A stretch of DNA of 64,000 nucleotides from NCBI GenBank assembly GCA_030429565.1, contig JAUIFE010000001.1:992001-1056000 (forward strand), given 5' to 3'. The number at the start of each line of letters is the position of its first letter. Position 1 is the first letter of the stretch. The stretch is from Holophagae bacterium. Its GTDB lineage: Bacteria; Acidobacteriota; Holophagae; Acanthopleuribacterales; Acanthopleuribacteraceae. Positions 1 to 64,000 of the stretch are shown here, in pieces. The translations under genes were made by a program, and so were the position numbers. The notes under the pieces are model-generated. The model was not told where the DNA came from. It saw only the letters and a program-made list of their open reading frames with translations, and did no database searches.

Positions 1-28
1 ACGGCGACAAACGCCGACCAGCCTGCGC

Positions 29-454
29 ATGCATCTGACCACCGCCTGGACGCTACTTTTCCATGCGGGTCAAGCCCTGCGCGGCGAAGAAAGCACCCTG
101 TCGCTCAAAGCGCTGGCCAAACGTTACGGCATCGCCAACGCCTTTTTGAAAAAGGTGGCCACAAATTTAGTGGCACTCGACTATTTGGCGCCGACGGGCG
201 ACTTTGACGACGCCTTTCTGCTCAAACGCCATCCCGACCAAGTGGTTCTGGCCGAAGTGTCCCAAGCCCTACTCAGCCAGGAGCCGGGTACGCGCCGGCG
301 CGAAAAAATCCCTCTGAACCCGATTGTCGAGGCCCTCAACGAAGCGCTGGATCAAGCCTTCGATCAAAGCAAACTGGACACCACCCTAAGCGATCTACTG
401 CGCGAGGAGTCGGTCCAACCGAGGCCCCATCTAATCCAACAGGGCGGCGGCTAA
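29..454 (+). CDS. Rrf2-like winged-helix transcriptional regulator
   Basis: The 141-residue product has the Rrf2 layout. It opens with MHLTTAWTLLFHAG, like the first helix of Rrf2 proteins, continues with a helix-turn-helix around residues 26-50 (LSLKALAKRYGIANAFLKKV) and a short wing, and ends in a helical dimerisation region. Rrf2 regulators such as IscR and NsrR bind promoter DNA and often sense iron-sulfur clusters or nitric oxide. This protein contains no cysteine at all, so it cannot bind such a cluster in the usual way. The reading frame is open to the left edge of the window, but the ATG at 29 matches the normal family start. The 40-residue C-terminal tail is polar and probably flexible. 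Its target is unknown; the next gene lies 370 bases away behind its own promoter. Confidence 0.6.
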   Translation: MHLTTAWTLLFHAGQALRGEESTLSLKALAKRYGIANAFLKKVATNLVALDYLAPTGDFDDAFLLKRHPDQVVLAEVSQALLSQEPGTRRREKIPLNPIVEALNEALDQAFDQSKLDTTLSDLLREESVQPRPHLIQQGGG

Positions 455-704
455 CCCTGGAAGCAAGAAAAAGCGAAAAACAGGGAGCAGATGTGCAGCG
501 GCAAGAGCCTGTCGGAAAGGGCGCTGCGGCGGTGGCGAAGCCTGGGCAAAGGCCCGATCAATAAGAGCACAACCTTATTAATCAAAGGCATTTCAAGCGA
601 TCTTACACTTTTCTGAAGATTCATTCATTTTTTATCTGATTTTTGTCACCTTTTGCGCTAGAGTAGGGTTTTCCCGGCAACCGTCCTCACCGCCGTTCCT
701 TAAA
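455..704. other. intergenic region, no gene seen
   Basis: No convincing reading frame lies here. A weak hairpin (AATAAG/CTTATT near 560-580) follows the Rrf2-like gene but has no T-run, so it is not a clear terminator. The part from about 580 to 665 is AT-rich and leads into the promoter of the next gene. Confidence 0.5.
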
Positions 705-733
705 TTGACATCCCGTCCGCATAGAGCTATGCT
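705..733 (+). promoter_or_regulatory. sigma-70 promoter of the HMG-CoA reductase gene
   Basis: A perfect -35 box TTGACA (705-710) is separated by exactly 17 bases from a good -10 box TATGCT (728-733). Transcription would start near 740 and give a leader of about 85 bases before the ATG at 827. This is one of the clearest promoter matches in the window. Confidence 0.7.
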
Positions 734-826
734 CTTTGCTCAAGCTTTTCATTTTTCAACGTTGAAACCTTCTCTCGCCGTGTCTGTGGCAGGTACGCGC
801 GGGTAACTTGACAGGAGTGTATCGTC

Positions 827-2365
827 ATGAAAATTCCCTCAATGCTCCTCAAGAGGATGTATACGTACGCCTCTTTGAAAAACGACGCAGAAGGCTGTCG
901 TTTCAGCATTAAAAACCGTTTGGCCGATGCGGTATTAAACAAACTCATTTCAATTAAAATTGATGACAAAGAAGTCGAACTTGAAACGGTCACGCTCCAG
1001 CTCGAGGATTCCACCCGGATCATGGCCCCCAAGGTCACCCCGGAAACGCCGATTGACTTCCCCATCGGCAAAGTACTGCACGTGCGCATGGGCGGCATGA
1101 AGCTCACCATCGGCAAGCACAAGATCAGCCTCAACTTCGACTCTTCCTACGGCGCACTTTCCTTTACCGTCGAAGACAGTATTGCCGACCGTCCCACCGA
1201 CCGCGTCACGGTGCCTTACGACAAGGAAAACGATTACGCGCCCAAAGCAATCGCGGAACGCCGCAAATTCGTCGAAGAATACAGCGATTGCAATTTGGAA
1301 CACGTCTCGCAGTACAGCTTCGATCCCGAAAACCTACGCGGGAACATCGAGAACTTTACCGGTGTCGCTCAGGTTCCAATTGGTTTTGCCGGCCCGATCA
1401 AAATTAACGGCGAACATGCACAAGGCGAGTTCATTGTGCCGCTGGCCACCACCGAAGGCACCTTGGTTGCTTCCTACAACCGCGGTATCAAGGTCATCAA
1501 CCTATCCGGCGGTGTAAAAACCACGGTCGTCGCCGACTGCATGCAGCGCGCACCGGTTTTCATTTTTGAAGACGCCCGCGCAGCGCGCGAGTTTAAGATT
1601 TGGGTCGACGAAAACATGGAGCCGATCACTGAATCAGCCGAATCAACGTCCCGCGTCGCCAAACTGCTGTACATCGACACTTTCTTGGCAGGCCGTTTCG
1701 CCTACCTGCGCTTCAACTACGAAACCGGTGACGCCGCCGGTCAAAACATGGTTGGCCGGGCAACCTTCGCCGCATGTTCTTGGATTTTGGACCACGCCAA
1801 AGGCATCAAAAAGTTCTACCTTGAATCCAACTTGGCGACGGACAAAAAGCACTCACAAGTCAACATCATGCGCACACGTGGCAAACGCGTGGTTGCCGAA
1901 GCGGTGATTAAACGCGATGTTTTGATTCAACAAATGCGTGTCGACCCTGAGGGCCTGTACTACCACTCTTGTATCTCCAACATTGGCTCCATGCTTTCCG
2001 GCGCCAACAACAACGGCGCCCACTCGCCCAACGGCATTACCGCCATGTTTATCGCCACCGGCCAGGACGTTGCCAACGTCTCTGAATCCAGTGCCGCGAT
2101 TATCTACAACGAGTTGACGCCCGAAAAAGACCTCTACATCTCCATTACGATCCCCTCGCTGATTGTTGCCACATACGGCGGCGGCACCAGCTTGGCCACC
2201 CAAAAAGAGTGTTTGGATTCGATGGGTTGTTACGGTCGCGGCAAGGTCAAGAAACTGGCTGAAATCATTGCCGCCGTTACGCTTGCCGGCGAAATCTCGC
2301 TGGGCTCCGCGATCTCCTCGCTCGATTGGGTTTCCAGTCACGAAACTTACGGTCGCAACCGCTAA
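827..2365 (+). CDS. hmgA: hydroxymethylglutaryl-CoA reductase, class I type
   Basis: HMG-CoA reductase converts HMG-CoA to mevalonate, the committed step of mevalonate-dependent isoprenoid synthesis. All four catalytic elements of class I enzymes are visible in order: Glu in ATTEG, Lys in ATDKK, Asp in ATGQD, and the C-terminal His in VSSHE. The cofactor region VGRATFAAC and the C-terminal GGGTSLATQKE and KLAEIIAAVTLAGE blocks are also typical. About 130 residues precede the catalytic part (LKRMYTYASLKN ... GKHKISLNF); they look like a beta-rich extra domain and not the membrane domain of animal enzymes. AGGAG at 813-817 fixes the ATG start. The gene stands alone with its own promoter and terminator. 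No other mevalonate-pathway gene is in the window. Confidence 0.93.
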   Translation: MKIPSMLLKRMYTYASLKNDAEGCRFSIKNRLADAVLNKLISIKIDDKEVELETVTLQLEDSTRIMAPKVTPETPIDFPIGKVLHVRMGGMKLTIGKHKISLNFDSSYGALSFTVEDSIADRPTDRVTVPYDKENDYAPKAIAERRKFVEEYSDCNLEHVSQYSFDPENLRGNIENFTGVAQVPIGFAGPIKINGEHAQGEFIVPLATTEGTLVASYNRGIKVINLSGGVKTTVVADCMQRAPVFIFEDARAAREFKIWVDENMEPITESAESTSRVAKLLYIDTFLAGRFAYLRFNYETGDAAGQNMVGRATFAACSWILDHAKGIKKFYLESNLATDKKHSQVNIMRTRGKRVVAEAVIKRDVLIQQMRVDPEGLYYHSCISNIGSMLSGANNNGAHSPNGITAMFIATGQDVANVSESSAAIIYNELTPEKDLYISITIPSLIVATYGGGTSLATQKECLDSMGCYGRGKVKKLAEIIAAVTLAGEISLGSAISSLDWVSSHETYGRNR

Positions 2366-2477
2366 ACGAGCGTGACCCGCGGCCAAATGCGTCGCTTTGG
2401 TTGGGCGTCTTCGACGCCCGCCCTAACACGCGCTGCACGATTTGGCCGTAACACGCAAACGCTGAACCATTTATAAT

Positions 2478-2520
2478 GGGGCTCTGGTCACCTCCGCGGG
2501 ACCAAGCCCCTTTTGCTTTT
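2478..2520 (+). terminator. intrinsic terminator after HMG-CoA reductase
   Basis: GGGGCTCTGGTC (2478-2489) pairs with GGACCAAGCCCC (2499-2510) with one bulge, followed by TTTTGCTTTTT. It lies about 110 bases past the stop codon and closes the single-gene transcript. Confidence 0.75.
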
Positions 2521-2644
2521 TAGCCCGTTCATTGCGCAGGTTCCACCTCGTTGCCGACGGGTCAAGCAAAGACGGTGGGAACGCACCGGGTCCCACGCCC
2601 GTGCCGCCTTCCCTTCTCCCCAGTAATTCACCAAAGGATGGCCG

Positions 2645-4336
2645 ATGCAGGCCCGGCAAACGGCACAGCTCGCCGAGCACCCCATACAACCGGAGATGAC
2701 GATCTCGTTCGAACAGTTGGAAGAAAAAGCTGTTCCGGGTTTGCTGCGCCGTTGCGTGACGACGTCACGCCACTTGGCGGGTTTGGCGATGGGCGCCTTG
2801 GCGGCGATGATTCACCACTGGCAGCCAGGCCGACCGCGCGGCGCCTTTTACTGGTTGATGCGGCTGAGCCTGATCCCGACCGCACGCCTCCTCAACAAAG
2901 ACCTGCTCCATTTGCGCTTTCCCGTCCAGTTCCGCCGCCGTTTAGAGTTCTTAGGGCCAACCTACATCAAGCTGGGCCAAGTGCTGAGCTTGCGCGAAGA
3001 TATTTTGCCCCAGGCGATTACCGAGGAATTGAAAAACCTACTCGACCGCCTTCCCGTGGTGACCTTTGATCGCTATCAGGAACTGATTGTCGACGGGTTA
3101 AAACGCCCGATCCACGAAATGTTTGCTTGGATCGACGCCGAGCCGTTGGGTTCGGCCTCGATAGCGCAAATTCACCGTGCCCGCACGCTTGCGGGCGAAG
3201 AAGTGATTCTCAAAGTTGTCAAACCCGGCATTCGCAAAATGCTGGAAACAGATGCGATTCTCATCATGATGCTGGGCCGAGTGTTGCAGTTTATTTTGCC
3301 GCAATACCAACCGCGTTTGGTGCTGCAAGAATTTACCGATTACACCTTGCGCGAGGCGGACCTGCGTTTGGAAGCGGATAACGCGGAGAACTTCGCGGCC
3401 AACTTCAGCGACATGGACGATATTTGTTTCCCTCGCATTTACCGCGAGTTCAGCAGCGAAACCGTGTTGTGCATGGAATTCTTTGACGGGGTCAAACCCG
3501 ACTCGGTCGCCGCAAAAACCCTGACCAAAGACGAACGAGAACACTTGATCCATCGCGGTGCGGCGGCGATTGTGCGCATGCTGTACCAGGACGGTTTCTT
3601 CCACGCCGATCTGCACCCCGGCAACCTCATGATCCTTCCTGGCAATAAGTGTGGCTTTATCGATCTGGGCATGGTCGGCCGCTTCGAAGACAGCCTGCGC
3701 CAAAAGATGATGTATTACTACTACAGCTTGGTCATCGGCGACGCGGTTAGCGCGGCGCGTTACCTAACGGCGGTGGCGCGACCAGCGGCGGACGGGCGAC
3801 CGCGCGAGTTCCAGCGTGCGGTCGAGGATGCGGCGCGCCGCTGGCATCGTTCAGCCAACTTCCACGATTTTTCAATCGGCCGATTAATCATGAACTCGGT
3901 CACGATGGGCGCCAAGTACCGCATGTACTTTCCGATGGAAATGGTGTTAATGACCAAAGCGCTGATCACCTTTGAAGGGGTCGGCAACATGTTACTGCCA
4001 GGCTTTAATGTGGCCGAGGTATCGCGCAAAGAAATCACCAAAGTATTTTTCAGCCAGTTTCATCCGTTGAGTTTGTTGAAAAAGGGCCTGCGCGAAACGC
4101 CGGAGCTCCTGGACGCTTTGGCCAAGACACCGATGCTCATCACCCATTCGCTCAAAGTGCTGGAGGACGTCACGCCCCAGCAAGCGCATCACCCACTGAA
4201 AGGTTTGGGCGCCTCGATTTTCGGTGGTTTTTGTCTGATGTCCGGCAGCGTGATGATGGCCATCGACAAGGCCCTGTGGCTACCGTACTCGCTTTTGTTC
4301 GGGATGGCGTTGCTGTTAATCCTGCGGCGCGATTGA
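2645..4336 (+). CDS. UbiB/ABC1 (AarF) family atypical kinase
   Basis: ABC1/UbiB proteins are atypical ATP-binding kinases or ATPases linked to quinone biosynthesis and membrane lipid homeostasis. The family signatures are present: the invariant KxGQ motif (YIKLGQVLSLR, about residue 106), the alanine-loop equivalent PLGSASIAQIHRA, the Lys in VILKVVKPG, the catalytic block FFHADLHPGN, and the metal-binding FIDLG. The last 40 residues contain two hydrophobic segments (GLGASIFGGFCLMSG and WLPYSLLFGMALLLIL), expected to anchor the protein in the inner membrane. At 563 residues it has the usual family length. AAAGGA (2633-2638) sits six bases before the ATG. An internal ATG at residue 18 is a possible alternative start. 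No ubi genes flank it, so the substrate is unknown. Confidence 0.88.
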   Translation: MQARQTAQLAEHPIQPEMTISFEQLEEKAVPGLLRRCVTTSRHLAGLAMGALAAMIHHWQPGRPRGAFYWLMRLSLIPTARLLNKDLLHLRFPVQFRRRLEFLGPTYIKLGQVLSLREDILPQAITEELKNLLDRLPVVTFDRYQELIVDGLKRPIHEMFAWIDAEPLGSASIAQIHRARTLAGEEVILKVVKPGIRKMLETDAILIMMLGRVLQFILPQYQPRLVLQEFTDYTLREADLRLEADNAENFAANFSDMDDICFPRIYREFSSETVLCMEFFDGVKPDSVAAKTLTKDEREHLIHRGAAAIVRMLYQDGFFHADLHPGNLMILPGNKCGFIDLGMVGRFEDSLRQKMMYYYYSLVIGDAVSAARYLTAVARPAADGRPREFQRAVEDAARRWHRSANFHDFSIGRLIMNSVTMGAKYRMYFPMEMVLMTKALITFEGVGNMLLPGFNVAEVSRKEITKVFFSQFHPLSLLKKGLRETPELLDALAKTPMLITHSLKVLEDVTPQQAHHPLKGLGASIFGGFCLMSGSVMMAIDKALWLPYSLLFGMALLLILRRD

Positions 4337-4521
4337 CGAGAGACACAAATCCTCTAAAAAACACAAAGATACGCGGAAAAACTTGATTTTTGCCGATAGA
4401 GACTTAAGGTAGAGAAGTAAACCATCGTTTTCCAATGTCCTAACGGCATTGCCATTTGCTCGGCCCGTATGCGGCGCCGAAGCCAACCGCACCTTCAATT
4501 GTTTCCACACGCGAGGTAAAC

Positions 4522-5331
4522 ATGACGATTGTTTGGGCCGGCTTGGCCCCCCACCCACCGGTTATTGTGCCCACCGTCGGCAAACAGCGCTGTGACGAGG
4601 TTGCGGCGACGGTGACGGCCATGCAAGCCTGGAGCCGCGATTTATTGGCGGCGGAACCCCAGCGCGTGGTGCTGGTTTCACCCCACACCTTGCGGCCGTC
4701 GTTTGGCATTTCCTCTTGGTACGAAAAACGACTGGACGGCAATTTCTCGCGTTTTGGTGCGGCGGCAACGCAAATCAACTTGCACAACGATGTTGACTGG
4801 CTCAAGCGTTTTCGCGATAACTACCACGAAATTTTTGATTTAGCGCTGGAACCGCTCGACCATGGCGCCTTGGTGCCCCTGCACTTTTTGGTGGAAGCCG
4901 GCTGGACCGGCCCAACCGTGGTGCTGGGCCTCCCCTTCGGCGGCGGCACACAACTGGAAGAGATCGGCAGCGCGATTGCCGCGGCCGATCTACCAGAGGA
5001 ACGCACCGCGCTCATCGCCAGCGGCGACATGAGCCACTGCCTGATCCCCTCCGCCCCCGCCGGTTATGATCCCGCCGGCGCCGAATTCGACGAGCGATTC
5101 GTGAGCGCGGTGCGGGCGACCAATTACCAAGCGGCCCTTGACATCAGCCCCAGCCTCCAACGCGAGGCCAAACAAGACGTGGTCGAATCCTGCGCCATCG
5201 CATGGCACGCAACCGGGTTCGATACACAAAACGCCCATTTCTACAGTTATGAAGGCCCCTTTGGTGTCGGCTACACCGTCATGAAGTTCAACGGCACCAA
5301 CGAGACTTCGCTCCCGGGGGGACGATCTTGA
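4522..5331 (+). CDS. AmmeMemoRadiSam system protein B-like, LigB-type dioxygenase fold
   Basis: This 269-residue protein belongs to the class III extradiol dioxygenase (LigB)/Memo superfamily. It has the N-terminal GLAPHPPVIVP with the metal-ligand-type HPP motif, SPHTLRPSFG, and SGDMSHCL near residue 171. In many bacteria and archaea a LigB/Memo protein, an AMMECR1 protein and a radical SAM enzyme are encoded together; the joint reaction is not settled. Here the three genes are adjacent and overlapping. The frame is open upstream to a TTG at 4456, but GAGGT (4513-4517) places the start at the ATG at 4522, which gives the normal N-terminus. The last codons overlap the next start codon (TTGA), suggesting translational coupling. 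A true catechol dioxygenase is possible but unlikely in this context. Confidence 0.85.
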   Translation: MTIVWAGLAPHPPVIVPTVGKQRCDEVAATVTAMQAWSRDLLAAEPQRVVLVSPHTLRPSFGISSWYEKRLDGNFSRFGAAATQINLHNDVDWLKRFRDNYHEIFDLALEPLDHGALVPLHFLVEAGWTGPTVVLGLPFGGGTQLEEIGSAIAAADLPEERTALIASGDMSHCLIPSAPAGYDPAGAEFDERFVSAVRATNYQAALDISPSLQREAKQDVVESCAIAWHATGFDTQNAHFYSYEGPFGVGYTVMKFNGTNETSLPGGRS

Positions 5332-5837
5332 CCGACTACTGCCGCTTGGCGCGCAAGGCGCTGCATACTTACCTCAGCACCAGTGAAACCCTTGAACTCG
5401 ATCAGCGCTCCGGCGCCGCCGCGGGCTGTTTTGTCAGCCTACACACCCGTGAAGGCGACCTGCGCGGCTGTATCGGCACCATTCAACCGCGTTACTTCGA
5501 CCTTTTCGACGAAATCGTCGAAAATGCGATTGCCGCCGGCACCCGTGACCCACGCTTCCCACCGGTCACCGTTGAAGAATTAGCCACGCTTAAACTCGAC
5601 GTCAGCGTGCTCAAACAACCCGAACCGGTCAACGACACCTCGGAATTGGACCCACAGCGTTACGGCGTCATCATCCGTAACGGCCGCCGACGCGGTGTGT
5701 TATTACCCAATCTAGACGGCATTAATTCAGTGGACGAACAACTGGCGATCACGCGTCGCAAAGCGGGCATTGGCGAGACCGAACCAATTGAAATTAATCG
5801 CTTTGAGGTGGAGAAGTTCGCTGAGCCGGTGTCATGA
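5328..5837 (+). CDS. amrA: AMMECR1 domain protein (AmmeMemoRadiSam system protein A)
   Basis: This is a single AMMECR1 domain of 169 residues with the hallmark LRGCIG motif (about residues 44-49), the helix with RDPRFPPV, and the C-terminal ILV-rich block RGVLLPN. The domain is conserved from archaea to humans; its biochemical role is still uncertain, and in bacteria it travels with Memo/LigB and a radical SAM enzyme. The start is a TTG that overlaps the stop of the upstream gene in the tetranucleotide TTGA, behind a GGGGGGA purine tract. The stop overlaps the ATG of the radical SAM gene as ATGA. This double overlap argues for fixed stoichiometry of the three products. Confidence 0.9.
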   Translation: MTDYCRLARKALHTYLSTSETLELDQRSGAAAGCFVSLHTREGDLRGCIGTIQPRYFDLFDEIVENAIAAGTRDPRFPPVTVEELATLKLDVSVLKQPEPVNDTSELDPQRYGVIIRNGRRRGVLLPNLDGINSVDEQLAITRRKAGIGETEPIEINRFEVEKFAEPVS

Positions 5838-6913
5838 GCGATCGGGCAACCACGGCCTTCCCCGCGCGTTACTGGCAACAAGCCGACGATGGCCGCATTC
5901 GCTGTGAGCTCTGTCCGCGTTTCTGTCATTTACGCGAAGGCCAGCGCGGTTTTTGTTACGTTCGCCAGAACTTGGACGGACGTTTGGTGCTCACCACCTA
6001 CGGTCGCAGCAGCGGTTTTTGCGCCGACCCCATCGAAAAGAAACCCCTCAATCATTTTTATCCCGGCACTTCGGTGCTTTCCTTCGGCACGGCCGGCTGC
6101 AATCTCGGCTGCAAATTTTGCCAGAACTGGGACATTAGCAAATCGCGATCCATGGACCGCCTCGCCGATAGCGCCACGCCGACGGCGATTGCCGAAGCAG
6201 CGGTCAAACGCGGCTGCCGTTCGGTGGCCTTCACCTACAACGATCCGGTAATTTTTGCCGAGTACGCCATCGACACCGCTTTGGCCTGTCGCGAAAAAGG
6301 CGTCAAAACCGTGGTTGTCAGCGCCGGTTACATCACCCAGAAGGCGCGCGCCGACTTTTTCCGGTATGTCGACGCCGCCAACATCGACCTCAAAGCCTTC
6401 ACCAATCACTTTTATGAAAAGATTTGCTTCGGCGCCCTCGAACCCGTTTTAGAAACACTGCTTTACCTCAAACAGGAAACCCAAGTTTGGTTCGAACTCA
6501 CCACCTTGCTCATTCCCGGTCAAAATGACGGTGACGCCGAGCTGCACCAGCTTTGTGAATGGGTCGCCGCCAACCTCGGCAACGAAGTCCCCCTACATTT
6601 CACCGCCTTTCATCCAGACTTCCGCATGACCGAACTCGGACGCACGCCCCCGGAAACACTGTTAAGGGCGCGACGAATCGCCCGAGACAAAGGGTTGCAT
6701 TACGTCTACGTCGGCAACGTTCACAACAGCGAAGCAAGCAGCACCTATTGCCCGCACTGCGGCGAAATGGTAATTGAACGCAATTGGTTCCATCTGGGCC
6801 GCTACAAAATCCACGACGGTGGTTTGTGCGGGTATTGCGGCGGCGCTGTTGCAGGCTGGTTCACCAACACCAAAGGCAACTGGCAAGGTTGGCGCGAACG
6901 CGTTCACGTGTAG
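5834..6913 (+). CDS. amrS: AmmeMemoRadiSam system radical SAM enzyme
   Basis: The radical SAM cluster motif CNLGCKFC (CxxxCxxC) lies near residue 90 within FGTAGCNLGCKFCQNWD, the typical signature of this pyruvate-formate-lyase-activase-like family. An N-terminal cysteine cluster (CELCPRFCHLREGQRGFC) precedes it. The C-terminus has a zinc-ribbon-like set of four cysteines (CPHCGE ... CGYCGG) followed by the family-typical NTKGNWQGW end. The enzyme should cleave S-adenosylmethionine to a 5'-deoxyadenosyl radical; the substrate is unknown. It is the last gene of the three-gene operon (ATGA overlap with amrA). The next gene is convergent and starts its stop codon only nine bases downstream. Confidence 0.93.
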   Translation: MSDRATTAFPARYWQQADDGRIRCELCPRFCHLREGQRGFCYVRQNLDGRLVLTTYGRSSGFCADPIEKKPLNHFYPGTSVLSFGTAGCNLGCKFCQNWDISKSRSMDRLADSATPTAIAEAAVKRGCRSVAFTYNDPVIFAEYAIDTALACREKGVKTVVVSAGYITQKARADFFRYVDAANIDLKAFTNHFYEKICFGALEPVLETLLYLKQETQVWFELTTLLIPGQNDGDAELHQLCEWVAANLGNEVPLHFTAFHPDFRMTELGRTPPETLLRARRIARDKGLHYVYVGNVHNSEASSTYCPHCGEMVIERNWFHLGRYKIHDGGLCGYCGGAVAGWFTNTKGNWQGWRERVHV

Positions 6914-6922
6914 CGTGGGCAA

Positions 6923-7594
6923 TCACCCGAGCGCGGGCGGTAGACCGGCCAAAGCACGTGTCTGCCAAGCCTCGCGGTAGGCTTCTGGATGGTACCAGTA
7001 CGGTAAAATAGCGGCGATATGGGGCTGATGCGGCAAAACCAAAAGCGGTAACCAAGCAAAGGGGATCCAAGGCAACACCAGATGCTCGCGGTGAACCACC
7101 AGCGACGTACAGTGAAAGGCAGTGTCATCGCCGACCAACGCAGGCGGCACGACCCCATCGAAAACGCGCGCATAAGGATCCAACAACAATCGCCGAAATG
7201 CCGGCTCTACCACGGTGGCGTCGCTGTCTTCCAACCAAGTAGCCAGCGCGCCGGCGGCGGCGGCCAAGGTCTGCAACCCAACCGACGCACCGCGCGCGTA
7301 GAGAAACAAGGCGACGTGGTTATCGCGTTCCGGTTCGAATAAATCCTCGTGTCCCTGGAGCAGCCAGCCCCAAACCAATGTCCCGCCGCTAAATAGCTCT
7401 TTTTGAAACTGATAAATGCCGTGAAGAGGATCGTTGGCACGCCGTTTCAACCAAGCCGGCGGTTCGAGGTGGTTGTTCAAGCGCTGGAAAAAAGGGAACT
7501 TACGCGGGCCGGCAGCGCCCACAGCGGTCTTCATTTTGTGCAGCCAAGCGGCCGCATCGGCCGCATCGGGTAAAGGCGTCGGTTCAGCAAACAA
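6923..7594 (-). CDS. hypothetical protein, family not recognised
   Basis: I do not recognise this 223-residue protein. It has no signal peptide, no obvious membrane span and no known catalytic motif. The sequence is rich in Trp, Pro, Leu and His (PWIPFAWLPLLVLPHQPH; ILPYWYHPEAYREAWQTRA), with aromatic clusters that suggest a compact soluble domain. It starts with TTG, and the AGGGAG (7601-7606) six bases upstream supports that start. The gene lies downstream of the DUF4301 gene on the same strand, 158 bases away, and may be co-transcribed with it. It converges on amrS. Confidence 0.6.
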   Translation of the reverse strand: MFAEPTPLPDAADAAAWLHKMKTAVGAAGPRKFPFFQRLNNHLEPPAWLKRRANDPLHGIYQFQKELFSGGTLVWGWLLQGHEDLFEPERDNHVALFLYARGASVGLQTLAAAAGALATWLEDSDATVVEPAFRRLLLDPYARVFDGVVPPALVGDDTAFHCTSLVVHREHLVLPWIPFAWLPLLVLPHQPHIAAILPYWYHPEAYREAWQTRALAGLPPALG

Positions 7595-7752
7595 CGGGAA
7601 CTCCCTGAGTTGCAGTCAATCAATCGCCATTTTATCCTAGGGCGGGTTGTCTTTGGTCACCGTCACTCACAAAAATAGCAACGTAGGGCGGGCGCAGTCT
7701 TGCCTCAAACAAATGCGCCACGCCACACCACAAAACCTTCATTTCAAACAAC

Positions 7753-9291
7753 TTAGCCAGGCTGATGGGTCTCACGTAACAGGTCGTTGACGGTTTTAAC
7801 CGGGTTAAAGGTAATCAGCGGAACTTCCACAAATACGGTGTTCCAGTTCGCCATCGCACCGTTCCACAAACCTGGCAACTCCAACGCTTTAAGAGGCTTA
7901 CCATCTTTTGATTTTTCAGAAATGAAACAGGCGTCAGGATCGACAAACGTGGTCAGGTCGAATTTGTTCCCGCGATAATCGCGCACGGCACAGACCAGAT
8001 CGACCGGATTGAAGTGGGTGCTGTTTTGGAGAATCGCAGTTTGCGCGGCATCGCCGCTGTCGATTTGCGAACTCTCGACAATTTGCACGCTTTGGCTGCC
8101 GTCGTGGGCATTGACCCAAAACGGACCGCCACCGGGTTCACCTTCGTTTTTGACCATGCCGCAAACGCGCAGTGGACGATTGAACAAACGCTGGAAGTAA
8201 CGACGGGCGTCCTCGCCATTCATCTCGGCGACGGCGGCGGGCACCTGGCAACCCAACTTCTCGGCGGCAAAGGTGGTCAGTTGTGCACATTTGGCGGCGT
8301 CGACGGTGCCGTTGTCCAAGTCAACCAAGTGCTGGAAGACCGCTTCCTGAATTTCCAGCAAGTAACCGCCGATGAGTTTTTTGTAGGTGACGGTGGTGTC
8401 TTTGAGGCGGTCGGGCACGACGTTATCGATGTTTTTGATGAAAATGAGATCGCCGTCGAGATCGTTGAGGTTTTCGATCAAAGCACCGTGGCCGCCGGGG
8501 CGAAACAGGAGCTCGCCGGTTTTGTCGCGAAAGGGTCGGTTATCGGGATCAACCGCGATGGTGTCGGTTTCCGGTTTCTGGAAACTGTAGGAGATGTCGA
8601 GGACGAAGCCGGCTTGCTCGTAGCGGGCACGGCGTTCAACGACAAGCGCTTCAAAGGCGGCGCGGTGCTCGGGTGAAACGGTAAAGTGCAGGCGACCGCG
8701 ACCGTCGCCGTCGGCGGCGTAAGCACGGGTCTCGACAAAATGCTCTTCAGCGGCAACGCGGCCGCCGCCGTCGTAGCTGTGAAAGGTGAGCAAGCCCTTG
8801 GGTAGCTTGGCATAGGCCATTTTGTCGCTGTCGAGCAATTCAGCCAAAACGGCTTGCAGTGCGGCGGCATCGAGCGGCTCATTCAGTGCGATACCGCGTT
8901 CACTAAGACGCTGTTTTAATTCGGGATAAAAGGCAAAGCGGGTTAAGCCGTCGCGAAAGGCGGCAAAAAAAGCATCGTCACAGGCGCCGGTGGCGGCCAG
9001 GGTTTCCGCCGCCGCGTGCAGCGCTTTAAACATACGTGACGCAGCCCCCGAGGCCGGTACAAACTTGGTCACGCGGCCGGCCGCCTGCGCTTTGTCGAAC
9101 AACGTGGTGTAACCACGGTGCTCGCTTTCCTCAAGGCGGTGAATGCCGTCGGCGACGGTACAAGCGCGGTCGAGCTTGAGAAAAGGCACACCGCGTTCAA
9201 ACATGGCAATTTGCTGGTGGACGACGTCCAGGGAACGTCCCTGCTGTTCGAGTTTATTTAGGTCTTCGGCTGAAAAAGTGTTGGCACTCAA
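7753..9291 (-). CDS. DUF4301 domain-containing protein
   Basis: The 512-residue protein matches the DUF4301 pattern: an N-terminal helix (LEQQGRSLDVVHQQIAMFERG), then VPFLKLDRACTVADGI, and the strongly conserved KFVPASGAASRMFK block near residue 76. Later conserved stretches include KGLLTFHSY, FRPGGHGALIENLNDLDGDLIFIKNIDNVVPD and the C-terminal PLITFNPVKTVNDLLR. The fold has been suggested to resemble nucleotidyltransferases, but no function is established. The start is TTG, four bases after GAGGT. It is transcribed away from the nucleotidase gene and toward the unknown 6923-7594 gene. Confidence 0.85.
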   Translation of the reverse strand: MSANTFSAEDLNKLEQQGRSLDVVHQQIAMFERGVPFLKLDRACTVADGIHRLEESEHRGYTTLFDKAQAAGRVTKFVPASGAASRMFKALHAAAETLAATGACDDAFFAAFRDGLTRFAFYPELKQRLSERGIALNEPLDAAALQAVLAELLDSDKMAYAKLPKGLLTFHSYDGGGRVAAEEHFVETRAYAADGDGRGRLHFTVSPEHRAAFEALVVERRARYEQAGFVLDISYSFQKPETDTIAVDPDNRPFRDKTGELLFRPGGHGALIENLNDLDGDLIFIKNIDNVVPDRLKDTTVTYKKLIGGYLLEIQEAVFQHLVDLDNGTVDAAKCAQLTTFAAEKLGCQVPAAVAEMNGEDARRYFQRLFNRPLRVCGMVKNEGEPGGGPFWVNAHDGSQSVQIVESSQIDSGDAAQTAILQNSTHFNPVDLVCAVRDYRGNKFDLTTFVDPDACFISEKSKDGKPLKALELPGLWNGAMANWNTVFVEVPLITFNPVKTVNDLLRETHQPG

Positions 9292-9765
9292 AACGACCTC
9301 GCTAATGATCAGATTTTGGGGGGAGACGGCCGCATCACCGGCAACGCCTCAATGCGAGCGAAAGGCTGGGCCGGTAAAAGGTCCGGCGCCGCGTCAAACG
9401 ACGACCCGTGGGCTCACCAAACCGTCACCAAGGCGGTGACCAAGCGGTGGAAAGCGCAATGGGTGCACGCCAAATCCGGCGCGCCATGACATCGTGAAAA
9501 CCGTGCCCTATTCTGACATATCCCAACGGGGCGTGCTACCTCCGCCACCACCCCTGCTAAAAAATCACACAAGACGAACACACCGGCGGTGGTGCCTTCA
9601 GCCCCATCGCGCCAAGCGCTCCATGCCGACCCTGCCGTGACGCGTAAAGACGGCAAGGGCGCACTTGCTCGATTTCAAAACAGGTTGGGATTTGTTAAGG
9701 TAGGCAAATCTGCGAATTTATCGGTATAAACTCCTCGACACCAACACCATGAGGTAGGTCTTTAT
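9292..9765. other. divergent intergenic region, no gene seen
   Basis: This 474-base region separates the divergent DUF4301 and nucleotidase genes and must hold both promoters. A hairpin (GTCACC 9424-9429 / GGTGAC 9435-9440) lies in the middle. A TATAAA at 9725-9730 could be the -10 box for the nucleotidase, but no good -35 box is at the right distance. The short reading frames here have no recognisable features. Confidence 0.4.
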
Positions 9766-11337
9766 ATGAAGCGTGCGTTCTCCCCTTTTTTACTGACGAC
9801 ATACCTGTGGCTGGCCGCCTGCCAACCCGGATCGCAAGCCCCGACGCCGACGACCAAACAAGCACCGCGCCCCACGCAGAAAGCGGTCATTCTGGCCATC
9901 AACGACGTGTACCGCATCGAAGGCGCCGCCAACGGCACGATGGGCGGATTGGCACGCGTCCGGACCTTGCGCAAACAGTTGGAGGCGGAAGGCCAACCCG
10001 TGCTGTTGCTGCATGCCGGTGACGCCCTCTCGCCCAACACTATGAGCAAACACTTTAACGGCGGCGAGCAAATGATCGACATCCTTAATATGATGGACGG
10101 CGCGCCCGATGCCATGGACCCCTACATGGTGATGACCTTTGGCAACCATGAGTTCGACATTAAAGACGCGGCCACTTTGGATGCCCGCGTCGAGCAATCC
10201 GAATTTTATTGGCTCGACGCCAACATCGACTGGCAAGACGAAGAAGATGTCGATCTGGTTCAGGCGAGCAATTTATTACCGGCTAAAATGTTCACCATCG
10301 GTGCACTCAAAATTGGCATTTTCAGCTTAACCACGCCCGACACGCAACCCGTTTATATCGACGGTTTTGACGACTTGGAAGAAACAGCGCTTTCCTTTTG
10401 CACCAAGCTACGCGAACAAGGCGCCGATGTGGTTGTCGGTCTGACGCACCTGCGCGCCTCCGAGGATGAGGACATCTTGCGCAAGCTCGGCGCCAAAGGG
10501 CCGGACCTGATCGTCGGCGGCCACGACCACGTTGAAATCGCACGGAACATCGACGGCCGCTGGCTGGTGAAAGCCGACGCCGACGCGCTTTCAGCCCGCG
10601 TCGTGACCATCGAAAAAGACGGCGGAACACTTCAAGTGAAGCAAAACCTGGTCAAACTGGGCGAAGGCGCCCTGGACGAAAAGGACCCCGACGTGGCCGC
10701 TCGCGTTGACGAATGGATGAAGAAATTCGATCCCGACGGCACCCGCGAAGCGGCGGTCGGTTACACGCAAACCACGCTCACCGCCGAAGAATTGACGATT
10801 CGTCGTTTCGAAACCAATATCGGCAACTGGGTCGCCGACCAAATGCGCACGGCTTACCCCAAGCAAAAGGCCGATCTGGCTTTGATTAACTCGGGTTCAC
10901 TGCGACTCAACGACGTGATCCCCGTCGGCCCGATCAAACAAGGTCACATCGACGAGCTACTGCCCTACCAAACAGGGGTGCTGGTGGTCCAACTCAGCGG
11001 CGCCGAAATCCAAGCCGCGCTGGAGCACAGCATCGAAGACTGGACCGGCAGCGGCCACTTCCTGCAAATCAGCGGCTTGCGTTACACCCACAACACCACC
11101 GACGGCACGGTCAGCGAGGTCGTCGTCGGCGATAACCCGCTCGATCCGCAAAAAACTTACGCCGTCGCTCTCTCCAGCTATATAGCAGGTGGTGGTGACG
11201 GCTATGATAACTTCGCCGACGCCCCCCGTTTGGCCGAAGGCGTCGACCTGGAAACGCTTTTAATCGAGCGCCTTAAGAAAATCGGCGCGCCTGGCATTAA
11301 CCCCGCGGTTGAAGGCCGTATCACCACGACCGAGTAA
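9766..11337 (+). CDS. 5'-nucleotidase / UDP-sugar hydrolase family lipoprotein
   Basis: The N-terminus is a lipoprotein signal peptide with the lipobox LAAC (Cys about residue 19). Residues 40-320 form a calcineurin-like metallophosphatase: AINDVYRIEG (the usual NDxH is NDVY), HAGDALSP, FGNHEFD, and GGHDHV. Residues 350-515 form the C-terminal 5'-nucleotidase domain that selects the nucleotide (LINSGSLR; ALSSYIAGGGDGYDNF). UshA-type enzymes strip phosphate from external nucleotides in the periplasm so the nucleoside can be taken up. The D-V-Y variant at the first metal site suggests a subfamily with altered metal coordination. A PhoD-type phosphatase follows 33 bases later on the same strand, so the pair probably serves phosphate scavenging. 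Confidence 0.88.
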   Translation: MKRAFSPFLLTTYLWLAACQPGSQAPTPTTKQAPRPTQKAVILAINDVYRIEGAANGTMGGLARVRTLRKQLEAEGQPVLLLHAGDALSPNTMSKHFNGGEQMIDILNMMDGAPDAMDPYMVMTFGNHEFDIKDAATLDARVEQSEFYWLDANIDWQDEEDVDLVQASNLLPAKMFTIGALKIGIFSLTTPDTQPVYIDGFDDLEETALSFCTKLREQGADVVVGLTHLRASEDEDILRKLGAKGPDLIVGGHDHVEIARNIDGRWLVKADADALSARVVTIEKDGGTLQVKQNLVKLGEGALDEKDPDVAARVDEWMKKFDPDGTREAAVGYTQTTLTAEELTIRRFETNIGNWVADQMRTAYPKQKADLALINSGSLRLNDVIPVGPIKQGHIDELLPYQTGVLVVQLSGAEIQAALEHSIEDWTGSGHFLQISGLRYTHNTTDGTVSEVVVGDNPLDPQKTYAVALSSYIAGGGDGYDNFADAPRLAEGVDLETLLIERLKKIGAPGINPAVEGRITTTE

Positions 11338-11370
11338 TCCCTATTCCCTGAATCTTTTGGAGTGCGACCC

Positions 11371-12750
11371 GTGAAGATCTGTTTGAAGGGCTTTCAAGCC
11401 GTCCTCTTTTTGGTTTTGATTTCTCGCCCCTGCGCCGCCTGGTCCGACACCTTGGCCAACGGCCCCATGCTCGGTCACGTCGACCATGTCGAAGCGACCA
11501 TTTGGTTGCAAACCAAAAGCGCCGCCGATGTTGAAGTGCGCTATCAACGGGGTGATGAAACACCGCAACGCAGTGCCGTCACACGCACCAGCGCCGAACG
11601 CCACTTCACCGCCCACGTGCTGCTGACCGACCTCCTTGCCGGCGAAACCTACAGCTACACGGCCTGGATCGACGGCCGCAAGGTGGCCGGCCCCTTTCAA
11701 TTCACCACCCAGCCGCTGTGGAAATGGCGCACGCCGCCGCCCGAGATTCGCTTCGCCATCGGCAGTTGCAATTTCATCAACGACGCTTATTTTGATCGAC
11801 CCGGAACACCCTACGGCGACCGTCACCACATTTTTGACACCATCGCCGCCGCCAAACCCAACTTCATGCTGTGGCTCGGCGACAACATCTACTTTCGCGA
11901 GGGCGATTTCAACTCGGAAACCCGGCTCAACTATCGTCACCAACGCGACCGCGCCCACCCTTCCCTGCAAAAGCTGTTAACGGCGACCGCGCACTACGCA
12001 ATTTGGGACGACCACGACTTCGGCCCCAACGATTCCGACCGCTCCTATCCACAGAAGGATGAAGCGCTCAAATTGTTTAAGCTGTACTACGCCAACCCTA
12101 CCTGGGGCATGCCCGACACCAAGGGCATCTTCGGCAAAATCTCTTGGGCCGATTGCGACTTTTTCCTCATGGATTGCCGCTACCACCGCGCGCCCAACCG
12201 CCTCAACGATCCCGATAAGCCCTACTACGGTCCGGGCCAGTTGCAGTGGTTAAAAGATCAACTGACGCGCAGCCGCGCCAACTTCAAGTTCATCGTCAAC
12301 GGCAACCAAGTTACCAATGCTTACTGCCGCCATGAATCCTACGCGGGGTTTAGCAGCGAGTACGATGACTTCATGGGCTGGCTCGACGCCAACGACGTTC
12401 GCGGCGTGGTGTTTCTCTCCGGTGACCGCCACTACACCGAGCTGTTGCGCAAAGAACGCCCCAAAAACTACCCTCTCTACGAGTTCACCAGCTCACCGCT
12501 GACCAGCGGTCTCATTAGCGACATGGGTAGCGAAGCGGACAACCCACTGCGCGTCCCTGGCACGCTCATCACCGACGACCGCAACTTCGGCATCATTGAA
12601 GTGCTCGGCAACGACCGCAAGAACCGGACGCTGGTCCTCAAGGCGCTCGACGCCGACGGCAAAGTTCGCTGGGAACACCGCATCGAAAGCAGCGAACTGA
12701 AACGTCCGGTACCACCCAAACTCAAGCCCAAGTTTCCCAAGAAGAAGTAA
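11371..12750 (+). CDS. PhoD-like alkaline phosphatase / phosphodiesterase
   Basis: The exported 459-residue protein starts with a signal peptide ([25 protein letters not shown]). An N-terminal Fn3-like strand set ([20 protein letters not shown]) is followed by a PhoD catalytic domain: [31 protein letters not shown], and [13 protein letters not shown], which together supply the metal ligands. PhoD enzymes hydrolyse phosphomono- and diesters outside the cytoplasm. GTG at 11371 is chosen over the in-frame GTG at 11362 because the TGGAG tract overlaps the latter and sits eight bases before the former. It follows the 5'-nucleotidase lipoprotein and ends at a very strong terminator, so the two form one unit. 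Confidence 0.88.
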
Positions 12751-12791
12751 CCTACAGGTCCCGTGAAAGGACCCACCAAGACACAAAAAAA

Positions 12792-12832
12792 GGGCGGGCG
12801 CGCTGAATCACCAGCGCGCCCGCCCTTTTTCT
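12792..12832 (+). terminator. strong intrinsic terminator after the phosphatase pair
   Basis: A perfect 14-base-pair stem, GGGCGGGCGCGCTG (12792-12805) with CAGCGCGCCCGCCC (12812-12825), has a six-base loop and is followed by TTTTTCTTTTC. An A-run precedes it, so it could also act on the other strand. Confidence 0.9.
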
Positions 12833-13014
12833 TTTCGCCGGCCGGCATCAGGGCCCCGCGCTTAAATGAAAACCTGAAAGCGCACCCTGAAACTTTTACC
12901 TGAAACGGGGCTTTCCTTTGACCCAACCCCGCTCGTCGCGTTTGATTAGGAGCCAGACAGCACGGACCTTGTTTGATGCGGCTGTCGATTTTTTGGTCCG
13001 TTTTGAGGTGATTT

Positions 13015-13887
13015 ATGAACCGTTCCGCTCCCGTTTTCGTTCTGTGCAGCCCGCGCTGTGGTTCGACGCTGTTGCGCGTCATGCTGGCCGGCAACCAACA
13101 CCTATTTGCACCGCCCGAATTGCACCTAATGCAGTATGAGGATTTGGCCGCCCGCAATCACCAAATGGAGGGCGGCAAGTTTTTGGCGATTGGCTTGGTT
13201 AAAGCCGTCTCAGGCTTAAAGAACCTGTCGATGAAAAAAGCCCAAGCGATGGTCAATGCCTGGGCAGAAGCAGGTAAAACCAGCGCCGAGGTCTACGCGT
13301 TGCTGGTAGAGGAAGCGGCGCCGCGCCTGCTGGTCGATAAAACCCCGACTTATAGCGAACACCCGGCCACCCTGACCCGCATCGGCGAAACCTTCCCTCA
13401 GGCACGCTTTATCCACTTAATTCGCCATCCCTACGCGGTCATGGACTCGATTATGCGGTTGAACAAAAAACCACTGGTGCGCCAGTTCGTCTTTCGCGAT
13501 GAAATCCACGGTCAGCAACACGCAGAACAGGTGTGGTACCAGGCCAATCTCAACTGTGTGCGTTTTCTCGGCGAATTAGCGGCCGAACGCCATATCAGCC
13601 TGCGCTACGAGGACATGGTCACCGATCCCGAGGCAAGCATGCGCCGGTTGTGCACCTTTCTCAACGTGGCCTACGAAGAAGCCATGACCCAGCCCTATGA
13701 AGGTGACCGCATGACCTCCGGCATCGCCATCGGTGACGTCAACTTCCACAATCACAAAACGATTGACGCGGGCCTAGCCGAGGCCTGGCGCGATCAAGTG
13801 CCGGGGCAACCCTTAACCGAGCCGTCGCAACAGTTGGCGGCCGCCTTCGGCTACACTTGTCCCGAACCCCAAACCACAACGGTTTGA
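13015..13887 (+). CDS. sulfotransferase family protein
   Basis: The N-terminus carries the PAPS 5'-phosphosulfate-binding loop ([16 protein letters not shown], residues 7-22), and [15 protein letters not shown] (about residue 140) matches the 3'-phosphate-binding region. The enzyme should move sulfate from PAPS to a hydroxyl group. The motif [20 protein letters not shown] resembles sulfotransferases that act in polyketide off-loading, and not those for steroids or glycans; that comparison is from memory. No polyketide genes are in the window. GAGG (13005-13008) precedes the ATG. Just upstream a 7-bp stem (ACGGACC 12962-12968 / GGTCCGT 12995-13001) ends against the ribosome-binding site and could influence translation. 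Confidence 0.85.
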
Positions 13888-13899
13888 CGGACCACCGAC

Positions 13900-13921
13900 G
13901 AGCGGGTCAATCGACCCGCTC
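13900..13921. terminator. hairpin between convergent genes, probable terminator
   Basis: A perfect 9-base-pair stem, GAGCGGGTC (13900-13908) with GACCCGCTC (13913-13921), has a four-base loop and lies between two convergent stop codons. There is no T-run on either strand, so it may stop transcription only partly. Confidence 0.5.
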
Positions 13922-13933
13922 CCGCTTTAGCCT

Positions 13934-16051
13934 CTAGTTCAAAGTCCGAAAACGCACGCGCGTACCGCCTTTTTTGAGGTTCAGCCGTAGGTCGCGTTTG
14001 TTGGGATTGAACTCGCTGCTGTAGTAGTCGATATAGTAAAACGACTTAAAATCCTGGTAAATGCGGTCGAACTTCTCGTCGAGGTTATCGACGCGCCGCA
14101 CGCGCGTGTAAATCGAACCGGTTAACCGCGCCATGCCTTCCAAAAACAGCGCCGCCTCCTGCGGCTCGGGGAACACGCCGCCAGGCAAAATAATGGGATA
14201 GACCATCACCGGCGAGTTCCGAAGGGCGCCCGCCACGTGGATGTCGGTTGTGGCTGAGTCGCTGTCGTCGCCGTCCGACACCACAATCATGACCTTGGTG
14301 CCGTTTTGACCGACCAAGGCGTCATTGGCAATCAGCATCGCGTCGTATAAGCGCGTCGCGCCCAACGGGCTAATCGTCATCACCCGCGGCACCAGTGACT
14401 CGAATTCGTTGGTGAAGTCGGTCAGTTTTAGGACTTTGCTGTCGAAGGTGTAAATCGCCACCTGATCTTCGGGCGCCAGCTTCGAGAGAAAGGTCTTCAC
14501 CGCGTACATGGCGCGATACAACTTGTCGCCAAACATTGAAATTGACGTGTCGAGCAAAATCGCCACGCGCAACGGCGCCGTGTCCTTGCGGAAGTGAGCG
14601 ATTTCCTTCACTTTTTTGTTTTCCTTTAAGACGAAGTCCTCTTTGGTCAGCTCTTGTTCGCCGTTATTGCGCAGATTGAAAACTGAAGCGTGCAGCGGCA
14701 CCAATTGGACGCGTTCCTCTTCATCGACCTTAAGGGTGTCCACAACAATTTGATCCTCGGCGAAGGTTTCGTCCTCAAAATAGGCCGATACGCGCAAGCC
14801 GAGTTTGCCGAAGTTACCGTCGACGGTGAACGGCACCTTGTAGGGCGGTTTGGTCAAACGCGCAATGCGCTGCTCTTCCAGGTAACACTCGATCACCAAC
14901 ACGGAGGCTTCGTTGCCTGCCAAGCTAAAGGTCAAATCAGTGGTACCAGTGACCAAATCGTTGGGCTCGGGCGAGGTGATTTTGAGGGTGACCTTGTCGT
15001 TGCGGGCAAAACGACCGAGCCGGCCGAGCAACTGGTTGCGACGGTTTTCGGCCTTGCCGGCCAGGTCACGTTGATTGGCCAAACCTTCGCGAATGGTGGC
15101 AAACATCGGCTGAAAGCGCGAAATCAAGCTGTAAGCTTCGTCGTCCATACCGACAGCTAAGTAGCTCTCCATCAAGCGCTTCAGCGCTTTTTTATCGTCC
15201 GGCACCACACCCACGTAGTCTTCCAACGAGGGCACCGCCTCCGACGCGCCTTTCTTGAGATCTTGCAGGGCCGTGCCGTATTGTTTCAGTGCTTGTTGAA
15301 ACACGCGCAACTGGTGATCCTGGGTTTGCTCAAACACGCCGTTGTTGTTTTTGACATAGGTCGTGCCCAGATTGATTTTGATTTTGGTGATTAAATCGCG
15401 GTCCCACAGGATAAGCGATGGAAAAAGGTCAAAAACGTTGAAATCCTTTTTTTCGACTTCGACTTGGGGCCAGCGGAAGTAGAGATCGACCAAAAACTCC
15501 TGGTCGGCGGGCATGGGAAACGAAGCCTTGCCAAAGGGCAACACCGTTTTCACGAGGAACTCACGGTAGTTGGCGTCATTGGTAAGCTGATTAATGGGAA
15601 AGGTATAGGGTTCGCTACCGCAATCACAGAGCACAATGCCTTCACCGGCTTCTTGGTTGAGGCCGAGCGTCACCTTGTATTCCTGTTCGCTGAGAATTTC
15701 GCCGCGCATGTCGCGCACGGCAAGTTCAAAGCGGTAACTGATCACCGGTAAGTGATCTTTTTTGCCGGCGTAAATAGAGCCGCGATTGCGCTCTAAGGTG
15801 CGCAGTAAAAAGGCGGTTTGGCGCAACGGCATGTCGAGAATTGCTTGGAAATCGTTTTGATTAAAGGAGTAAGCGTCGTCTTTGAGCAGCTCAAAGGCCA
15901 GCAGCGGCTCGGGTGTCGCCCGAATCGACACTTTATCGCCGTCGGGCTGCGCCTCTAACGCGAAAAAGTGGATATCAGAAGTGGCCTGTAGTAGGCCCGG
16001 GGCGAGCAGAAAAATCACCCATAACGTCGTTCGCCGTAACCAAATCATCAT
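13934..16051 (-). CDS. exported VWFA-related domain protein
   Basis: A signal peptide (MIWLRRTTLWVIFLLAPGLLQA) starts this 705-residue protein. Residues 20-330 have no recognised domain but include a DCG-containing segment and a helical part. Residues 360-460 look like a beta-sandwich (ITSPEPNDLVTGTTDLTFSLAG). The last 240 residues are a von Willebrand A domain with an intact MIDAS metal site (DTSISM, about residue 500, plus VSDGDDSD) and the LRVAILLDTS ... YPIILPGG arrangement of the VWFA-related family common in Acidobacteriota. It probably acts in the periplasm in metal-dependent protein binding. Two ATGs are adjacent; the second (16048) is better spaced behind GAGGAG (16055-16060). It converges on the sulfotransferase. 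Confidence 0.82.
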   Translation of the reverse strand: MMIWLRRTTLWVIFLLAPGLLQATSDIHFFALEAQPDGDKVSIRATPEPLLAFELLKDDAYSFNQNDFQAILDMPLRQTAFLLRTLERNRGSIYAGKKDHLPVISYRFELAVRDMRGEILSEQEYKVTLGLNQEAGEGIVLCDCGSEPYTFPINQLTNDANYREFLVKTVLPFGKASFPMPADQEFLVDLYFRWPQVEVEKKDFNVFDLFPSLILWDRDLITKIKINLGTTYVKNNNGVFEQTQDHQLRVFQQALKQYGTALQDLKKGASEAVPSLEDYVGVVPDDKKALKRLMESYLAVGMDDEAYSLISRFQPMFATIREGLANQRDLAGKAENRRNQLLGRLGRFARNDKVTLKITSPEPNDLVTGTTDLTFSLAGNEASVLVIECYLEEQRIARLTKPPYKVPFTVDGNFGKLGLRVSAYFEDETFAEDQIVVDTLKVDEEERVQLVPLHASVFNLRNNGEQELTKEDFVLKENKKVKEIAHFRKDTAPLRVAILLDTSISMFGDKLYRAMYAVKTFLSKLAPEDQVAIYTFDSKVLKLTDFTNEFESLVPRVMTISPLGATRLYDAMLIANDALVGQNGTKVMIVVSDGDDSDSATTDIHVAGALRNSPVMVYPIILPGGVFPEPQEAALFLEGMARLTGSIYTRVRRVDNLDEKFDRIYQDFKSFYYIDYYSSEFNPNKRDLRLNLKKGGTRVRFRTLN

Positions 16052-16526
16052 GCGCTCCTCTATGTTGTGGATAAATCACTATGACCTTGCATGCAAGAAC
16101 GAGACTCACGCGGCATTTATGCCGCCGGCGGCTAAAAAACCGAACCCACCAAATGGCACGGGCTGCGTCGGGGCGTCGCGTCGTTAGAATGCAACACGCG
16201 CCAAGCGACCGTCTCCCCTAAAAAAAACCAAAAGAGGCGGCGACGCGGACCGACGTCCTGGTTTCATGCCATTCTCCGCGACAGCCTTGCACCATTTGGG
16301 TTTAACAATCGTAAACAGGGCATTTTACATCGGGGCGGGTCAATTGCCGCAAAAAGTCGTGGGTGGCGCGGCTCTCAGGGCGGTCGGCGCCGACTCAGTT
16401 AATGAGATCCGCGTAAAAGTTGGCTAAATTACTCGCTTCCCATGACCCCGACATTGAATTCGCGCCACCGCATTTGGTATGATACCGCCAACTTTTTGTG
16501 ATCCCCACGAATTGGACGTTACCCTA
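16052..16526. other. divergent intergenic region with a perfect palindrome
   Basis: No gene is evident in these 475 bases between the VWA gene and hfq. A perfect 12-base palindrome, CTTGCATGCAAG (16086-16097), lies about 35 bases upstream of the VWA start and could be an operator for that gene. The rest shows no clear promoter. Confidence 0.35.
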
Positions 16527-16549
16527 GATCGCTAGAGCGATCCTATATT
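16527..16549 (+). promoter_or_regulatory. inverted repeat and -10-like box upstream of hfq
   Basis: GATCGCTAGAGCGATC (16527-16542) is a perfect inverted repeat with 7-base arms, directly followed by TATATT (16544-16549). The repeat fills the place where a -35/spacer would lie, 40-55 bases before the hfq ATG, as expected for a regulator-binding site. No good -35 box accompanies it. Confidence 0.4.
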
Positions 16550-16581
16550 GTTTGATTCAACCTATCGCTTGAGGACTTTTT

Positions 16582-17001
16582 ATGTCGATTCACCGCAAGT
16601 TAATTCGGCCCAGCTTAAAGAATGTCAAAGATACGGCCGGGCAGACTCCTGAGCTCCAAAATCAGGCGCTTTCGACCGGCGCAAGTCAGGGTCGCGACAC
16701 CGCCGGTGCACGACGCAAACACATACCCGCGGAACAAACCAACGCGGAGAGCTTTTATTACCTCAAGCAAATGCAAACCAAAACGCAGATGGTCATCATT
16801 CTGCAAGACGGCGAGCAGATTCGCGGGGTAATTGAGTGGTACGACCGCCACACGCTGAAGGTCAACCGCCACAAAGAACCCAACTTAATGATCATGAAAC
16901 ACTGCATTAAGTACATGTACAAACAAGAGGACGAAGTAAAGACCCACCGTCGGCGCAAGCGTTCAAGTGAGGTCGACCACAAGGACAGTGCTTCCTCGTA
17001 G
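16582..17001 (+). CDS. hfq: Hfq-like RNA chaperone with N-terminal extension
   Basis: Residues 55-115 form an Sm-like domain: YYLKQMQTKTQMVIILQDGEQIRGVIEWYD is Sm1-like and LMIMKHCIKYMYK takes the place of the Hfq YKHA-type Sm2 motif. Hfq hexamers bind small RNAs and mRNAs and control translation and decay. Before the domain lies a basic, disordered stretch of about 50 residues beginning HRKLIRPSLKNVKD; an extended, divergent Hfq of this kind is, from memory, typical of Acidobacteriota. The C-terminal tail is also basic (THRRRKRSSE). The gene is monocistronic, with an inverted repeat upstream and a hairpin downstream between it and convergent mazG. Confidence 0.8.
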   Translation: MSIHRKLIRPSLKNVKDTAGQTPELQNQALSTGASQGRDTAGARRKHIPAEQTNAESFYYLKQMQTKTQMVIILQDGEQIRGVIEWYDRHTLKVNRHKEPNLMIMKHCIKYMYKQEDEVKTHRRRKRSSEVDHKDSASS

Positions 17002-17042
17002 CGGAAATCACCGTTGCCACGGCTAAGTCGCAACGGTTTCCG
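17002..17042. terminator. hairpin between convergent hfq and mazG
   Basis: CCGTTGC (17011-17017) pairs with GCAACGG (17030-17036), and the outer CGGAAA (17002-17007) pairs with TTTCCG (17037-17042), leaving a three-base bulge. It lies between two converging stop codons. The T-run is short, so strength is uncertain. Confidence 0.5.
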
Positions 17043-17066
17043 GCCGCGCGCCGTCATTTGGCGGCG

Positions 17067-17933
17067 CTACTGTTTTTTGACTTCGCCCCACAGTGCTTCC
17101 TGCTGGTCTAAATCCAGCGCGCTGAATGTTTGACCGCGCGATGCGGCCAGCCTTTCCATGGCCTTAAAACGACGCACAAATTTGGCGTTGGCGAGACGCA
17201 GTGTCTCTTCCGGCTCAAAACCGGCTTTGCGCACTAAGTTACTGACGGCAAACAACAAGTCGCCCAGCTCTTCCTGCTGATGGGCGCGCTCCCCATCGGC
17301 AAACGCCTGCCGCACCTCGTCGATTTCTTCAGTAATTTTGTCTAGGACAGGCCCGGGTTGATCCCAATCGAAACCCACCTTGGCCGCTTTTTTGCCAATT
17401 TTGTAACTCTCCAGCAGGGCCGGTAACCCTTTGGTAAGCGAGGCCAAAGCCGAGGCCGGCGCCGTCTCCCCTTTTTCCTGTTGTTTGAAGCGATCCCAAT
17501 TGGCTTCAACATCTTTGGCTTCGGCCAACGCTAAATCGCCAAAAACGTGCGGGTGGCGCCCGATCATTTTGGTGACAATCCCGGCGAGCACATCCTCGAT
17601 GGCGAAGGTGCCGCGTTCTTCCTGAATTTCGGCTTGAAAGACAACCTGCAGGATAAAGTCACCGAGTTCATCGGCCAAAGCCGACCAATCCTCTTCTTCA
17701 ATCGCTTCGAGAACCTCGTAACTTTCTTCGAGGATGTACTTCTTTAAACTTTCAGGGGTCTGCTCACGGTCCCAAGGACAACCGCGCCGCAAACGCCGCA
17801 TCATGCACACCAATTCAAAGAAGCGCTGTTTCAGAACCGCTTCACGGGTCGCATCGTAGAGGGGTCGGCCGTCACGATCACGGGTCACATCGACGGCGGT
17901 AGTTTCGGTTGGGTCGGTTGGTGTTGAAGACAA
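17067..17933 (-). CDS. mazG: nucleoside triphosphate pyrophosphohydrolase MazG
   Basis: MazG hydrolyses nucleoside triphosphates to monophosphates and pyrophosphate, cleaning the nucleotide pool and lowering ppGpp. The 288-residue protein has the two MazG repeats: the first with CPWDREQTPESLKKYILEE and EEDWSALADELGDFILQVVF (the EExxE/ExxD metal site), and the second with QEELGDLLFAVSNLVRK. IGRHPHVFGD between them is a strong family marker. About 30 extra polar residues precede the first repeat. The start is TTG at 17933; GAAGGAG (17941-17947), seven bases upstream, supports it. A -10-like TATGAT lies farther upstream without a good -35. It is divergent from folK. Confidence 0.93.
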   Translation of the reverse strand: MSSTPTDPTETTAVDVTRDRDGRPLYDATREAVLKQRFFELVCMMRRLRRGCPWDREQTPESLKKYILEESYEVLEAIEEEDWSALADELGDFILQVVFQAEIQEERGTFAIEDVLAGIVTKMIGRHPHVFGDLALAEAKDVEANWDRFKQQEKGETAPASALASLTKGLPALLESYKIGKKAAKVGFDWDQPGPVLDKITEEIDEVRQAFADGERAHQQEELGDLLFAVSNLVRKAGFEPEETLRLANAKFVRRFKAMERLAASRGQTFSALDLDQQEALWGEVKKQ

Positions 17934-18187
17934 GGCGGCACTCCTTCAAAGCGAACGCGGGGGTTCGCGCGATTAACTTGAGTATCATAGCGGAGCCAAG
18001 GCGCCGCGCCCATGGCGAATAGGGACGGCTTTTTTGGCCGCCTACGCGAAAAAGAACTGTTCGCAGCCGATGGGGCGGTCTAAGATGCGAAACGCGGCCG
18101 CCTTGCCGCCCGCAAACCAGTGAGGCGTGCGTATGAAACGTTCGCGCCTTCTCGGCTGAAGCCTATTGCATACGAAACAAGGGTCCC

Positions 18188-18739
18188 ATGGCTCCGACTT
18201 CAACCTGGGTCGCTGTCGGCCTCGGCAGCAACCTCGACAACCGCTTTGATTACCTGCAACGTGCCGCCACGGCGCTGTGCGCCTTACCCATGCTCAGTGA
18301 GGCCCGTTTTTCAGCGATTTACGAATCGGCGGCGGTCGACTGTCCCGACCCCCGGCCGTTTCTCAACGCGGCCGCCCGCTTCCGTTGCAAAGCAGAAGCG
18401 CCCGCCTTGCTGACCGCCTTGCAAGGGATTGAACACGAACTGGCGCGAACCCGCAGCTACCGCAACGCGCCGCGCACCATTGATCTCGACCTATTGCTGT
18501 TCGGCGATCACCGCATCAACACGTCCGTGCTGCAGGTTCCCCACCCCCGTTTTCATATGCGCCTGTTTGTGACCACACCCCTGTGCGATATCGCAGGCGA
18601 TTGGCGCCACCCCAATTTGGGCCGCACGATTGCCGAACTCGACCAGCACTTGCGCAGCAATCGCGAGCACCGCGAGGCCCCACCGGTCCCGTCGCAGTTT
18701 CACTGGCCGAGAAGCGCCTTAAACGGCGAACCGCGCTAA
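18188..18739 (+). CDS. folK: 2-amino-4-hydroxy-6-hydroxymethyldihydropteridine diphosphokinase
   Basis: FolK transfers pyrophosphate from ATP to 6-hydroxymethyl-7,8-dihydropterin in folate synthesis. Diagnostic elements are VAVGLGSNLDNR near the N-terminus, the central motif RNAPRTIDLDLLLFGD with the two catalytic aspartates, and VPHPRFHMRLFVTTPL. At 183 residues it is slightly longer than usual because of a polar C-terminal tail. AAGGG lies six bases before the ATG. No folP or folB is adjacent. Confidence 0.92.
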   Translation: MAPTSTWVAVGLGSNLDNRFDYLQRAATALCALPMLSEARFSAIYESAAVDCPDPRPFLNAAARFRCKAEAPALLTALQGIEHELARTRSYRNAPRTIDLDLLLFGDHRINTSVLQVPHPRFHMRLFVTTPLCDIAGDWRHPNLGRTIAELDQHLRSNREHREAPPVPSQFHWPRSALNGEPR

Positions 18740-19011
18740 GTGGCGGCCGCTTTGGCTGAATCAATGGGATGACGCGTTGCGGAGCGTCACCGACAGATGC
18801 GCTTCTACGCTTCTCCAACACTTCTGCCTCAGAGGCCCAATCCGATTGATGGAAGCAAATCGCGTCGCTTTGGTTGAAAAACGCGACAATCGCGCCTAAA
18901 AAGTGTAAGAAAGAGGACAGAAACCCCAAAAGAGGACCCAACCGTCATTCACAGGGGCCGGCTAAACCGCCGCGTCACCTCGCAAACCCTTGAAAACAAG
19001 GGATCGGCACG

Positions 19012-19028
19012 TTGGCATACTCCTTGCC
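19012..19028 (+). promoter_or_regulatory. sigma-54 (RpoN) promoter
   Basis: TTGGCATACTCCTTGCC contains the invariant GG (19014-19015) and GC (19026-19027) separated by exactly ten bases, with near-perfect -24 (TTGGCA) and -12 (TTGC) elements. Transcription would begin about 19039, eight bases before the AAAGGAGGT ribosome-binding site (19047-19055). No other gene intervenes. The 270 bases upstream (18740-19011) hold no gene and could contain sites for an enhancer-binding activator. Confidence 0.7.
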
Positions 19029-19060
19029 TTTAAGTTAAGGACGACGAAAGGAGGTTCCCC

Positions 19061-21460
19061 ATGCGTCTCACTTTTATATGTCTTTTAGTTTCACTGACCA
19101 TGACGGCTTGGGCCGATAACTACCCCCAAGAAGAATTTATCGACGACGTTGCGCAAGAGGATACGACTCAGGGAGAAAACCTCGCCCGTCTCACTTTTGT
19201 CGGGAAGGACGTGAACCTGATTCACGAAGACGGCTACGAAGAAAAGGCCGTGCGCAACCTGCCGGTCGTCGCGGGCGACGCGCTTAATACGGATCGTCGT
19301 TCCTTTGCCGAAATCGAATTTATCGACGGCAGCCTGCTCCAGGTAGATCGCGACAGCTTGGCCGAGTTTCAAGCGATTAACGAAGTCTACCGGGAGGAAA
19401 GCTTGACCGTGGTGAAGCTGCATCGCGGCAGCTTGTTCTTACACGTCAACGATGCCGACCACCTCAGCGACAAACAAGTCTTCCGCATTGATTCCAATGA
19501 CGGTTCGGCCTACATCGAAGGGCCCGGTATCTACCGCTTCGACCAAATGGGCGAACGAACTCGTCTCAAAGTCTATCGCGGCTACGCCGAACTCTCGGGC
19601 GAAGCCGATTCGGAAATGATTTACAGCGGTGAATACGCGACCATTCGCGACATGTACGCCCCCAGCCGCGCCAACACGTTTAACTCTTTCAGCAGCGACA
19701 ACTTCGAGCGCTGGGCCTACGACCGTCGGCCCTGGCGCCAGGCCAAATCCGTGAAATACGTGCAACCCCATTTGACCTACTACGCACGTGATTTGGACGG
19801 CCAAGGCGACTGGCGTTACCTGCCCGAAATCAACGACTACGTCTGGTGTCCCAGCGTCGCAACAAGCTGGCGCCCTTACTACAATGGTCACTGGACACGC
19901 CGCCACGGTCGCCTGACCTGGGTCTCTTACGACAACTTCGGTTACTTGACTCACCACTACGGTCGCTGGTCGTTTAGCATCGATTTCGGCTGGTACTGGC
20001 GTCCCGGTCGCCACTACTCACCCGCCTGGGTCGCCTGGAACAGCTACGACAATTACATCGGCTGGTGTCCGCTGGGCTATACCAACCGCCCTTACTACTA
20101 CACAAGTGTCGGCTTTAACGTCAACATTTACCGCCACCACTCGGTGAATTGGCACTACGTCACCACCGATAACTTCTTCTACCGCGGCCACCGACGCGCT
20201 TATGTGCGCCACGTCCCCCATCACCGCCGCGTCATCACAACCCGCAACATCTACGTAGAACGCGACGACTTCCGCTCGCCCACCCGTTTGGTGCGCGCCA
20301 TTCGCCAGCCGACGATCAACCGCGATCGCGCCCAACGCATCAACGTTTCACGCGGTAACATTCGCGTCAACCGCAGCCAAGCGGTCAGCGTCAATCGCAG
20401 CACTAATCGCAACGTCAGCGTCTCGCGCAGCACCGTCAGCATTAACGGTCGTGACAGCGGCACTCGCGCCGTCTCGCGTTTCACCCGCCAATCCAGTCGG
20501 GATTCAGGCCAACGCGGCAACATCGTGCGCCGTGAACGCGGTGATGTCGAAATCAAACGCACAACCCGCTCGACGGTGGACGGCAATCGCAGTAGCAGCG
20601 TGACACGCAGCCGCTCCGTTGAACGCAACAACGGCACCAGCGTCAATCGCAGCCGTACTGTCGAACGCAACAACAACGGCACCAGCGTCAATCGCAGCCG
20701 CACTGTCGAACGCAACAACAACGGCACCAGTGTCAACCGCAGCCGTTCCGTCGAACGCAATAACAACGGTAGCAGTGTCAATCGCAACCGCACCACCACT
20801 CGCGAAAACCAAGGCAACAGCAGTGGCATTCGCCGCACCTATCGCGGCAATGACGACCGCATCAAAACTCGGGAACGCGGCTCAAAAGCCATTCCCAACC
20901 CATATCGGCCAGGCTCGCGTTCGACCAATGGTGGCGGCACCACCATCCAACGCAATAACAGCAATGGTAATGACGGTGGCAACCGCAACCAACCCTCGGC
21001 CAACCGCTCATCGGATCGCAACAGCGGCACGCGCGTTTACCGCGGCGGTACCACCACCATTAAACGCAACAGCAATGGTTCCAGTTCAACAACCCGGTCG
21101 CGCAACAGCGCCACCACTCGTCAGCCGCGCAACAGTCAGCCGACCTACCGCAACAGAAACAGCAGCCCTCCGCGCAACAGTCAGCCGACCTACCGCAACA
21201 GCAATAGCAGCCGACCGCGCAACAGTCAGCCGACCTACCGCAATGGCAATAGCAGCCGCCCACGAGCGGTTAAACCGTCACAACCCACCAAAGTAGAGCG
21301 CCGCCCACGGAGCAATAACAACTCAGCGACGCGCACCAGCAGGCAGCCGAGCCGCAATACTTCGGCCCGCCCGACGACCAGCAACCAGCGTCCGACGACG
21401 CAGAGTAATAACAACAACGGAGGCTCAAGCCAACGTGCGCCGATCCGACGCAACCAATAA
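19061..21460 (+). CDS. exported FecR / DUF6600 protein with Asn-Arg-Ser-rich repeats
   Basis: A signal peptide (MRLTFICLLVSLTMTAWA) leads into a FecR-like domain (residues 45-150: VVAGDALNTDRRSFAEIEFIDGS). Next is a DUF6600 region (residues 225-360) of aromatic repeats such as WRYLPEINDYVWCPS, WRPYYNGHWTRRHGRLTWVSYD and SPAWVAWNSY. From about residue 390 to the end the chain is a basic low-complexity region rich in Arg, Asn, Ser and Thr, with tandem repeats at residues 515-580 and 690-735. The role is unknown; a cell-surface or periplasmic protein binding a polyanion would fit its strong positive charge. It has a sigma-54 promoter and the best ribosome-binding site in the window, and ends at a strong terminator. 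Confidence 0.8.
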   Translation: MRLTFICLLVSLTMTAWADNYPQEEFIDDVAQEDTTQGENLARLTFVGKDVNLIHEDGYEEKAVRNLPVVAGDALNTDRRSFAEIEFIDGSLLQVDRDSLAEFQAINEVYREESLTVVKLHRGSLFLHVNDADHLSDKQVFRIDSNDGSAYIEGPGIYRFDQMGERTRLKVYRGYAELSGEADSEMIYSGEYATIRDMYAPSRANTFNSFSSDNFERWAYDRRPWRQAKSVKYVQPHLTYYARDLDGQGDWRYLPEINDYVWCPSVATSWRPYYNGHWTRRHGRLTWVSYDNFGYLTHHYGRWSFSIDFGWYWRPGRHYSPAWVAWNSYDNYIGWCPLGYTNRPYYYTSVGFNVNIYRHHSVNWHYVTTDNFFYRGHRRAYVRHVPHHRRVITTRNIYVERDDFRSPTRLVRAIRQPTINRDRAQRINVSRGNIRVNRSQAVSVNRSTNRNVSVSRSTVSINGRDSGTRAVSRFTRQSSRDSGQRGNIVRRERGDVEIKRTTRSTVDGNRSSSVTRSRSVERNNGTSVNRSRTVERNNNGTSVNRSRTVERNNNGTSVNRSRSVERNNNGSSVNRNRTTTRENQGNSSGIRRTYRGNDDRIKTRERGSKAIPNPYRPGSRSTNGGGTTIQRNNSNGNDGGNRNQPSANRSSDRNSGTRVYRGGTTTIKRNSNGSSSTTRSRNSATTRQPRNSQPTYRNRNSSPPRNSQPTYRNSNSSRPRNSQPTYRNGNSSRPRAVKPSQPTKVERRPRSNNNSATRTSRQPSRNTSARPTTSNQRPTTQSNNNNGGSSQRAPIRRNQ
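20608..20790 (+). repeat. 48-base tandem coding repeats (NRS..VERNNNGTSV)
   Basis: About four copies of a unit of 45-48 bases encode SRSVERNN(N)G(T/S)SVNR-type peptides inside the FecR-DUF6600 gene. Copies differ mainly at third positions and by one extra Asn codon, so they arose by duplication and have drifted. Copy number may vary between strains. Confidence 0.8.
21125..21258 (+). repeat. 45-48-base tandem coding repeats (PRNSQPTYRN)
   Basis: Three nearly identical copies of CGCAACAGTCAGCCGACCTA plus flanking codons encode PRNSQPTYRNxNSS. They form a second, independent repeat block near the C-terminus of the same protein. Confidence 0.8.
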
Positions 21461-21480
21461 TGCCAACCAACGCAAAGCAA

Positions 21481-21507
21481 AGGCGGCCGATTCGGCCGCC
21501 TTTTTTT
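21481..21507 (+). terminator. intrinsic terminator between convergent genes
   Basis: AGGCGGCC (21481-21488) pairs with GGCCGCCT (21494-21501) and is followed by a run of seven Ts. It ends the FecR-DUF6600 transcript just before convergent metE; an upstream A-containing stretch gives little support for the reverse direction. Confidence 0.8.
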
Positions 21508-21546
21508 ATGCACGTGGCGCGCTGTCCCTTCGCGCGCCGCGCGGCC

Positions 21547-23829
21547 TTAGCCGACGGTTTGAGCGCTCAGGTGTAACCGCAACTGGCGCGCCGCTTGAAC
21601 CATCACGGCAAGTGCGGGCTCGCACTCTTCCCAGCGCCGGGTCTTGAGCCCACAATCGGGATTAACCCACAGGCGTTCAGCAGGCAAGTACTGCAACGCC
21701 TTCTGCAGCAGCCGCACCATTTCATCCAGGCGCGGCAGGCGCGGACTGTGGATGTCGTAAACCCCCGGACCGACCTCGTTGGGATAAGCATAGGATTCAA
21801 AGGCATCCAACAGCGTCATGCCGCTACGGGAACACTCAATGCTGACCACATCGGCATCGAGCCGCGCAATCCATTCAATGATCTCGTTGAACGCGCTGTA
21901 ACACATGTGGGTGTGAATTTGAGTAGCGTCGGCGACACCGGCCGACGCCAAACGAAAGGCATCGACGGCCCAACTCAGGTAATGGTTCTGGTCGGCCTTG
22001 CGAAGCGGAAGCCCTTCGCGCAGCGCCGCTTCGTCAATTTGGATTAAACGCACGCCGGCCTGCTCCAAATCGGCGACCTCATCCCGCACCGCCAGCGCCA
22101 ACTGGCGGCAAACCATAGCACGCGGCACATCCTCGCGCACGAAGCTCCAACACAACAGTGTCACCGGCCCGGTCAGCATGGCTTTAACCGGCTTTTCGGT
22201 GAGGCTCTGCGCATAGGTAATCCAATCGACGGTCATGGGTTTGGCGCGCTGAATATCGCCGTAAATGATCGGCGGTTTAACGCAACGGCTGCCGTAGCTC
22301 TGCACCCAACCGTTTTCCGTAAAACAAAAACCCTCGAGCTGTTCGCCAAAATACTCGACCATATCGTTGCGTTCGGCCTCACCATGGACCAGCACGTCGA
22401 GGCCCAGCGCCTCTTGGCGTTCGATCACATGACGGATTTCGTCTTTTAGAAACTGCCGGTAGGCTTGTTCGTTCATCTCACCGCGCTTGAATTGACGTCG
22501 TTTGGCGCGAATCGCGGTCGTTTGCGGAAAGGAACCGATGGTGGTGGTCGGTAGCAGGGGTAACTTGAGCCAAGCCGCCTGCGCGCGCCGACGGCGCGCG
22601 TAGGGACTGCTGCGTGTCAGTTCGGTTTCGGTCACATTGGCCAACCGTTGTCGCACCTGGGGCCGCGCGGCCAAGGCCGATTCCCGGAAGCGTGCCAGTG
22701 CCGCCTGATTATCGGCAAGCGCCGCCTCGAGCGTCGGCGACTCAGGCGCCGCAATTAAGGCCGTTTCCACACACTTTTGCACGGCAAAAGCCATCCCGTC
22801 ACGCAGGTGTGCCGACAAACGGGTTTCACTCGCCAAGTCAACCGGCACGTGTAACAGCGAGCAACTGGTAGCGGCGGCCACACGGGTGGGTCCAAGCCGA
22901 GCCGCCACGGCTTGGTAACAGCGACGCGCGGCGACAAGATCGGTTTTCCAAATGTTGCGTCCATCGACCAAACCCAGGGACAACGTGGTCGTGGACGGTA
23001 GACGCGCCAAAAGCGCATCGAGATCGTCGCGCCCGCGCTGCAGATCGAGGTGAACGGCGTCGAAACCGCTGTCGCATACAAGGTCAAGGTTGTCGCCGTA
23101 AGGCGCGAAGTAGGCGGCAAAAAGCAAACGCGCGGGCGCCGCCGTCCCCGCCAACCGACGCCAAACCCCGTGCGCTTCGCGACGGATATCCTCGTCTAAA
23201 TCAAGCACGGCCACCGGTTCATCCAATTGAATCCAAGCAGCCTGGCGCCCCAAGCGGCGCAACAGGGTCTGGTAGGCTTCAACGAGCGCGTCAAACCAAC
23301 GTCGCCGCAGTTGGGCCGACATCGGTTTGGCCAACAACACCAAACTCACCGGGCCGGGTAAGACGACTTTGGCCTGGCAACCCATGGCCTGAATCTGCTC
23401 GATGTCGCGATACAGCCCACTGCTGTCAATGCGAAAGCGTGGTTGGTCGGGCAGCTCGGGCACCAGGTAGTGGTAGTTCGTGTCGAACCATTTCGTCATC
23501 TCCATGGCGGCGATATTGCGCTCGCGATCGCCACGCGCCATATGGAAATAGGTGGTTAAATCAACCACGCGGTCCTCGTTCTGAAATCGTTCCGGCACCA
23601 GACCGAGCAAACACAGGGTATCGAGGATATGGTCGTAAAACGAAAAGTCGCCGCAAGTCAGCAGCGAGAGACCGGCATCGGCTTGCGTTTGCCAGTGGTT
23701 TTGTTTGAGTTCGGCCGCGCAAGCCTGCAGCGCGGCGGCATCGATCTTGCCGCGTTGAAAACGCTCCACGGCTTGTTTCAATTCACGGTTCCGACCCATG
23801 CGGGGGAACCCTAAGATATGGGCTTTCAT
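21547..23829 (-). CDS. metE: cobalamin-independent methionine synthase
   Basis: MetE transfers a methyl group from 5-methyltetrahydropteroyl-polyglutamate to homocysteine. The 760-residue length and both halves of the duplicated barrel fit: N-terminal GFPRMGRNRELK, and C-terminal catalytic half with TTTIGSFPQT, LVHGEAERNDMVEYFGEQLEGF, and the zinc ligands in HTHMCYSAFNEI and WVNPDCGLKTR. MetE is a slow enzyme that bacteria often shut off when vitamin B12 allows MetH to be used. A cobalamin riboswitch directly upstream shows that control here and implies a metH gene elsewhere. AAAGGAG lies eight bases before the ATG. Confidence 0.96.
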   Translation of the reverse strand: MKAHILGFPRMGRNRELKQAVERFQRGKIDAAALQACAAELKQNHWQTQADAGLSLLTCGDFSFYDHILDTLCLLGLVPERFQNEDRVVDLTTYFHMARGDRERNIAAMEMTKWFDTNYHYLVPELPDQPRFRIDSSGLYRDIEQIQAMGCQAKVVLPGPVSLVLLAKPMSAQLRRRWFDALVEAYQTLLRRLGRQAAWIQLDEPVAVLDLDEDIRREAHGVWRRLAGTAAPARLLFAAYFAPYGDNLDLVCDSGFDAVHLDLQRGRDDLDALLARLPSTTTLSLGLVDGRNIWKTDLVAARRCYQAVAARLGPTRVAAATSCSLLHVPVDLASETRLSAHLRDGMAFAVQKCVETALIAAPESPTLEAALADNQAALARFRESALAARPQVRQRLANVTETELTRSSPYARRRRAQAAWLKLPLLPTTTIGSFPQTTAIRAKRRQFKRGEMNEQAYRQFLKDEIRHVIERQEALGLDVLVHGEAERNDMVEYFGEQLEGFCFTENGWVQSYGSRCVKPPIIYGDIQRAKPMTVDWITYAQSLTEKPVKAMLTGPVTLLCWSFVREDVPRAMVCRQLALAVRDEVADLEQAGVRLIQIDEAALREGLPLRKADQNHYLSWAVDAFRLASAGVADATQIHTHMCYSAFNEIIEWIARLDADVVSIECSRSGMTLLDAFESYAYPNEVGPGVYDIHSPRLPRLDEMVRLLQKALQYLPAERLWVNPDCGLKTRRWEECEPALAVMVQAARQLRLHLSAQTVG

Positions 23830-23916
23830 GAGGCTGACTCCTTTGTGTCGCGAAGGACGAATGGAGCCGCCCGCATTCGGACGTACACGGATCCCCGGCG
23901 GGGCGGGGTTTCACTG

Positions 23917-24118
23917 AAAAAGGCCGGTTTCCAAGCGAGATCCTGTCCGAATCGCGAGACAGCTCGACTTTGGTCCGGGACGTCTTCTGGCTTCCGGCCC
24001 TTTGATGTCGTTACCTTCCCAGCCCTTGGGGTGGTGGTCACGACAGGTTGTTACCGGTTACAGCGGCGCGTCCGCGACGGAATTTCACCGTCTTCCGTTT
24101 CCCGTCCAAATCTACGGA
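23917..24118 (-). promoter_or_regulatory. cobalamin riboswitch controlling metE
   Basis: On the minus strand, reading 5' to 3', the conserved cobalamin-aptamer blocks occur in order: GGTGAAATTCCG (near 24090), CGCCGCTGTAACC (near 24060), TGGGAAGG (near 24018), and the B12 box GGAAGCCAGAAGAC (near 23990). After the aptamer, CCGGCCTTTTT (23917-23927) can pair with GGCCGG inside the B12-box region, giving a possible terminator/antiterminator switch. A second GC-rich hairpin follows before the ribosome-binding site. Repression of MetE by B12 is the expected outcome. Confidence 0.88.
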
Positions 24119-24176
24119 CATTCTACCTAAAGTGTGCGATTCGAGCCGGCGGGAAAACCCCAAAAAAAGCAAAAGC

Positions 24177-25307
24177 TTAAGCGTGGAACAAATCGGGCGC
24201 GATCTCCATCACCGAACGACAGCCGCAAAGGGCCATAGTGCGGTCGAATTCGTCGCGGAACAAATCGTACACGTGGCGAACGCCGGCCTCGCCGCCGGCA
24301 GCCAATCCCCACAAAATCGGCCGCCCAATCAACACCGCATCCGCCCCCGCCGCCAATGCTTTCATCACATCACTACCGCGACGCACGCCGCCGTCCATGA
24401 GCAAACAGGGCAATTGACCGGCGGCATTGCTACGCCCGGCCAAAACCTGGGCGATGCGCGGCAGGACATCCATCGTCGCAGGCGCAGCGTCCAGTTGACG
24501 GCCGCCGTGGTTGGACACAATCACGCCACGAGCGCCGTGATCCAAGGCGGCCACCGCGTCATCACAGCGAACGATGCCTTTCACAAGGACCGGCAAGCCG
24601 GTTCGCCCGGCCAACCACTGAATGTCCGACCAGGTGATGTTGTCCTCCAGCAAAGTGCCAAAGTATCGGGTCAATCCCGAGCGCTGCAGTTTCTCGCGTT
24701 CACCACGCGCATCCTGCGGCAGTAAATTGTCCATGGCAAAATCAGCCGGCAGGCGAAATGCGTGCCGTTCATCGTCTTCCCGCTTGCCGAGTACCGGCGC
24801 ATCAACCGTGAACACCAAACCACGACAGCCGGCGGCCACGACGCGATCTAACAACGCCTCGGTGATGGCGCGATCCTTGTACATGTAAAGTTGAAACCAA
24901 AAGGGCGCGCCGGTGGCAGCCACGGCTTCGACCGACTGATTAGACATCGTGCTCAAAACCATCAACGACTGCTGCGCCTTGACCGCCCGTGCCGTCGCCA
25001 GCTCGCCTTCGGGATGGGCCAATTGGTGAAACGCCGTCGGCGCCGTCAACAGCGGCATCGAGAGCGGAATGCCCAACACTTCGGTACTGAGATCGCGCGT
25101 GCCAACACCGCGCAGCACGCGATAATGCAGCGACACTTCTTGGAACGCACGGCGGTTGCGCTGCAAGGCTAAGTGGTCCTCGGCTCCACCGGCAAAGTAG
25201 CGGAACGCACTCGCTTCCAGCCGCTTTTCGGCCGCCGCCTTGAGATCCTCAATGTTCAAATACTGCTCTAGCCCGTCGGAGTCACGGGTTTGGTTGGGCT
25301 CGTTCAT
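24177..25307 (-). CDS. FMN-dependent alpha-hydroxy acid oxidase/dehydrogenase
   Basis: The 376-residue protein is a member of the glycolate oxidase / L-lactate dehydrogenase family, which oxidises 2-hydroxy acids to 2-oxo acids with FMN. Visible active-site elements: APTAFHQLAHPEGE, FQLYMYKD (Tyr), VFTVDAPVLGKRE, VLVKGI (Lys), SNHGGRQLD (catalytic His and Arg), and DGGVRRGSDVMKALAAGADAVLIGRP for phosphate binding. The exact substrate (lactate, glycolate, mandelate) cannot be read from sequence. The frame extends upstream to 25481, but the ATG at 25307 with GAGG upstream gives the normal family N-terminus. Confidence 0.9.
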   Translation of the reverse strand: MNEPNQTRDSDGLEQYLNIEDLKAAAEKRLEASAFRYFAGGAEDHLALQRNRRAFQEVSLHYRVLRGVGTRDLSTEVLGIPLSMPLLTAPTAFHQLAHPEGELATARAVKAQQSLMVLSTMSNQSVEAVAATGAPFWFQLYMYKDRAITEALLDRVVAAGCRGLVFTVDAPVLGKREDDERHAFRLPADFAMDNLLPQDARGEREKLQRSGLTRYFGTLLEDNITWSDIQWLAGRTGLPVLVKGIVRCDDAVAALDHGARGVIVSNHGGRQLDAAPATMDVLPRIAQVLAGRSNAAGQLPCLLMDGGVRRGSDVMKALAAGADAVLIGRPILWGLAAGGEAGVRHVYDLFRDEFDRTMALCGCRSVMEIAPDLFHA

Positions 25308-25380
25308 GGCGCCATCCTCGTTTAGGCAATAGACCGGCGCGCCACATTGCGCGCAGAGCGCGGCAAGCACCGTTTGATTT

Positions 25381-26016
25381 ATGACAAGGAAACGCCTTAT
25401 TTTCGCGTATTTCCAGGCGCTTGACCACCTTCTTTTAGCTAGCTCGGCGCCGCCGACGGTGCTCGCTTGGCAAGTGATCAATGCTCGTGTTAAGTTGAAG
25501 CACTTTCATTTAGCCCGCTTCGCATCACACCGACACATCGCCGTCACGCGCGATGTCGATCTCTATTTTCTAACTGATCACAATCGAGGTTTTCGCTTGC
25601 TTGCCGAACGTTATCAATTTATCGAGGCTTCCAAACAGGGTTTACCAGCCCACCTTTTGGTCAACACAGCCCTCAAGAACCGCAGTGCGGCGCCCAAATA
25701 CCCCTGGCTTCTCACCATTACCTTCCCCTTTGCCACCGCCAATCAGTGGGGTCTCTGCTCCAAAGAGGAATCCGACCGTCTCTACGACTGCGAAGAGTTA
25801 TTGCTGGCCCAACTCCAGCGCAACGAATACTGCTATCTCGGTCATGTTTCTTGGAACGGTAGTCGTGAGTGCATGCTTTACGTCACCGATCCCGACACAG
25901 TTCTTGAAAAACTCACCAAGGCGATGGACCAGATCCCTTATAAAGAACTCAACGTTGCCAAAACCCATGACCCAGACTGGTCACTGACCTTGCAGTACTT
26001 TCCCAATGAGGATTGA
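25381..26016 (+). CDS. DUF695-like domain protein
   Basis: Residues 105-210 resemble DUF695: PWLLTITFPFATANQWGLCSKEE, then LQRNEYCYLGHVSWNGSRECMLYV and the C-terminal DPDWSLTLQYFP. The domain is of unknown function and is common near toxin or stress genes. The first 45 residues have an atypical composition, and with this start the gene would lie only 74 bases from the divergent oxidase, leaving almost no room for two promoters. A later start, such as the GTG codon at residue 32, is possible. The next gene begins 25 bases after the stop, so the gene probably shares a transcript with hupE. Confidence 0.6.
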   Translation: MTRKRLIFAYFQALDHLLLASSAPPTVLAWQVINARVKLKHFHLARFASHRHIAVTRDVDLYFLTDHNRGFRLLAERYQFIEASKQGLPAHLLVNTALKNRSAAPKYPWLLTITFPFATANQWGLCSKEESDRLYDCEELLLAQLQRNEYCYLGHVSWNGSRECMLYVTDPDTVLEKLTKAMDQIPYKELNVAKTHDPDWSLTLQYFPNED

Positions 26017-26041
26017 CAAGGTTCTAACCGTGAGGTGTTTC

Positions 26042-26608
26042 ATGAAAAAAACTGCCGCCGTATTACTCGCTTGCACCGTCTCAACCGGCTTGGTATTCGG
26101 CCATCCGGGCCACGCTGATGCGCCTTTATTCGAAGGGCTCGCTCATCCCTTTGGAGGCTTAGACCACCTGCTCGCCTGTGCCCTGGTCGGGCTGCTGGCG
26201 GGCCGAATGGCCCGTATTTGGACCGCCCCCGTTTTGTTTCTCGGCGGCTTGGTCGCCGGGCTGTTGCTGGCCGCCACCTTGCCAGGATTGGCCCCCGCCG
26301 GCGCCTTGGTCTTCCCCGCCCTGGTGATTCTCTTGGCCTTACCCGCGCTCGATCTGCGCGACCTGTCGACCTGGCTAGGCGCTTGTTTGGTGTTAATTGG
26401 CAGCGCTCACGGCTACACCCACGCCGCCGGCGCCGCCACCCAGCCATCGTTTTTGTTCGGTATGTTCTTCTCGTCGTTACTTTTGATTGTCGCTTTCTGC
26501 GCCATGATCAAAACCGCTAAAAATTTCGGCCGTTCGTTGCAGTTCCAGTACCTTGCAACCGCCGCCGGCGTCCTGCTCCTCCAAGTTTCGCTTTACGCCT
26601 GGAGTTAA
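26042..26608 (+). CDS. hupE: HupE/UreJ family protein, probable nickel or cobalt carrier
   Basis: A signal peptide (MKKTAAVLLACTVSTGLVFG) and about six hydrophobic segments make a 188-residue inner-membrane protein. The family signature HPFGGLDHLLA near residue 38, with its His and Asp metal ligands, identifies HupE/UreJ, which are linked to nickel or cobalt uptake for hydrogenase, urease or cobalamin systems. Other histidines (GHPGHAD; SAHGYTHAAG) may also bind metal. GAGGT (26032-26036) picks the ATG at 26042 over the in-frame ATG at 26006. No hydrogenase or urease gene is nearby; cobalt supply is an attractive idea given the B12 riboswitch 2 kb away, but this is inference. Confidence 0.85.
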   Translation: MKKTAAVLLACTVSTGLVFGHPGHADAPLFEGLAHPFGGLDHLLACALVGLLAGRMARIWTAPVLFLGGLVAGLLLAATLPGLAPAGALVFPALVILLALPALDLRDLSTWLGACLVLIGSAHGYTHAAGAATQPSFLFGMFFSSLLLIVAFCAMIKTAKNFGRSLQFQYLATAAGVLLLQVSLYAWS

Positions 26609-26615
26609 ACCCCCC

Positions 26616-27833
26616 ATGAACATCTTGGTTATCCAACCCGGCTTCCCCAACGAAGTTCCCTACTTCGTGCGCGGTCTCGCGCGTCAGGGCGCCGCTGTTT
26701 TCGGGATCGGCGATCAGCCGCCCCAAGCCATCCCCGAACCGGCCCGTGCCGGTCTACGCGATTACCTTTACGTCAAAAACCTGTGGCAACGCGAGGCGGT
26801 GATTCCCGCCTTGCGCCAATGGCGACCCGACCTCAAAATTCACCGCATCGACTGTTTTTGGGAAGCGGCAATGGAACTTGCCGCCGACTTAAGGGTCGCC
26901 TTCAATATTCCCGGCTTAACGCCGGAGAAAACGCGAGGCTTCCGCGACAAACACATCATGCGCCAGGTCCTCAATCAGGCGGGCGTCCGCAATCCGCGCC
27001 AAGCCAAGGCCGAGTCCTTCGCGCAAATAGAGGCCGCCCTCGAATTCACCGGCTACCCGGCCATCGTCAAACCCGTCGCGGGCGCGGGTTCAGCCGACAC
27101 CTACCGCCTCAATAGTCGTCAGGATTTTGAACGCGTCAAGCCGGCACTCAAAAAAATTGCAGCAGTGGTTGTCGAGGAATTTATTACCGGAACGGAGTAC
27201 ACCTTCGACACCATTTCAGTGAACGGTCACATCCTATTCGCCAACGTGGAACGTTACGAACCGAATATGCTGATTGCGCGCAGCCAAGAGCACCTGAGCC
27301 CGATGACGATATCCCTACGCGACCTGAGTGCGCCCCATTTCCAGGAGGCACGCGCCATGTGCACCACCGCACTCAATGCCTTGGGACTGGATCGCGGTTT
27401 TGCCCATATGGAATGGTTCCATACCGAAAAGGGCGAAGTTGTTTTCGGTGAGATCGCGGCCCGGCCGCCAGGCGGCGACGCGGGCATGCTGATGAACTAC
27501 ACCTCTGACTTTGACGTCTACAACGCCTACGCGGAAGCGATGGTCCACGGTCGCATCAGCCAAGCGATCGAGCGCAAGTACAACGTGGCGATTATTTTCA
27601 AGCGCGCCAAAGGCAACGGCCGCATCCACGCGATTGAAGGCATGCAGCCGTTGCGCAAGAAGTGGGGCGCCCACATCCTCAAAGAGGACCTGCTCCCAAT
27701 CGGCGCTAAGCGCCGCGACTGGCGCCAAACCCTGATCTCCGACGGCTACATCATGCTGCGTCACCCCAATTTGGACACCACCCTCCAAATCGCGGATGAC
27801 ATCGCCCAAAACGTCACTCTCTGGGCGCGGTGA
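26616..27833 (+). CDS. ATP-grasp family ligase
   Basis: The 405-residue protein starts MNILVIQPGFPNEVPYFVRGLA, a Rossmann-like pre-ATP-grasp domain. It then shows ATP-grasp features: DKHIMRQVLNQAGVRNP, YPAIVKPVAGAGSADTY (nucleotide-binding Lys), VVVEEFITGTEYTFD, and VVFGEIAARPPGG for magnesium binding. Such enzymes couple a carboxylate to an amine through an acyl phosphate. The substrate cannot be told; database entries for similar proteins are often mislabelled as biotin carboxylase. It begins seven bases after hupE ends, with GGAG overlapping the hupE stop region, so it is likely co-translated. A strong terminator follows. Confidence 0.8.
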   Translation: MNILVIQPGFPNEVPYFVRGLARQGAAVFGIGDQPPQAIPEPARAGLRDYLYVKNLWQREAVIPALRQWRPDLKIHRIDCFWEAAMELAADLRVAFNIPGLTPEKTRGFRDKHIMRQVLNQAGVRNPRQAKAESFAQIEAALEFTGYPAIVKPVAGAGSADTYRLNSRQDFERVKPALKKIAAVVVEEFITGTEYTFDTISVNGHILFANVERYEPNMLIARSQEHLSPMTISLRDLSAPHFQEARAMCTTALNALGLDRGFAHMEWFHTEKGEVVFGEIAARPPGGDAGMLMNYTSDFDVYNAYAEAMVHGRISQAIERKYNVAIIFKRAKGNGRIHAIEGMQPLRKKWGAHILKEDLLPIGAKRRDWRQTLISDGYIMLRHPNLDTTLQIADDIAQNVTLWAR

Positions 27834-27891
27834 AGGGCAACTGCAGGTTTGCGCCCTGACTCATCACCCATATCAGCATCCTCTTCAAAAG

Positions 27892-27950
27892 GAACGGCGA
27901 TGGGCGTCGTGACCCGCGGTTTTCCGGTGCCGCCCATCGCCGTTCTTTTT
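27892..27950 (+). terminator. strong intrinsic terminator after the ATP-grasp gene
   Basis: A perfect 15-base-pair stem, GAACGGCGATGGGCG (27892-27906) with CGCCCATCGCCGTTC (27931-27945), has a 24-base loop and is followed by TTTTTAATTTT. It ends the plus-strand unit before the convergent hybrid kinase. Confidence 0.9.
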
Positions 27951-27997
27951 AATTTTCCCCAAAAACAAGGCGGCACCAGGAACGACCGGGAGAAGCG

Positions 27998-30900
27998 CTA
28001 GGCCGTCCTTCCCTCAACGAAGGAAACCAACCCCGCCGCCACTAACGCCAAGGGGTCGTCATCCAAGGCCGCGCCCAGCTTGGGCAAGTCGTCGGCAGAC
28101 AAGGCCGGACCCGCCATGAGGCCCACCCAGCGGTTTCGTCCCGCATTTTTGGCCGCATACAGTCCCGCGTCGGCAAAACGCACCGACTGTTCCCAGGATT
28201 GCTCGGCGACCGTGGCCAGAAACGGGTAGCCGGCAAAACCAATCGAACAGGTTAGGTTCAGCGTTTTGTCACCGATGTCAAATGCATGCGCCGCCACCAA
28301 ACTGCACAAACGTTCCGCCATGGCGGCCGCCCCTTCGCAATCGGCTTGTCGGCCGACAATCAGAAACTCTTCGCCGCCCCAGCGAATCAACAAATCCTCT
28401 TCACGAGCGGCTTGCGCCATTAATGGCCGCATTTGGGCTAAGACGCGGTCGCCGGCCTCATGACCATGCTGGTCGTTGACCTGTTTGAAGTGATCGAGAT
28501 CGATTAACAGGAACACCAGTGACAGGTTGCGCGGGCCGGTATCGCCTTGGCGCCGTGACCGCGCCAGTCGACTCAGCTCCTTATCGAGGAAATGGCGCAG
28601 ATAACGACGGTTGCCCATCCCAGTCAATGGATCAGTAGTGGAAATTCGTTCCAGGCGTGCATTGGCGTCCTGCAGCGCTTGGTTTTTGGCATCCAGTTCG
28701 GCAGTGCGTTCGGCCACCAGTTGCTCCAGGCTACGATTGCTTTGCAACAGGCTCAAATGGGTGCGCACGCGCAGAATTAATTCGTTTTGGGAGACCGGCT
28801 TAATCACGTAATCGTTGCCGCCAACCTGGAACCCGGTTTCCAAGTTGGGTAGTTGGTTGCGAGCCGTAATGAAAATGATCGGCAACTCGCTGACGCTGTA
28901 GCGCTCGCGCAAACGGCGACAAACTTCGTACCCCGAAACCTTGGGCATCATAATGTCGAGCAACAACAAGTCACAAGGTGGATGCTCGGCAAAGGCGTCG
29001 AGTACGGCCGAACCATCAGACATTTCCATCAACTGAAAATGTTCCAGCGACAGGTGATTCACCAAGACTTGGCGGTTAATCGGATCGTCGTCAGCGATCA
29101 TGATCCGAAAGGATTCGCCCGTCACGGTACCCAGCAAAGTTTCCGGTATGATGGGCTCGTCAATCATCGGCATTTGGATTTGGGTGATCACGGTTTTCCC
29201 GTCCATCGATTGTGGCACAACCTCGCCTTGCCAGGCCGGCAAGCTGAACTCAAAACAGGCGCCCGCGCTACTTTTGCGCACCACCCGAATGTCGCCACCA
29301 TGCAAGCGCACCAGGCGGCGCGTCACCGCCAACCCCAAACCCGCACCGCCGTGCCCGCGATTGGTCGCACCGTCAAGCTGCTCAAAGGAATGGAAAACCC
29401 GTTCGTAATCCTTTTCGGCAATCCCGATACCCGTATCGTCGACCCTTACCAGGATTTGGTCGTCCACATGTTTTGCCGAGACGCGCACCGTTCCTTCATC
29501 AGTGAACTTCACCGCATTGCCGATGAGGTTGTAAAAGATTTGCTGCAAACGGTTTTCATCGGCGTCGGCGAAATAAACGGCCTCCTCGATGTCATTGACC
29601 AGCATTAACTTTTTGTCTTTAACCAGCGGACGCGACAGGGTGATTACCAGATCGGCAATCACCTGAACGTCGACCCCTTTGCGAACCAGGGTCAGGTTCT
29701 TATTGCGCAACTGGGAGAAATCGAGGATGTCGTTAATCAAATTGGCCAAGCGCCGACCACTGTAGGCGATCATCGATAAATTATGCGCCAAGCCCTGGTT
29801 GAGCTGACCGGCCGCGCCGGCCAACAGTGATTCCGTGAGACCGACAATCCCGTTGAGCGGCGTCCGCAATTCGTGGCTGGTATTGGCCAGAAACTCGTCC
29901 TTCAGCCGATCCACTTGGCGCAGTTTCTCAACCGTCACGCGCTCTTGTTTCAATAACTCCTGCTGGGAATTGCGGAAGTGGCGCAAAAGGATGAGTGCCG
30001 CGATTAGGGCAACGCCGACAACCAGTGAAATGTAACGCGAATAGGTCCGCTGCCGCGCTAATTCCCCGACCCGCGCGGCCAGCACCGCTTTTTCCCGTGC
30101 GTAACCTTCGTTCTCCATTTGCGTTTGTTGGGCTGCCTGTTTTTGCCGCCGTTGGCGCCGTACCGCCTCCGCCAAGTCTTTGAGGGTGCCAAAACGTTGT
30201 TGCGCATGCAGCGCTTCTTCAAAGCGACCCAAAGCCGCCAGTACTCGCGCCGACAAACCCCAAGCACGCTGTTCCAAATCAATTAAGCCCGCCATCCGTG
30301 CTTGCTCACGCGCCTTTTCCAAAGCAGCCAGCGCGGCTTTGGTTTGGTCTTGTTTGAAAAGCGATTCAGCAAGGCCTAAGTAAACCGGGCAAACCTTGGC
30401 AGCATGGCGATCCGCCTCATCGCGCAAGGCTTCCCGAAAAACCGCCACCGCCTGCTCGTGTTCATCACGGGTTTGCAGAAAACGCGCATGATCCACCAAC
30501 AACGGAAATCGTCCGAGTTTCGTCGCCGCAACGGCTGAAAGCGCCAAACCTTTCTGGAACGCGTCCAGTGCCAAAGATTCATCGCCCCGGGCCGCGTATA
30601 CCTTTCCCAATAGGTGGTAGGTCCGAATTTGCAGGACCTCGTCAACCGCACCCAATTCCGGCCGGCGCGCGTCTTTTAACAGTTGCAAGGCCGTGCGCGT
30701 GTCGGCCAAACCCAACGACACCGCCGCGGTGTCGTTCAGTAGGGCAACCTCTTGGTTCGCGTCGGCCGTCGCCGACAGCCTGCCGCGTGCTTTTTGAAGC
30801 CACGCCGCTGCTGCCTCGGGCCGGTCGCGCGCGAGGGCTAGCTGAGCGCGAACCAACCAAAAATGGACCAACGAAGCGGATGCCACCTCGCGGGTCGCGA

Positions 30901-31204
30901 TTTCCTCGAGGTCAGCGACCGCCTGCCCTGCCGCTTCAACACGACCCAACTCAAGATCAGCCGCCACACGCAGCGAACCAGTGCGCAATTGGTAGTCGGC
31001 ATCGCCGTCCAGCGGCGCAGGCAGCGTCGCCAATTGGCGCAAGGCGGCGTCGGGTCGATCGGTAACCAAACGCGCGACCTGCCACAATGCCGCATTGGCG
31101 GAAGCGGACACTTCGTCCTGGGCCGGTGCGATCACAACCGTCACCAACCCAAACAGCACCCAAATCAAACATCCATGAACCCAAGCGCGTGGGACCTTTA
31201 CCAT
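27998..31204 (-). CDS. hybrid sensor kinase: TPR sensor, HK, receiver, GGDEF
   Basis: Approximate domain order: signal sequence (residues 1-30), a TPR-like helical sensor region (30-380) expected in the periplasm, a membrane span (about 386-405, YISLVVGVALIAALILL), HisKA with NTSHELRTPLNG (about residue 443), HATPase (535-650), receiver (698-815, phospho-acceptor in LLLDIMMP), a coiled coil, and a diguanylate cyclase (851-1025). The cyclase has RWGGEEF and an intact inhibitory site (REED five residues before GGEEF), so it is probably active and product-inhibited. One chain can thus turn an external signal into c-di-GMP. The ATG at 31204, behind GAGG, is preferred to the upstream in-frame ATG. 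Nothing nearby shows what is sensed. Confidence 0.92.
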   Translation of the reverse strand: MVKVPRAWVHGCLIWVLFGLVTVVIAPAQDEVSASANAALWQVARLVTDRPDAALRQLATLPAPLDGDADYQLRTGSLRVAADLELGRVEAAGQAVADLEEIATREVASASLVHFWLVRAQLALARDRPEAAAAWLQKARGRLSATADANQEVALLNDTAAVSLGLADTRTALQLLKDARRPELGAVDEVLQIRTYHLLGKVYAARGDESLALDAFQKGLALSAVAATKLGRFPLLVDHARFLQTRDEHEQAVAVFREALRDEADRHAAKVCPVYLGLAESLFKQDQTKAALAALEKAREQARMAGLIDLEQRAWGLSARVLAALGRFEEALHAQQRFGTLKDLAEAVRRQRRQKQAAQQTQMENEGYAREKAVLAARVGELARQRTYSRYISLVVGVALIAALILLRHFRNSQQELLKQERVTVEKLRQVDRLKDEFLANTSHELRTPLNGIVGLTESLLAGAAGQLNQGLAHNLSMIAYSGRRLANLINDILDFSQLRNKNLTLVRKGVDVQVIADLVITLSRPLVKDKKLMLVNDIEEAVYFADADENRLQQIFYNLIGNAVKFTDEGTVRVSAKHVDDQILVRVDDTGIGIAEKDYERVFHSFEQLDGATNRGHGGAGLGLAVTRRLVRLHGGDIRVVRKSSAGACFEFSLPAWQGEVVPQSMDGKTVITQIQMPMIDEPIIPETLLGTVTGESFRIMIADDDPINRQVLVNHLSLEHFQLMEMSDGSAVLDAFAEHPPCDLLLLDIMMPKVSGYEVCRRLRERYSVSELPIIFITARNQLPNLETGFQVGGNDYVIKPVSQNELILRVRTHLSLLQSNRSLEQLVAERTAELDAKNQALQDANARLERISTTDPLTGMGNRRYLRHFLDKELSRLARSRRQGDTGPRNLSLVFLLIDLDHFKQVNDQHGHEAGDRVLAQMRPLMAQAAREEDLLIRWGGEEFLIVGRQADCEGAAAMAERLCSLVAAHAFDIGDKTLNLTCSIGFAGYPFLATVAEQSWEQSVRFADAGLYAAKNAGRNRWVGLMAGPALSADDLPKLGAALDDDPLALVAAGLVSFVEGRTA

Positions 31205-31434
31205 GCAGGCAACCTCGCCTCGACATAACCGCAAAGGGTGTTCCTAGGCCGCCACCCACACCGGTGGGTTTAGGCCCAAACACAGCAACATTCTAGCCGG
31301 CTGAAGGTTAAGCATCGGCGGCAAGCGTCGGTCGACATCGAAATGCGGCGTGGGAACGCCCATATTATGCCACGAATCGCGCCGTCGCGTGGGTTTGCCG
31401 CACCACCCGACCAGATTCAGTGACCAACCGACGC

Positions 31435-32529
31435 TCAGCGAATTTGGAACGAACGCGTGATCGTGCGGTGCGCGCCGGCCCCAACCTGGTCACCGGTCAT
31501 CGGACGATTGAAGGTTTGTCGTAAGTTATTGCCGGCCAGATCTTCCAAGCGCGAATAGATTTGAAGTTGATAGTCGCCCGCGCGCCAAGGTTGCGCCGGT
31601 TCAAAGGAAGCCGTCAGGCCGTCGTCGGCGACCAGCCAGGTCCCCGCCACCGCGGTGTCCGTCCCATCGGCCAGCGCCAAAAAACGTTTGGCTTGTTCGC
31701 GGTCCAAAACCTCGTCAAAGGTAACCTGCAACGGTGTCCGTTCCCCAACCTTTGGTACGCTAAGCCGCCATGCTTTGGGTTCTGGCGAACGATCGTCTTC
31801 GGCCGTGACGCGGAATCGGTGCCGCACGTCTTGCCCTAATGCTGAACCGTGCGCATCGGGCCAGCGGCCGTCGATGACAAGCTCGAGCTCCCGTCCTGGC
31901 TGCAAGGGAAGGCCGTGGCTCTGGCGCGGTCCCACCCCGCGTTTAATTCGACCCGGATCTAAAAATAACGTCAGCCGGCGATGGCTGGGATCCCACAGCT
32001 CTTCGGCTACCACCACAAATGGGGCGGCCACCACATCGCCGCTCGGCGTTTCCACCCGCACCATTCGGTAAGCGTAACCATGGGCCATCGGTCGGTCGAA
32101 GAACAGATACCAGCGCAGCAAGTTGGCAGGCACCGTGTCGGCATTGGGAAAAATGCCGGTAAGCTGCGCCGCCGGCGGTTTCTCCGGGGCGGGCAAAGAA
32201 AAAAGAAACGTTTGCGGCACCTCATCGGCTTCGGGCTGAATCACCAACAAATGGTCGTAGCCGCCGCGAAAGGGGAAGCGCGCTTGAAATTGCAGCCGCT
32301 CGCCGACCACACGCCATTGACCCATTAACGCCGGTTGATCGGCGAGATTCACTAGATCGTTGCGATCAAAATAAACACGTACCGCCGATGTCGCACCGTC
32401 CTGCGCCGCTAATGTCGCCAAGGTTGTGGCCGGCAAGCCTGTAACCATCACGGAACGCGCTGTCACCTCAAGCTGCACCGCTTGCTGCGATGGGTCGAAC
32501 AAACCAAACCATAAACAAATCCAAATCAC
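31435..32529 (-). CDS. exported protein with Ig-like (Big_5/SbsA-like) segments, function unknown
   Basis: This 364-residue protein has a short hydrophobic start and then mostly beta-strand sequence. Two stretches look like bacterial Ig-like domains of the SbsA type: GIFPNADTVPANLLRWYLFFDRPM (about 125-150) and VPKVGERTPLQVTFDEVLDRE. The pattern of a Pro/Asn start, a conserved FDxPM or FDEVL, and a closing GNNLRQTF strand is typical. Such domains act as spacers or binding modules on secreted proteins. The start is GTG with a weak ribosome-binding site. It lies between the hybrid kinase and another exported protein, all on the minus strand, but the gaps (230 bases each) argue against one tight operon. 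Confidence 0.6.
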   Translation of the reverse strand: MIWICLWFGLFDPSQQAVQLEVTARSVMVTGLPATTLATLAAQDGATSAVRVYFDRNDLVNLADQPALMGQWRVVGERLQFQARFPFRGGYDHLLVIQPEADEVPQTFLFSLPAPEKPPAAQLTGIFPNADTVPANLLRWYLFFDRPMAHGYAYRMVRVETPSGDVVAAPFVVVAEELWDPSHRRLTLFLDPGRIKRGVGPRQSHGLPLQPGRELELVIDGRWPDAHGSALGQDVRHRFRVTAEDDRSPEPKAWRLSVPKVGERTPLQVTFDEVLDREQAKRFLALADGTDTAVAGTWLVADDGLTASFEPAQPWRAGDYQLQIYSRLEDLAGNNLRQTFNRPMTGDQVGAGAHRTITRSFQIR

Positions 32530-32762
32530 CGTGTCTCGCCTTTACCATTGCCTGAAAAGCAACAAAATTGCCGACATTTTTGGCCAATACGTCGGGTTGC
32601 AACAGCGCGAGCGCCTGCGCCAGGCCTCCCGTGGGTGGCCACCCACTTCTCGCAAACGGTTTCGCTTGTTAACTTTCGCCCAAATATCCCGCACTTATCG
32701 GGCTTTTCAGGCTTTGACTCAAAGCGACGGGCCGCTGTAACGACCCGCCGTGGTTGTTGCGA

Positions 32763-33935
32763 TTACAGCCAGTCTTTGTTGTAGCAGTACATCGCCAGTT
32801 TTCCGTTCGGCAGCCGTTGCATCATGACCAGAAACTTGTCGTTGAAGTTGTCCATTTGCTGGACTTGAACGCCGGAACGGTCCTTATAGGGCACGCCCGC
32901 CTTGTGGGCGACCTCGCTGGTAATCCCTTCGCTTTGTTTTTTAATGTCGGCGGGATCGAAGATCATCAGGGTGCGGTTGGAGTTACTAAGCACAATGCGG
33001 GTTTTCCCTTTGCGCTCGAAGGCCACCATATCGAGCGGCTGGTTGCCCGACCCCAATTCGGCCAACGTTTTGCCGCGAATCGCTTTGCCGTCTTGGAACT
33101 GATCCATGGTGAACGACACCAGTGGCGTACACAGATACGCCGCCAGCATGTGGTCTTTGTCGTCGATTTTCAGCGGGACAAAGGCACGAATTGGCGACGC
33201 GGTTTCCCACTTACCGTGGGCGCCGTGGTAGATCTCTAACTTCGTCGCAGATTTTTGTTGTTTGAAGGGGAAGTCATAGACCCGCATGGTCGAGGCAAAC
33301 TCTTCATTGGAGAGACCCGCCACGTAGAGTTTGTCCTGATGAAAGAACAAATCACTGACGGCGTCGACCCGCAGTTTGGTTTCTTTCCAGCGGTGGACTT
33401 TGTCTTCGGCAATGGGGTTAGGCACATCCACGGCTGAAAAACGCACCTTATTCAGTTTCACTTCACTGAAATTCCCTTTTTTGTCCATGCGCAGCAAAAT
33501 CGAGGCATTGCCGATATCGTTGGGCATTAAAAAAGCCGAGTTCCAAGCGGCTCGGCCACGAGAAATCGACATGTAGACGTTTTGTGAAATGGGGTTAACC
33601 GCCATGTCGTGGATGAGCACATCGCCGGCGGGAATCCCCATCATCGCGGCAATTTTCCCCTCCAAATCGCGTTCCTCGGGCAAGGGTTCTTGATCGGCGG
33701 CAGCCGTTCGATCACCGGTATCCAAAGCGTAGATCTTGGCACCGACCGCGTCGCCGACAAACAAAATGCCTTCGGGTCCAAAGGTCAGGGCACTCATCGA
33801 TTTCGGGGTAACGGCGCCTTCGTTAAATTCAGCGCGCGTCAATAAACCGGCCGCCTGTGCCGTGGTCACCCACAACATCGACAACATTAGAACAATCAAT
33901 ACTTTAAGCCATGGGGCTTGTGTCAAAGAGCGCAA
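32763..33935 (-). CDS. exported propeller-like protein, function unknown
   Basis: A signal peptide (RSLTQAPWLKVLIVLMLSMLWVTTAQA) precedes a chain with repeated strand patterns such as SALTFGPEGILFVGDAVGAKIYALDTG, DLFFHQDKLYVAGLSNEEFASTMRVYDF and IVLSNSNRTLMIFDP, as in beta-propellers. No enzyme motif is visible. The start is decided by the ribosome-binding site: AAGGAGG (33941-33947, minus strand) lies inside the longer frame, five bases before a TTG at 33935, so the mature gene starts there and not at the ATG six codons upstream or at 34097. It is divergent from the amidohydrolase gene. Confidence 0.65.
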   Translation of the reverse strand: MRSLTQAPWLKVLIVLMLSMLWVTTAQAAGLLTRAEFNEGAVTPKSMSALTFGPEGILFVGDAVGAKIYALDTGDRTAAADQEPLPEERDLEGKIAAMMGIPAGDVLIHDMAVNPISQNVYMSISRGRAAWNSAFLMPNDIGNASILLRMDKKGNFSEVKLNKVRFSAVDVPNPIAEDKVHRWKETKLRVDAVSDLFFHQDKLYVAGLSNEEFASTMRVYDFPFKQQKSATKLEIYHGAHGKWETASPIRAFVPLKIDDKDHMLAAYLCTPLVSFTMDQFQDGKAIRGKTLAELGSGNQPLDMVAFERKGKTRIVLSNSNRTLMIFDPADIKKQSEGITSEVAHKAGVPYKDRSGVQVQQMDNFNDKFLVMMQRLPNGKLAMYCYNKDWL

Positions 33936-34453
33936 GACATCCTCCTTTTCCATCGCACTCACGCGGCACCGTCGCAGACAGGCCGCGCCTACCTCATTTA
34001 CAAGGAATGTGTCCTTGTCGAATTGAGAAACCAACATAAATGCAGCGAAGTTCGCTGACGCCGTGAAAGCGCGCCAAACGCCGAGCCCAACCACCACAGC
34101 TAGGATTCAGGCCAAAATCGCAAAATAGAATTGTTGGTTATTCCTTTGAAAGAGTACGCCGGCAAAACAACAAGGATTCAAAAAAACGCATTTTTTTTGG
34201 CGATGAACGCCGCGCCACCCGCCGTGAGAGCCGGCGTGAGAACTGCAGTACTCGCCGTTCTCACCTTTTCATCGACGCCTTCAGACAAAACTCAAGTAAC
34301 AGATAACAAGCGCCTTATAAATCTTAAGCCGGCTTTAAGCGCGCGTTGTCGGCGCCTTTGGAATACTAACGGCATATCGCGACGGCCCCGTCACTTTTGT
34401 TCGGGCCGTCCTCGACCAAGGTTATTGATGATTTTGATTAAGGAGACAACCTC
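33936..34453. other. divergent intergenic region with two hairpins
   Basis: No gene is supported in these 518 bases. ACAAGGA (34000-34006) and TCCTTGT (34012-34018) form an inverted repeat in the leader of the minus-strand gene. GACGGCCC (34381-34388) and GGGCCGTC (34403-34410) form an 8-base-pair stem in the leader of the plus-strand amidohydrolase, 30 bases before its AAGGAGA ribosome-binding site. A TTATAAAT near 34315 may be a -10 region. Confidence 0.4.
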
Positions 34454-35728
34454 ATGTTTGTTCCCAATGACTTTCCCGGTCGCCGCGCGCTCTCGCGGCT
34501 GACGGGCTTGTTCCTGCTTATCCTTCTCACCGCACTACCCCTAGCCGCTCACGGCGATCCCGCCGACTTCGATATGAAGAAAATGTTTCAGGGTGACGCT
34601 CATATTAGCGACAGCAAAGATATTGTTAACCGCTACCTCGACCAAGATGTCGCCGTTATCGATATGCACATGCACTCCGGCAGCTTCGACAATATGGGCC
34701 CGCTTGGCCAAGCCTTTGTGCTCAACGCCATTCCCCTGCCTTTGCCCGATGAGGTCAAGCGTAATCTCGCCCGCGTCATTGCCGATCTGACCCGTCATCC
34801 GTTCACGCCGTTTGTCGGCATTCGCAATGAGTGTCGCAAGGCCGGTTTGTCCGCCGCCGTGTTGTTTTCCGTGTACACACCGGAAGCCTGGGGTGTTGAA
34901 GACAACGCCACCGTCATCGGTCACCTCGACGATGCGCGCAATTTCTACCGCGGCCAACCCTTTTTCTACGGTTTCGCCTCCATCAGTCAGGTCGACTGGG
35001 CCGAAAACGAGCAAAATGCATTGGCCGAACTTGACCGCGCGCTCAGCCACCCCAAAATGGTCGGCGTTAAACTGGCCTTCGCCCACAACGTCGAACCCCT
35101 CGATAATCCCGCTTTTGATTCCATCTACCAAATGGCTGAGCGCCATGACGCACCGGTTTACCACCACATCGGCAGCAGCCCACTGCGTCGCTTCGAAGAC
35201 TTCCCCGACGAAGCCGGTCGTCAGCGCTACTACCGCAGTTTCCACCCCCAATTCGTTGAGGGAACCTTGCAACGTTTCCCGCGCGTGCGCTTCATCCTCG
35301 GGCACATGGGTTTTGACTTCAACGACGAAGATGTTGACGGCGTTGACGAAGTGTTCCGCCTCGCCCGCACCTATCCCAACGTCTACTTGGAAATTTCCGC
35401 TTTTGGTTCCGACAGCCACGATCCAGACGGCGCGGTTATGGACGAAATCTTGGGCAAAGCCAAAGAGTACGGCCTGATTGATCGCGTCATTTACGGTTCC
35501 GACGGCCCCGGTTTCGCCGGTGCGACCGAGAAGTACAAAGACAAAACCTTTGCCAGCATGACCCGTCTGGGTTACACCGTCGAAGAAGTGCGCCAAGTCA
35601 TGGCCGGCAACTTCCTCGCCGTCACCGGCCTCGATCAACGGTCTAGTTTCAAACTGGCGCCCTTACGCGCGGAAGATACACCCGCCGACGATCTGAAACC
35701 CCAAACCAACCCAGGTCACGACCACTAA
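34454..35728 (+). CDS. exported amidohydrolase family (Amidohydro_2-like) protein
   Basis: A long signal sequence (hydrophobic core GLFLLILLTALPLAAHG) precedes a TIM-barrel metal hydrolase. The metal-site motifs occur in order: DMHMHSG (HxH, about residue 75), VYHHIGSSP, ILGHMGFDF, and IYGSDGPG with the catalytic Asp near residue 350. The C-terminal VMAGNFLAVTGL matches the family ending. Such enzymes hydrolyse or decarboxylate small organic substrates; which one cannot be told. AAGGAGA ends nine bases before the ATG. The gene overlaps the end of the convergent histidine kinase gene by four bases, and its terminator lies inside that gene. Confidence 0.8.
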   Translation: MFVPNDFPGRRALSRLTGLFLLILLTALPLAAHGDPADFDMKKMFQGDAHISDSKDIVNRYLDQDVAVIDMHMHSGSFDNMGPLGQAFVLNAIPLPLPDEVKRNLARVIADLTRHPFTPFVGIRNECRKAGLSAAVLFSVYTPEAWGVEDNATVIGHLDDARNFYRGQPFFYGFASISQVDWAENEQNALAELDRALSHPKMVGVKLAFAHNVEPLDNPAFDSIYQMAERHDAPVYHHIGSSPLRRFEDFPDEAGRQRYYRSFHPQFVEGTLQRFPRVRFILGHMGFDFNDEDVDGVDEVFRLARTYPNVYLEISAFGSDSHDPDGAVMDEILGKAKEYGLIDRVIYGSDGPGFAGATEKYKDKTFASMTRLGYTVEEVRQVMAGNFLAVTGLDQRSSFKLAPLRAEDTPADDLKPQTNPGHDH

Positions 35729-38235
35729 ACCGAATCCTCTTGAACCGTGCCGGCCGGCTCGGCACGGTTTTGGAGCGGCCAACTGCCTGGCAGGCGGCCG
35801 TTCACCAATCCGTCACGCAGTTGTTCCACGTAGGGTTTGTGCAAGCCGAACACCAGCCGGAATGACGTGCCTAAACCCGGCCCCGCACTTTGCGCTCTGA
35901 GTTCCCCACCCAACTCCCGCGCGGCATTGGCACAAAAATGCAAACCAAAGCCGTTACCCGTCTGCTTGGTGGTGAACCCGTGGCAAAAAATTTTGTTGAG
36001 GTTCTCCTGGGTAACCCCGATACCGTTGTCGACCACTGTCGCTTCAATCAGGCCTTGATCGGTAAAACCCAAGGTAACCGTGAGCTTTTTGTCTTCATTG
36101 AGCTCGTCGCACATCAACGCCTCACGACCGTTTTTTACGAGGTTGATAAAGATGTGCATGAGTTTGACCTTGGACGTGCGCAAGTCCGGCACCGACTGGA
36201 AATCACGCACAATGCGGATATGATTTTTGCGCAACAATGGCGCTTCTAAATTGAGTGCATCCTCGATCACCACCTCAAGGTTCACATTTTCGTAGAGCTC
36301 GACGCCCTTGGCGTAAATGTGCTGGGTACTGATGATCTGTTTGATCGCCTCGACCTTCTCGCGCAACTGTATTAACACCAGACCGAAACGCTCCACTTCT
36401 TTCTCGTAAACTGTGCCAAAACGAAGCAGGTACTGCAGTAACATGCGCCCCCGCTCCGTTTCTTCGAGGAAGTAACCAATTTGCGCCTGCTGTTCGTCCA
36501 ACAAACGACAGGCTTGTAAGTAACCATTAAGGTGGTTCGAGGCCAACTCGCCGCGCAACTCTTCCACCGAAACATTGAGGCTGTTAAGCACGTTGCCAAT
36601 GTTGTGCAACACACCCGTGGCAATTTCCGCCATGCCTGCTGCATGCGCGTTTTGCAGCGCAATCGCCTGGGAAGCCTCTAGTTCGCGGGTACGCTCGACC
36701 ACCTTGGCTTCCAAGTCACGATTGATCTCCTGCAGGTTGTTTTGGGCGGCGATTAATTCCAAGGTCATTTGGTTGAAGACCTGCGCCAGCCGCCCAATTT
36801 CACCTTGGGCACGGAACTGCACCAGCGGCTCCTCCAATTCGCCGATCGTGCGGCCTTGTTGCAGCTCCGACCCAATCGACGCGGCTTTGTCCGTAATCGC
36901 TTGGATCGGCAATACCACCGTGACCAATTGATAAGAAAATGCCGCGATGAAAATAATGACGGCAATAATTACGATGTAACGCAAAATGGTCGCCTGGATT
37001 TGGTTCGCGACCATTGAGTACTCGGCGTCTGGTTTGACAATCACCGCTTTCCAGTAGGCACCCGGTACGTGGAACACCGACATCGTCACCGGTTGCTCCA
37101 GTAACATGTCGTGTTGGAGTTGAACCGAGTGAATCAGGTTTGTCGACGTCCGATCTTCGGCGTAGGGATCCAACAACACGGCCGTGATCAATTCAGCCGA
37201 CGGCATATCGATTTGGTAGCTGCTCGTCTGAATCGCCGACACCATTTGCGCCTTGAAGTACGGCTCGCGGTGAGAGCTCTCAATCAGGCGCCGGTTGAGT
37301 GCGTCTAACTGGTTGGCAATCGGCAAAAAGGCCGCGTTTTTTTCCGCAAAACCCGCCACCGTATAGAATTCTTCGACCCGTTTCCCGCGACTGTCGTGAC
37401 TGAAACTTTTGGCCAGCTCGGGGCGTGGGAAGGTAATGAAACGGTTGTCGCGATCCAGTAAGAACAGGTAACCACCCGTTTTTTGGGCCCACATCTGCGC
37501 CAAACTCTGCAGCCCTTCCAGTTTGAGATCAACGGTGGCCACCCCCATAAACGCCTGCGACGCGTCGCGCAGGGCGACCGTCACCGTCACCATTGGCTGG
37601 TACGAGTAGGGGTCCATGTAGGATCCCGACCACACGCCACGCGCCGGATCGTTTAAGTGTCGACCCACCACGTACCACTCTTCGTGGTGGTAACCCGGCG
37701 ACTCCAAAAATTGCCGTCGGTAGTTGTCGTCTTGAGCAAAGCGCTTGGCGTCGTAACTCGGACCCGGAGCGTTGTAATCTTCGAAAAACACCAGTTCGTT
37801 GCGCTGGTCGCGGCCCCAAAAGAAGCTGTAGCGATCAACGCCGTCCTCAAAACGTCCCGGCTCAAACCAAATGCCGCCACCGGCGACGTCGTAATCACCG
37901 TCGAAATCGAGCATGCCCCGAATCGTTTGCCGGAACACCGCCGGATCATGCGGTAACTGTTCGCCGGCATTGGCCATCGCCCGGACCAGAGCTTCGATGG
38001 CGTCGAGCCGCGCCGCCATATGACTGACGACGTTATTGCCATTCTCTTCAATCCGCTTGGTCGACTCATCCACGACCAATTGCGTCCCGACGGTGTTCAT
38101 GACACTGACAATACCCAACATCAGCACGGTATCGAACAGCAGTAAGCCCAGCAGCAAACGGAACGCGATACTTTTGAAAAAGGGTACTTTGGTGTTAATT
38201 TTAGTCCCGGTCGTCGGTTGAGCTGCCTGCGCCAT
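35725..38235 (-). CDS. Cache-HAMP sensor histidine kinase
   Basis: The 836-residue kinase has a first membrane span (about residues 25-45, LLLGLLLFDTVLMLGIVSVM), a large periplasmic double-Cache sensor (50-400; GGGIWFEPGRFEDGVD, GVWSGSYMDPYSYQPMVTVT, YLFLLDRDNRFITFP), a second span (417-442), HAMP (440-495), a coiled coil, and a kinase core. The phospho-accepting His lies in ATGVLHNIGNVLNSLN, the variant seen in kinases that lack the usual HELRTP box. The ATPase domain has LVKNGREAL (N box), DNGIGV (G1) and GNGFGLHFC (G2). The ATG at 38235, behind AGGAAG, is preferred to the one at 38325. No response regulator is adjacent. Confidence 0.9.
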   Translation of the reverse strand: MAQAAQPTTGTKINTKVPFFKSIAFRLLLGLLLFDTVLMLGIVSVMNTVGTQLVVDESTKRIEENGNNVVSHMAARLDAIEALVRAMANAGEQLPHDPAVFRQTIRGMLDFDGDYDVAGGGIWFEPGRFEDGVDRYSFFWGRDQRNELVFFEDYNAPGPSYDAKRFAQDDNYRRQFLESPGYHHEEWYVVGRHLNDPARGVWSGSYMDPYSYQPMVTVTVALRDASQAFMGVATVDLKLEGLQSLAQMWAQKTGGYLFLLDRDNRFITFPRPELAKSFSHDSRGKRVEEFYTVAGFAEKNAAFLPIANQLDALNRRLIESSHREPYFKAQMVSAIQTSSYQIDMPSAELITAVLLDPYAEDRTSTNLIHSVQLQHDMLLEQPVTMSVFHVPGAYWKAVIVKPDAEYSMVANQIQATILRYIVIIAVIIFIAAFSYQLVTVVLPIQAITDKAASIGSELQQGRTIGELEEPLVQFRAQGEIGRLAQVFNQMTLELIAAQNNLQEINRDLEAKVVERTRELEASQAIALQNAHAAGMAEIATGVLHNIGNVLNSLNVSVEELRGELASNHLNGYLQACRLLDEQQAQIGYFLEETERGRMLLQYLLRFGTVYEKEVERFGLVLIQLREKVEAIKQIISTQHIYAKGVELYENVNLEVVIEDALNLEAPLLRKNHIRIVRDFQSVPDLRTSKVKLMHIFINLVKNGREALMCDELNEDKKLTVTLGFTDQGLIEATVVDNGIGVTQENLNKIFCHGFTTKQTGNGFGLHFCANAARELGGELRAQSAGPGLGTSFRLVFGLHKPYVEQLRDGLVNGRLPGSWPLQNRAEPAGTVQEDSV
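35743..35771 (+). terminator. intrinsic terminator embedded in the opposing gene
   Basis: AACCGTGCCG (35743-35752) pairs perfectly with CGGCACGGTT (35760-35769) and ends in TTTT. It is correctly placed to terminate the amidohydrolase transcript, yet it lies within the last codons of the minus-strand histidine kinase gene. Confidence 0.75.
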
Positions 38236-38467
38236 GCGTCTCGCTTCCTGCAGATGGTCAAGACCCGACCCGCGCCTGCCGCAAGGGAATGCAGCGCCAA
38301 AAGCACGGATTTTAGGTGCGGTCATTCGTGGAACACGGTTGTTAAACCTATCGCCATCGCATCTTCAAAAATCAAGCCTTGCTGAGTAAATAATTTCAGC
38401 ACCCTTGATTGCCTCGGTCAGTCGGGCATTCGTTCCCTATCCAATAGCCAGGATTTCTTTCTTTATT

Positions 38468-40210
38468 ATGACCATTCATCTCATCGACCAGCCCAGCCAC
38501 CTCAGCGCACTCGACCACTTCGCCCACAGCAATCTTTTGGTGATTGCGCTCAAAACCGCCGGGACGCCTGCACGCAACCCACGCCGCGCCGTCATCAACA
38601 CCCTGCAAATCAGCGACGGCCAAAGTTTTGCCGTGATTGACGTCGATCAGGTCGATTGTCGTGCCTGGTTACAACCACGGCTCGAAAATCCCGCCGTCAC
38701 CAAAGTCTTCCACCGCGCCAAATTTGCGGTCAAACACTTCCTTTACCATTGGCAAACCGCTGTTCAAGGCCTGTTTTGTACCTACCACGCGAGCCAAATT
38801 CTCGCCATGGGTGCCGGCGGACAACGCCACGCGCTCACCGATCTCAGCCAACACTTTCTCGGTCGCTATTGCGACACCCCTTGGGAACAGGTGTGGCACC
38901 GCCGCGGGCCGCTCACCGCCGGCGACTGCGACGTCGCCGCCGAAGAGCTCAAGCTTTTGTTTGATTTGTACCAACAAATGCAGGCCAAAATTCGCGAGCA
39001 CAAACTCAAACGCATCTCCAGTTTGGAGTTTCGCACCGTGGTGCCCGTCGCCGCCATGGAACTGAAGGGCATCTTTGTCGACGTGGCGCGCATTCAGGTC
39101 TTGCGCGAGCGTTACCGTGCCGAGATGCAGGAAAACGAGCGCCTCGCTGTCGACAATATTCCCTCGCTGCAAGCCAATTTGTGGGGTGAGAAGGAACTCA
39201 ATCTCAACTCGCCCAAGCAAGTGCTGCAAGCTTTGCAGGACGCCGGTATGCCCATTGCCGACAGCTCCGAATCACAGTTGCGCGCCCACCTGCAAACCTA
39301 CCCATGGCTGCAAGCGCTGCTCGACTACCGCCATCGCGCGATGATGCTGCACTCACTCGACCAACTCGAAAACGCCGTCGACGCCGATTCCGGCCGCGTC
39401 CACGCCACTTACCACCAAATCGCCTCGCCCTCCGGCCGCTTTGCTTGCAGCGATCCCAACATTCAGCAAGTGCCTCGGGAAAAAGAGGTGCGCGCCTGCG
39501 TGCGACCCGCGCCAGGTTACGCCTACATTGTGGCCGACTACTCTCAGGTCGAGTTGCGCGTCGCCGCCGGTTTGGCCGAGGACCCCGTCATGATGAAAGC
39601 CTACCGTGACGGCCGTGACCTACACCGCCTGACCGCCGCACTGACGATGGGCAAGGACGAACAAGAAGTTACCGCCGACGAACGTCAGGCCGCCAAGGCC
39701 ATTAATTTCGGTCTGATCTACGCCATGGGCGCGGGCGGTTTGCAGGCCTCGGCGCAAAATTCCTACGGCGTGACGCTGAGTTTTGAGGAGGCGACCACCT
39801 TCCGCCGCCGTTTCTTCGACAACTACCACGGCATCGCCCGTTGGCAGCGCGGGCTCGAAGCCTTCGCGCAAAAGCACCACCACGTGCGCACCGCCGGCGG
39901 CCGCATTCGCGCTTACCACGACGGTAAGATGCGCATCACCGAAGTCTTCAACACGCCGGTCCAGGGCACCGCCGCCGAAGGTTTAAAAAGCGCGCTTTGC
40001 TTGTTTTGGGACAAAACGCGCGCACAAGGTGTCGACGCCGCCATTGTCGCCATCATCCACGATGAAATCATCGTCGAGGTGGCTGAGGACCAAATCGAAC
40101 AAGCCAAACAACTGCTCAACGAAGCCATGATCGAAGGCATCGCCTGGCTGGTCCCCAACGTACCCTTTGTCGCCGACGCCGCCGTCGCCGAAAGCTGGGC
40201 CGAAAAATAA
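38468..40210 (+). CDS. family A DNA polymerase with degenerate 3'-5' exonuclease domain
   Basis: The polymerase part is intact: motif A VADYSQVELR (about residue 359), motif B RQAAKAINFGLIYAMG, and motif C IIHDEIIVE. The first 190 residues align with the proofreading exonuclease of DNA polymerase I, but its catalytic residues are gone: the DxE of Exo I is ALK (VIALKTAGT), the Asp of Exo II is Ala (KFAVK), and the Tyr/Asp of Exo III are Val/Glu. There is no 5'-nuclease domain. At 580 residues it is much shorter than PolA, so it is probably an accessory repair or translesion enzyme. The start ATG at 38468 has only a weak upstream AGGA. The main polA is presumably elsewhere. Confidence 0.88.
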   Translation: MTIHLIDQPSHLSALDHFAHSNLLVIALKTAGTPARNPRRAVINTLQISDGQSFAVIDVDQVDCRAWLQPRLENPAVTKVFHRAKFAVKHFLYHWQTAVQGLFCTYHASQILAMGAGGQRHALTDLSQHFLGRYCDTPWEQVWHRRGPLTAGDCDVAAEELKLLFDLYQQMQAKIREHKLKRISSLEFRTVVPVAAMELKGIFVDVARIQVLRERYRAEMQENERLAVDNIPSLQANLWGEKELNLNSPKQVLQALQDAGMPIADSSESQLRAHLQTYPWLQALLDYRHRAMMLHSLDQLENAVDADSGRVHATYHQIASPSGRFACSDPNIQQVPREKEVRACVRPAPGYAYIVADYSQVELRVAAGLAEDPVMMKAYRDGRDLHRLTAALTMGKDEQEVTADERQAAKAINFGLIYAMGAGGLQASAQNSYGVTLSFEEATTFRRRFFDNYHGIARWQRGLEAFAQKHHHVRTAGGRIRAYHDGKMRITEVFNTPVQGTAAEGLKSALCLFWDKTRAQGVDAAIVAIIHDEIIVEVAEDQIEQAKQLLNEAMIEGIAWLVPNVPFVADAAVAESWAEK

Positions 40211-40247
40211 GCCAAAGAATCAAGCCGACTCGTGAGTCATCAAAAAG

Positions 40248-40487
40248 TCAAATCACCCAAGCACTTTCAGCCTTACCGCTTTTTTTGTTAACCCGAATGA
40301 TCGGCCCATGGTCTGGATCACAAACAAACCGGGCCCGCGCTTCGGCAGACCTCTCAAACAAAATGACCCACGATTTACCGGAACCACTCAGATGCACCGA
40401 TGCCACTTCACCGCGATCCATGCCGCGCGCATCGATGAACTTTTTAGCAGTCTCAATAGCCGTGGCTTCATCAATGGTGCCATTCAC
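40248..40487 (-). CDS. small hypothetical protein, possible immunity gene
   Basis: I do not recognise this family. The product (79 residues from the GTG at 40487) starts MNGTIDEATAIETAKKF, followed by strands around KSWVILFERS and GPIIRVNKKSG. The pattern of a helix followed by a beta-meander recalls small PepSY- or NTF2-like immunity folds, but this is only a shape comparison. The longer frame runs back to a TTG at 40547, overlapping the Imm32-like gene. GGAGAGAG seven bases before the GTG supports the shorter form. It is the last gene of a four-gene minus-strand cluster. Confidence 0.5.
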   Translation of the reverse strand: MNGTIDEATAIETAKKFIDARGMDRGEVASVHLSGSGKSWVILFERSAEARARFVCDPDHGPIIRVNKKSGKAESAWVI

Positions 40488-40512
40488 AATCCATCTCTCT
40501 CCAAGTCGGTCT

Positions 40513-40818
40513 TCAGCTCCGTTTGTTCCCGCGCGCCTGGTTTTCAAGGGTCAAGGTATAACCCTGATCGCAACGAAACCAAGTACCGTTTACCGTTTCG
40601 TCGAAGTGACTATGGAAATCGGGTACTTGCGCCAATGCGATCAAATAGGCCCCCAGCGCTTTTAAACCGGCAGGATTGCCTGATATCGCCACCTCACGGA
40701 GATTTGGTGCGTCACCGTCGCACACGGAAAGCGCCACTTTGGCCTGTTTCGATGTCATAAACATCGGTAAACCGGAGTCGGAGAAATGCAGTTGAATTTC
40801 GTCGGTTTTGACACTCAC
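40513..40818 (-). CDS. Imm32-like immunity protein
   Basis: The approximately 100-residue product matches the Imm32 pattern: a first strand (EIQLHFSDSG), the conserved EVAISGNPAGLKALGAYLIALAQ helix block, HSHFDE, and a closing strand (YTLTLEN). Imm32 proteins are predicted to neutralise polymorphic contact-dependent toxins. GTG at 40818 is chosen because GAGG (40825-40828) lies six bases upstream; another in-frame GTG at 40830 overlaps that site. No toxin gene is present in the window, so it would be an orphan. The next gene begins 25 bases downstream. Confidence 0.6.
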   Translation of the reverse strand: MSVKTDEIQLHFSDSGLPMFMTSKQAKVALSVCDGDAPNLREVAISGNPAGLKALGAYLIALAQVPDFHSHFDETVNGTWFRCDQGYTLTLENQARGNKRS

Positions 40819-40853
40819 GCGGCGCCTCACATCGTTAATATGTCTTTTGCCTG

Positions 40854-41327
40854 CTACCGGCTTTTGGAACCAAAGATATCAACCACAACGGAAAGTAGCA
40901 AGGGGCCGTCAGAATCTGATAATTGAACCATTATCACAAGATCAAACCCAAACTTTCGCCACAAAGCTAAAAAAACAGCGTCATAATCTTCGGGAAAATT
41001 TTCGTGGCCAGAGCCGTCATGAAAATCAGGCTTTCCTGCATCGACTTCCACCCCCTTTACGAGTTCCCGCAACACGCCACAGTATTCAAAAAGAAGATCG
41101 AACATTTCGTCTTCATCATCGGGGATTTCCGTGTCAACCTTGAGATACACTTGAAAAGCCCAGACACCTTCTCCTTCACGATATACCTGATAGTTAACAA
41201 TACCAAGTTGCTGGTTGTTGGAGCATTTCGCACTAACACCAAACAAACGTTCTAAATAGGCTTTGTCAGCCTCAGGGTTTTGGCCCAAGCTTGCATTCAA
41301 TACTGAAACAAGGTGTTTAGCTATCAT
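40854..41327 (-). CDS. hypothetical protein, possible immunity gene
   Basis: A 157-residue acidic protein of unknown family. It is predicted to be an alpha/beta protein, with an N-terminal helix (MIAKHLVSVLNASLG), strands (GIVNYQVYREGEGVWAFQVYLKVDTEI), a helix (MFDLLFEYCGVLRELVKG) and a final strand pair (LVIMVQLSD; LLLSVVVDIF). Low GC and high Asp/Glu content are typical of immunity genes kept against rival toxins. AGGAG, eight bases upstream, supports the ATG. It lies between the Imm32-like gene and the 41414-41977 gene on the same strand. Confidence 0.55.
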   Translation of the reverse strand: MIAKHLVSVLNASLGQNPEADKAYLERLFGVSAKCSNNQQLGIVNYQVYREGEGVWAFQVYLKVDTEIPDDEDEMFDLLFEYCGVLRELVKGVEVDAGKPDFHDGSGHENFPEDYDAVFLALWRKFGFDLVIMVQLSDSDGPLLLSVVVDIFGSKSR

Positions 41328-41413
41328 GGATCACGCTCCTTAATAAACGACATCACCATTTTCCGAACGCAACAAGAACACCAGAACAAGGGTTAGTTTA
41401 ACCGTCGCATGAC

Positions 41414-41977
41414 TTAGACACGCCCAAAGAAGGCAATCAGTTGACCTGCAGGATAATTGCCGCGCCAACCACAAGGCCAACCACCCGATGAATAAATCCG
41501 AAACAAAGCCTCGTGGAATGGGTTGGTATTCCCACATATCATCCTTGCATAGGCGCAGTGATATAAATCAACAAAAACTTCTTCAGAAATTTCTTCATAA
41601 ATCTTGGGAAGCCAACGCTCAACCGTCTTATAGGATAACTGGTTAAATTTCGACCGAAATTCGTCTTCCACTTCCCTGTATTCATGAAACGCATATGCAA
41701 GCCCGTCTACTTCAGCGCATTCGTGCTGCCGAATATCTGTCCAGGTAGATTCGCCCTTTTCGTATACCGCACGCCAAGCTAATTCTGTCGCCAATGAAAA
41801 ATCATCGATGCTTATGACGCGATCAATTTTGGTCACCCGGATTTCCGGCCACCCAGTCTGGATGAAGGTGATAACCTCTTGAATCCCTTTTTCGTTTTTA
41901 CCTAAGAAGCGCGATAAGAGCGAGGGGTTTTGGCTAAAGATCTGGAGCGAAATGGCTTGGAAAAAGCAGAAGCGCAC
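41414..41977 (-). CDS. hypothetical immunity-like protein with foreign 5' end
   Basis: The conserved-looking part starts near residue 27 (KNEKGIQEVITFIQTGWPEI) and ends with GGWPCGWRGNYPAGQLIAFFGRV. It is Trp- and Tyr-rich and resembles no family I can name. The first 26 residues (beginning MRFCFFQAISLQ) are encoded by one arm of a 161-bp imperfect palindrome (41901-42061), and the GTG start has no ribosome-binding site. The original start has therefore probably been replaced or lost, so the gene may be silent. GC is lower than in the core genes. It would be the promoter-proximal gene of the four-gene cluster. Confidence 0.5.
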   Translation of the reverse strand: MRFCFFQAISLQIFSQNPSLLSRFLGKNEKGIQEVITFIQTGWPEIRVTKIDRVISIDDFSLATELAWRAVYEKGESTWTDIRQHECAEVDGLAYAFHEYREVEDEFRSKFNQLSYKTVERWLPKIYEEISEEVFVDLYHCAYARMICGNTNPFHEALFRIYSSGGWPCGWRGNYPAGQLIAFFGRV

Positions 41978-42061
41978 CCATTGGGTGCGTTGAGCATTTT
42001 TACAGGCCGTTGTAGCCCAGATATTTAGCTAAAACCGCCACGAGTTATCGCGTTTCTTAGG
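41901..42061. repeat. 161-bp imperfect palindrome (two 79-bp inverted arms)
   Basis: The left arm (41901-41979) and the reverse complement of the right arm (41983-42061) align without gaps and agree at 55 of 79 positions. The centre is a perfect 7-bp hairpin, CGCACCC-ATT-GGGTGCG (41973-41989), and the outer ends are CCTAAGAA(G/A)CGCGATAA. The element has no coding capacity of its own. It looks like a palindromic repeat or miniature mobile element whose copies have drifted. One arm supplies the first codons of the neighbouring gene. Confidence 0.8.
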
Positions 42062-42241
42062 TTTTAGCCATTCGCATGCCGTGAGTCACCTTCTTCCAAA
42101 TAAACGGCGCGACGCCCATTAAACCATCGTGCGGCGGCACCTACGCCGACTATAGTACCGCCACCGTACGCCGGCAAAAACTTTCACACCAATCATCGGC
42201 GAAGACTTTTGATTGGATGCCGCCGGCCCAAAGCCCCAATA

Positions 42242-42285
42242 GAAAAAAGCTCGAATCGGGGAACGTCACAACCCCGATTCGAGCT
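42242..42285 (-). terminator. strong minus-strand intrinsic terminator
   Basis: AGCTCGAATCGGGG (42248-42261) and CCCCGATTCGAGCT (42272-42285) form a perfect 14-base-pair stem with a ten-base loop. On the minus strand it is followed by TTTTTTCT. No minus-strand gene ends nearby; the nearest ends 370 bases upstream. Confidence 0.85.
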
Positions 42286-42500
42286 AAGGTTTGTCTTCGT
42301 GGTGACCTATGGCGTGCGTGAGGTAGAACCCGAAGATCAAACAGAAAAGGAAACCGCCGTTTTAACCTAGATTTGGTGTGGTGGTAGAAGGTTTTGGTTA
42401 AAGCTAGGCTAAGCGGCGGTAATCGTGCCCGTAAAGGGCCTTTCTCTTTTCTTCACACGGCAAAACGGTGGGCCGCGCAAAGGGTTTAGTTAAAAATTAG
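42242..42500 (-). ncRNA. candidate structured small RNA between two terminators
   Basis: On the minus strand this stretch lies between the terminator of the ECF operon (42501-42532) and a second strong terminator (42242-42285), with no reading frame. Its middle can form a long imperfect hairpin: CCGCCG...CCTAG (42354-42370) against CTAGGCTAAGCGGCGG (42404-42419), around a 30-base centre. A GCCC-GTAAA-GGGC hairpin (near 42427-42440) lies 5' of it. I cannot identify the family, and no promoter is certain. It could instead be a long structured 3' end of the upstream operon. Confidence 0.35.
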
Positions 42501-42532
42501 AAAAATGTGGGGGATCCGAATCGGCTCCCCCA
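42501..42532 (-). terminator. intrinsic terminator of the ECF sigma operon
   Basis: TGGGGGA (42508-42514) pairs with TCCCCCA (42526-42532), with an inner CCG/CGG pair in the loop, and on the minus strand CATTTTTC follows. It lies about 130 bases after the stop of the exported coiled-coil gene. Confidence 0.7.
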
Positions 42533-42658
42533 TCCGGCCTTTTGTGTGGGTCGCAAGCTGGGACATAACCCTTTATAACGAGACATCTTTGCTTGTAGCC
42601 CGACCGGTATTGGAACTTCGTGGGAAACACCCAGGTAGAGCGCTAACCGAGCCGTCCC

Positions 42659-43603
42659 TTACTCAAAGTCGTAAACTTTACTGCTTTTCAGCAAGGCTTC
42701 CTTGGTGATCTGGCCGTTGCGGCACTTGGTCAGGTTGTCCTTGCGGAAAACGTAGATTTTGTCTTTGCCGCGTTCGCCGGCGCGAGACAGGATGATGTTG
42801 ATGTGTTCGTTGTCGGGAATATCAACCGAGGCGCCGAATTCACACATGGCGTCAGTCAGTTGCGCCTCAAAGCCGGTGAACTTTTCCGTCCATTCTTTGC
42901 TCTGAACCGAGCGCAATTTCTCGGCTTTTTCCAGATATTCCTTAACGTCGGTTTCAACTTTGGTTTTGAAGGACTCGAGCTCGGAGATCAGTTCTTTGCG
43001 CTCTTCCTCGGTCATCTTCTTGCGCTTGATCAACTCTCGGCGGGTCTGCATCGCCTTTTGACGAATTTCCTGACTCATGCGGCGCTGCTCTTCACGGATA
43101 CGACGCATTTCGGTTTCGATTTCGCGGGAAACCCGATAATCCTCAACCTCAACCAATGCTTCGGTCGCCTCTTCCAAGGATTCGGCGGCATTTTCAGCCA
43201 TTTCCTCAACCATCTCTTGGTAAGACTCCATCATTTCGTGGTATTGCTCGCGCATTTCCTCTTCATCTTCAGTACCACTGGGCACGTAAACCGGTGGAAC
43301 AGGTGGGATTACCAAGCGCGGCATCTTCACACTGAGGCGAGCGTGGCGGCTGAGATGGTGGCTGCCAAGCCCCATGTGGAACAACATCACCACGCCTTGA
43401 CCTTGCAAGTAAGTGGTCGTGATTTCGTGGGGCCGCAAGGTGCCGTCGCGATGACGACGATGGGAATGGTCATCGTCACCGAAAGTCGATTTGAGAATTC
43501 GGTGCAGGATACGAATATCCTTGGCGATGCGATCGTGGTCCTGCGCCGGCAGCCAAGGCATGGCAAAAACGGCCACGGTCAACACAAGTACTAACTTCTT
43601 CAT
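42659..43603 (-). CDS. exported coiled-coil protein, function unknown
   Basis: After a signal peptide (MKKLVLVLTVAVFAMPWLPAQ) comes a His-rich stretch (HSHRRHRDG), a Pro-rich linker (VIPPVPPVYVPSG), then about 150 residues of strongly charged coiled coil (residues 108-260; many Glu, Met, Arg and Lys). It ends with a small domain containing two cysteines (AMCEFGASVDIPDNEHINIILSRAGERGKDKIYVF). The protein is not a known family. It is the third gene of an operon with an ECF sigma factor and a membrane anti-sigma-like protein, so it is the probable effector or signal partner in the periplasm. GAGGAG lies eight bases before the ATG. Confidence 0.65.
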   Translation of the reverse strand: MKKLVLVLTVAVFAMPWLPAQDHDRIAKDIRILHRILKSTFGDDDHSHRRHRDGTLRPHEITTTYLQGQGVVMLFHMGLGSHHLSRHARLSVKMPRLVIPPVPPVYVPSGTEDEEEMREQYHEMMESYQEMVEEMAENAAESLEEATEALVEVEDYRVSREIETEMRRIREEQRRMSQEIRQKAMQTRRELIKRKKMTEEERKELISELESFKTKVETDVKEYLEKAEKLRSVQSKEWTEKFTGFEAQLTDAMCEFGASVDIPDNEHINIILSRAGERGKDKIYVFRKDNLTKCRNGQITKEALLKSSKVYDFE

Positions 43604-43625
43604 TCACAAACTCCTCGCGGTGAGA

Positions 43626-44306
43626 TCAATCTTCGCTGGGCGTCGCCTGCACGGCGTTCGCCAAGTCGTAAAGGGTGTCATTGTTCAATGACTGCTGGTC
43701 AACCAGGTAAGCCAGGCGCTGTTCAATTTGATCGAGATCTTTAAGCCGTTGGCGGTCCCAATCGGCAAACAGATTCTGGAGATCGCGGGCCCGGTCGGTC
43801 GCAATTTGGTTTTCCTGGAATTCCAGTAGGGAGGTTAAATATGGTTGCTGCGTTTCGTGGTAATCGGCAATCCCAGCCCGAAAGGCGGCCTTCAAACGTT
43901 TGTTCTGCTCGGCAAGTCGTTGATCGAGGAGCTGTTTGAGCTCGGACCGAGTCAGGGTCACGCTGTCGGGATGGGTCACGGGAACGACTTCGGCTTTGGG
44001 CTGGGCAGGAGCGCCAAATTCCAAGCGAAAGCCGTCTTGATCATTAATGAAACGGCCCTGGCCCAGCAACAACCCCAACATCAGCACACACATTAAGGCG
44101 GGGAGCCACTGACTAATCAGTGCTTGCCAAGTCGGTCGCGGTGTAGGGGCGGCCATCGGTAAGCGAGACCAAGTCGGTGTCGGTTCGGCGTCCCAAGCCT
44201 GCGCGGCAGCGCTAAGCCTGGCACTTACCTCGGCGAGATCTTGCGGATCGTCGCCCTGTTGTCGGGCCTGTTCCTCCAGGACTTTTTTGATTTCGGGATC
44301 AAGCAC
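43626..44306 (-). CDS. single-span membrane protein, putative anti-sigma factor
   Basis: The 226-residue protein has a soluble N-terminal part (1-75) with helices (PEIKKVLEEQARQQG; LAEVSARLSAAAQAW), one membrane span (about 82-102, WLPALMCVLMLGLLLGQG), and a periplasmic part with a long coiled coil (residues 140-210). No HxxxCxxC zinc motif is present, so it is not a classical ZAS anti-sigma factor. Its position, overlapping the end of an ECF sigma gene by eight bases with a GTG start, is what suggests the role. Release of the sigma factor by a periplasmic signal is the expected logic, but it is inferred from context. Confidence 0.6.
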   Translation of the reverse strand: MLDPEIKKVLEEQARQQGDDPQDLAEVSARLSAAAQAWDAEPTPTWSRLPMAAPTPRPTWQALISQWLPALMCVLMLGLLLGQGRFINDQDGFRLEFGAPAQPKAEVVPVTHPDSVTLTRSELKQLLDQRLAEQNKRLKAAFRAGIADYHETQQPYLTSLLEFQENQIATDRARDLQNLFADWDRQRLKDLDQIEQRLAYLVDQQSLNNDTLYDLANAVQATPSED

Positions 44307-44847
44307 TGACCACCTCCGGAAGCGATTTCAGCTTACGCAAAGCAGCATATAAACGAGATTTAAGTGTATTGGTAGGAATACCAGTATGGGTTGCCATCTC
44401 TTCAAAGGTTTGCTCTTGGAAGTACTTCAGTTCCACCACCAGACGTTGCTCTGGGGTCAGTTGTTGTAGTAAACGCAAAATTTCGCGATTGGATTGGCGA
44501 CGCAAAACTTGGTCGTAGGGACTCTGGCCCGAACCGCCGTCGAGTAACTCCGGCTCTTCCAGCGAGTCCACCGCTTTTTTGCGTCGATAAAAGTCGGTTG
44601 CGCGATGCGATGCGATGGTGAAAATCCACGATGAAAATTTGGCTTCTTGACCGTAGCGGTCGAGATTTCGATAAACCGATAAAAAAACTTCTTGAACCAA
44701 ATCCAACGCGTCTTCCCGATTCCCCGTCATGCGCAAGGCGAAATTGTAAATCTTTCCCTCGTAGCGGCGAATGAGTTCGTTCCAACTATCGCCTCTACCT
44801 TTTAATGCTTGTTTTACGAGCGAAATGTCTGAAGGTGTGCCAAACAT
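44299..44847 (-). CDS. ECF-type RNA polymerase sigma factor
   Basis: The 182-residue protein has region 2 (WNELIRRYEGKIYNFALRMTGNREDALDLVQEVF; DNA-melting part FSSWIFTIASHRATDFYRRKK) and region 4 (LTPEQRLVVELKYFQEQTFEEMATHTGIPTNTLKSRLYAALRKL), which is the ECF architecture with no region 1 or 3. The linker includes a Gly/Ser-rich segment. The real start is ATG at 44847 with GGGAG five bases upstream; a TTG lies directly before it. It heads a three-gene operon and probably drives its own transcription, though I could not find a confident -35/-10 pair for it. Confidence 0.9.
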   Translation of the reverse strand: MFGTPSDISLVKQALKGRGDSWNELIRRYEGKIYNFALRMTGNREDALDLVQEVFLSVYRNLDRYGQEAKFSSWIFTIASHRATDFYRRKKAVDSLEEPELLDGGSGQSPYDQVLRRQSNREILRLLQQLTPEQRLVVELKYFQEQTFEEMATHTGIPTNTLKSRLYAALRKLKSLPEVVSA

Positions 44848-45428
44848 CAAAGCTCCCGTTTCGTTCTCGCAGGGTAAGTCGCCGGGTTGGGTGAAATAGT
44901 TTGGGCGAATCGAAAAAAAATTATTTTTTTGGGGGCGGCAAGCGGGCTGCGGCCGACCGAACCGTCGTCAACCCACGACTTAATCATCTCGCTTTATTCA
45001 TGTTAACATCAAGAAAAAACAAAAAAAACCCGCGCTGGAATCTAACAAAAAAAAAAGCGACCAAGCGCTACCTGGTTCAACTTTTTCTACAGTGCCCATA
45101 AGCATGCGGGGTCGACAACGGGTTAGAATGGCACAACCGCGCTTGCCGCACCTCAGCATCTCACCCGCTAGGATTGGCATGATAAGGAAACGCCTTCCTT
45201 GAGCATACCACCATACAGCCTCGCTTCTGGATGACTTGGTGAACCCGTCTGTCTCGGTTCAACCCATACGGCGGACATCGACGTCTCCCACCACGTCTTC
45301 ACGGATACCCGACAGGCTTCTCGCACAACCAAGGTAAGGTTTCCTCACACCTTACCGACATGACAACCATGAAAGGCGACGGTCACCACTCCCCTGCCGC
45401 GCGCATTTCATACACCAAGGAGTTTTCC
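44848..45428. other. divergent intergenic region, no gene seen
   Basis: This 581-base region has homopolymer-rich AT tracts (44915-45060) on the ECF side. On the hydrolase side there are two small hairpins: AAGGAA/TTCCTT (45184-45200) and GGTAAGG/CCTTACC (45333-45356). The palindrome ATGTTAACAT lies near 45000. No reading frame here has a ribosome-binding site or family resemblance. Confidence 0.4.
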
Positions 45429-46298
45429 ATGCAATCTAGGGAACAAACCGACAATTGGATGACACGCGCGTGGCACACTCCTTTTGCGCAAGAAACACTG
45501 ACTGTCGCTGACTGTGCCGTCAACACCTTGCGTTGGGGTGATCCAGCCAACCCCGGCGTGTTACTGGTTCACGGCGGCTTGGCCCATGCGCAGTGGTGGC
45601 GCCACATCGCGCCGGCGGCGGCACAGGACCATTACGTGGTGGCGCTCGATCTCAGCGGCCACGGCGATAGTGGGCACCGCGCCGATTACGGCAGCCACTG
45701 GGTTGAAGAAATCATGGCGGTTCGCGAAGCGGCGGGTTTTTCGGCCCCACCGGCGTTGATTGGTCACAGTATGGGCGGTCTCCTTTCAGTGGGTGCCGCC
45801 GCCTTTTACCCGGAGGCCTGGCGCGCGGCCCTGATCATCGACTCACCCATTACAGGGTTTTCCGATAAAAACGATCAAAGTGATTCCCCACGCGGCGGCC
45901 CACGCCGACGCCAATACCCAACCCTTGAAAAGGCGCGACAACGTTTTCGCCTGTTGCCTCATCAACCCTGCACCAACCCCGAATTGATGCAACTCATCGC
46001 CGAAAGCAGCCTGAAACAAGACGGCGAAACCTGGACCTGGAAATTCGATCCCAGTGTGTTCGAGACCTCAGACCGACGGGCAACGGCACCCTTGCTCAAA
46101 GAGATTCGCTGCCCTTGGTGGATTGTGCGCGGCGAGAATTCACGTGTCGTGAGCACCAAGGTCGCCGACGAACTACGCGATTTGGGCATCACCGCGCCCT
46201 TCATTACCATCCCCGAAGCACACCACCACCTCATGTTGGACCAACCGCTGGCCTTAATTAGTATCATTCGTGCCTTTTTGGCCGTTGTCGCGCTGTGA
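45429..46298 (+). CDS. alpha/beta hydrolase
   Basis: The 289-residue protein has the alpha/beta-hydrolase order: oxyanion strand VLLVHGGLAHAQWW, VVALDLSGHGDSGH, nucleophile elbow GHSMGG (Ser about residue 119), and the catalytic His in PEAHHHLMLDQP near the C-terminus. Substrate specificity cannot be read; esterase or epoxide-hydrolase-like activity is possible. AAGGAG (45417-45422) six bases upstream fixes the ATG, against an in-frame ATG at 45360. The stop overlaps the start of the JmjC-like gene as GTGA, so the two products are probably made together. Confidence 0.88.
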   Translation: MQSREQTDNWMTRAWHTPFAQETLTVADCAVNTLRWGDPANPGVLLVHGGLAHAQWWRHIAPAAAQDHYVVALDLSGHGDSGHRADYGSHWVEEIMAVREAAGFSAPPALIGHSMGGLLSVGAAAFYPEAWRAALIIDSPITGFSDKNDQSDSPRGGPRRRQYPTLEKARQRFRLLPHQPCTNPELMQLIAESSLKQDGETWTWKFDPSVFETSDRRATAPLLKEIRCPWWIVRGENSRVVSTKVADELRDLGITAPFITIPEAHHHLMLDQPLALISIIRAFLAVVAL

Positions 46299-47146
46299 AC
46301 CCCATGTTTCGCTGGGGTTACGCCATCGATCGGGTGACGATCAAAAAAAAGGCCCGCACGCCGGCGTCCGAACTCAGCGCCGGACGCCCGGTCATTCTGA
46401 CGGGCCTGATCGACGGCTGGCCGGCGCTCAAAAGATGGCAGCCCGACTACCTCATTCAGCAGATGGGTACAACGGAACTCACGGTCGACGGTGAAACCTT
46501 ATCGGCCGCGAACCTGTTCCATCGACTTAATCAAAACCAAACCGCCACCATGCCATACCTCCACAATTACTATTTAGAGGAGCATCTGCCGCAACTGGCC
46601 GCCGATGTGGCGCCGATGCCGGCCTTTCTCAACCACAACTACCTTTGGCACAAAACCTTTCCCAAACACCCGCTGACCCGCAAGGGCCGTATTGGTTTGT
46701 TTATCGGTGGCCACGGCAGCGCTTTTCCAGTCCTGCACCGCGACAACTTCCACACCAACGCCTTCATCTTCCAAATCCAGGGTACCAAACGGGTGTGGCT
46801 GTACGCACCCGACCAAGCCCCCTTTTTATACGTCAACCCTGAAGTACCCACGCACAGCACCATCGAAGCGCCGCACCAATTGGACGAAAAACGCTATCCG
46901 AAATTCGCCGAAACAACGCCCTACACGGCGACCTTGGCACCAGGCGAGGTTCTTTTTGTACCCAGTGATTGGTGGCACGCCACGTACATGGAAACGCTGT
47001 CCATTTCAGTTTCGGTGAACCACGTCGACGCGGGCAATTTCGAACGCTTCGCAGCCGCCTGCCTGGCCCATTGGCGCCAATCATCGCGGCTGACGGCCAG
47101 ACTCCGTTACCTGCGCTTACGCTTCGCGGCGGCGCGTTTGCGGTGA
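46295..47146 (+). CDS. cupin-like / JmjC-domain oxygenase
   Basis: The 283-residue protein resembles the Cupin_8/JmjC family of iron(II)- and 2-oxoglutarate-dependent oxygenases. It has RPVILTGLIDGWPAL at the N-terminus, the metal-binding HxD in VLHRDNFH (about residue 148), FIFQIQGTKRVWLYAP, and the distal His in VPSDWWHATYM. Members hydroxylate proteins, tRNA or small molecules. It starts with GTG overlapping the hydrolase stop (GTGA); an ATG lies three codons later. The C-terminus is short and basic. What the hydrolase and oxygenase share is unknown. Confidence 0.83.
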   Translation: MNPMFRWGYAIDRVTIKKKARTPASELSAGRPVILTGLIDGWPALKRWQPDYLIQQMGTTELTVDGETLSAANLFHRLNQNQTATMPYLHNYYLEEHLPQLAADVAPMPAFLNHNYLWHKTFPKHPLTRKGRIGLFIGGHGSAFPVLHRDNFHTNAFIFQIQGTKRVWLYAPDQAPFLYVNPEVPTHSTIEAPHQLDEKRYPKFAETTPYTATLAPGEVLFVPSDWWHATYMETLSISVSVNHVDAGNFERFAAACLAHWRQSSRLTARLRYLRLRFAAARLR

Positions 47147-47289
47147 GTTTGCACGCATCCAACATTTTTTTTGACATGAATCAGCAACAGCGCCATCTTG
47201 GACGGGTACCAAGTTGATTCGTCCGTTTTTTATACCGGCGTCCAACGTTTGGCGAACCTGTCGAGAGATGACCGAGCTTAGGAGGTTGC

Positions 47290-49677
47290 TTGCGCTTTGT
47301 TTTTTTACGCCGTCGCCGCGTCCGTTTGGGCTTGGCCGCGCTGGGCTTACTCACGCTGACCGCCCTCATTTATTACGCACGCTGCCTACCCGAGCCACTG
47401 TTTAACACGCCCTACGCCACCGTCCTCGAAGACCAGCAAGGACGCCTGCTCGGCGCGCGTATCGCGCACGACGAACAGTGGCGTTTCCCGCGCACGGACA
47501 AGGTGCCTGAAAAGTTCGCCACCGCACTGATTGCCTTTGAAGACAAACGTTTCCACCACCATCCCGGTGTCGATCCAATCGCGGTCGCGCGCGCGCTGTG
47601 GCTCAATCTCAGTCGCGGCGAGGTGGTCAGCGGCGCCAGTACACTGACCATGCAAGTGATTCGCATCGCGCGCGCCGGTCAACCACGTCACCTTGGCGAG
47701 AAGCTGGTGGAAGCGGTGTGGGCAACACGTTTGGAATGGTCGGCCGACAAAGCGGAGATTTTGGCCTTGTATGCGGCGCATGCACCCTTCGGCGGCAACG
47801 TGGTTGGCTTGGAAGCCGCAGCTTGGCGCTATTTCCAACGGGCGCCGGATCAGCTCTCGTGGGCGGAGGCAACTACGCTGGCGGTTTTACCCAACAATCC
47901 AGCTCTGATCCACCCTGGCCGCAACCGCGCCGCACTGCTCGCTAAACGCAATCGCCTGTTGGTGCGCCTTCACAAAAACGGCGTTTTCGATGAAGTCACC
48001 TTGCAATTAGCGCAAAGTGAGCCACTGCCGGACAAGCCTTATGCCCTGCCACGCTTGGCGGAGCATTTGGTGGATCGCCTCCACAGCGAGCGCCCCAACG
48101 GCGGGCGTTACCAGAGTGCCATTCAGGCCGACCTGCAGAAAAACAGCCAAGCCATCGTCAACCGCTTTCAGGAAAAGCTCGAGCAAAACGGCGTCTACAA
48201 CGCGGCCGTTTTGGTGCTCGATAACCGTGACAAACGCGTCATCGCTTATGTCGGTAACAGCAGCACACGCCTGAATACACGTGAGCGCGGTCGTCATGGG
48301 CGCGCTGTCGATATTATCCCGGCGGCCCGCAGCACAGGCAGCACGCTCAAACCTTTTTTGTACGGGCAAGCCATGGATGCGGGCCTTATCCTGCCGAACA
48401 GTTTGGTACGCGATGTGCCCAGCCATTTCGGCAGTTATCAGCCGGAAAACTTTGATACCGAATACAGCGGTGTCACGCCGGCCTCGCGAGCATTGGCACG
48501 ATCCCTCAACATTCCGGCGGTTCGCTTGCAGCACCAACTCAACACGGCGCGGTTCCACGCCACGCTGCGCGAGTTGGGCATGACCCACCTAACCCGACCG
48601 CCCAACCACTACGGTCTCACCTTAAGCCTGGGCGGGGCAGAAAGCAGTTTATGGGAGCTGGCGGGCATGTACGCGGGCATCGCGTGGAATCTAAACCAAC
48701 CGGAGCGATCCCCATCACAACAGAAAGCCTGGCGGCCACCGCAGTTATTTGCCACACAGCCGGAAAAAACGGCAACGGGTGATCAAGGCCAAGCGGTCAT
48801 CAGCAAAGCGTCGCTGTGGTACGTCAGCGAGGCGTTGACCCAGGTGGATCGACCCGAAAGCCACGGGTTGTGGCGGTACTTCAGCTCATCACGCAAGATC
48901 TCCTGGAAAACCGGAACCAGTTTCGGGTTCCGTGATGCTTGGTCGATTGGATACACGCCGCGATTCACGGTCGCGGTGTGGGTTGGCAACGCCGACGGCG
49001 AGGGCCGGCCAGGATTGACCGGGGTCAGCACCGCCGCACCAATTATGTTTGAAATCTTCGACCAATTACCGCGAGAAACAAACTGGTTCGCCAAACCCCA
49101 TGACACGATGAAGGAGATCGCCGTTTGTGGCGCAAGCGGGTACCGCGCGGGCGTGGATTGCACTCCGGTCAAACAAATGGCGGTGCCACGCGGTGCCCTA
49201 CGTGCGCCGATTTGCTCGTACCACCAGAGTTTTTTCTTAGACCCCAGTGGGCAATACCGCGCCGACAGTGATTGCTTCTCGCCAAGTGCCTTGACGCGCG
49301 CTATTCAGTTCGTCTTGCCGCCGGTAGAAGAGTACTACTACCAACAACGGCGCGCCGATTACCAACCCTTACCGGAACTACACCCGGATTGTGCCGCCAA
49401 AAACCCGCCGTCACGCAATATGGCACTGGTGTATCCGCGCCGACAAACACGCATCCAAATTCCCATCCAACTGGACGGCACGCGCGGCAAGGCCGTGCTC
49501 AAGGCGGTGCACCGCCGCGCCGAGGCACGCATTTTCTGGCACCTCGACAAAACCTACTTGGGCGCGACCCGCGACTTCCACCAAATGCCGGTCCACCCCC
49601 CCCAAGGTCGCCATCGTTTGGTGTTGTTGGATGAGTTCGGCGAGCGGCTGGAACAAGAATTTACGGTGGTGCGTTAA
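47290..49677 (+). CDS. pbpC: penicillin-binding protein 1C
   Basis: PBP1C is a bifunctional peptidoglycan enzyme. After a signal anchor (residues 12-30) comes the glycosyltransferase domain GT51 with EDKRFHHHPGVDP (catalytic Glu about residue 84) and GASTLTMQ. The transpeptidase follows, with STLK (Ser about 351), SLN (about 405) and KTGT (about 540). The last 110 residues are the PBP1C C-terminal domain, with ARIFWHLDKTYLG. The start is TTG, only four bases after AGGAGG (47280-47285), which is close but no other start fits. E. coli pairs pbpC with an alpha-2-macroglobulin; none is adjacent here. Confidence 0.93.
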   Translation: MRFVFLRRRRVRLGLAALGLLTLTALIYYARCLPEPLFNTPYATVLEDQQGRLLGARIAHDEQWRFPRTDKVPEKFATALIAFEDKRFHHHPGVDPIAVARALWLNLSRGEVVSGASTLTMQVIRIARAGQPRHLGEKLVEAVWATRLEWSADKAEILALYAAHAPFGGNVVGLEAAAWRYFQRAPDQLSWAEATTLAVLPNNPALIHPGRNRAALLAKRNRLLVRLHKNGVFDEVTLQLAQSEPLPDKPYALPRLAEHLVDRLHSERPNGGRYQSAIQADLQKNSQAIVNRFQEKLEQNGVYNAAVLVLDNRDKRVIAYVGNSSTRLNTRERGRHGRAVDIIPAARSTGSTLKPFLYGQAMDAGLILPNSLVRDVPSHFGSYQPENFDTEYSGVTPASRALARSLNIPAVRLQHQLNTARFHATLRELGMTHLTRPPNHYGLTLSLGGAESSLWELAGMYAGIAWNLNQPERSPSQQKAWRPPQLFATQPEKTATGDQGQAVISKASLWYVSEALTQVDRPESHGLWRYFSSSRKISWKTGTSFGFRDAWSIGYTPRFTVAVWVGNADGEGRPGLTGVSTAAPIMFEIFDQLPRETNWFAKPHDTMKEIAVCGASGYRAGVDCTPVKQMAVPRGALRAPICSYHQSFFLDPSGQYRADSDCFSPSALTRAIQFVLPPVEEYYYQQRRADYQPLPELHPDCAAKNPPSRNMALVYPRRQTRIQIPIQLDGTRGKAVLKAVHRRAEARIFWHLDKTYLGATRDFHQMPVHPPQGRHRLVLLDEFGERLEQEFTVVR

Positions 49678-49971
49678 CAGCTTGATCTAGGGCTTTTTGC
49701 GATACAGGCCGGCACAAGGGCGGGCGCAGTTCAGGCCGGCGTCTGCCGTAAAAATGGACAAGGCGCAGGTTGGTGAATCGTGTTAGTCTGAGCGCGATGC
49801 CCGTCCAGCTCGGCGTAACCCGACCATCCTGCGTTGGTTCACGATGATCGCCGCCAAAATACCGGTTCCAAACACCTTGTGCGATGTTTTAAGCCGTTTC
49901 GAAACCGACTTTTGGCTAAAGTTATGCTCTCAGGAAGGATCACCCGTTATCCTTTTCGATGTCGAGGCGCC

Positions 49972-51084
49972 ATGCAGCTTTCCTCTACGTTCCGCCGTGT
50001 CGTCAATCGTTTTCGCAGGCCGATTTTGGCCTATTTCCGCATGCCGGGTTCGAAGGGATTCGGCGCGTTGATTGTGTTTTTTGTGCTGATTTTCAGCGGT
50101 GCGGTTTTCGACCTCAAACTGAATTACCATGATCCGGCCACCGGTATTGGTCTCGACTGGGTCAGTTCGATCTACACCGTGTTCATGTTACTGGTTTTTG
50201 AGTCGCCGCTACCGTTCCCCAAGGAACCCATCGCGCGATTGGCGTTTTTCTTAGTGCCGATTTCGGGTTTCCTGGTCCTCGGTCAAGGCATCTTCCGATT
50301 GGGCAACACATTACTTAAAAGAGATTTATGGGAAGCAGCTATGGCATCTACCTACTCAGACCATACCGTGATTTGCGGGCTCGGCCGCATTAGTCGCCGC
50401 GTGATTGAGCGCGTCCGCGATCTCAACCACGAGGTGGTCGTCATCGAACGTGACGCCGATAACGAATACATCAGCAAGATGCGCGCGGAAAAGATCCCCG
50501 TGATTATCGGCGACGCCCACAATCCCGAAGTTCTCGCCCATGCCAACATCGCCGAGGCGGAATCGGTGGTGCCCTGTACCAGCGACGACATGACCAACCT
50601 CAGCATTGCCCTGGAAGCACGACGCATGGCACCCAACATCAAAATCGTCCTGCGCATGGCCGATACCCGTTTGGCCGAAAATGTTCGCACCGGCTTCGAC
50701 ATTCACACCGCATTTAGCATTCCCGAAATCGCGGCGCCGGCCTTCGCCGCCGCCTCGACCAAAGCGCCGTTGGACCACGCGATTGCCTTTGACGTGGGCA
50801 ACACCCGCAATCTCATTACCATCACTAAATTCGATCTGGTTCCAGAATCGAGCCTGGTCGGCAAAACGGTCGGCGATCTGGAAGACGAATTTGAAGTAGC
50901 GGTCATCGCGCTCAGCCGCAAGGGCGAATTCCAGCTCCACCCTCGCGACGAGGTGATGCTCCTCGCGGGCAGCAGCTTTGTCGTATCCGCCACCATTGAT
51001 ACCCTCAACCAACTGGCACAACTGACGCCACCCTCGCGCGAATACGAACACTACCTCAAAGGTCAGTGGCAGATTCGCACTTAA
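49972..51084 (+). CDS. RCK/TrkA-N membrane protein lacking a K+ selectivity filter
   Basis: The 370-residue protein has two membrane segments (GALIVFFVLIFSGAVFDL; LAFFLVPISGFLVLGQGIF) with a short re-entrant-like loop between. In real potassium channels this loop holds TVGYG, but here it reads TVFMLLVFESPLPFP. The cytoplasmic part is an RCK domain: NAD-binding VICGLGRISRRVIERVRDLNHEVVVIERD, and a C-terminal RCK_C part (SSLVGKTVGDLEDEF, LHPRDEVMLLAGS). The ATG at 49972, behind GAGG, is preferred to an in-frame GTG/TTG start far upstream. It may sense NAD or other ligands without conducting K+. Confidence 0.8.
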   Translation: MQLSSTFRRVVNRFRRPILAYFRMPGSKGFGALIVFFVLIFSGAVFDLKLNYHDPATGIGLDWVSSIYTVFMLLVFESPLPFPKEPIARLAFFLVPISGFLVLGQGIFRLGNTLLKRDLWEAAMASTYSDHTVICGLGRISRRVIERVRDLNHEVVVIERDADNEYISKMRAEKIPVIIGDAHNPEVLAHANIAEAESVVPCTSDDMTNLSIALEARRMAPNIKIVLRMADTRLAENVRTGFDIHTAFSIPEIAAPAFAAASTKAPLDHAIAFDVGNTRNLITITKFDLVPESSLVGKTVGDLEDEFEVAVIALSRKGEFQLHPRDEVMLLAGSSFVVSATIDTLNQLAQLTPPSREYEHYLKGQWQIRT

Positions 51085-51139
51085 CCCCGCTTTCGCTCGG
51101 TCGCGCACCGAGTAACAAGGTCCCGTGGAGGCACCGTCC

Positions 51140-51538
51140 ATGTTATTCGATGAACTCAATTCCTTTTTACGCCAATTGCCGGCGGTCACGGTCGACATCA
51201 AGTGGGGCAATGTTTTGGTCTACAGCGTCGGCGAAAAAATGTTCGCCGCTGTTCGCGTCGCCCCCGAGTGCAGCGCCGAGCAACCGGTCGCGGCATCGGA
51301 AGACGGTGTACCGCGTTTGTCGTTTAAAACCGAGGATGGCTTGTTTGACATCCTCACCCAAAAAGAAGGCATTGAGCCGGCCCCCTATTTGGCACGTCAC
51401 AAGTGGATTATGCTCGAGCGAACCGACGTGCTCCAAGGCGAGCAACTGTGCGACATGTTGCGCATGGCCCACCGCCTAACCCTTTCCAAATTGAGCAAGA
51501 AAAAACAGCGCGAGCTGGTAGGTGACGTCGTCTCCTGA
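51140..51538 (+). CDS. MmcQ/YjbR family protein
   Basis: The 132-residue protein matches the MmcQ/YjbR (CyaY-like) fold: VTVDIKWGNVLVYSVGEKMFAAVR, RLSFKTEDGLFDILT and HKWIMLERTDVLQGEQLCDMLRMAHRL. Members bind DNA in vitro in some reports, but the role is unclear. GGAGG (51127-51131), eight bases upstream, points to the ATG at 51140 and not to the in-frame GTG at 51125. It is followed 35 bases later by the thioesterase gene on the same strand. Confidence 0.85.
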   Translation: MLFDELNSFLRQLPAVTVDIKWGNVLVYSVGEKMFAAVRVAPECSAEQPVAASEDGVPRLSFKTEDGLFDILTQKEGIEPAPYLARHKWIMLERTDVLQGEQLCDMLRMAHRLTLSKLSKKKQRELVGDVVS

Positions 51539-51573
51539 ACCCGCCCACCACAACGCAAGCAACGAGGTCACCC

Positions 51574-52047
51574 ATGAGAACGCATCCCTCCTCATTTAGC
51601 CGCACCTATCAAGTTGAGTGGCAAGACATTGATTTCAACGGGCACATGCGCAATACCGCGTATTTTGAACGAGCCAGCCACCTGCGCGTTTGCTTCCTGA
51701 GCGAACACGGTTTTTCAGCCGAGCGTTTCGCCCAATTACGCATCGGGCCGGTTGTGTTTCGCGATCAAATCCAATACTTTAAAGAATCGAAGCTGATGGA
51801 TTCCTACACCGTGGATCTTCAGGTTTTGTCTTTAACGGAAGACGGACGACGGTTCTCTATGGTGAACCGCTTCTTTAATGAAGCCGGCGAGATTCTGGCC
51901 CATATTCAGTCGGACGGCGCTTGGCTGGATCTGACCGCCCGCAAGACATGCGTCCCGCCGCAAGAGCTCGCCGACGCCATGAACGCGATGCCCCGTGCCG
52001 AAGACTTTACCTGGGTGCCGTCCAAAAAAACCAACCCGGTACCGTGA
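51574..52047 (+). CDS. acyl-CoA thioesterase, 4HBT hotdog family
   Basis: The 157-residue protein has the hotdog-fold signature YQVEWQDIDFNGHMRNTAYFERA, where the Asp in the DxNGH context is the usual catalytic residue of the YbgC/FadM group. Then come the strands DQIQYFKESKLMDSYTVDLQVLSL and FSMVNRFFNEAGEILAHIQSDGAWLD. Such enzymes hydrolyse acyl-CoA thioesters. It is probably co-transcribed with the MmcQ/YjbR gene. A tandem repeat begins 11 bases after its stop codon. Confidence 0.87.
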   Translation: MRTHPSSFSRTYQVEWQDIDFNGHMRNTAYFERASHLRVCFLSEHGFSAERFAQLRIGPVVFRDQIQYFKESKLMDSYTVDLQVLSLTEDGRRFSMVNRFFNEAGEILAHIQSDGAWLDLTARKTCVPPQELADAMNAMPRAEDFTWVPSKKTNPVP

Positions 52048-52058
52048 ACCACCAAACG

Positions 52059-52142
52059 GTCCGCCCGAGGCTGTCCGCCCGAGGCTGTCCGCCCGAGGCT
52101 GTCCGCCCGAGGCTGTCCGCCCGAGGCTTTCCGCCCAAGGCT
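52059..52142 (+). repeat. 14-bp tandem repeat, five perfect copies plus one variant
   Basis: The unit GTCCGCCCGAGGCT occurs five times without change (52059-52128) and once as TTCCGCCCAAGGCT (52129-52142). A 14-bp unit is not a multiple of three, and the array lies between the thioesterase stop and the tsaD leader, so it is non-coding. Perfect copies point to recent expansion or strong slippage. Confidence 0.95.
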
Positions 52143-52220
52143 TTCCCTGTCACACGCGCAAGGCTTGAGCTAGAATAACGACACCTCGGCGGCGGGCCGG
52201 CCGCAATCACGGGAGAACCT

Positions 52221-53270
52221 TTGACTGCACCGATTTTTTTGGGCATCGAGTCATCATGTGACGATACCTCGATTGCCATCATTAACGACCACGGCACGAT
52301 TCTAGCCAATGTGGTTTCTTCGCAAATTACCGATCATGCTCCTTTCGGCGGCGTCGTTCCCGAACTGGCGAGTCGTGCCCATCTGCGCAATATCCCGACC
52401 GTTTTCGAACAGGCATTGGCCCAAGCCGATTTAAATCTCGATCAGATCGACGTGGTCGCCGTCACTTACGGTCCAGGCTTAATCGGCTCGCTGTTAGTCG
52501 GTGTCAATTTTGCCAAATCGCTGGCGTTCGGGCGCAATCTGCCATTGGTGGCGGTCAACCACATTCGCGGACACATTCGCGCGTTGTTCCTCGAACACGG
52601 CGATGTGCCGCTACCAGCCTTAACCTTAATTGTTTCCGGCGGCCACACGCACCTGTTTTTGGTGGAGGACCCGGATCACTTTGTGCTGCTGGCTAAAACC
52701 CGCGACGATGCAGCCGGCGAGGCCTTCGACAAACTTGCTAAAATGCTGGATCTCGGTTTTCCCGGCGGCGCGATTGTTGACCGCATTGCCCAACAAGGTG
52801 ATCCCAAAGCTTTTGCGTTTAATATGCCGCGTTTTAGCGACGGCGCCGCCGACTACAGTTTCAGCGGCCTTAAAACCGCCGCCGCCCATCAGCTACGTCG
52901 CAATCCAAAGGCCTTTGCCGACCGCGACAGTCAGGCCGTCGCCGATCTGTGCGCTTCATTCCAACATGCCGTGGTTCGTCACTTACTGCAACGCGTCAAA
53001 CACGCCCTCAAGGTGGAGAGCGTCGCGTCACTTTTGTTGGGCGGTGGCGTCGCCTGTAATTCCCATCTGCGCCAAGCCTTTACCGCGTTGGGTACCGAAC
53101 GCCGTTTACCGACCTTCATCACGGCACCGGTGTTGAGTACAGACAATGCGGCCATGATTGCGGCGGAAGGGCGTCACCTGTGGCATCGCGGCCAAACAGC
53201 CAACTTCGACCTCAATCCAGAGGTTCGTCTCAACGCCTATGACGCGGTCCGTTACCTGACGGGTCGTTAA
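52221..53270 (+). CDS. tsaD: tRNA N6-adenosine threonylcarbamoyltransferase
   Basis: TsaD makes t6A37 in ANN-decoding tRNAs together with TsaB, TsaE and TsaC. The 349-residue protein shows FLGIESSCDDTSIAI, the metal-binding HxxxH in VNHIRGHIRALF (about residue 113), LIVSGGHTHLFLV, DDAAGEAFDKLAKMLDLGFPGG, FSFSGLKTA, and the C-terminal GGVACNSHLR. All are standard for the family. The start is TTG five bases after GGGAG (52211-52215). The 14-bp tandem repeat lies about 80 bases upstream. DUF72 follows directly, its ATG touching the tsaD stop. Confidence 0.96.
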   Translation: MTAPIFLGIESSCDDTSIAIINDHGTILANVVSSQITDHAPFGGVVPELASRAHLRNIPTVFEQALAQADLNLDQIDVVAVTYGPGLIGSLLVGVNFAKSLAFGRNLPLVAVNHIRGHIRALFLEHGDVPLPALTLIVSGGHTHLFLVEDPDHFVLLAKTRDDAAGEAFDKLAKMLDLGFPGGAIVDRIAQQGDPKAFAFNMPRFSDGAADYSFSGLKTAAAHQLRRNPKAFADRDSQAVADLCASFQHAVVRHLLQRVKHALKVESVASLLLGGGVACNSHLRQAFTALGTERRLPTFITAPVLSTDNAAMIAAEGRHLWHRGQTANFDLNPEVRLNAYDAVRYLTGR

Positions 53271-54152
53271 ATGACAGCGCCGACCACACCGGCCTATTAT
53301 TCGGGTTGCCCGATGTGGGCCAATCGCGACTGGGTCGGTCGCTTTTTTAGCCGCGACTGCAAACCCCGCGACTACCTCACCCAGTACGCCTCCGTTTTTA
53401 ACAGTGTTGAAGGCAATACCACCTTCTACGCGCTCCCTAAAGCCGATACCGTCCTGCAGTGGCGCGACGCCGTGCCCAACAGCTTCCGCTTCTGTTTTAA
53501 GTTTCCCCGCGAAATTTCCCATGACCGCCGGCTCCAAGACTGTGACGAAGCCTGTGCCGCATTTTTCACGCGTTTACTGCCGCTCGGCGCCAAACTGGGG
53601 CCGTTTTTCCTGCAACTGCCGCCCTCCTTTGCCGACGGCGAAGGCCTTTACCAATTTCTGAGCAGGTTACCACGCGATTTTCAATACGCGGTCGAAGTAC
53701 GCCACCCACGCTGGTTCACCGATGAGTGGCAGCATGCACTCGACGAAATGTTAATCAACTTCGGAATGAGCCGCGTTTTTTTCGATACCCATCGTTTGAT
53801 GGCTCTGACCCAGGTCAACGACGCAATTCGCACGGCACAACGCAAAAAACCCAAGGTTCCGCGTCGCACCCATGCGGTCGGGGCCACGCCCATTTTGCGT
53901 TTTGTCGGCGATCCCCAAATAGAAAACGACGGCCCGGTGATCGAAGACTGGGCGAACAAGGTCGCCCAGTGGATCAACGCGGGCCGCCGCCCCTATGTTT
54001 TTTTACACCAAGCACCAGACGACGAACGTGCGCCGGAGCTGGGTCGCCACTTCCATCAAGCACTGCAGCGCCAACTCACAAACCTACCGGACGCACCGGC
54101 CTGGCCCATCGAATTAGCGCCGCCGCCTGAAGAACAAATGACCTTGTTTTGA
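53271..54152 (+). CDS. DUF72 domain-containing protein
   Basis: The 293-residue TIM-barrel-like protein has the DUF72 pattern: YYSGCPMWANRDWVG, YLTQYASVFNSVEGNTTFYALP, FRFCFKFPREISHDRRL, FFLQLPPSF, YAVEVRHPRWF and a C-terminal YVFLHQAPDDERAP. The function is unknown. The ATG follows the tsaD stop with no spacing, so translation is probably coupled. A C-terminal PPPEEQMTLF ending is common in this family. Confidence 0.87.
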   Translation: MTAPTTPAYYSGCPMWANRDWVGRFFSRDCKPRDYLTQYASVFNSVEGNTTFYALPKADTVLQWRDAVPNSFRFCFKFPREISHDRRLQDCDEACAAFFTRLLPLGAKLGPFFLQLPPSFADGEGLYQFLSRLPRDFQYAVEVRHPRWFTDEWQHALDEMLINFGMSRVFFDTHRLMALTQVNDAIRTAQRKKPKVPRRTHAVGATPILRFVGDPQIENDGPVIEDWANKVAQWINAGRRPYVFLHQAPDDERAPELGRHFHQALQRQLTNLPDAPAWPIELAPPPEEQMTLF

Positions 54153-54182
54153 CCGAGCCGATGCCCGGTCTTGTTGGTTTCT

Positions 54183-54560
54183 TTAACCGTAGTGCATGCT
54201 CAACGTCAGCGCTTTCGGCACCCGGTTCAACAGCCACAAGCCGATAGGAATACCGATCACGGTCAGCACCAAGGCGTAACCGACGGTTAAAAACACCATC
54301 CCGATGGTCCACCCAATCACAAAAAACCAAATGATGCGCAATAAAAAGGGCAGCTCTTCCACGGCGTGCCGGTGCTGGGGGCCGAATTCACAGGCCTCGC
54401 CCTCCTCACGTAAAAAAACAAAGGTCGGCAAGCGGTTAAAAATCATCACGCCAAACGGCAAGCCGATAATGGTGGAGCACAGCACGAAACCCAGCGACGC
54501 GGCAATCGCACCGAACCACCAGCCGATGGTTAAAAAATATAAGAACCGTACGATAATCAT
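54183..54560 (-). CDS. YccF domain membrane protein
   Basis: The 125-residue protein has two copies of the YccF-like hydrophobic pattern: FLYFLTIGWWFGAIAASLGFVLCSTIIGLPFGVMIFNRLP, and FFVIGWTIGMVFLTVGYALVLTVIGIPIGLWLLNRVP. It is an inner-membrane protein of unknown function. GGAGGGAACC directly precedes the ATG at 54560; the longer frame to 54632 lacks support. It is convergent with DUF72 and lies downstream of the large pseudokinase gene on the same strand, separated by 222 bases with no gene. Confidence 0.82.
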   Translation of the reverse strand: MIIVRFLYFLTIGWWFGAIAASLGFVLCSTIIGLPFGVMIFNRLPTFVFLREEGEACEFGPQHRHAVEELPFLLRIIWFFVIGWTIGMVFLTVGYALVLTVIGIPIGLWLLNRVPKALTLSMHYG

Positions 54561-54783
54561 GGTTCCCTCCTGATATCGGTTCACAAACGCCGCGCGCGGC
54601 CGGAAAGCTGCGCGGGCGCGAGTCACACACACCGACCACCAACGGCGTGCGCCACTTTTTCAATCTTTTTGTTTATCGGTTACCTTGGTCGAAAAGTTGC
54701 CTAAAACTTTTGCCAAAGCAACCAGCCGACGCAAACGCCGGCCCACTCTGCAAGGCGTGACCAACCACAACAAGGGCCGGCTT

Positions 54784-57700
54784 TTATTCCATCGCTTGAG
54801 CGTCCTGCGCACAACGGAAGCCAATTTGATCGCTGCAAGTGCGCGGATCAGCACCGTTACGAGCGTAAACGGTGATATCGCGACCACGACTGCGGAAGGA
54901 CCCACCGCGATAGCCCTTGGCGGGGCCGGCCTCGTCATTAAAGGGATTCTCCTCGCCGGCGCGCGGATAGAAGTCTTCGGCATAGGTATCGGCCACCCAT
55001 TCCTCGACGTTACCCAAAATTTCAAAGACACCGTAACCGTTCTCAGGAAAGCTACCAACCTTGGCCGGACGTTTCTCGGGGTAAAACTCGTAAACAGCTT
55101 GCTTGGCGTCCGAGTAATCGCCCCACCAGTACTTCTGGCCTCTGGTGTTGCCGGTCGCGGCTTTTTCCCATTCCGCTTCAGTGGGCAAACGCTTGCCTTT
55201 CCAGCGAGCATAAGCTTCGGCGGCAAACCAGGAAACATAGGTTACAGGTCGATCAAGATCATCAGAACTGGGTCGGCCACCTTTCCAATGCGCCAAGTAA
55301 TTGCCGTCTTGTTTATCAGCGCCAACGCGACCGGGCGCCCATTGGGGATTGGCCTGAACGAAATCGTAGTACTGCTGGTTGGTCACCTCGTGTTTGTCGA
55401 TGTGGAAGGAGCCCAAGTAAACACGACGACGCGGCTTGGTGGCCCGAAAACGACTGTTCCCCATGACGAAAGAGCCGAGCGGCACATAGGTCATGCCGAC
55501 CGGCGGTGACCACTCACGATACTTATGCCATTGAGCACGCGTTGCTTCGGAGCCATTGATCTGATAAATCTGCTTGTAGATATCGGCGACTTCGCGAAAA
55601 CGTCCAGAAGCGCGTTTCTCGTCGGCAAGAGATTCCAAAGCCTTGATTTCTTTGCCAATCCGCTCCATCGCCTCATTGGCCAGTTGGTGACCCGGTTCGA
55701 GTTCGTAAAGACGATTGGCTAAACTGAACTGTTGGCCAAAATTTTTCCTAGAAATGGCCCGCTCAAGCGCACGGGTTGTTTCGCTAATTTCCTGGCCAAG
55801 TTCCTCTTCACGCACTTCCTTGGCCAACCGTTCGATTTTTTTGTCGCCAGGCGCCAATTCAAGCGCAGCCTTGTAGGAATCGCGCGCCAAGTCGTATTGC
55901 TTACGCGAAACAGCATCCTGCCCCGAGCTAACCAAACCCTGCAAAACCAGGGGCTTGGTTTTCTTCAAATAAGCCGAGGCGGGATCGATTTGGGATAACT
56001 CAATCACGAAGGGCACGACCTTAACAAAGTCGCCGCGACCGTAAAGGGTTTCGATTTTTTCCTGGAGTGTCCCCGACTGCTCCTCTTTCAACTTCTTTTT
56101 GAGCTGGTTGTACTGATCGCGCACCTCGACGTCACCCTTGTCGGCACTGTTCAAGGCGGCCAGAATTTTCAGCGCAGGTAATTCGCGGCCACTGCTCAGC
56201 ATGCTGTCAATTTGCTTGAGGCCCTCTTTGCGAATCTCGTCGGCGGCATTTTTGGCGACGCCGTTTTGTGGTTCGATTTTGAGGACGCGGTAGTAGGTTC
56301 CATAGGCATCGTTTTTGCCGTCAACCAGCGCGTTCCCTTCCTCGCGATAAGTGCTCGCACGATTGAGGAGTTCAGCGACCTGGGCCGTCTGTTCCGTGAT
56401 TTTTTGTTCCGCTTTGGTCTTGAGCGCCGTTAACCGATTCTCCATGCGCGAACCGGGATCATCACTGAGGATGGTCTCGATACGGCCAAGCGCTTCCCGG
56501 TATTGGGTGCCGTCAATCAGGTTTTGAACCTGGGCAATGGTTTCCTCTTCGCGTTTCTTGCTGGCACTGCCGGCAAACCACCACAGAATCCCACCGAAGG
56601 CAATCACCGCCAACCCAATAGTAAGGCCGAGCATTTTGGGATCAAAACGGCCGACGCGCCGTGCTTTGACCACTTTTTGTTGGGCGGGCGCCCCATCCTC
56701 GCTTTCGGCTTTGGCTAAATTATCCGCCAAACCCTTGGCGCTGGCGCCACCACTGTCGGGGACCGCTTCAAAACTAAAGGCGCCGTCGTCGGTGGAAACA
56801 CTGTCCCCGCCACTGCCGGTATCACCCGCAAAGGGATCGTCGAAACCGCTGTCACCAAAGTCGCTAAAGTCATCAGCGGGAGGCGTTTGAGCAGCACCGG
56901 TTGCCGCCGCGGCAGGCGGTTCATCAACCGCGTCAAAATTAAACTCACCGCCGCCTTCGTCAAAGGAAAAGTCGGCGCCTGCATCAGCTTCATTTCCGGT
57001 GACACCAAAGTCAAAGCTGCCGGCGGCACCCGCCGGATCGCCGCCGAAATCGAAGTTTTCGCCGCCGCTGTCGTCGCCACCGAAGTTGAAGGGATCGTCA
57101 CCGCCACTTTCCTGGCCAAACCCAAATTGATCGCCGCCTTGGTTGCCTTGCGCGAACTGATCACCTTCGTTTTCATTAGTGAAGCCAAACTGATCCCCAC
57201 CGGCCTCGCTACCAAACCCAAACTGATCACCGCCATCGTCATCGACACCAAAATCAATGCCGCCGACATTGGCGTTTTCGCCAAAATCAAATTCAGACCC
57301 ACCGTGGGTCACAGCCGGATCGGGTGCGTCGAGCTCGGGTGCTGCCGCGCCGCCGCCAAGCGTCTGATCGAAAGCCGGGTCGTTGGCAAAGTCCATCGGC
57401 ACCGAGGACCCACCACCCAAGCCGAAATCGGCATCATCATCCGCGCCGGCGTCGTCGCCGCCGAAATCAAAACCACCGCCACTGTCGGGTTCATTCCCAA
57501 ACTCGAAACCGGCATCGTTGTTACCAAAGGCGTTGTCACCTATGTCGGAACCCTGGTCGGCGCCAAAATCAAAACCGCCGCCGTTGTCAGCGTCGCCACC
57601 AAAGTCAAAACCACCGAGCGCATCACCGCCGGCGGGTTCGGCACCGCCGCCAAAATCAAATCCATCGCCGCCACCCAAATCACCGCCGCCACCGGCGTCC

Positions 57701-59547
57701 TTGCCGAAGTCAAAACCCTCGGTGCCGCCAAAGTCACCGCCGCCGGCGTCCTTGCCGAAGTCAAACCCTTCGGTTCCCGCGAAATCGTCGCCCCCGCCGC
57801 CAAAGTCAAAGCCGGCGTCATTGCCACCGAGATCGCCCTGCGGCGATCCGCCAAAGGGGTCGTCGCTCGGCTGATCGCTTTTGTCGTTGCCAAAATCAAA
57901 ACCGTCGTTTTTACCACCCATAGCCGTGCTCTCCGTTTTCGCAGGCGGTTCACCGCCGAATTCAAAACTATCCGGGGCGGCTTCCGGCGCAGGCGCCGCC
58001 TTGGCAGTCGCACCAAAATCACCGATCCCACCCTTGGCAGGGTCGGCCCCGGCGGCAAGTGCTTCCTCGGCGGCAGATGCAAAACCAAAGTCTTGCCCGC
58101 CAAGATCAGAACTGGGCTCACTGCCAAAGGTTTGCGAGTCACCCGCATCACCGAGGCTGAAATTACTCAGATCTTCTTCGCCAAAATCCAGGCCCGCGCT
58201 CAGTTCGTCGGCCCCGAACAAGCCGTCGTCCTTGTCTTCCGCGACCCCGCCGAAATCCAGGCTGCCCGACGCGGACAGAGAGTTATCGCCGCCATGGCGC
58301 GCGCTATCTGAACTGTCGAGTCCGAAATCGGCTTCGCCCATTTGTGCGAAATCCGCCCCACCGTTATCCATACTACCGCCGGCCGAGCCGAAATCGAGGT
58401 GATCGAGATCATTGCCGGCCTGGAACCCGTTGCTTTGCCCATCGTCGACACGCCGGGTTTCACTGCCCCACGGCTCTTCCTCAAGCGCTAATCCGCCGCC
58501 GCGCGCTTGTTCACGCAATTGGTTAAGCGGCTGCGCGCGCACGGTGCGTTCCATGTCGAAACTGCCAAAATCGGCCCCCGCGCCCGGTTCATCAAAAGCA
58601 GCCAATGCCTCGCTTTCGCTGGGCAAACTCATGGCTGTATCGGAAGCTGTATCTTCATTGTCGTCGCCGTTGCTCGGCACAAAGGCCTCAACCCCGCTGG
58701 GTAGCGCCACGACCGCTGCTTCGTTGGGCAGCTTGGCTTGGGTTTTGGCGATGTCCTTGTAAAACTCAATCGCATTTTGGAAACGCCCTTCAGGTTGGCG
58801 CGCCAACGCTCGCAAAATCGCGTGATTGAGTTCGGGCGGCACTGCTGGATTTAATTCCGCGGGCGACACCGGCGTTTGGTTAAAAACCGCTTCTTGAAGG
58901 GTCGCATAATCGTTGCCTTTAAAGGGTGGCTCACCTGTGACCAGTTCGTATAAAATGGCGCCGGCCGCGTAAATGTTGGCGCGAATGTCCGTGGTTTCCG
59001 ACTGACGCAGGCGCTCCGGTGAAAAGTAACGTCCGTAATACATCTTCTCGAGCGGCGTAAACATTTGTTCACGGGCCTGCTGCAACACATGGCCGAAACC
59101 CCACACGCGCACTTCGCCCTCCGGCGTCACCACCACATTAGAGGGGTTGAGAAAGCGGTGAAGGTTGCCTTCCGAATGAGTGTAACCAATGCCTTTCAGA
59201 ATCCCCTTGAGGATTTCGACGCTTTGAATAAGCGGGAAACGGCCGTGGGTGCGCATCATACTGTCGAGCGTTTGGCCCTCCACATACTCGCGCACCAAAA
59301 AAATGCGGCCTTCGCCTTCGATAACATTAATCAAGGCGATGACATTGGGGTGTTCGAATTTAATCACCTCAACCGCGTCCTCGGTCAGCTTGCGACGCCA
59401 AGCGACATCGCCGCCTAAGCGCGGTGAAACACCCTTGAGAACAAACTTGGAGCCATCCGAGACATGTACAGCCAAATAGGTCTCACAGGCGGCGTTGTTC
59501 CCCAGCATTTGCACAATTTTGAACTGATCAATCGTTGCACCGATCAT
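54784..59547 (-). CDS. pseudokinase, FG-repeat linker, membrane span, SUMF-type domain
   Basis: Approximate order in 1587 residues. A protein-kinase fold (1-265) has lost catalysis: the HRD motif is HRF (NLHRFLNPSN), DFG is GFG (VWGFGH), and no GxGxxG loop is seen, but the ATP-site Lys (FVLKGV) and FSPERL remain. Residues 330-920 are an acidic, Gly/Asp/Phe-rich disordered region with roughly three dozen FG dipeptides, mostly (F/D)xFG. One membrane span lies near 970-992. A Lys/Glu-rich helical region follows (995-1330). The C-terminal SUMF/FGE-sulfatase domain (1342-1585) has YVPLGSFVMGN, RLPTEAEWEKAA and LGNVEEWVAD, but not the catalytic cysteine pair. The kinase part should face the cytoplasm and the SUMF part the periplasm. 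GGGAG lies five bases before the ATG. Confidence 0.85.
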   Translation of the reverse strand: MIGATIDQFKIVQMLGNNAACETYLAVHVSDGSKFVLKGVSPRLGGDVAWRRKLTEDAVEVIKFEHPNVIALINVIEGEGRIFLVREYVEGQTLDSMMRTHGRFPLIQSVEILKGILKGIGYTHSEGNLHRFLNPSNVVVTPEGEVRVWGFGHVLQQAREQMFTPLEKMYYGRYFSPERLRQSETTDIRANIYAAGAILYELVTGEPPFKGNDYATLQEAVFNQTPVSPAELNPAVPPELNHAILRALARQPEGRFQNAIEFYKDIAKTQAKLPNEAAVVALPSGVEAFVPSNGDDNEDTASDTAMSLPSESEALAAFDEPGAGADFGSFDMERTVRAQPLNQLREQARGGGLALEEEPWGSETRRVDDGQSNGFQAGNDLDHLDFGSAGGSMDNGGADFAQMGEADFGLDSSDSARHGGDNSLSASGSLDFGGVAEDKDDGLFGADELSAGLDFGEEDLSNFSLGDAGDSQTFGSEPSSDLGGQDFGFASAAEEALAAGADPAKGGIGDFGATAKAAPAPEAAPDSFEFGGEPPAKTESTAMGGKNDGFDFGNDKSDQPSDDPFGGSPQGDLGGNDAGFDFGGGGDDFAGTEGFDFGKDAGGGDFGGTEGFDFGKDAGGGGDLGGGDGFDFGGGAEPAGGDALGGFDFGGDADNGGGFDFGADQGSDIGDNAFGNNDAGFEFGNEPDSGGGFDFGGDDAGADDDADFGLGGGSSVPMDFANDPAFDQTLGGGAAAPELDAPDPAVTHGGSEFDFGENANVGGIDFGVDDDGGDQFGFGSEAGGDQFGFTNENEGDQFAQGNQGGDQFGFGQESGGDDPFNFGGDDSGGENFDFGGDPAGAAGSFDFGVTGNEADAGADFSFDEGGGEFNFDAVDEPPAAAATGAAQTPPADDFSDFGDSGFDDPFAGDTGSGGDSVSTDDGAFSFEAVPDSGGASAKGLADNLAKAESEDGAPAQQKVVKARRVGRFDPKMLGLTIGLAVIAFGGILWWFAGSASKKREEETIAQVQNLIDGTQYREALGRIETILSDDPGSRMENRLTALKTKAEQKITEQTAQVAELLNRASTYREEGNALVDGKNDAYGTYYRVLKIEPQNGVAKNAADEIRKEGLKQIDSMLSSGRELPALKILAALNSADKGDVEVRDQYNQLKKKLKEEQSGTLQEKIETLYGRGDFVKVVPFVIELSQIDPASAYLKKTKPLVLQGLVSSGQDAVSRKQYDLARDSYKAALELAPGDKKIERLAKEVREEELGQEISETTRALERAISRKNFGQQFSLANRLYELEPGHQLANEAMERIGKEIKALESLADEKRASGRFREVADIYKQIYQINGSEATRAQWHKYREWSPPVGMTYVPLGSFVMGNSRFRATKPRRRVYLGSFHIDKHEVTNQQYYDFVQANPQWAPGRVGADKQDGNYLAHWKGGRPSSDDLDRPVTYVSWFAAEAYARWKGKRLPTEAEWEKAATGNTRGQKYWWGDYSDAKQAVYEFYPEKRPAKVGSFPENGYGVFEILGNVEEWVADTYAEDFYPRAGEENPFNDEAGPAKGYRGGSFRSRGRDITVYARNGADPRTCSDQIGFRCAQDAQAME

Positions 59548-60614
59548 GTAGGCTCCCGCGTTTCATGGAATAAAAATGGGTAAAACCGCGCCCCATTGAG
59601 AAAAACCGGTTAGTAGGGTTATCGAGTCGAAGCAGAGACACTAAAGCGCACGACCTCAAAAAGGCGTCCAACCGAAGAAACCGTTGGGATCTTGTCGGGC
59701 CGCCACGCCGTCTCGAGCGTTCCGGCTTCATTCATGCCTGGCATTCACAATATGCTCCTCATTCACGGTGTTTTCAGTAAGGACGGTAGACTGTCGGCAA
59801 GAGTTCCCTATTCTAACACCGGGTCGGCATGGTTACAATTTGGCTAAGCGGGTGAAAGCACTCAAGCTAAGCCGAACCTTGCAATCACGGGTGACAGGCA
59901 CGGCCGGTGTCCTCGCCGGCCGCGACCGGCGACCACACCAAGCAGCGGTCCCATCGGCTGCAAAAGCAATAGCTAACCAATTCAAAACCAGACCCTTCAC
60001 CCTCAAACCGGCGCTTCCACCCATCAGCAACAACCCCAGCTTCTCGCGCCAAAGCGGGGCGCACCGACCCAAATGAAGCCGGCAGCCGACCATCGACCCG
60101 TGCTGTAAAAACCAGGTGTTGGCCAAGCGGACGGGACCGGGAGCGATCATGGCCCCACCCGCGCCATAAAAATGTGGATCAGCTCACAATTCCATTCATT
60201 TTCGGGTAGTATGGGGAGCGAAAATTTGGGTTAGCGGGACCGGCGTACCGACCGTAAAAGCACACCAGCCAGGGTTGCTTCTACGGTTCGATTCATGCAC
60301 CTACGGCCCAAGCGCAGCAGGCGCACCCACTTTTTCGTGTCAACCGAAAGGATCTGTTTCGGCCGATGGAATCGAGCCAGGTGTTGATGCAATTCGGGAA
60401 TAAACAAGATACGGGTGGACAAAAAACACCCACCGTTTTTTTCAATGGATTGCCACCCAGCCGGTGAGACGACCGCATCGCCAAAACGTTGTCCTTTTTG
60501 GACTCATCCTGTTTCCACAACGCGGAGTGGCGGCCCAGCCCGGAGCCCCGGCTCGATGCCGTGCGGTCCCCGCGCACCGACAGCCCGCCGCCCGCGGCCG
60601 AGAGGGGTACCAAC
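59548..60614. other. 1-kb divergent intergenic region, no gene supported
   Basis: This is the longest non-coding stretch in the window. It holds the minus-strand promoter of the pseudokinase gene (59810-59838), a perfect 7-bp hairpin CGGCCGG/CCGGCCG (59901-59922), and a GGGTG/CACCC hairpin followed by a T-run (60412-60446). Several short frames exist, but none has a ribosome-binding site or a plausible composition. Confidence 0.4.
59810..59838 (-). promoter_or_regulatory. sigma-70 promoter of the pseudokinase gene
   Basis: On the minus strand TTGTAA (59833-59838) and TAGAAT (59810-59815) are separated by exactly 17 bases. The leader to the ATG at 59547 would be about 255 bases, long enough for leader regulation. 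Confidence 0.55.
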
Positions 60615-61574
60615 ATGGCCGCAACACCTTCGACCCAAAACGTCGCTTATATTTCGCCAACCGAGTGTCTCGAACACGATACCGGTCTGGGCCACCCCGA
60701 GCGCAGCCGGCGCTTGGGAGCCATTAACCAGCGCCTGAGCGATTGCGGACTAAGTGACGACCTCACCCACCACGCGGCGCGTTTGGCACAAGACGAAGAC
60801 CTAACCCGCGTACATCCCCTGGGTTACGTGGAATATGTCGCCAATATCATCAACCAGGGTGGTAGCTATCTCGATGGCGATACCACCGTTTGCGCGGCCT
60901 CGCTGACCGCCGCCCGATTAGCCGCCGGAGCCTGTTTGACGGGCCTTGATCTCATGCAGCAAGACGGGCCGAACAAAGTCTTTTGCGGGGTGCGGCCACC
61001 TGGTCACCACGCCGAGGTATCGCACGCCATGGGCTTTTGCATCTTTAATAATGTGGCGGTCGCCGCCCGTTATGCGCAACACATTGGCTTGGCCCAACGC
61101 GTGCTGATTCTCGATTGGGACGTTCACCACGGCAACGGAACCCAACACATCTTCGAAGAGGATGCCGACGTTTTTTACTATAGCTGCCACCAATTTCCTT
61201 TCTATCCCGGGACAGGTAAGGCGGGCGAGCGCGGTGTCAAAGCCGGCGAAGGCTTTACCCTCAACCGACCAATGGCGGCGGGTAGCGGCGACCGCGAGTA
61301 CCTACACGCTTTTGAGGCCGACCTGCAAAACGTCTGCGACCGTTTTAAACCCGAACTCATCATTGTCTCGGCAGGGTTTGATGCGCACCGCGACGACCCA
61401 CTCGGATGCATGCGCGTAACCGAACAGGGGTTTGCCGAAATGACAAACATGGTCTGCAGCGCCGCACAAACCCATAGCCAGGGCCGTATTTTGTCCGTGC
61501 TCGAAGGCGGTTACGATCTCGACGGTTTGGCGGGCTCGGTGGAACATCACCTCGCGGCTCTCAAGACCGCCTGA
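60615..61574 (+). CDS. histone-deacetylase-family amidohydrolase
   Basis: The 319-residue protein has the class II HDAC-like pattern: TGLGHPERSRRLGAI, VRPPGHHAEVSHAMGFCIFNN (catalytic His pair), VLILDWDVHHGNGTQ (zinc ligands), IVSAGFDAHRDDP (third ligand), and VLEGGYDLDGL. Bacterial relatives deacetylate polyamines, acetoin-linked or other small amides. Its substrate is unknown. The ATG at 60615 with GAGGGG seven bases upstream is preferred over the in-frame ATG at 60489, which would add an atypical Pro/Arg-rich stretch. It is followed by fumC on the same strand. Confidence 0.92.
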   Translation: MAATPSTQNVAYISPTECLEHDTGLGHPERSRRLGAINQRLSDCGLSDDLTHHAARLAQDEDLTRVHPLGYVEYVANIINQGGSYLDGDTTVCAASLTAARLAAGACLTGLDLMQQDGPNKVFCGVRPPGHHAEVSHAMGFCIFNNVAVAARYAQHIGLAQRVLILDWDVHHGNGTQHIFEEDADVFYYSCHQFPFYPGTGKAGERGVKAGEGFTLNRPMAAGSGDREYLHAFEADLQNVCDRFKPELIIVSAGFDAHRDDPLGCMRVTEQGFAEMTNMVCSAAQTHSQGRILSVLEGGYDLDGLAGSVEHHLAALKTA

Positions 61575-61600
61575 GCAACCCCCAACCAGCCCCGCTTGAT

Positions 61601-61632
61601 TTGCCGTCTCGGGCGCGTTCCAGGTGTATAAT
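61601..61632 (+). promoter_or_regulatory. probable fumC promoter
   Basis: A perfect -10 box TATAAT (61627-61632) is preceded at 20 bases by a partial -35 (TTGCCG 61601-61606). A stem, GCCCCGC (61638-61644) with GCGGGGC (61669-61675), could form at the start of the transcript leader. Confidence 0.45.
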
Positions 61633-61759
61633 GAGGCGCCCCGCTTGCCATCAACTCGTTTTTAACGTGCGGGGCCCTGTGCAGCGAGTCGACCGGCGCT
61701 CGTCATGCCGTGGTCAACCGCGCTCTGTCCGCATAACACTTCCATAAAGAGGCACCACA

Positions 61760-63157
61760 ATGAGTGAAACGAGAATCGAAAAAGACTCCATGGGTGAAGT
61801 CGAAGTTCCCCGCGACGCACTTTACGGCGCACAAACCCAACGCGCCCACAACAACTTCCCCATCAGCGGCATTCGTTTCAACCGCGATTTCATCAAAGCC
61901 CTTGGTTTAATTAAACAAACAGCCGCCGCCGTCAACGCGGAACTGGGTTGCTTGGAGAGCGAAATCGCCGAGTACATCGGCAAAGCGTCCCAAGAAGTAA
62001 TTGAAGGCACCCACGACGACCATTTCGTCATCGATATCTTCCAAACCGGCTCCGGCACCAGTAGCAACATGAACGCCAACGAAATCATCGCCCACCGCGC
62101 CAATGAATTGGCCAAAAGTGACGGCAAAGATTTGGACGTCCACCCGAACGACCACGTCAACTTCGGTCAAAGTTCCAACGACACCATTCCCACGGCGATC
62201 CGCGTGTCGGCATGTTTGGCCATTCATGAAAAGTTCCTGCCAGGCCTGCAACGCTTGGAGAACGCCTTCCGTGAAAAGGGGAAAGAGTTCGCACAAGTTG
62301 TAAAAACCGGTCGGACCCACTTGATGGATGCGATGCCGATTACCTTCGAACAGCAGTTCGGCGGGTATTCGGCCATGATTCGCGGCGGTCGCAAACGCGT
62401 GGAAGCGACGTTGACACGCTTGAGCGAATTGCCTCAAGGCGGCACCGCCGTCGGGACCGGCATTAACACCCATCCCGAATTCGGTTTTAAATTTGCAGCA
62501 CGCATGTCCGAGGTAACCGGCGTCAGCTTCAAAGAAGCCGTCGACCACTTCGAAGCCCAGGCCACCGTCGACGCGCCGGCGGAGACCAGCGCGCAACTGA
62601 AAACCTACGCCTGCAGCTTGCTGAAAATCGCCAACGACCTGCGTTGGATGAACTCAGGCCCCTACAACGGTTTGGGCGAAATCTTCCTGGCCCCGATTCA
62701 ACCGGGCAGCTCGATCATGCCGGGCAAGGTCAACCCCGTCATTGAAGAATCAGCCGCCATGGTTGCCGCCCAAGTGATTGGCAACGACGCCACCATTACA
62801 GTTGCCGCACAATCCGGCAATTTCGAACTCAATGTCATGTTGCCGGTTGTTGCCTTTAACCTGCTCCAGTCCATCGAAATTCTCGGCAACGCCAGCCACA
62901 ATTTGGCGGAGCGTTCGGTGGATCTGATTAAGGTCAACCAGGAACACATCACCGCGTTGGTCGAGAAGAACCCCATTTTGGTAACCGCGCTGAACCCAGT
63001 CATCGGTTACGACCTGGGTGCCGCCATTGCCAAAAAGGCCTTCAAAGAACGCCGCGCCCTCAAGGACGTCGCTAAAGAAATGACCGACTTGAGCGACGAA
63101 GATTTGGACAAGTACCTCGATCCTATGAAAATGACACGCGGCGGCTTCATTAGCTAA
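61760..63157 (+). CDS. fumC: class II fumarate hydratase
   Basis: FumC interconverts fumarate and malate in the citric acid cycle. The 465-residue protein has the superfamily signature GSSIMPGKVNP (about residue 316), IDIFQTGSGTSSNMNANEIIA, and TGRTHLMDAMPITFEQQFGGY. The His in RTHL favours fumarase over aspartate ammonia-lyase, which normally has RTQL there. AGAGG precedes the ATG. A clear terminator follows, so this is a single-gene unit with its own promoter. Confidence 0.93.
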   Translation: MSETRIEKDSMGEVEVPRDALYGAQTQRAHNNFPISGIRFNRDFIKALGLIKQTAAAVNAELGCLESEIAEYIGKASQEVIEGTHDDHFVIDIFQTGSGTSSNMNANEIIAHRANELAKSDGKDLDVHPNDHVNFGQSSNDTIPTAIRVSACLAIHEKFLPGLQRLENAFREKGKEFAQVVKTGRTHLMDAMPITFEQQFGGYSAMIRGGRKRVEATLTRLSELPQGGTAVGTGINTHPEFGFKFAARMSEVTGVSFKEAVDHFEAQATVDAPAETSAQLKTYACSLLKIANDLRWMNSGPYNGLGEIFLAPIQPGSSIMPGKVNPVIEESAAMVAAQVIGNDATITVAAQSGNFELNVMLPVVAFNLLQSIEILGNASHNLAERSVDLIKVNQEHITALVEKNPILVTALNPVIGYDLGAAIAKKAFKERRALKDVAKEMTDLSDEDLDKYLDPMKMTRGGFIS

Positions 63158-63207
63158 AGTTGTGTAAATCGGGTAAGTCCTCAACGAAGACCCGCTCTTT
63201 AAAGCTT

Positions 63208-63246
63208 CAAACCGCGGTCACCCACTCGGGCCCGCGGTTTGTTTTT
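63208..63246 (+). terminator. intrinsic terminator after fumC
   Basis: CAAACCGCGG (63208-63217) pairs with CCGCGGTTTG (63232-63241), a perfect 10-base-pair stem, followed by TTTTT. Confidence 0.85.
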
Positions 63247-63328
63247 GGGGCCCGCCGCGCCTGCGCCGATCCAGGTGCCGGCCGAGGCCGTCACGGTGAA
63301 AAAGCACCCAGCCAAGGATGATGACCTT

Positions 63329-64000
63329 ATGAAAAATGTTGTTTTAATTCTGATCGCTATGATTGCCGCCGCCGCGGTTTACCTCTTTTTTATCGACCCG
63401 GCCAGTCTCGAAAAGTTGAAAGGCGCCGGCAAGGAGCAACCGACCCATACCACCACCGACACGCCGCGGACCGCGTCTAAGCCAATCCCGAAGGCTCCCG
63501 CCAAACCCAAGAAAAACAAGGCTTTGACTTTCACCGCCCCGAACGACGACATGGCCTGGTTCGTCAATGGTGAACCCGTCCCAGCCGACGGTCTTGCCGT
63601 CAAAGGCGACCACTGGGTGGTTGCCGGTTACCAGGACGGTCGCTACTCGCACCACTCGCTCGCCGTGACGGGCGACAGCGCCCCCGGCCTTTCGCCGCAA
63701 CCGCGCCGAAGCGCGGCAAGTACCAAGTGGGAAGCGTTTCAGGGCGACGGTAGCCGTCGCGGTCTGGTCGACGCCAAGGATCGCACCAGTCTGGAGCCCG
63801 CTTGGGAACTGAACCTCGATGACCGCGTGAAAGCCTCACCGGTTGTTTTCGGCGATCGTTTTTATTTGTCGTCCAACGACCATCTGTTAAGCGCCGTCGA
63901 CCTCAAGCAAGGCAAGCTATTATGGCAAGCCGAAGGCATGGGTTCATCGGTCAGCCCGGTCGCCAACAGCAGCCATGTTTTCATGGGCAATGACGCCGGC
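63329..64000 (+). CDS. membrane-anchored PQQ-like propeller protein (partial)
   Basis: The frame starts at the ATG at 63329, behind AAGGA (63314-63318), and runs off the right edge without a stop. The first 20 residues (MKNVVLILIAMIAAAAVYLF) are a signal anchor; a Pro/Lys/Thr-rich linker follows (about 27-65), then a small domain (FTAPNDDMAWFVNGEPV). From about residue 140 come PQQ-type propeller strands (ASPVVFGDRFYLSSNDHLLSAVDLKQGKLLWQA; SSVSPVANSSHVFMGNDAG). Complete relatives would have six to eight blades, so most of the protein lies outside the window. It probably acts at the outer face of the inner membrane. Confidence 0.75.
   Translation, partial: MKNVVLILIAMIAAAAVYLFFIDPASLEKLKGAGKEQPTHTTTDTPRTASKPIPKAPAKPKKNKALTFTAPNDDMAWFVNGEPVPADGLAVKGDHWVVAGYQDGRYSHHSLAVTGDSAPGLSPQPRRSAASTKWEAFQGDGSRRGLVDAKDRTSLEPAWELNLDDRVKASPVVFGDRFYLSSNDHLLSAVDLKQGKLLWQAEGMGSSVSPVANSSHVFMGNDAG

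Follow-up and report, generated by a model that had tools for sequence, protein, structure and literature searches.

The gene at positions 54784 to 59547 of the analyzed window (64,000 nucleotides on contig C54 of the 10.4 Mb genome of a marine acidobacterium) encodes a membrane protein in which a pseudokinase is joined through an acidic, phenylalanine-rich linker to a transmembrane segment (TM), a TPR-like helical region and a SUMF domain. Orthologues with the same domain order were found in all seven Acanthopleuribacteraceae genomes searched, the host genome included, and the kinase-linker-TM-SUMF arrangement noted in an earlier sequence-only reading of this one protein is thus kept across these genomes. 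The protein is best explained, with confidence near the halfway mark, as a single-pass, sensor-coupled, non-catalytic membrane scaffold that descends from a kinase-TM-TPR-SUMF receptor kinase and whose linker acts as a multivalent docking tether. Both the layout kinase-TM-TPR-SUMF and pseudokinases as such are already known; the combination of a conserved pseudokinase with an FxF-enriched acidic linker in which phenylalanine is nearly the only aromatic is unusual. The nearest match of the host genome is Acanthopleuribacter pedis, which belongs to the same genus in the grouping used, and the family includes very large animal-associated genomes (PMC8841776). Every element described in the sequence-only reading (kinase fold, HRF, GFG, FG-rich acidic linker, one span, helices and SUMF) was recovered, and the features are as follows, all on the minus strand.

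54784..59547 (-): whole gene, 1587 aa with an ATG start, encoding pseudokinase, acidic F-rich linker, TM, TPR-like region and SUMF (open frame, orthologues)
58738..59547 (-): pseudokinase domain, residues 1-270 (Pfam Pkinase 9e-31; AlphaFold2 pLDDT 91.7; PknB fold match)
59152..59160 (-): HRF replacing HRD, residues 130-132 (HRD Asp absent in 7/7 orthologues)
59092..59100 (-): GFG replacing DFG, residues 150-152 (DFG Asp absent in 6/7 orthologues)
56677..58722 (-): acidic F-rich linker of disordered composition with FG/FxFG motifs, residues 276-957 (composition statistics)
56764..56793 (-): juxtamembrane motif TDDGAFSFEA with invariant DGxFxF, residues 919-928 (D921, G922, F924 and F926 the same in 7/7)
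56575..56631 (-): single transmembrane segment, residues ~973-991, preceded by the basic stretch KVVKARRVGRFDPK (hydropathy, 7/7 orthologues)
55507..56568 (-): TPR-like helical domain, presumed periplasmic, residues ~994-1347 (weak TPR HMMs; AlphaFold2 helices; Foldseek TPR matches)
54808..55497 (-): SUMF/FGE-like domain of C-type-lectin fold lacking the catalytic cysteines, residues 1351-1580 (Pfam 1e-48; alignment to FGE 6muj)

The head of the protein (residues 1-279) was predicted as a confident kinase fold (AlphaFold2 with seven orthologues, pLDDT 91.7, pTM 0.90), bearing out the fold proposed from the letters alone, and its best Foldseek matches were to Mycobacterium tuberculosis PknB (TM-score ~0.8, E 1.2e-23); the Pfam Pkinase match covers residues 10-253 (E 9e-31). 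The HRD aspartate is lost in all seven orthologues (HRF, HHF, HVL and HFA-type sequences), none of which has an intact HRD, and the DFG aspartate is lost in six, with G004 still carrying DFG. The glycine loop, LGNNAACETY in the focal protein, is degenerate in 7/7, while the beta-3 lysine (VLKG) is retained in the focal protein and in 4/7 overall; G005, G006 and G002 carry Glu or His at this position. Having lost at least one of the beta-3 Lys, HRD Asp and DFG Asp, the focal head and its orthologues all qualify by sequence as pseudokinases. The sequence-only reading had additionally proposed that the head binds ATP; with the HRD aspartate and the glycine loop gone in 7/7 and the beta-3 lysine replaced in 3/7, the ATP site is not conserved family-wide, and ATP binding as a family trait is unsupported.

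In a kinase tree, the focal kinase domains formed one clade (support 100) on a long stem. The head is among the best conserved parts of the protein (87% identity to the A. pedis orthologue, rough dN/dS 0.06), as compared to 81% and 0.05 for the SUMF domain and 65% and 0.11 for the linker, which is the least conserved part; because dS is saturated, these dN/dS values are only indicative. The conservation of the head and its low dN/dS suggest that it is under selection without canonical catalysis. From the alignment, the simplest history would be that catalysis was lost in the family ancestor and that the nucleotide site then eroded further in one branch. The host genome contains more than 90 kinase-domain matches, including three other kinase-SUMF fusions with intact HRD/DFG (L035-L037) and one degenerate fusion; the latter (L039, G000:C72:87500-91500) is a 797-aa protein with HGN and LDF motifs whose kinase has a very long branch and is placed well away from the focal head in the tree.

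Unusual activities persist in some pseudokinases. That the head is an unorthodox active enzyme with residual or different transferase activity appears unlikely: the retained beta-3 lysine in 4/7 and the DFG of G004 favor such activity, as does the SidJ precedent (PMC6858067), but the HRD aspartate and glycine loop are gone throughout and the beta-3 lysine has become Glu or His in three orthologues. The degenerate catalytic motifs would also be expected of a decaying or mis-sequenced kinase gene, an explanation that is hardly credible and was ruled out by full-length frames in seven genomes sharing the same loss, together with purifying selection on the domain.

Inactive SUMF domains are common in kinase fusions and the one found here would not be noteworthy alone. 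The domain was detected by Pfam (FGE-sulfatase/SUMF, residues 1351-1580, E 1e-48), and both active-site cysteines of FGE are missing on alignment to the Streptomyces-type FGE 6muj, in line with the inactivity claimed for it previously. The region C-terminal to the membrane span gave only a weak Pfam TPR signal (around residues 1210-1235); in the AlphaFold2 model of the TPR+SUMF construct, it forms a TPR-like helical superhelix (pLDDT mostly ~90 over construct residues 1-350). Within the same model the helices are good and the SUMF part is poor (pLDDT largely <50), and the proposed sensor role therefore draws on knowledge of the SUMF family. The order of kinase, one TM, TPR-like helices and C-terminal SUMF is that of a single-span receptor, and the single hydrophobic span at ~973-991, seen in all seven orthologues, agrees with the single-pass topology proposed earlier. 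By the positive-inside rule (a basic stretch precedes the TM) and by analogy to Planctomycetota Ser/Thr kinases (PMC11032199), the SUMF domain is inferred to lie outside the cytoplasm.

Ser/Thr kinases that carry TPR or SUMF domains in the periplasm, beyond one membrane span, are common, for example in the Planctomycetota (PMC11032199), and SUMF/FGS domains have been proposed as ligand sensors or binders in conflict systems (PMC10907252, PMC7159879); combined, these precedents lead to the receptor-like scaffold reading. The Planctomycetota kinases (PMC11032199) share the order of kinase, single TM, TPR-like helices and SUMF with the focal protein, as does L051 (22-2736), which is encoded in a small genome from a different acidobacterial family and consists of a zinc ribbon, an intact kinase, a TM, a TPR-like region and SUMF. 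This protein was recovered in a TPR-SUMF profile search of the phylum, in which the matches were mostly SUMF-only and no equally strong match over the TPR region was found outside the family. In L051, the GxGxxG, HRD and DFG motifs are intact and the linker is short and charged without an FG array, whereas the focal protein has a degenerate head and an F-rich acidic linker. Chlamydial proteins with a C-terminal NirV/DUF323 domain (PMC1262709) are likewise kinase-SUMF/DUF323 fusions but have been described as kinases, while the focal head is a pseudokinase. The reviewed pseudokinase families ActPs1-3, GLW, CP1, DYD and DLHK (PMC12599244) resemble the focal protein in having lost catalytic residues and in often carrying a TM C-terminal to the kinase; a word search of the main text of that review gave no mention of sulfatase/formylglycine domains or acidobacteria. 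When the focal motif set (HRF, GFG, VLK) is placed beside the published descriptions of these families, DLHK has GFG but keeps the HRD aspartate and lacks a TM, and the focal protein is the opposite on both counts.

The linker accounts for most of the FG dipeptides in the protein, with 34 of 37 falling in residues 276-972, which matches the earlier estimate of about three dozen. In shuffles that preserve linker composition, these 697 residues contained 15.2 +/- 3.2 FG (maximum 26 among 2000), giving a 2.2-fold excess over the shuffle mean that exceeds what composition would produce. Similarly, 21 FxF were counted in the first 682 linker residues as compared to 7.0 +/- 2.3 after shuffling, or approximately 3 times as many. 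The linker has no FF, no Tyr and a single Trp; its FG density is 4.9 per 100 residues, charged residues make up 24.6% (D+E 22.1%, net charge about -0.19 per residue) and FILVM 17.6%. In a charge-hydropathy analysis it falls on the disordered side, which is weak evidence for disorder because parts of the folded TPR-SUMF region are also near the line. On the opposite strand, an antisense open frame of 474 aa (window 56887-58311, plus strand) faces the FG tract and is most likely a by-product of repetitive codon composition rather than a gene.

Across the family, the tract is present in close relatives, and its size divides the orthologues: four large genomes have linkers of 656-731 residues with 34, 36, 23 and 40 FG, whereas those of three smaller genomes are 246-287 residues long with 4, 5 and 2 FG. 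A long FG array is therefore characteristic of certain lineages. All seven linkers are acidic (net charge magnitude 0.14-0.20 per residue), contain 7.4-10.4% F with almost no Tyr/Trp and no FF, and have more FxF than their shuffled mean, which the short ones exceed by just a few pairs. One FDF (residues 659-661) and the DGxFxF located ~45 residues N-terminal to the membrane span are invariant in 7/7. Among aligned linker residues, F was conserved at 84%, G at 75%, D at 62% and S at 48%, with F also above A and E, a ranking to be read cautiously, since F-to-F matching is favored when low-complexity sequence is aligned. The earlier description of an FG-rich disordered linker thus holds for the FG excess and the disordered composition, but FG is not its essence, with only 2-5 copies in three orthologues; the shared core is an F-rich acidic linker with DGxFxF near the membrane, to which the FG array is secondary.

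Recent tandem expansion of DNA was ruled out as the origin of the FG array, since TRF detected a single 2-copy repeat in the array DNA and the 16 FxFG motifs are written with 11 different codon spellings. A docking motif shared with other proteins was also rejected because DGxFxFE matches elsewhere in the family genomes were unrelated proteins, several of them probably out of frame. A pattern search for FDFG arrays in 396 genomes of the phylum gave, outside the host genome, only two single matches (the same scale as the control), and the search is weak because TTC was required at the first F. The ten host-genome matches among those listed correspond to an acidic repeat of (ESEVEA)n type encoded by the other strand; at L071 (around G000:C54:756023-756927), an 18-bp tandem array encodes such an acidic protein, and its opposite strand reads FDFG and so imitates an FG array when patterns are searched.

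The sequence-only reading had likened the linker to the FG chains of nuclear pores. Like the FG nucleoporins Nup98 and Nsp1, the focal linker has many FG/FxFG motifs, F as nearly the sole aromatic and a disordered composition; unlike them, it is strongly acidic, highly charged, lower in FG density and bacterial. The phase-separating FG domains of Nup98 contain 6.3-10.3 FG per 100 residues and 13-17% FILVM, with about 2.5% of residues charged (D+E 0-0.5%); for Nsp1, the FG part that is regular and highly charged yielded no particles at 10 uM (PMC4283134). With 4.9 FG per 100 residues, the focal linker lies below the Nup98 density range, and with 24.6% charged residues it lies far from the nearly uncharged Nup98, which makes the nucleoporin analogy weak. 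In composition, it would at best resemble the charged, non-cohesive FG type; the FG count collapses in three orthologues, and the nuclear-pore resemblance looks superficial. A literature search, with subscription papers mostly outside its reach, found nothing relevant on a bacterial FG-repeat kinase.

These comparisons bear on how the linker may work. A nucleoporin-like FG phase, with linker chains associating with one another at the membrane as a condensate or a selective layer, would fit an FG density and FILVM content that approach those of Nup98 as well as the near-exclusive use of F among aromatics, and acidic disordered regions of the bacterial proteins SpmX and PopZ can condense (PMC8849385). 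It is nonetheless improbable, given 22% D+E and a net charge of -0.19 per residue against 0-0.5% D+E in cohesive Nup98, the highly charged Nsp1 part that formed no particles (PMC4283134), and the 2-5 FG of three orthologues; the hydrogel proposed earlier is accordingly not supported. By analogy, the linker may still condense with a basic partner or in the manner of SpmX (PMC8849385). Equally improbable is the related idea that the FxFG array evolved nucleoporin-like multivalent binding independently, forming a dense, acidic, F-rich layer on the inner membrane face that would gather partner kinases upon engagement of the outer SUMF domain. A passive entropic spacer or bristle is possible, on the doubtful side: the linker would be filler, acidic and rich in glycine, for which length and composition count and the FG motifs do not, with FG counts arising from G-rich expansion beside F. 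The range of length (246-731 residues) and of FG (2-40) between genera, the low conservation of the linker relative to the other parts and the nearly constant net charge magnitude of all seven agree with a spacer, but the simultaneous FG and FxF excess over shuffles, the conservation of F above G and D, its status as nearly the sole aromatic in all seven linkers and the invariant DGxFxF argue against it.

For the non-catalytic scaffold, the observed fold, degeneration, domain order, orthology and linker statistics can be extended to a proposal for topology, ligand, partner and docking. The ancestor would have been a receptor kinase of the ordinary kinase-TM-TPR-SUMF type, and its catalysis would have been lost ahead of the diversification of the family. 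The TPR-SUMF part would bind a ligand or partner in the periplasm, and the cytoplasmic kinase-fold head would have a binding or allosteric role without catalysis, probably toward one of the cell's many active Ser/Thr kinases or toward the targets of these kinases. The acidic linker would act as a long tether along which several short docking motifs built on phenylalanine (FxF/FDFG and the juxtamembrane DGxFxF) concentrate the partner locally, with motif number amplified in large-genome lineages; phase separation of the linker alone would not be required. A works-like analogy is provided by SpmX, a Caulobacter membrane protein whose acidic disordered region recruits and tunes the kinase DivJ (PMC8849385); SpmX has other domains and a proline- and acid-rich disordered region, and homology is not claimed. 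Points against the scaffold are the DFG retained in G004, the unusual activities kept by some pseudokinases and the conservation of neighbors only within the genus: in the search for an operon partner, gene neighbors were common only to two Acanthopleuribacter genomes and not to the other family genera.

With a head conserved without canonical catalysis and a tether ranging from 2 to 40 FG within one family, these proteins offer a natural series for exploring the role of a receptor pseudokinase. Should the F motifs be docking sites, the partner bound there would show how kinase-rich bacteria organize signaling with dead kinases and multivalent tethers; if they are not, the linker cautions against a nucleoporin-like interpretation of FG dipeptides where linkers are acidic and rich in glycine.

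The genome G006 has another long frame (L033, 10759-13341, minus strand) that matches the focal protein with 25% identity over 235 residues; it is convergent with the focal gene of that genome, and the ends of the two share a few bases. The identity of the focal SUMF gene as a target of a diversity-generating retroelement was rejected, as no reverse transcriptase was found on the contig of the window (C54); RVT_1 matches were limited to contigs C2, C30, C40 and C61. On C61, a cluster of paralogous SUMF genes (L040, G000:C61:1500-8800) has 300-nt direct repeats that are 72-86% alike, a 53-bp tandem array and a reverse-transcriptase match within the cluster (C61:3594-3923), and is a possible diversity-generating retroelement.
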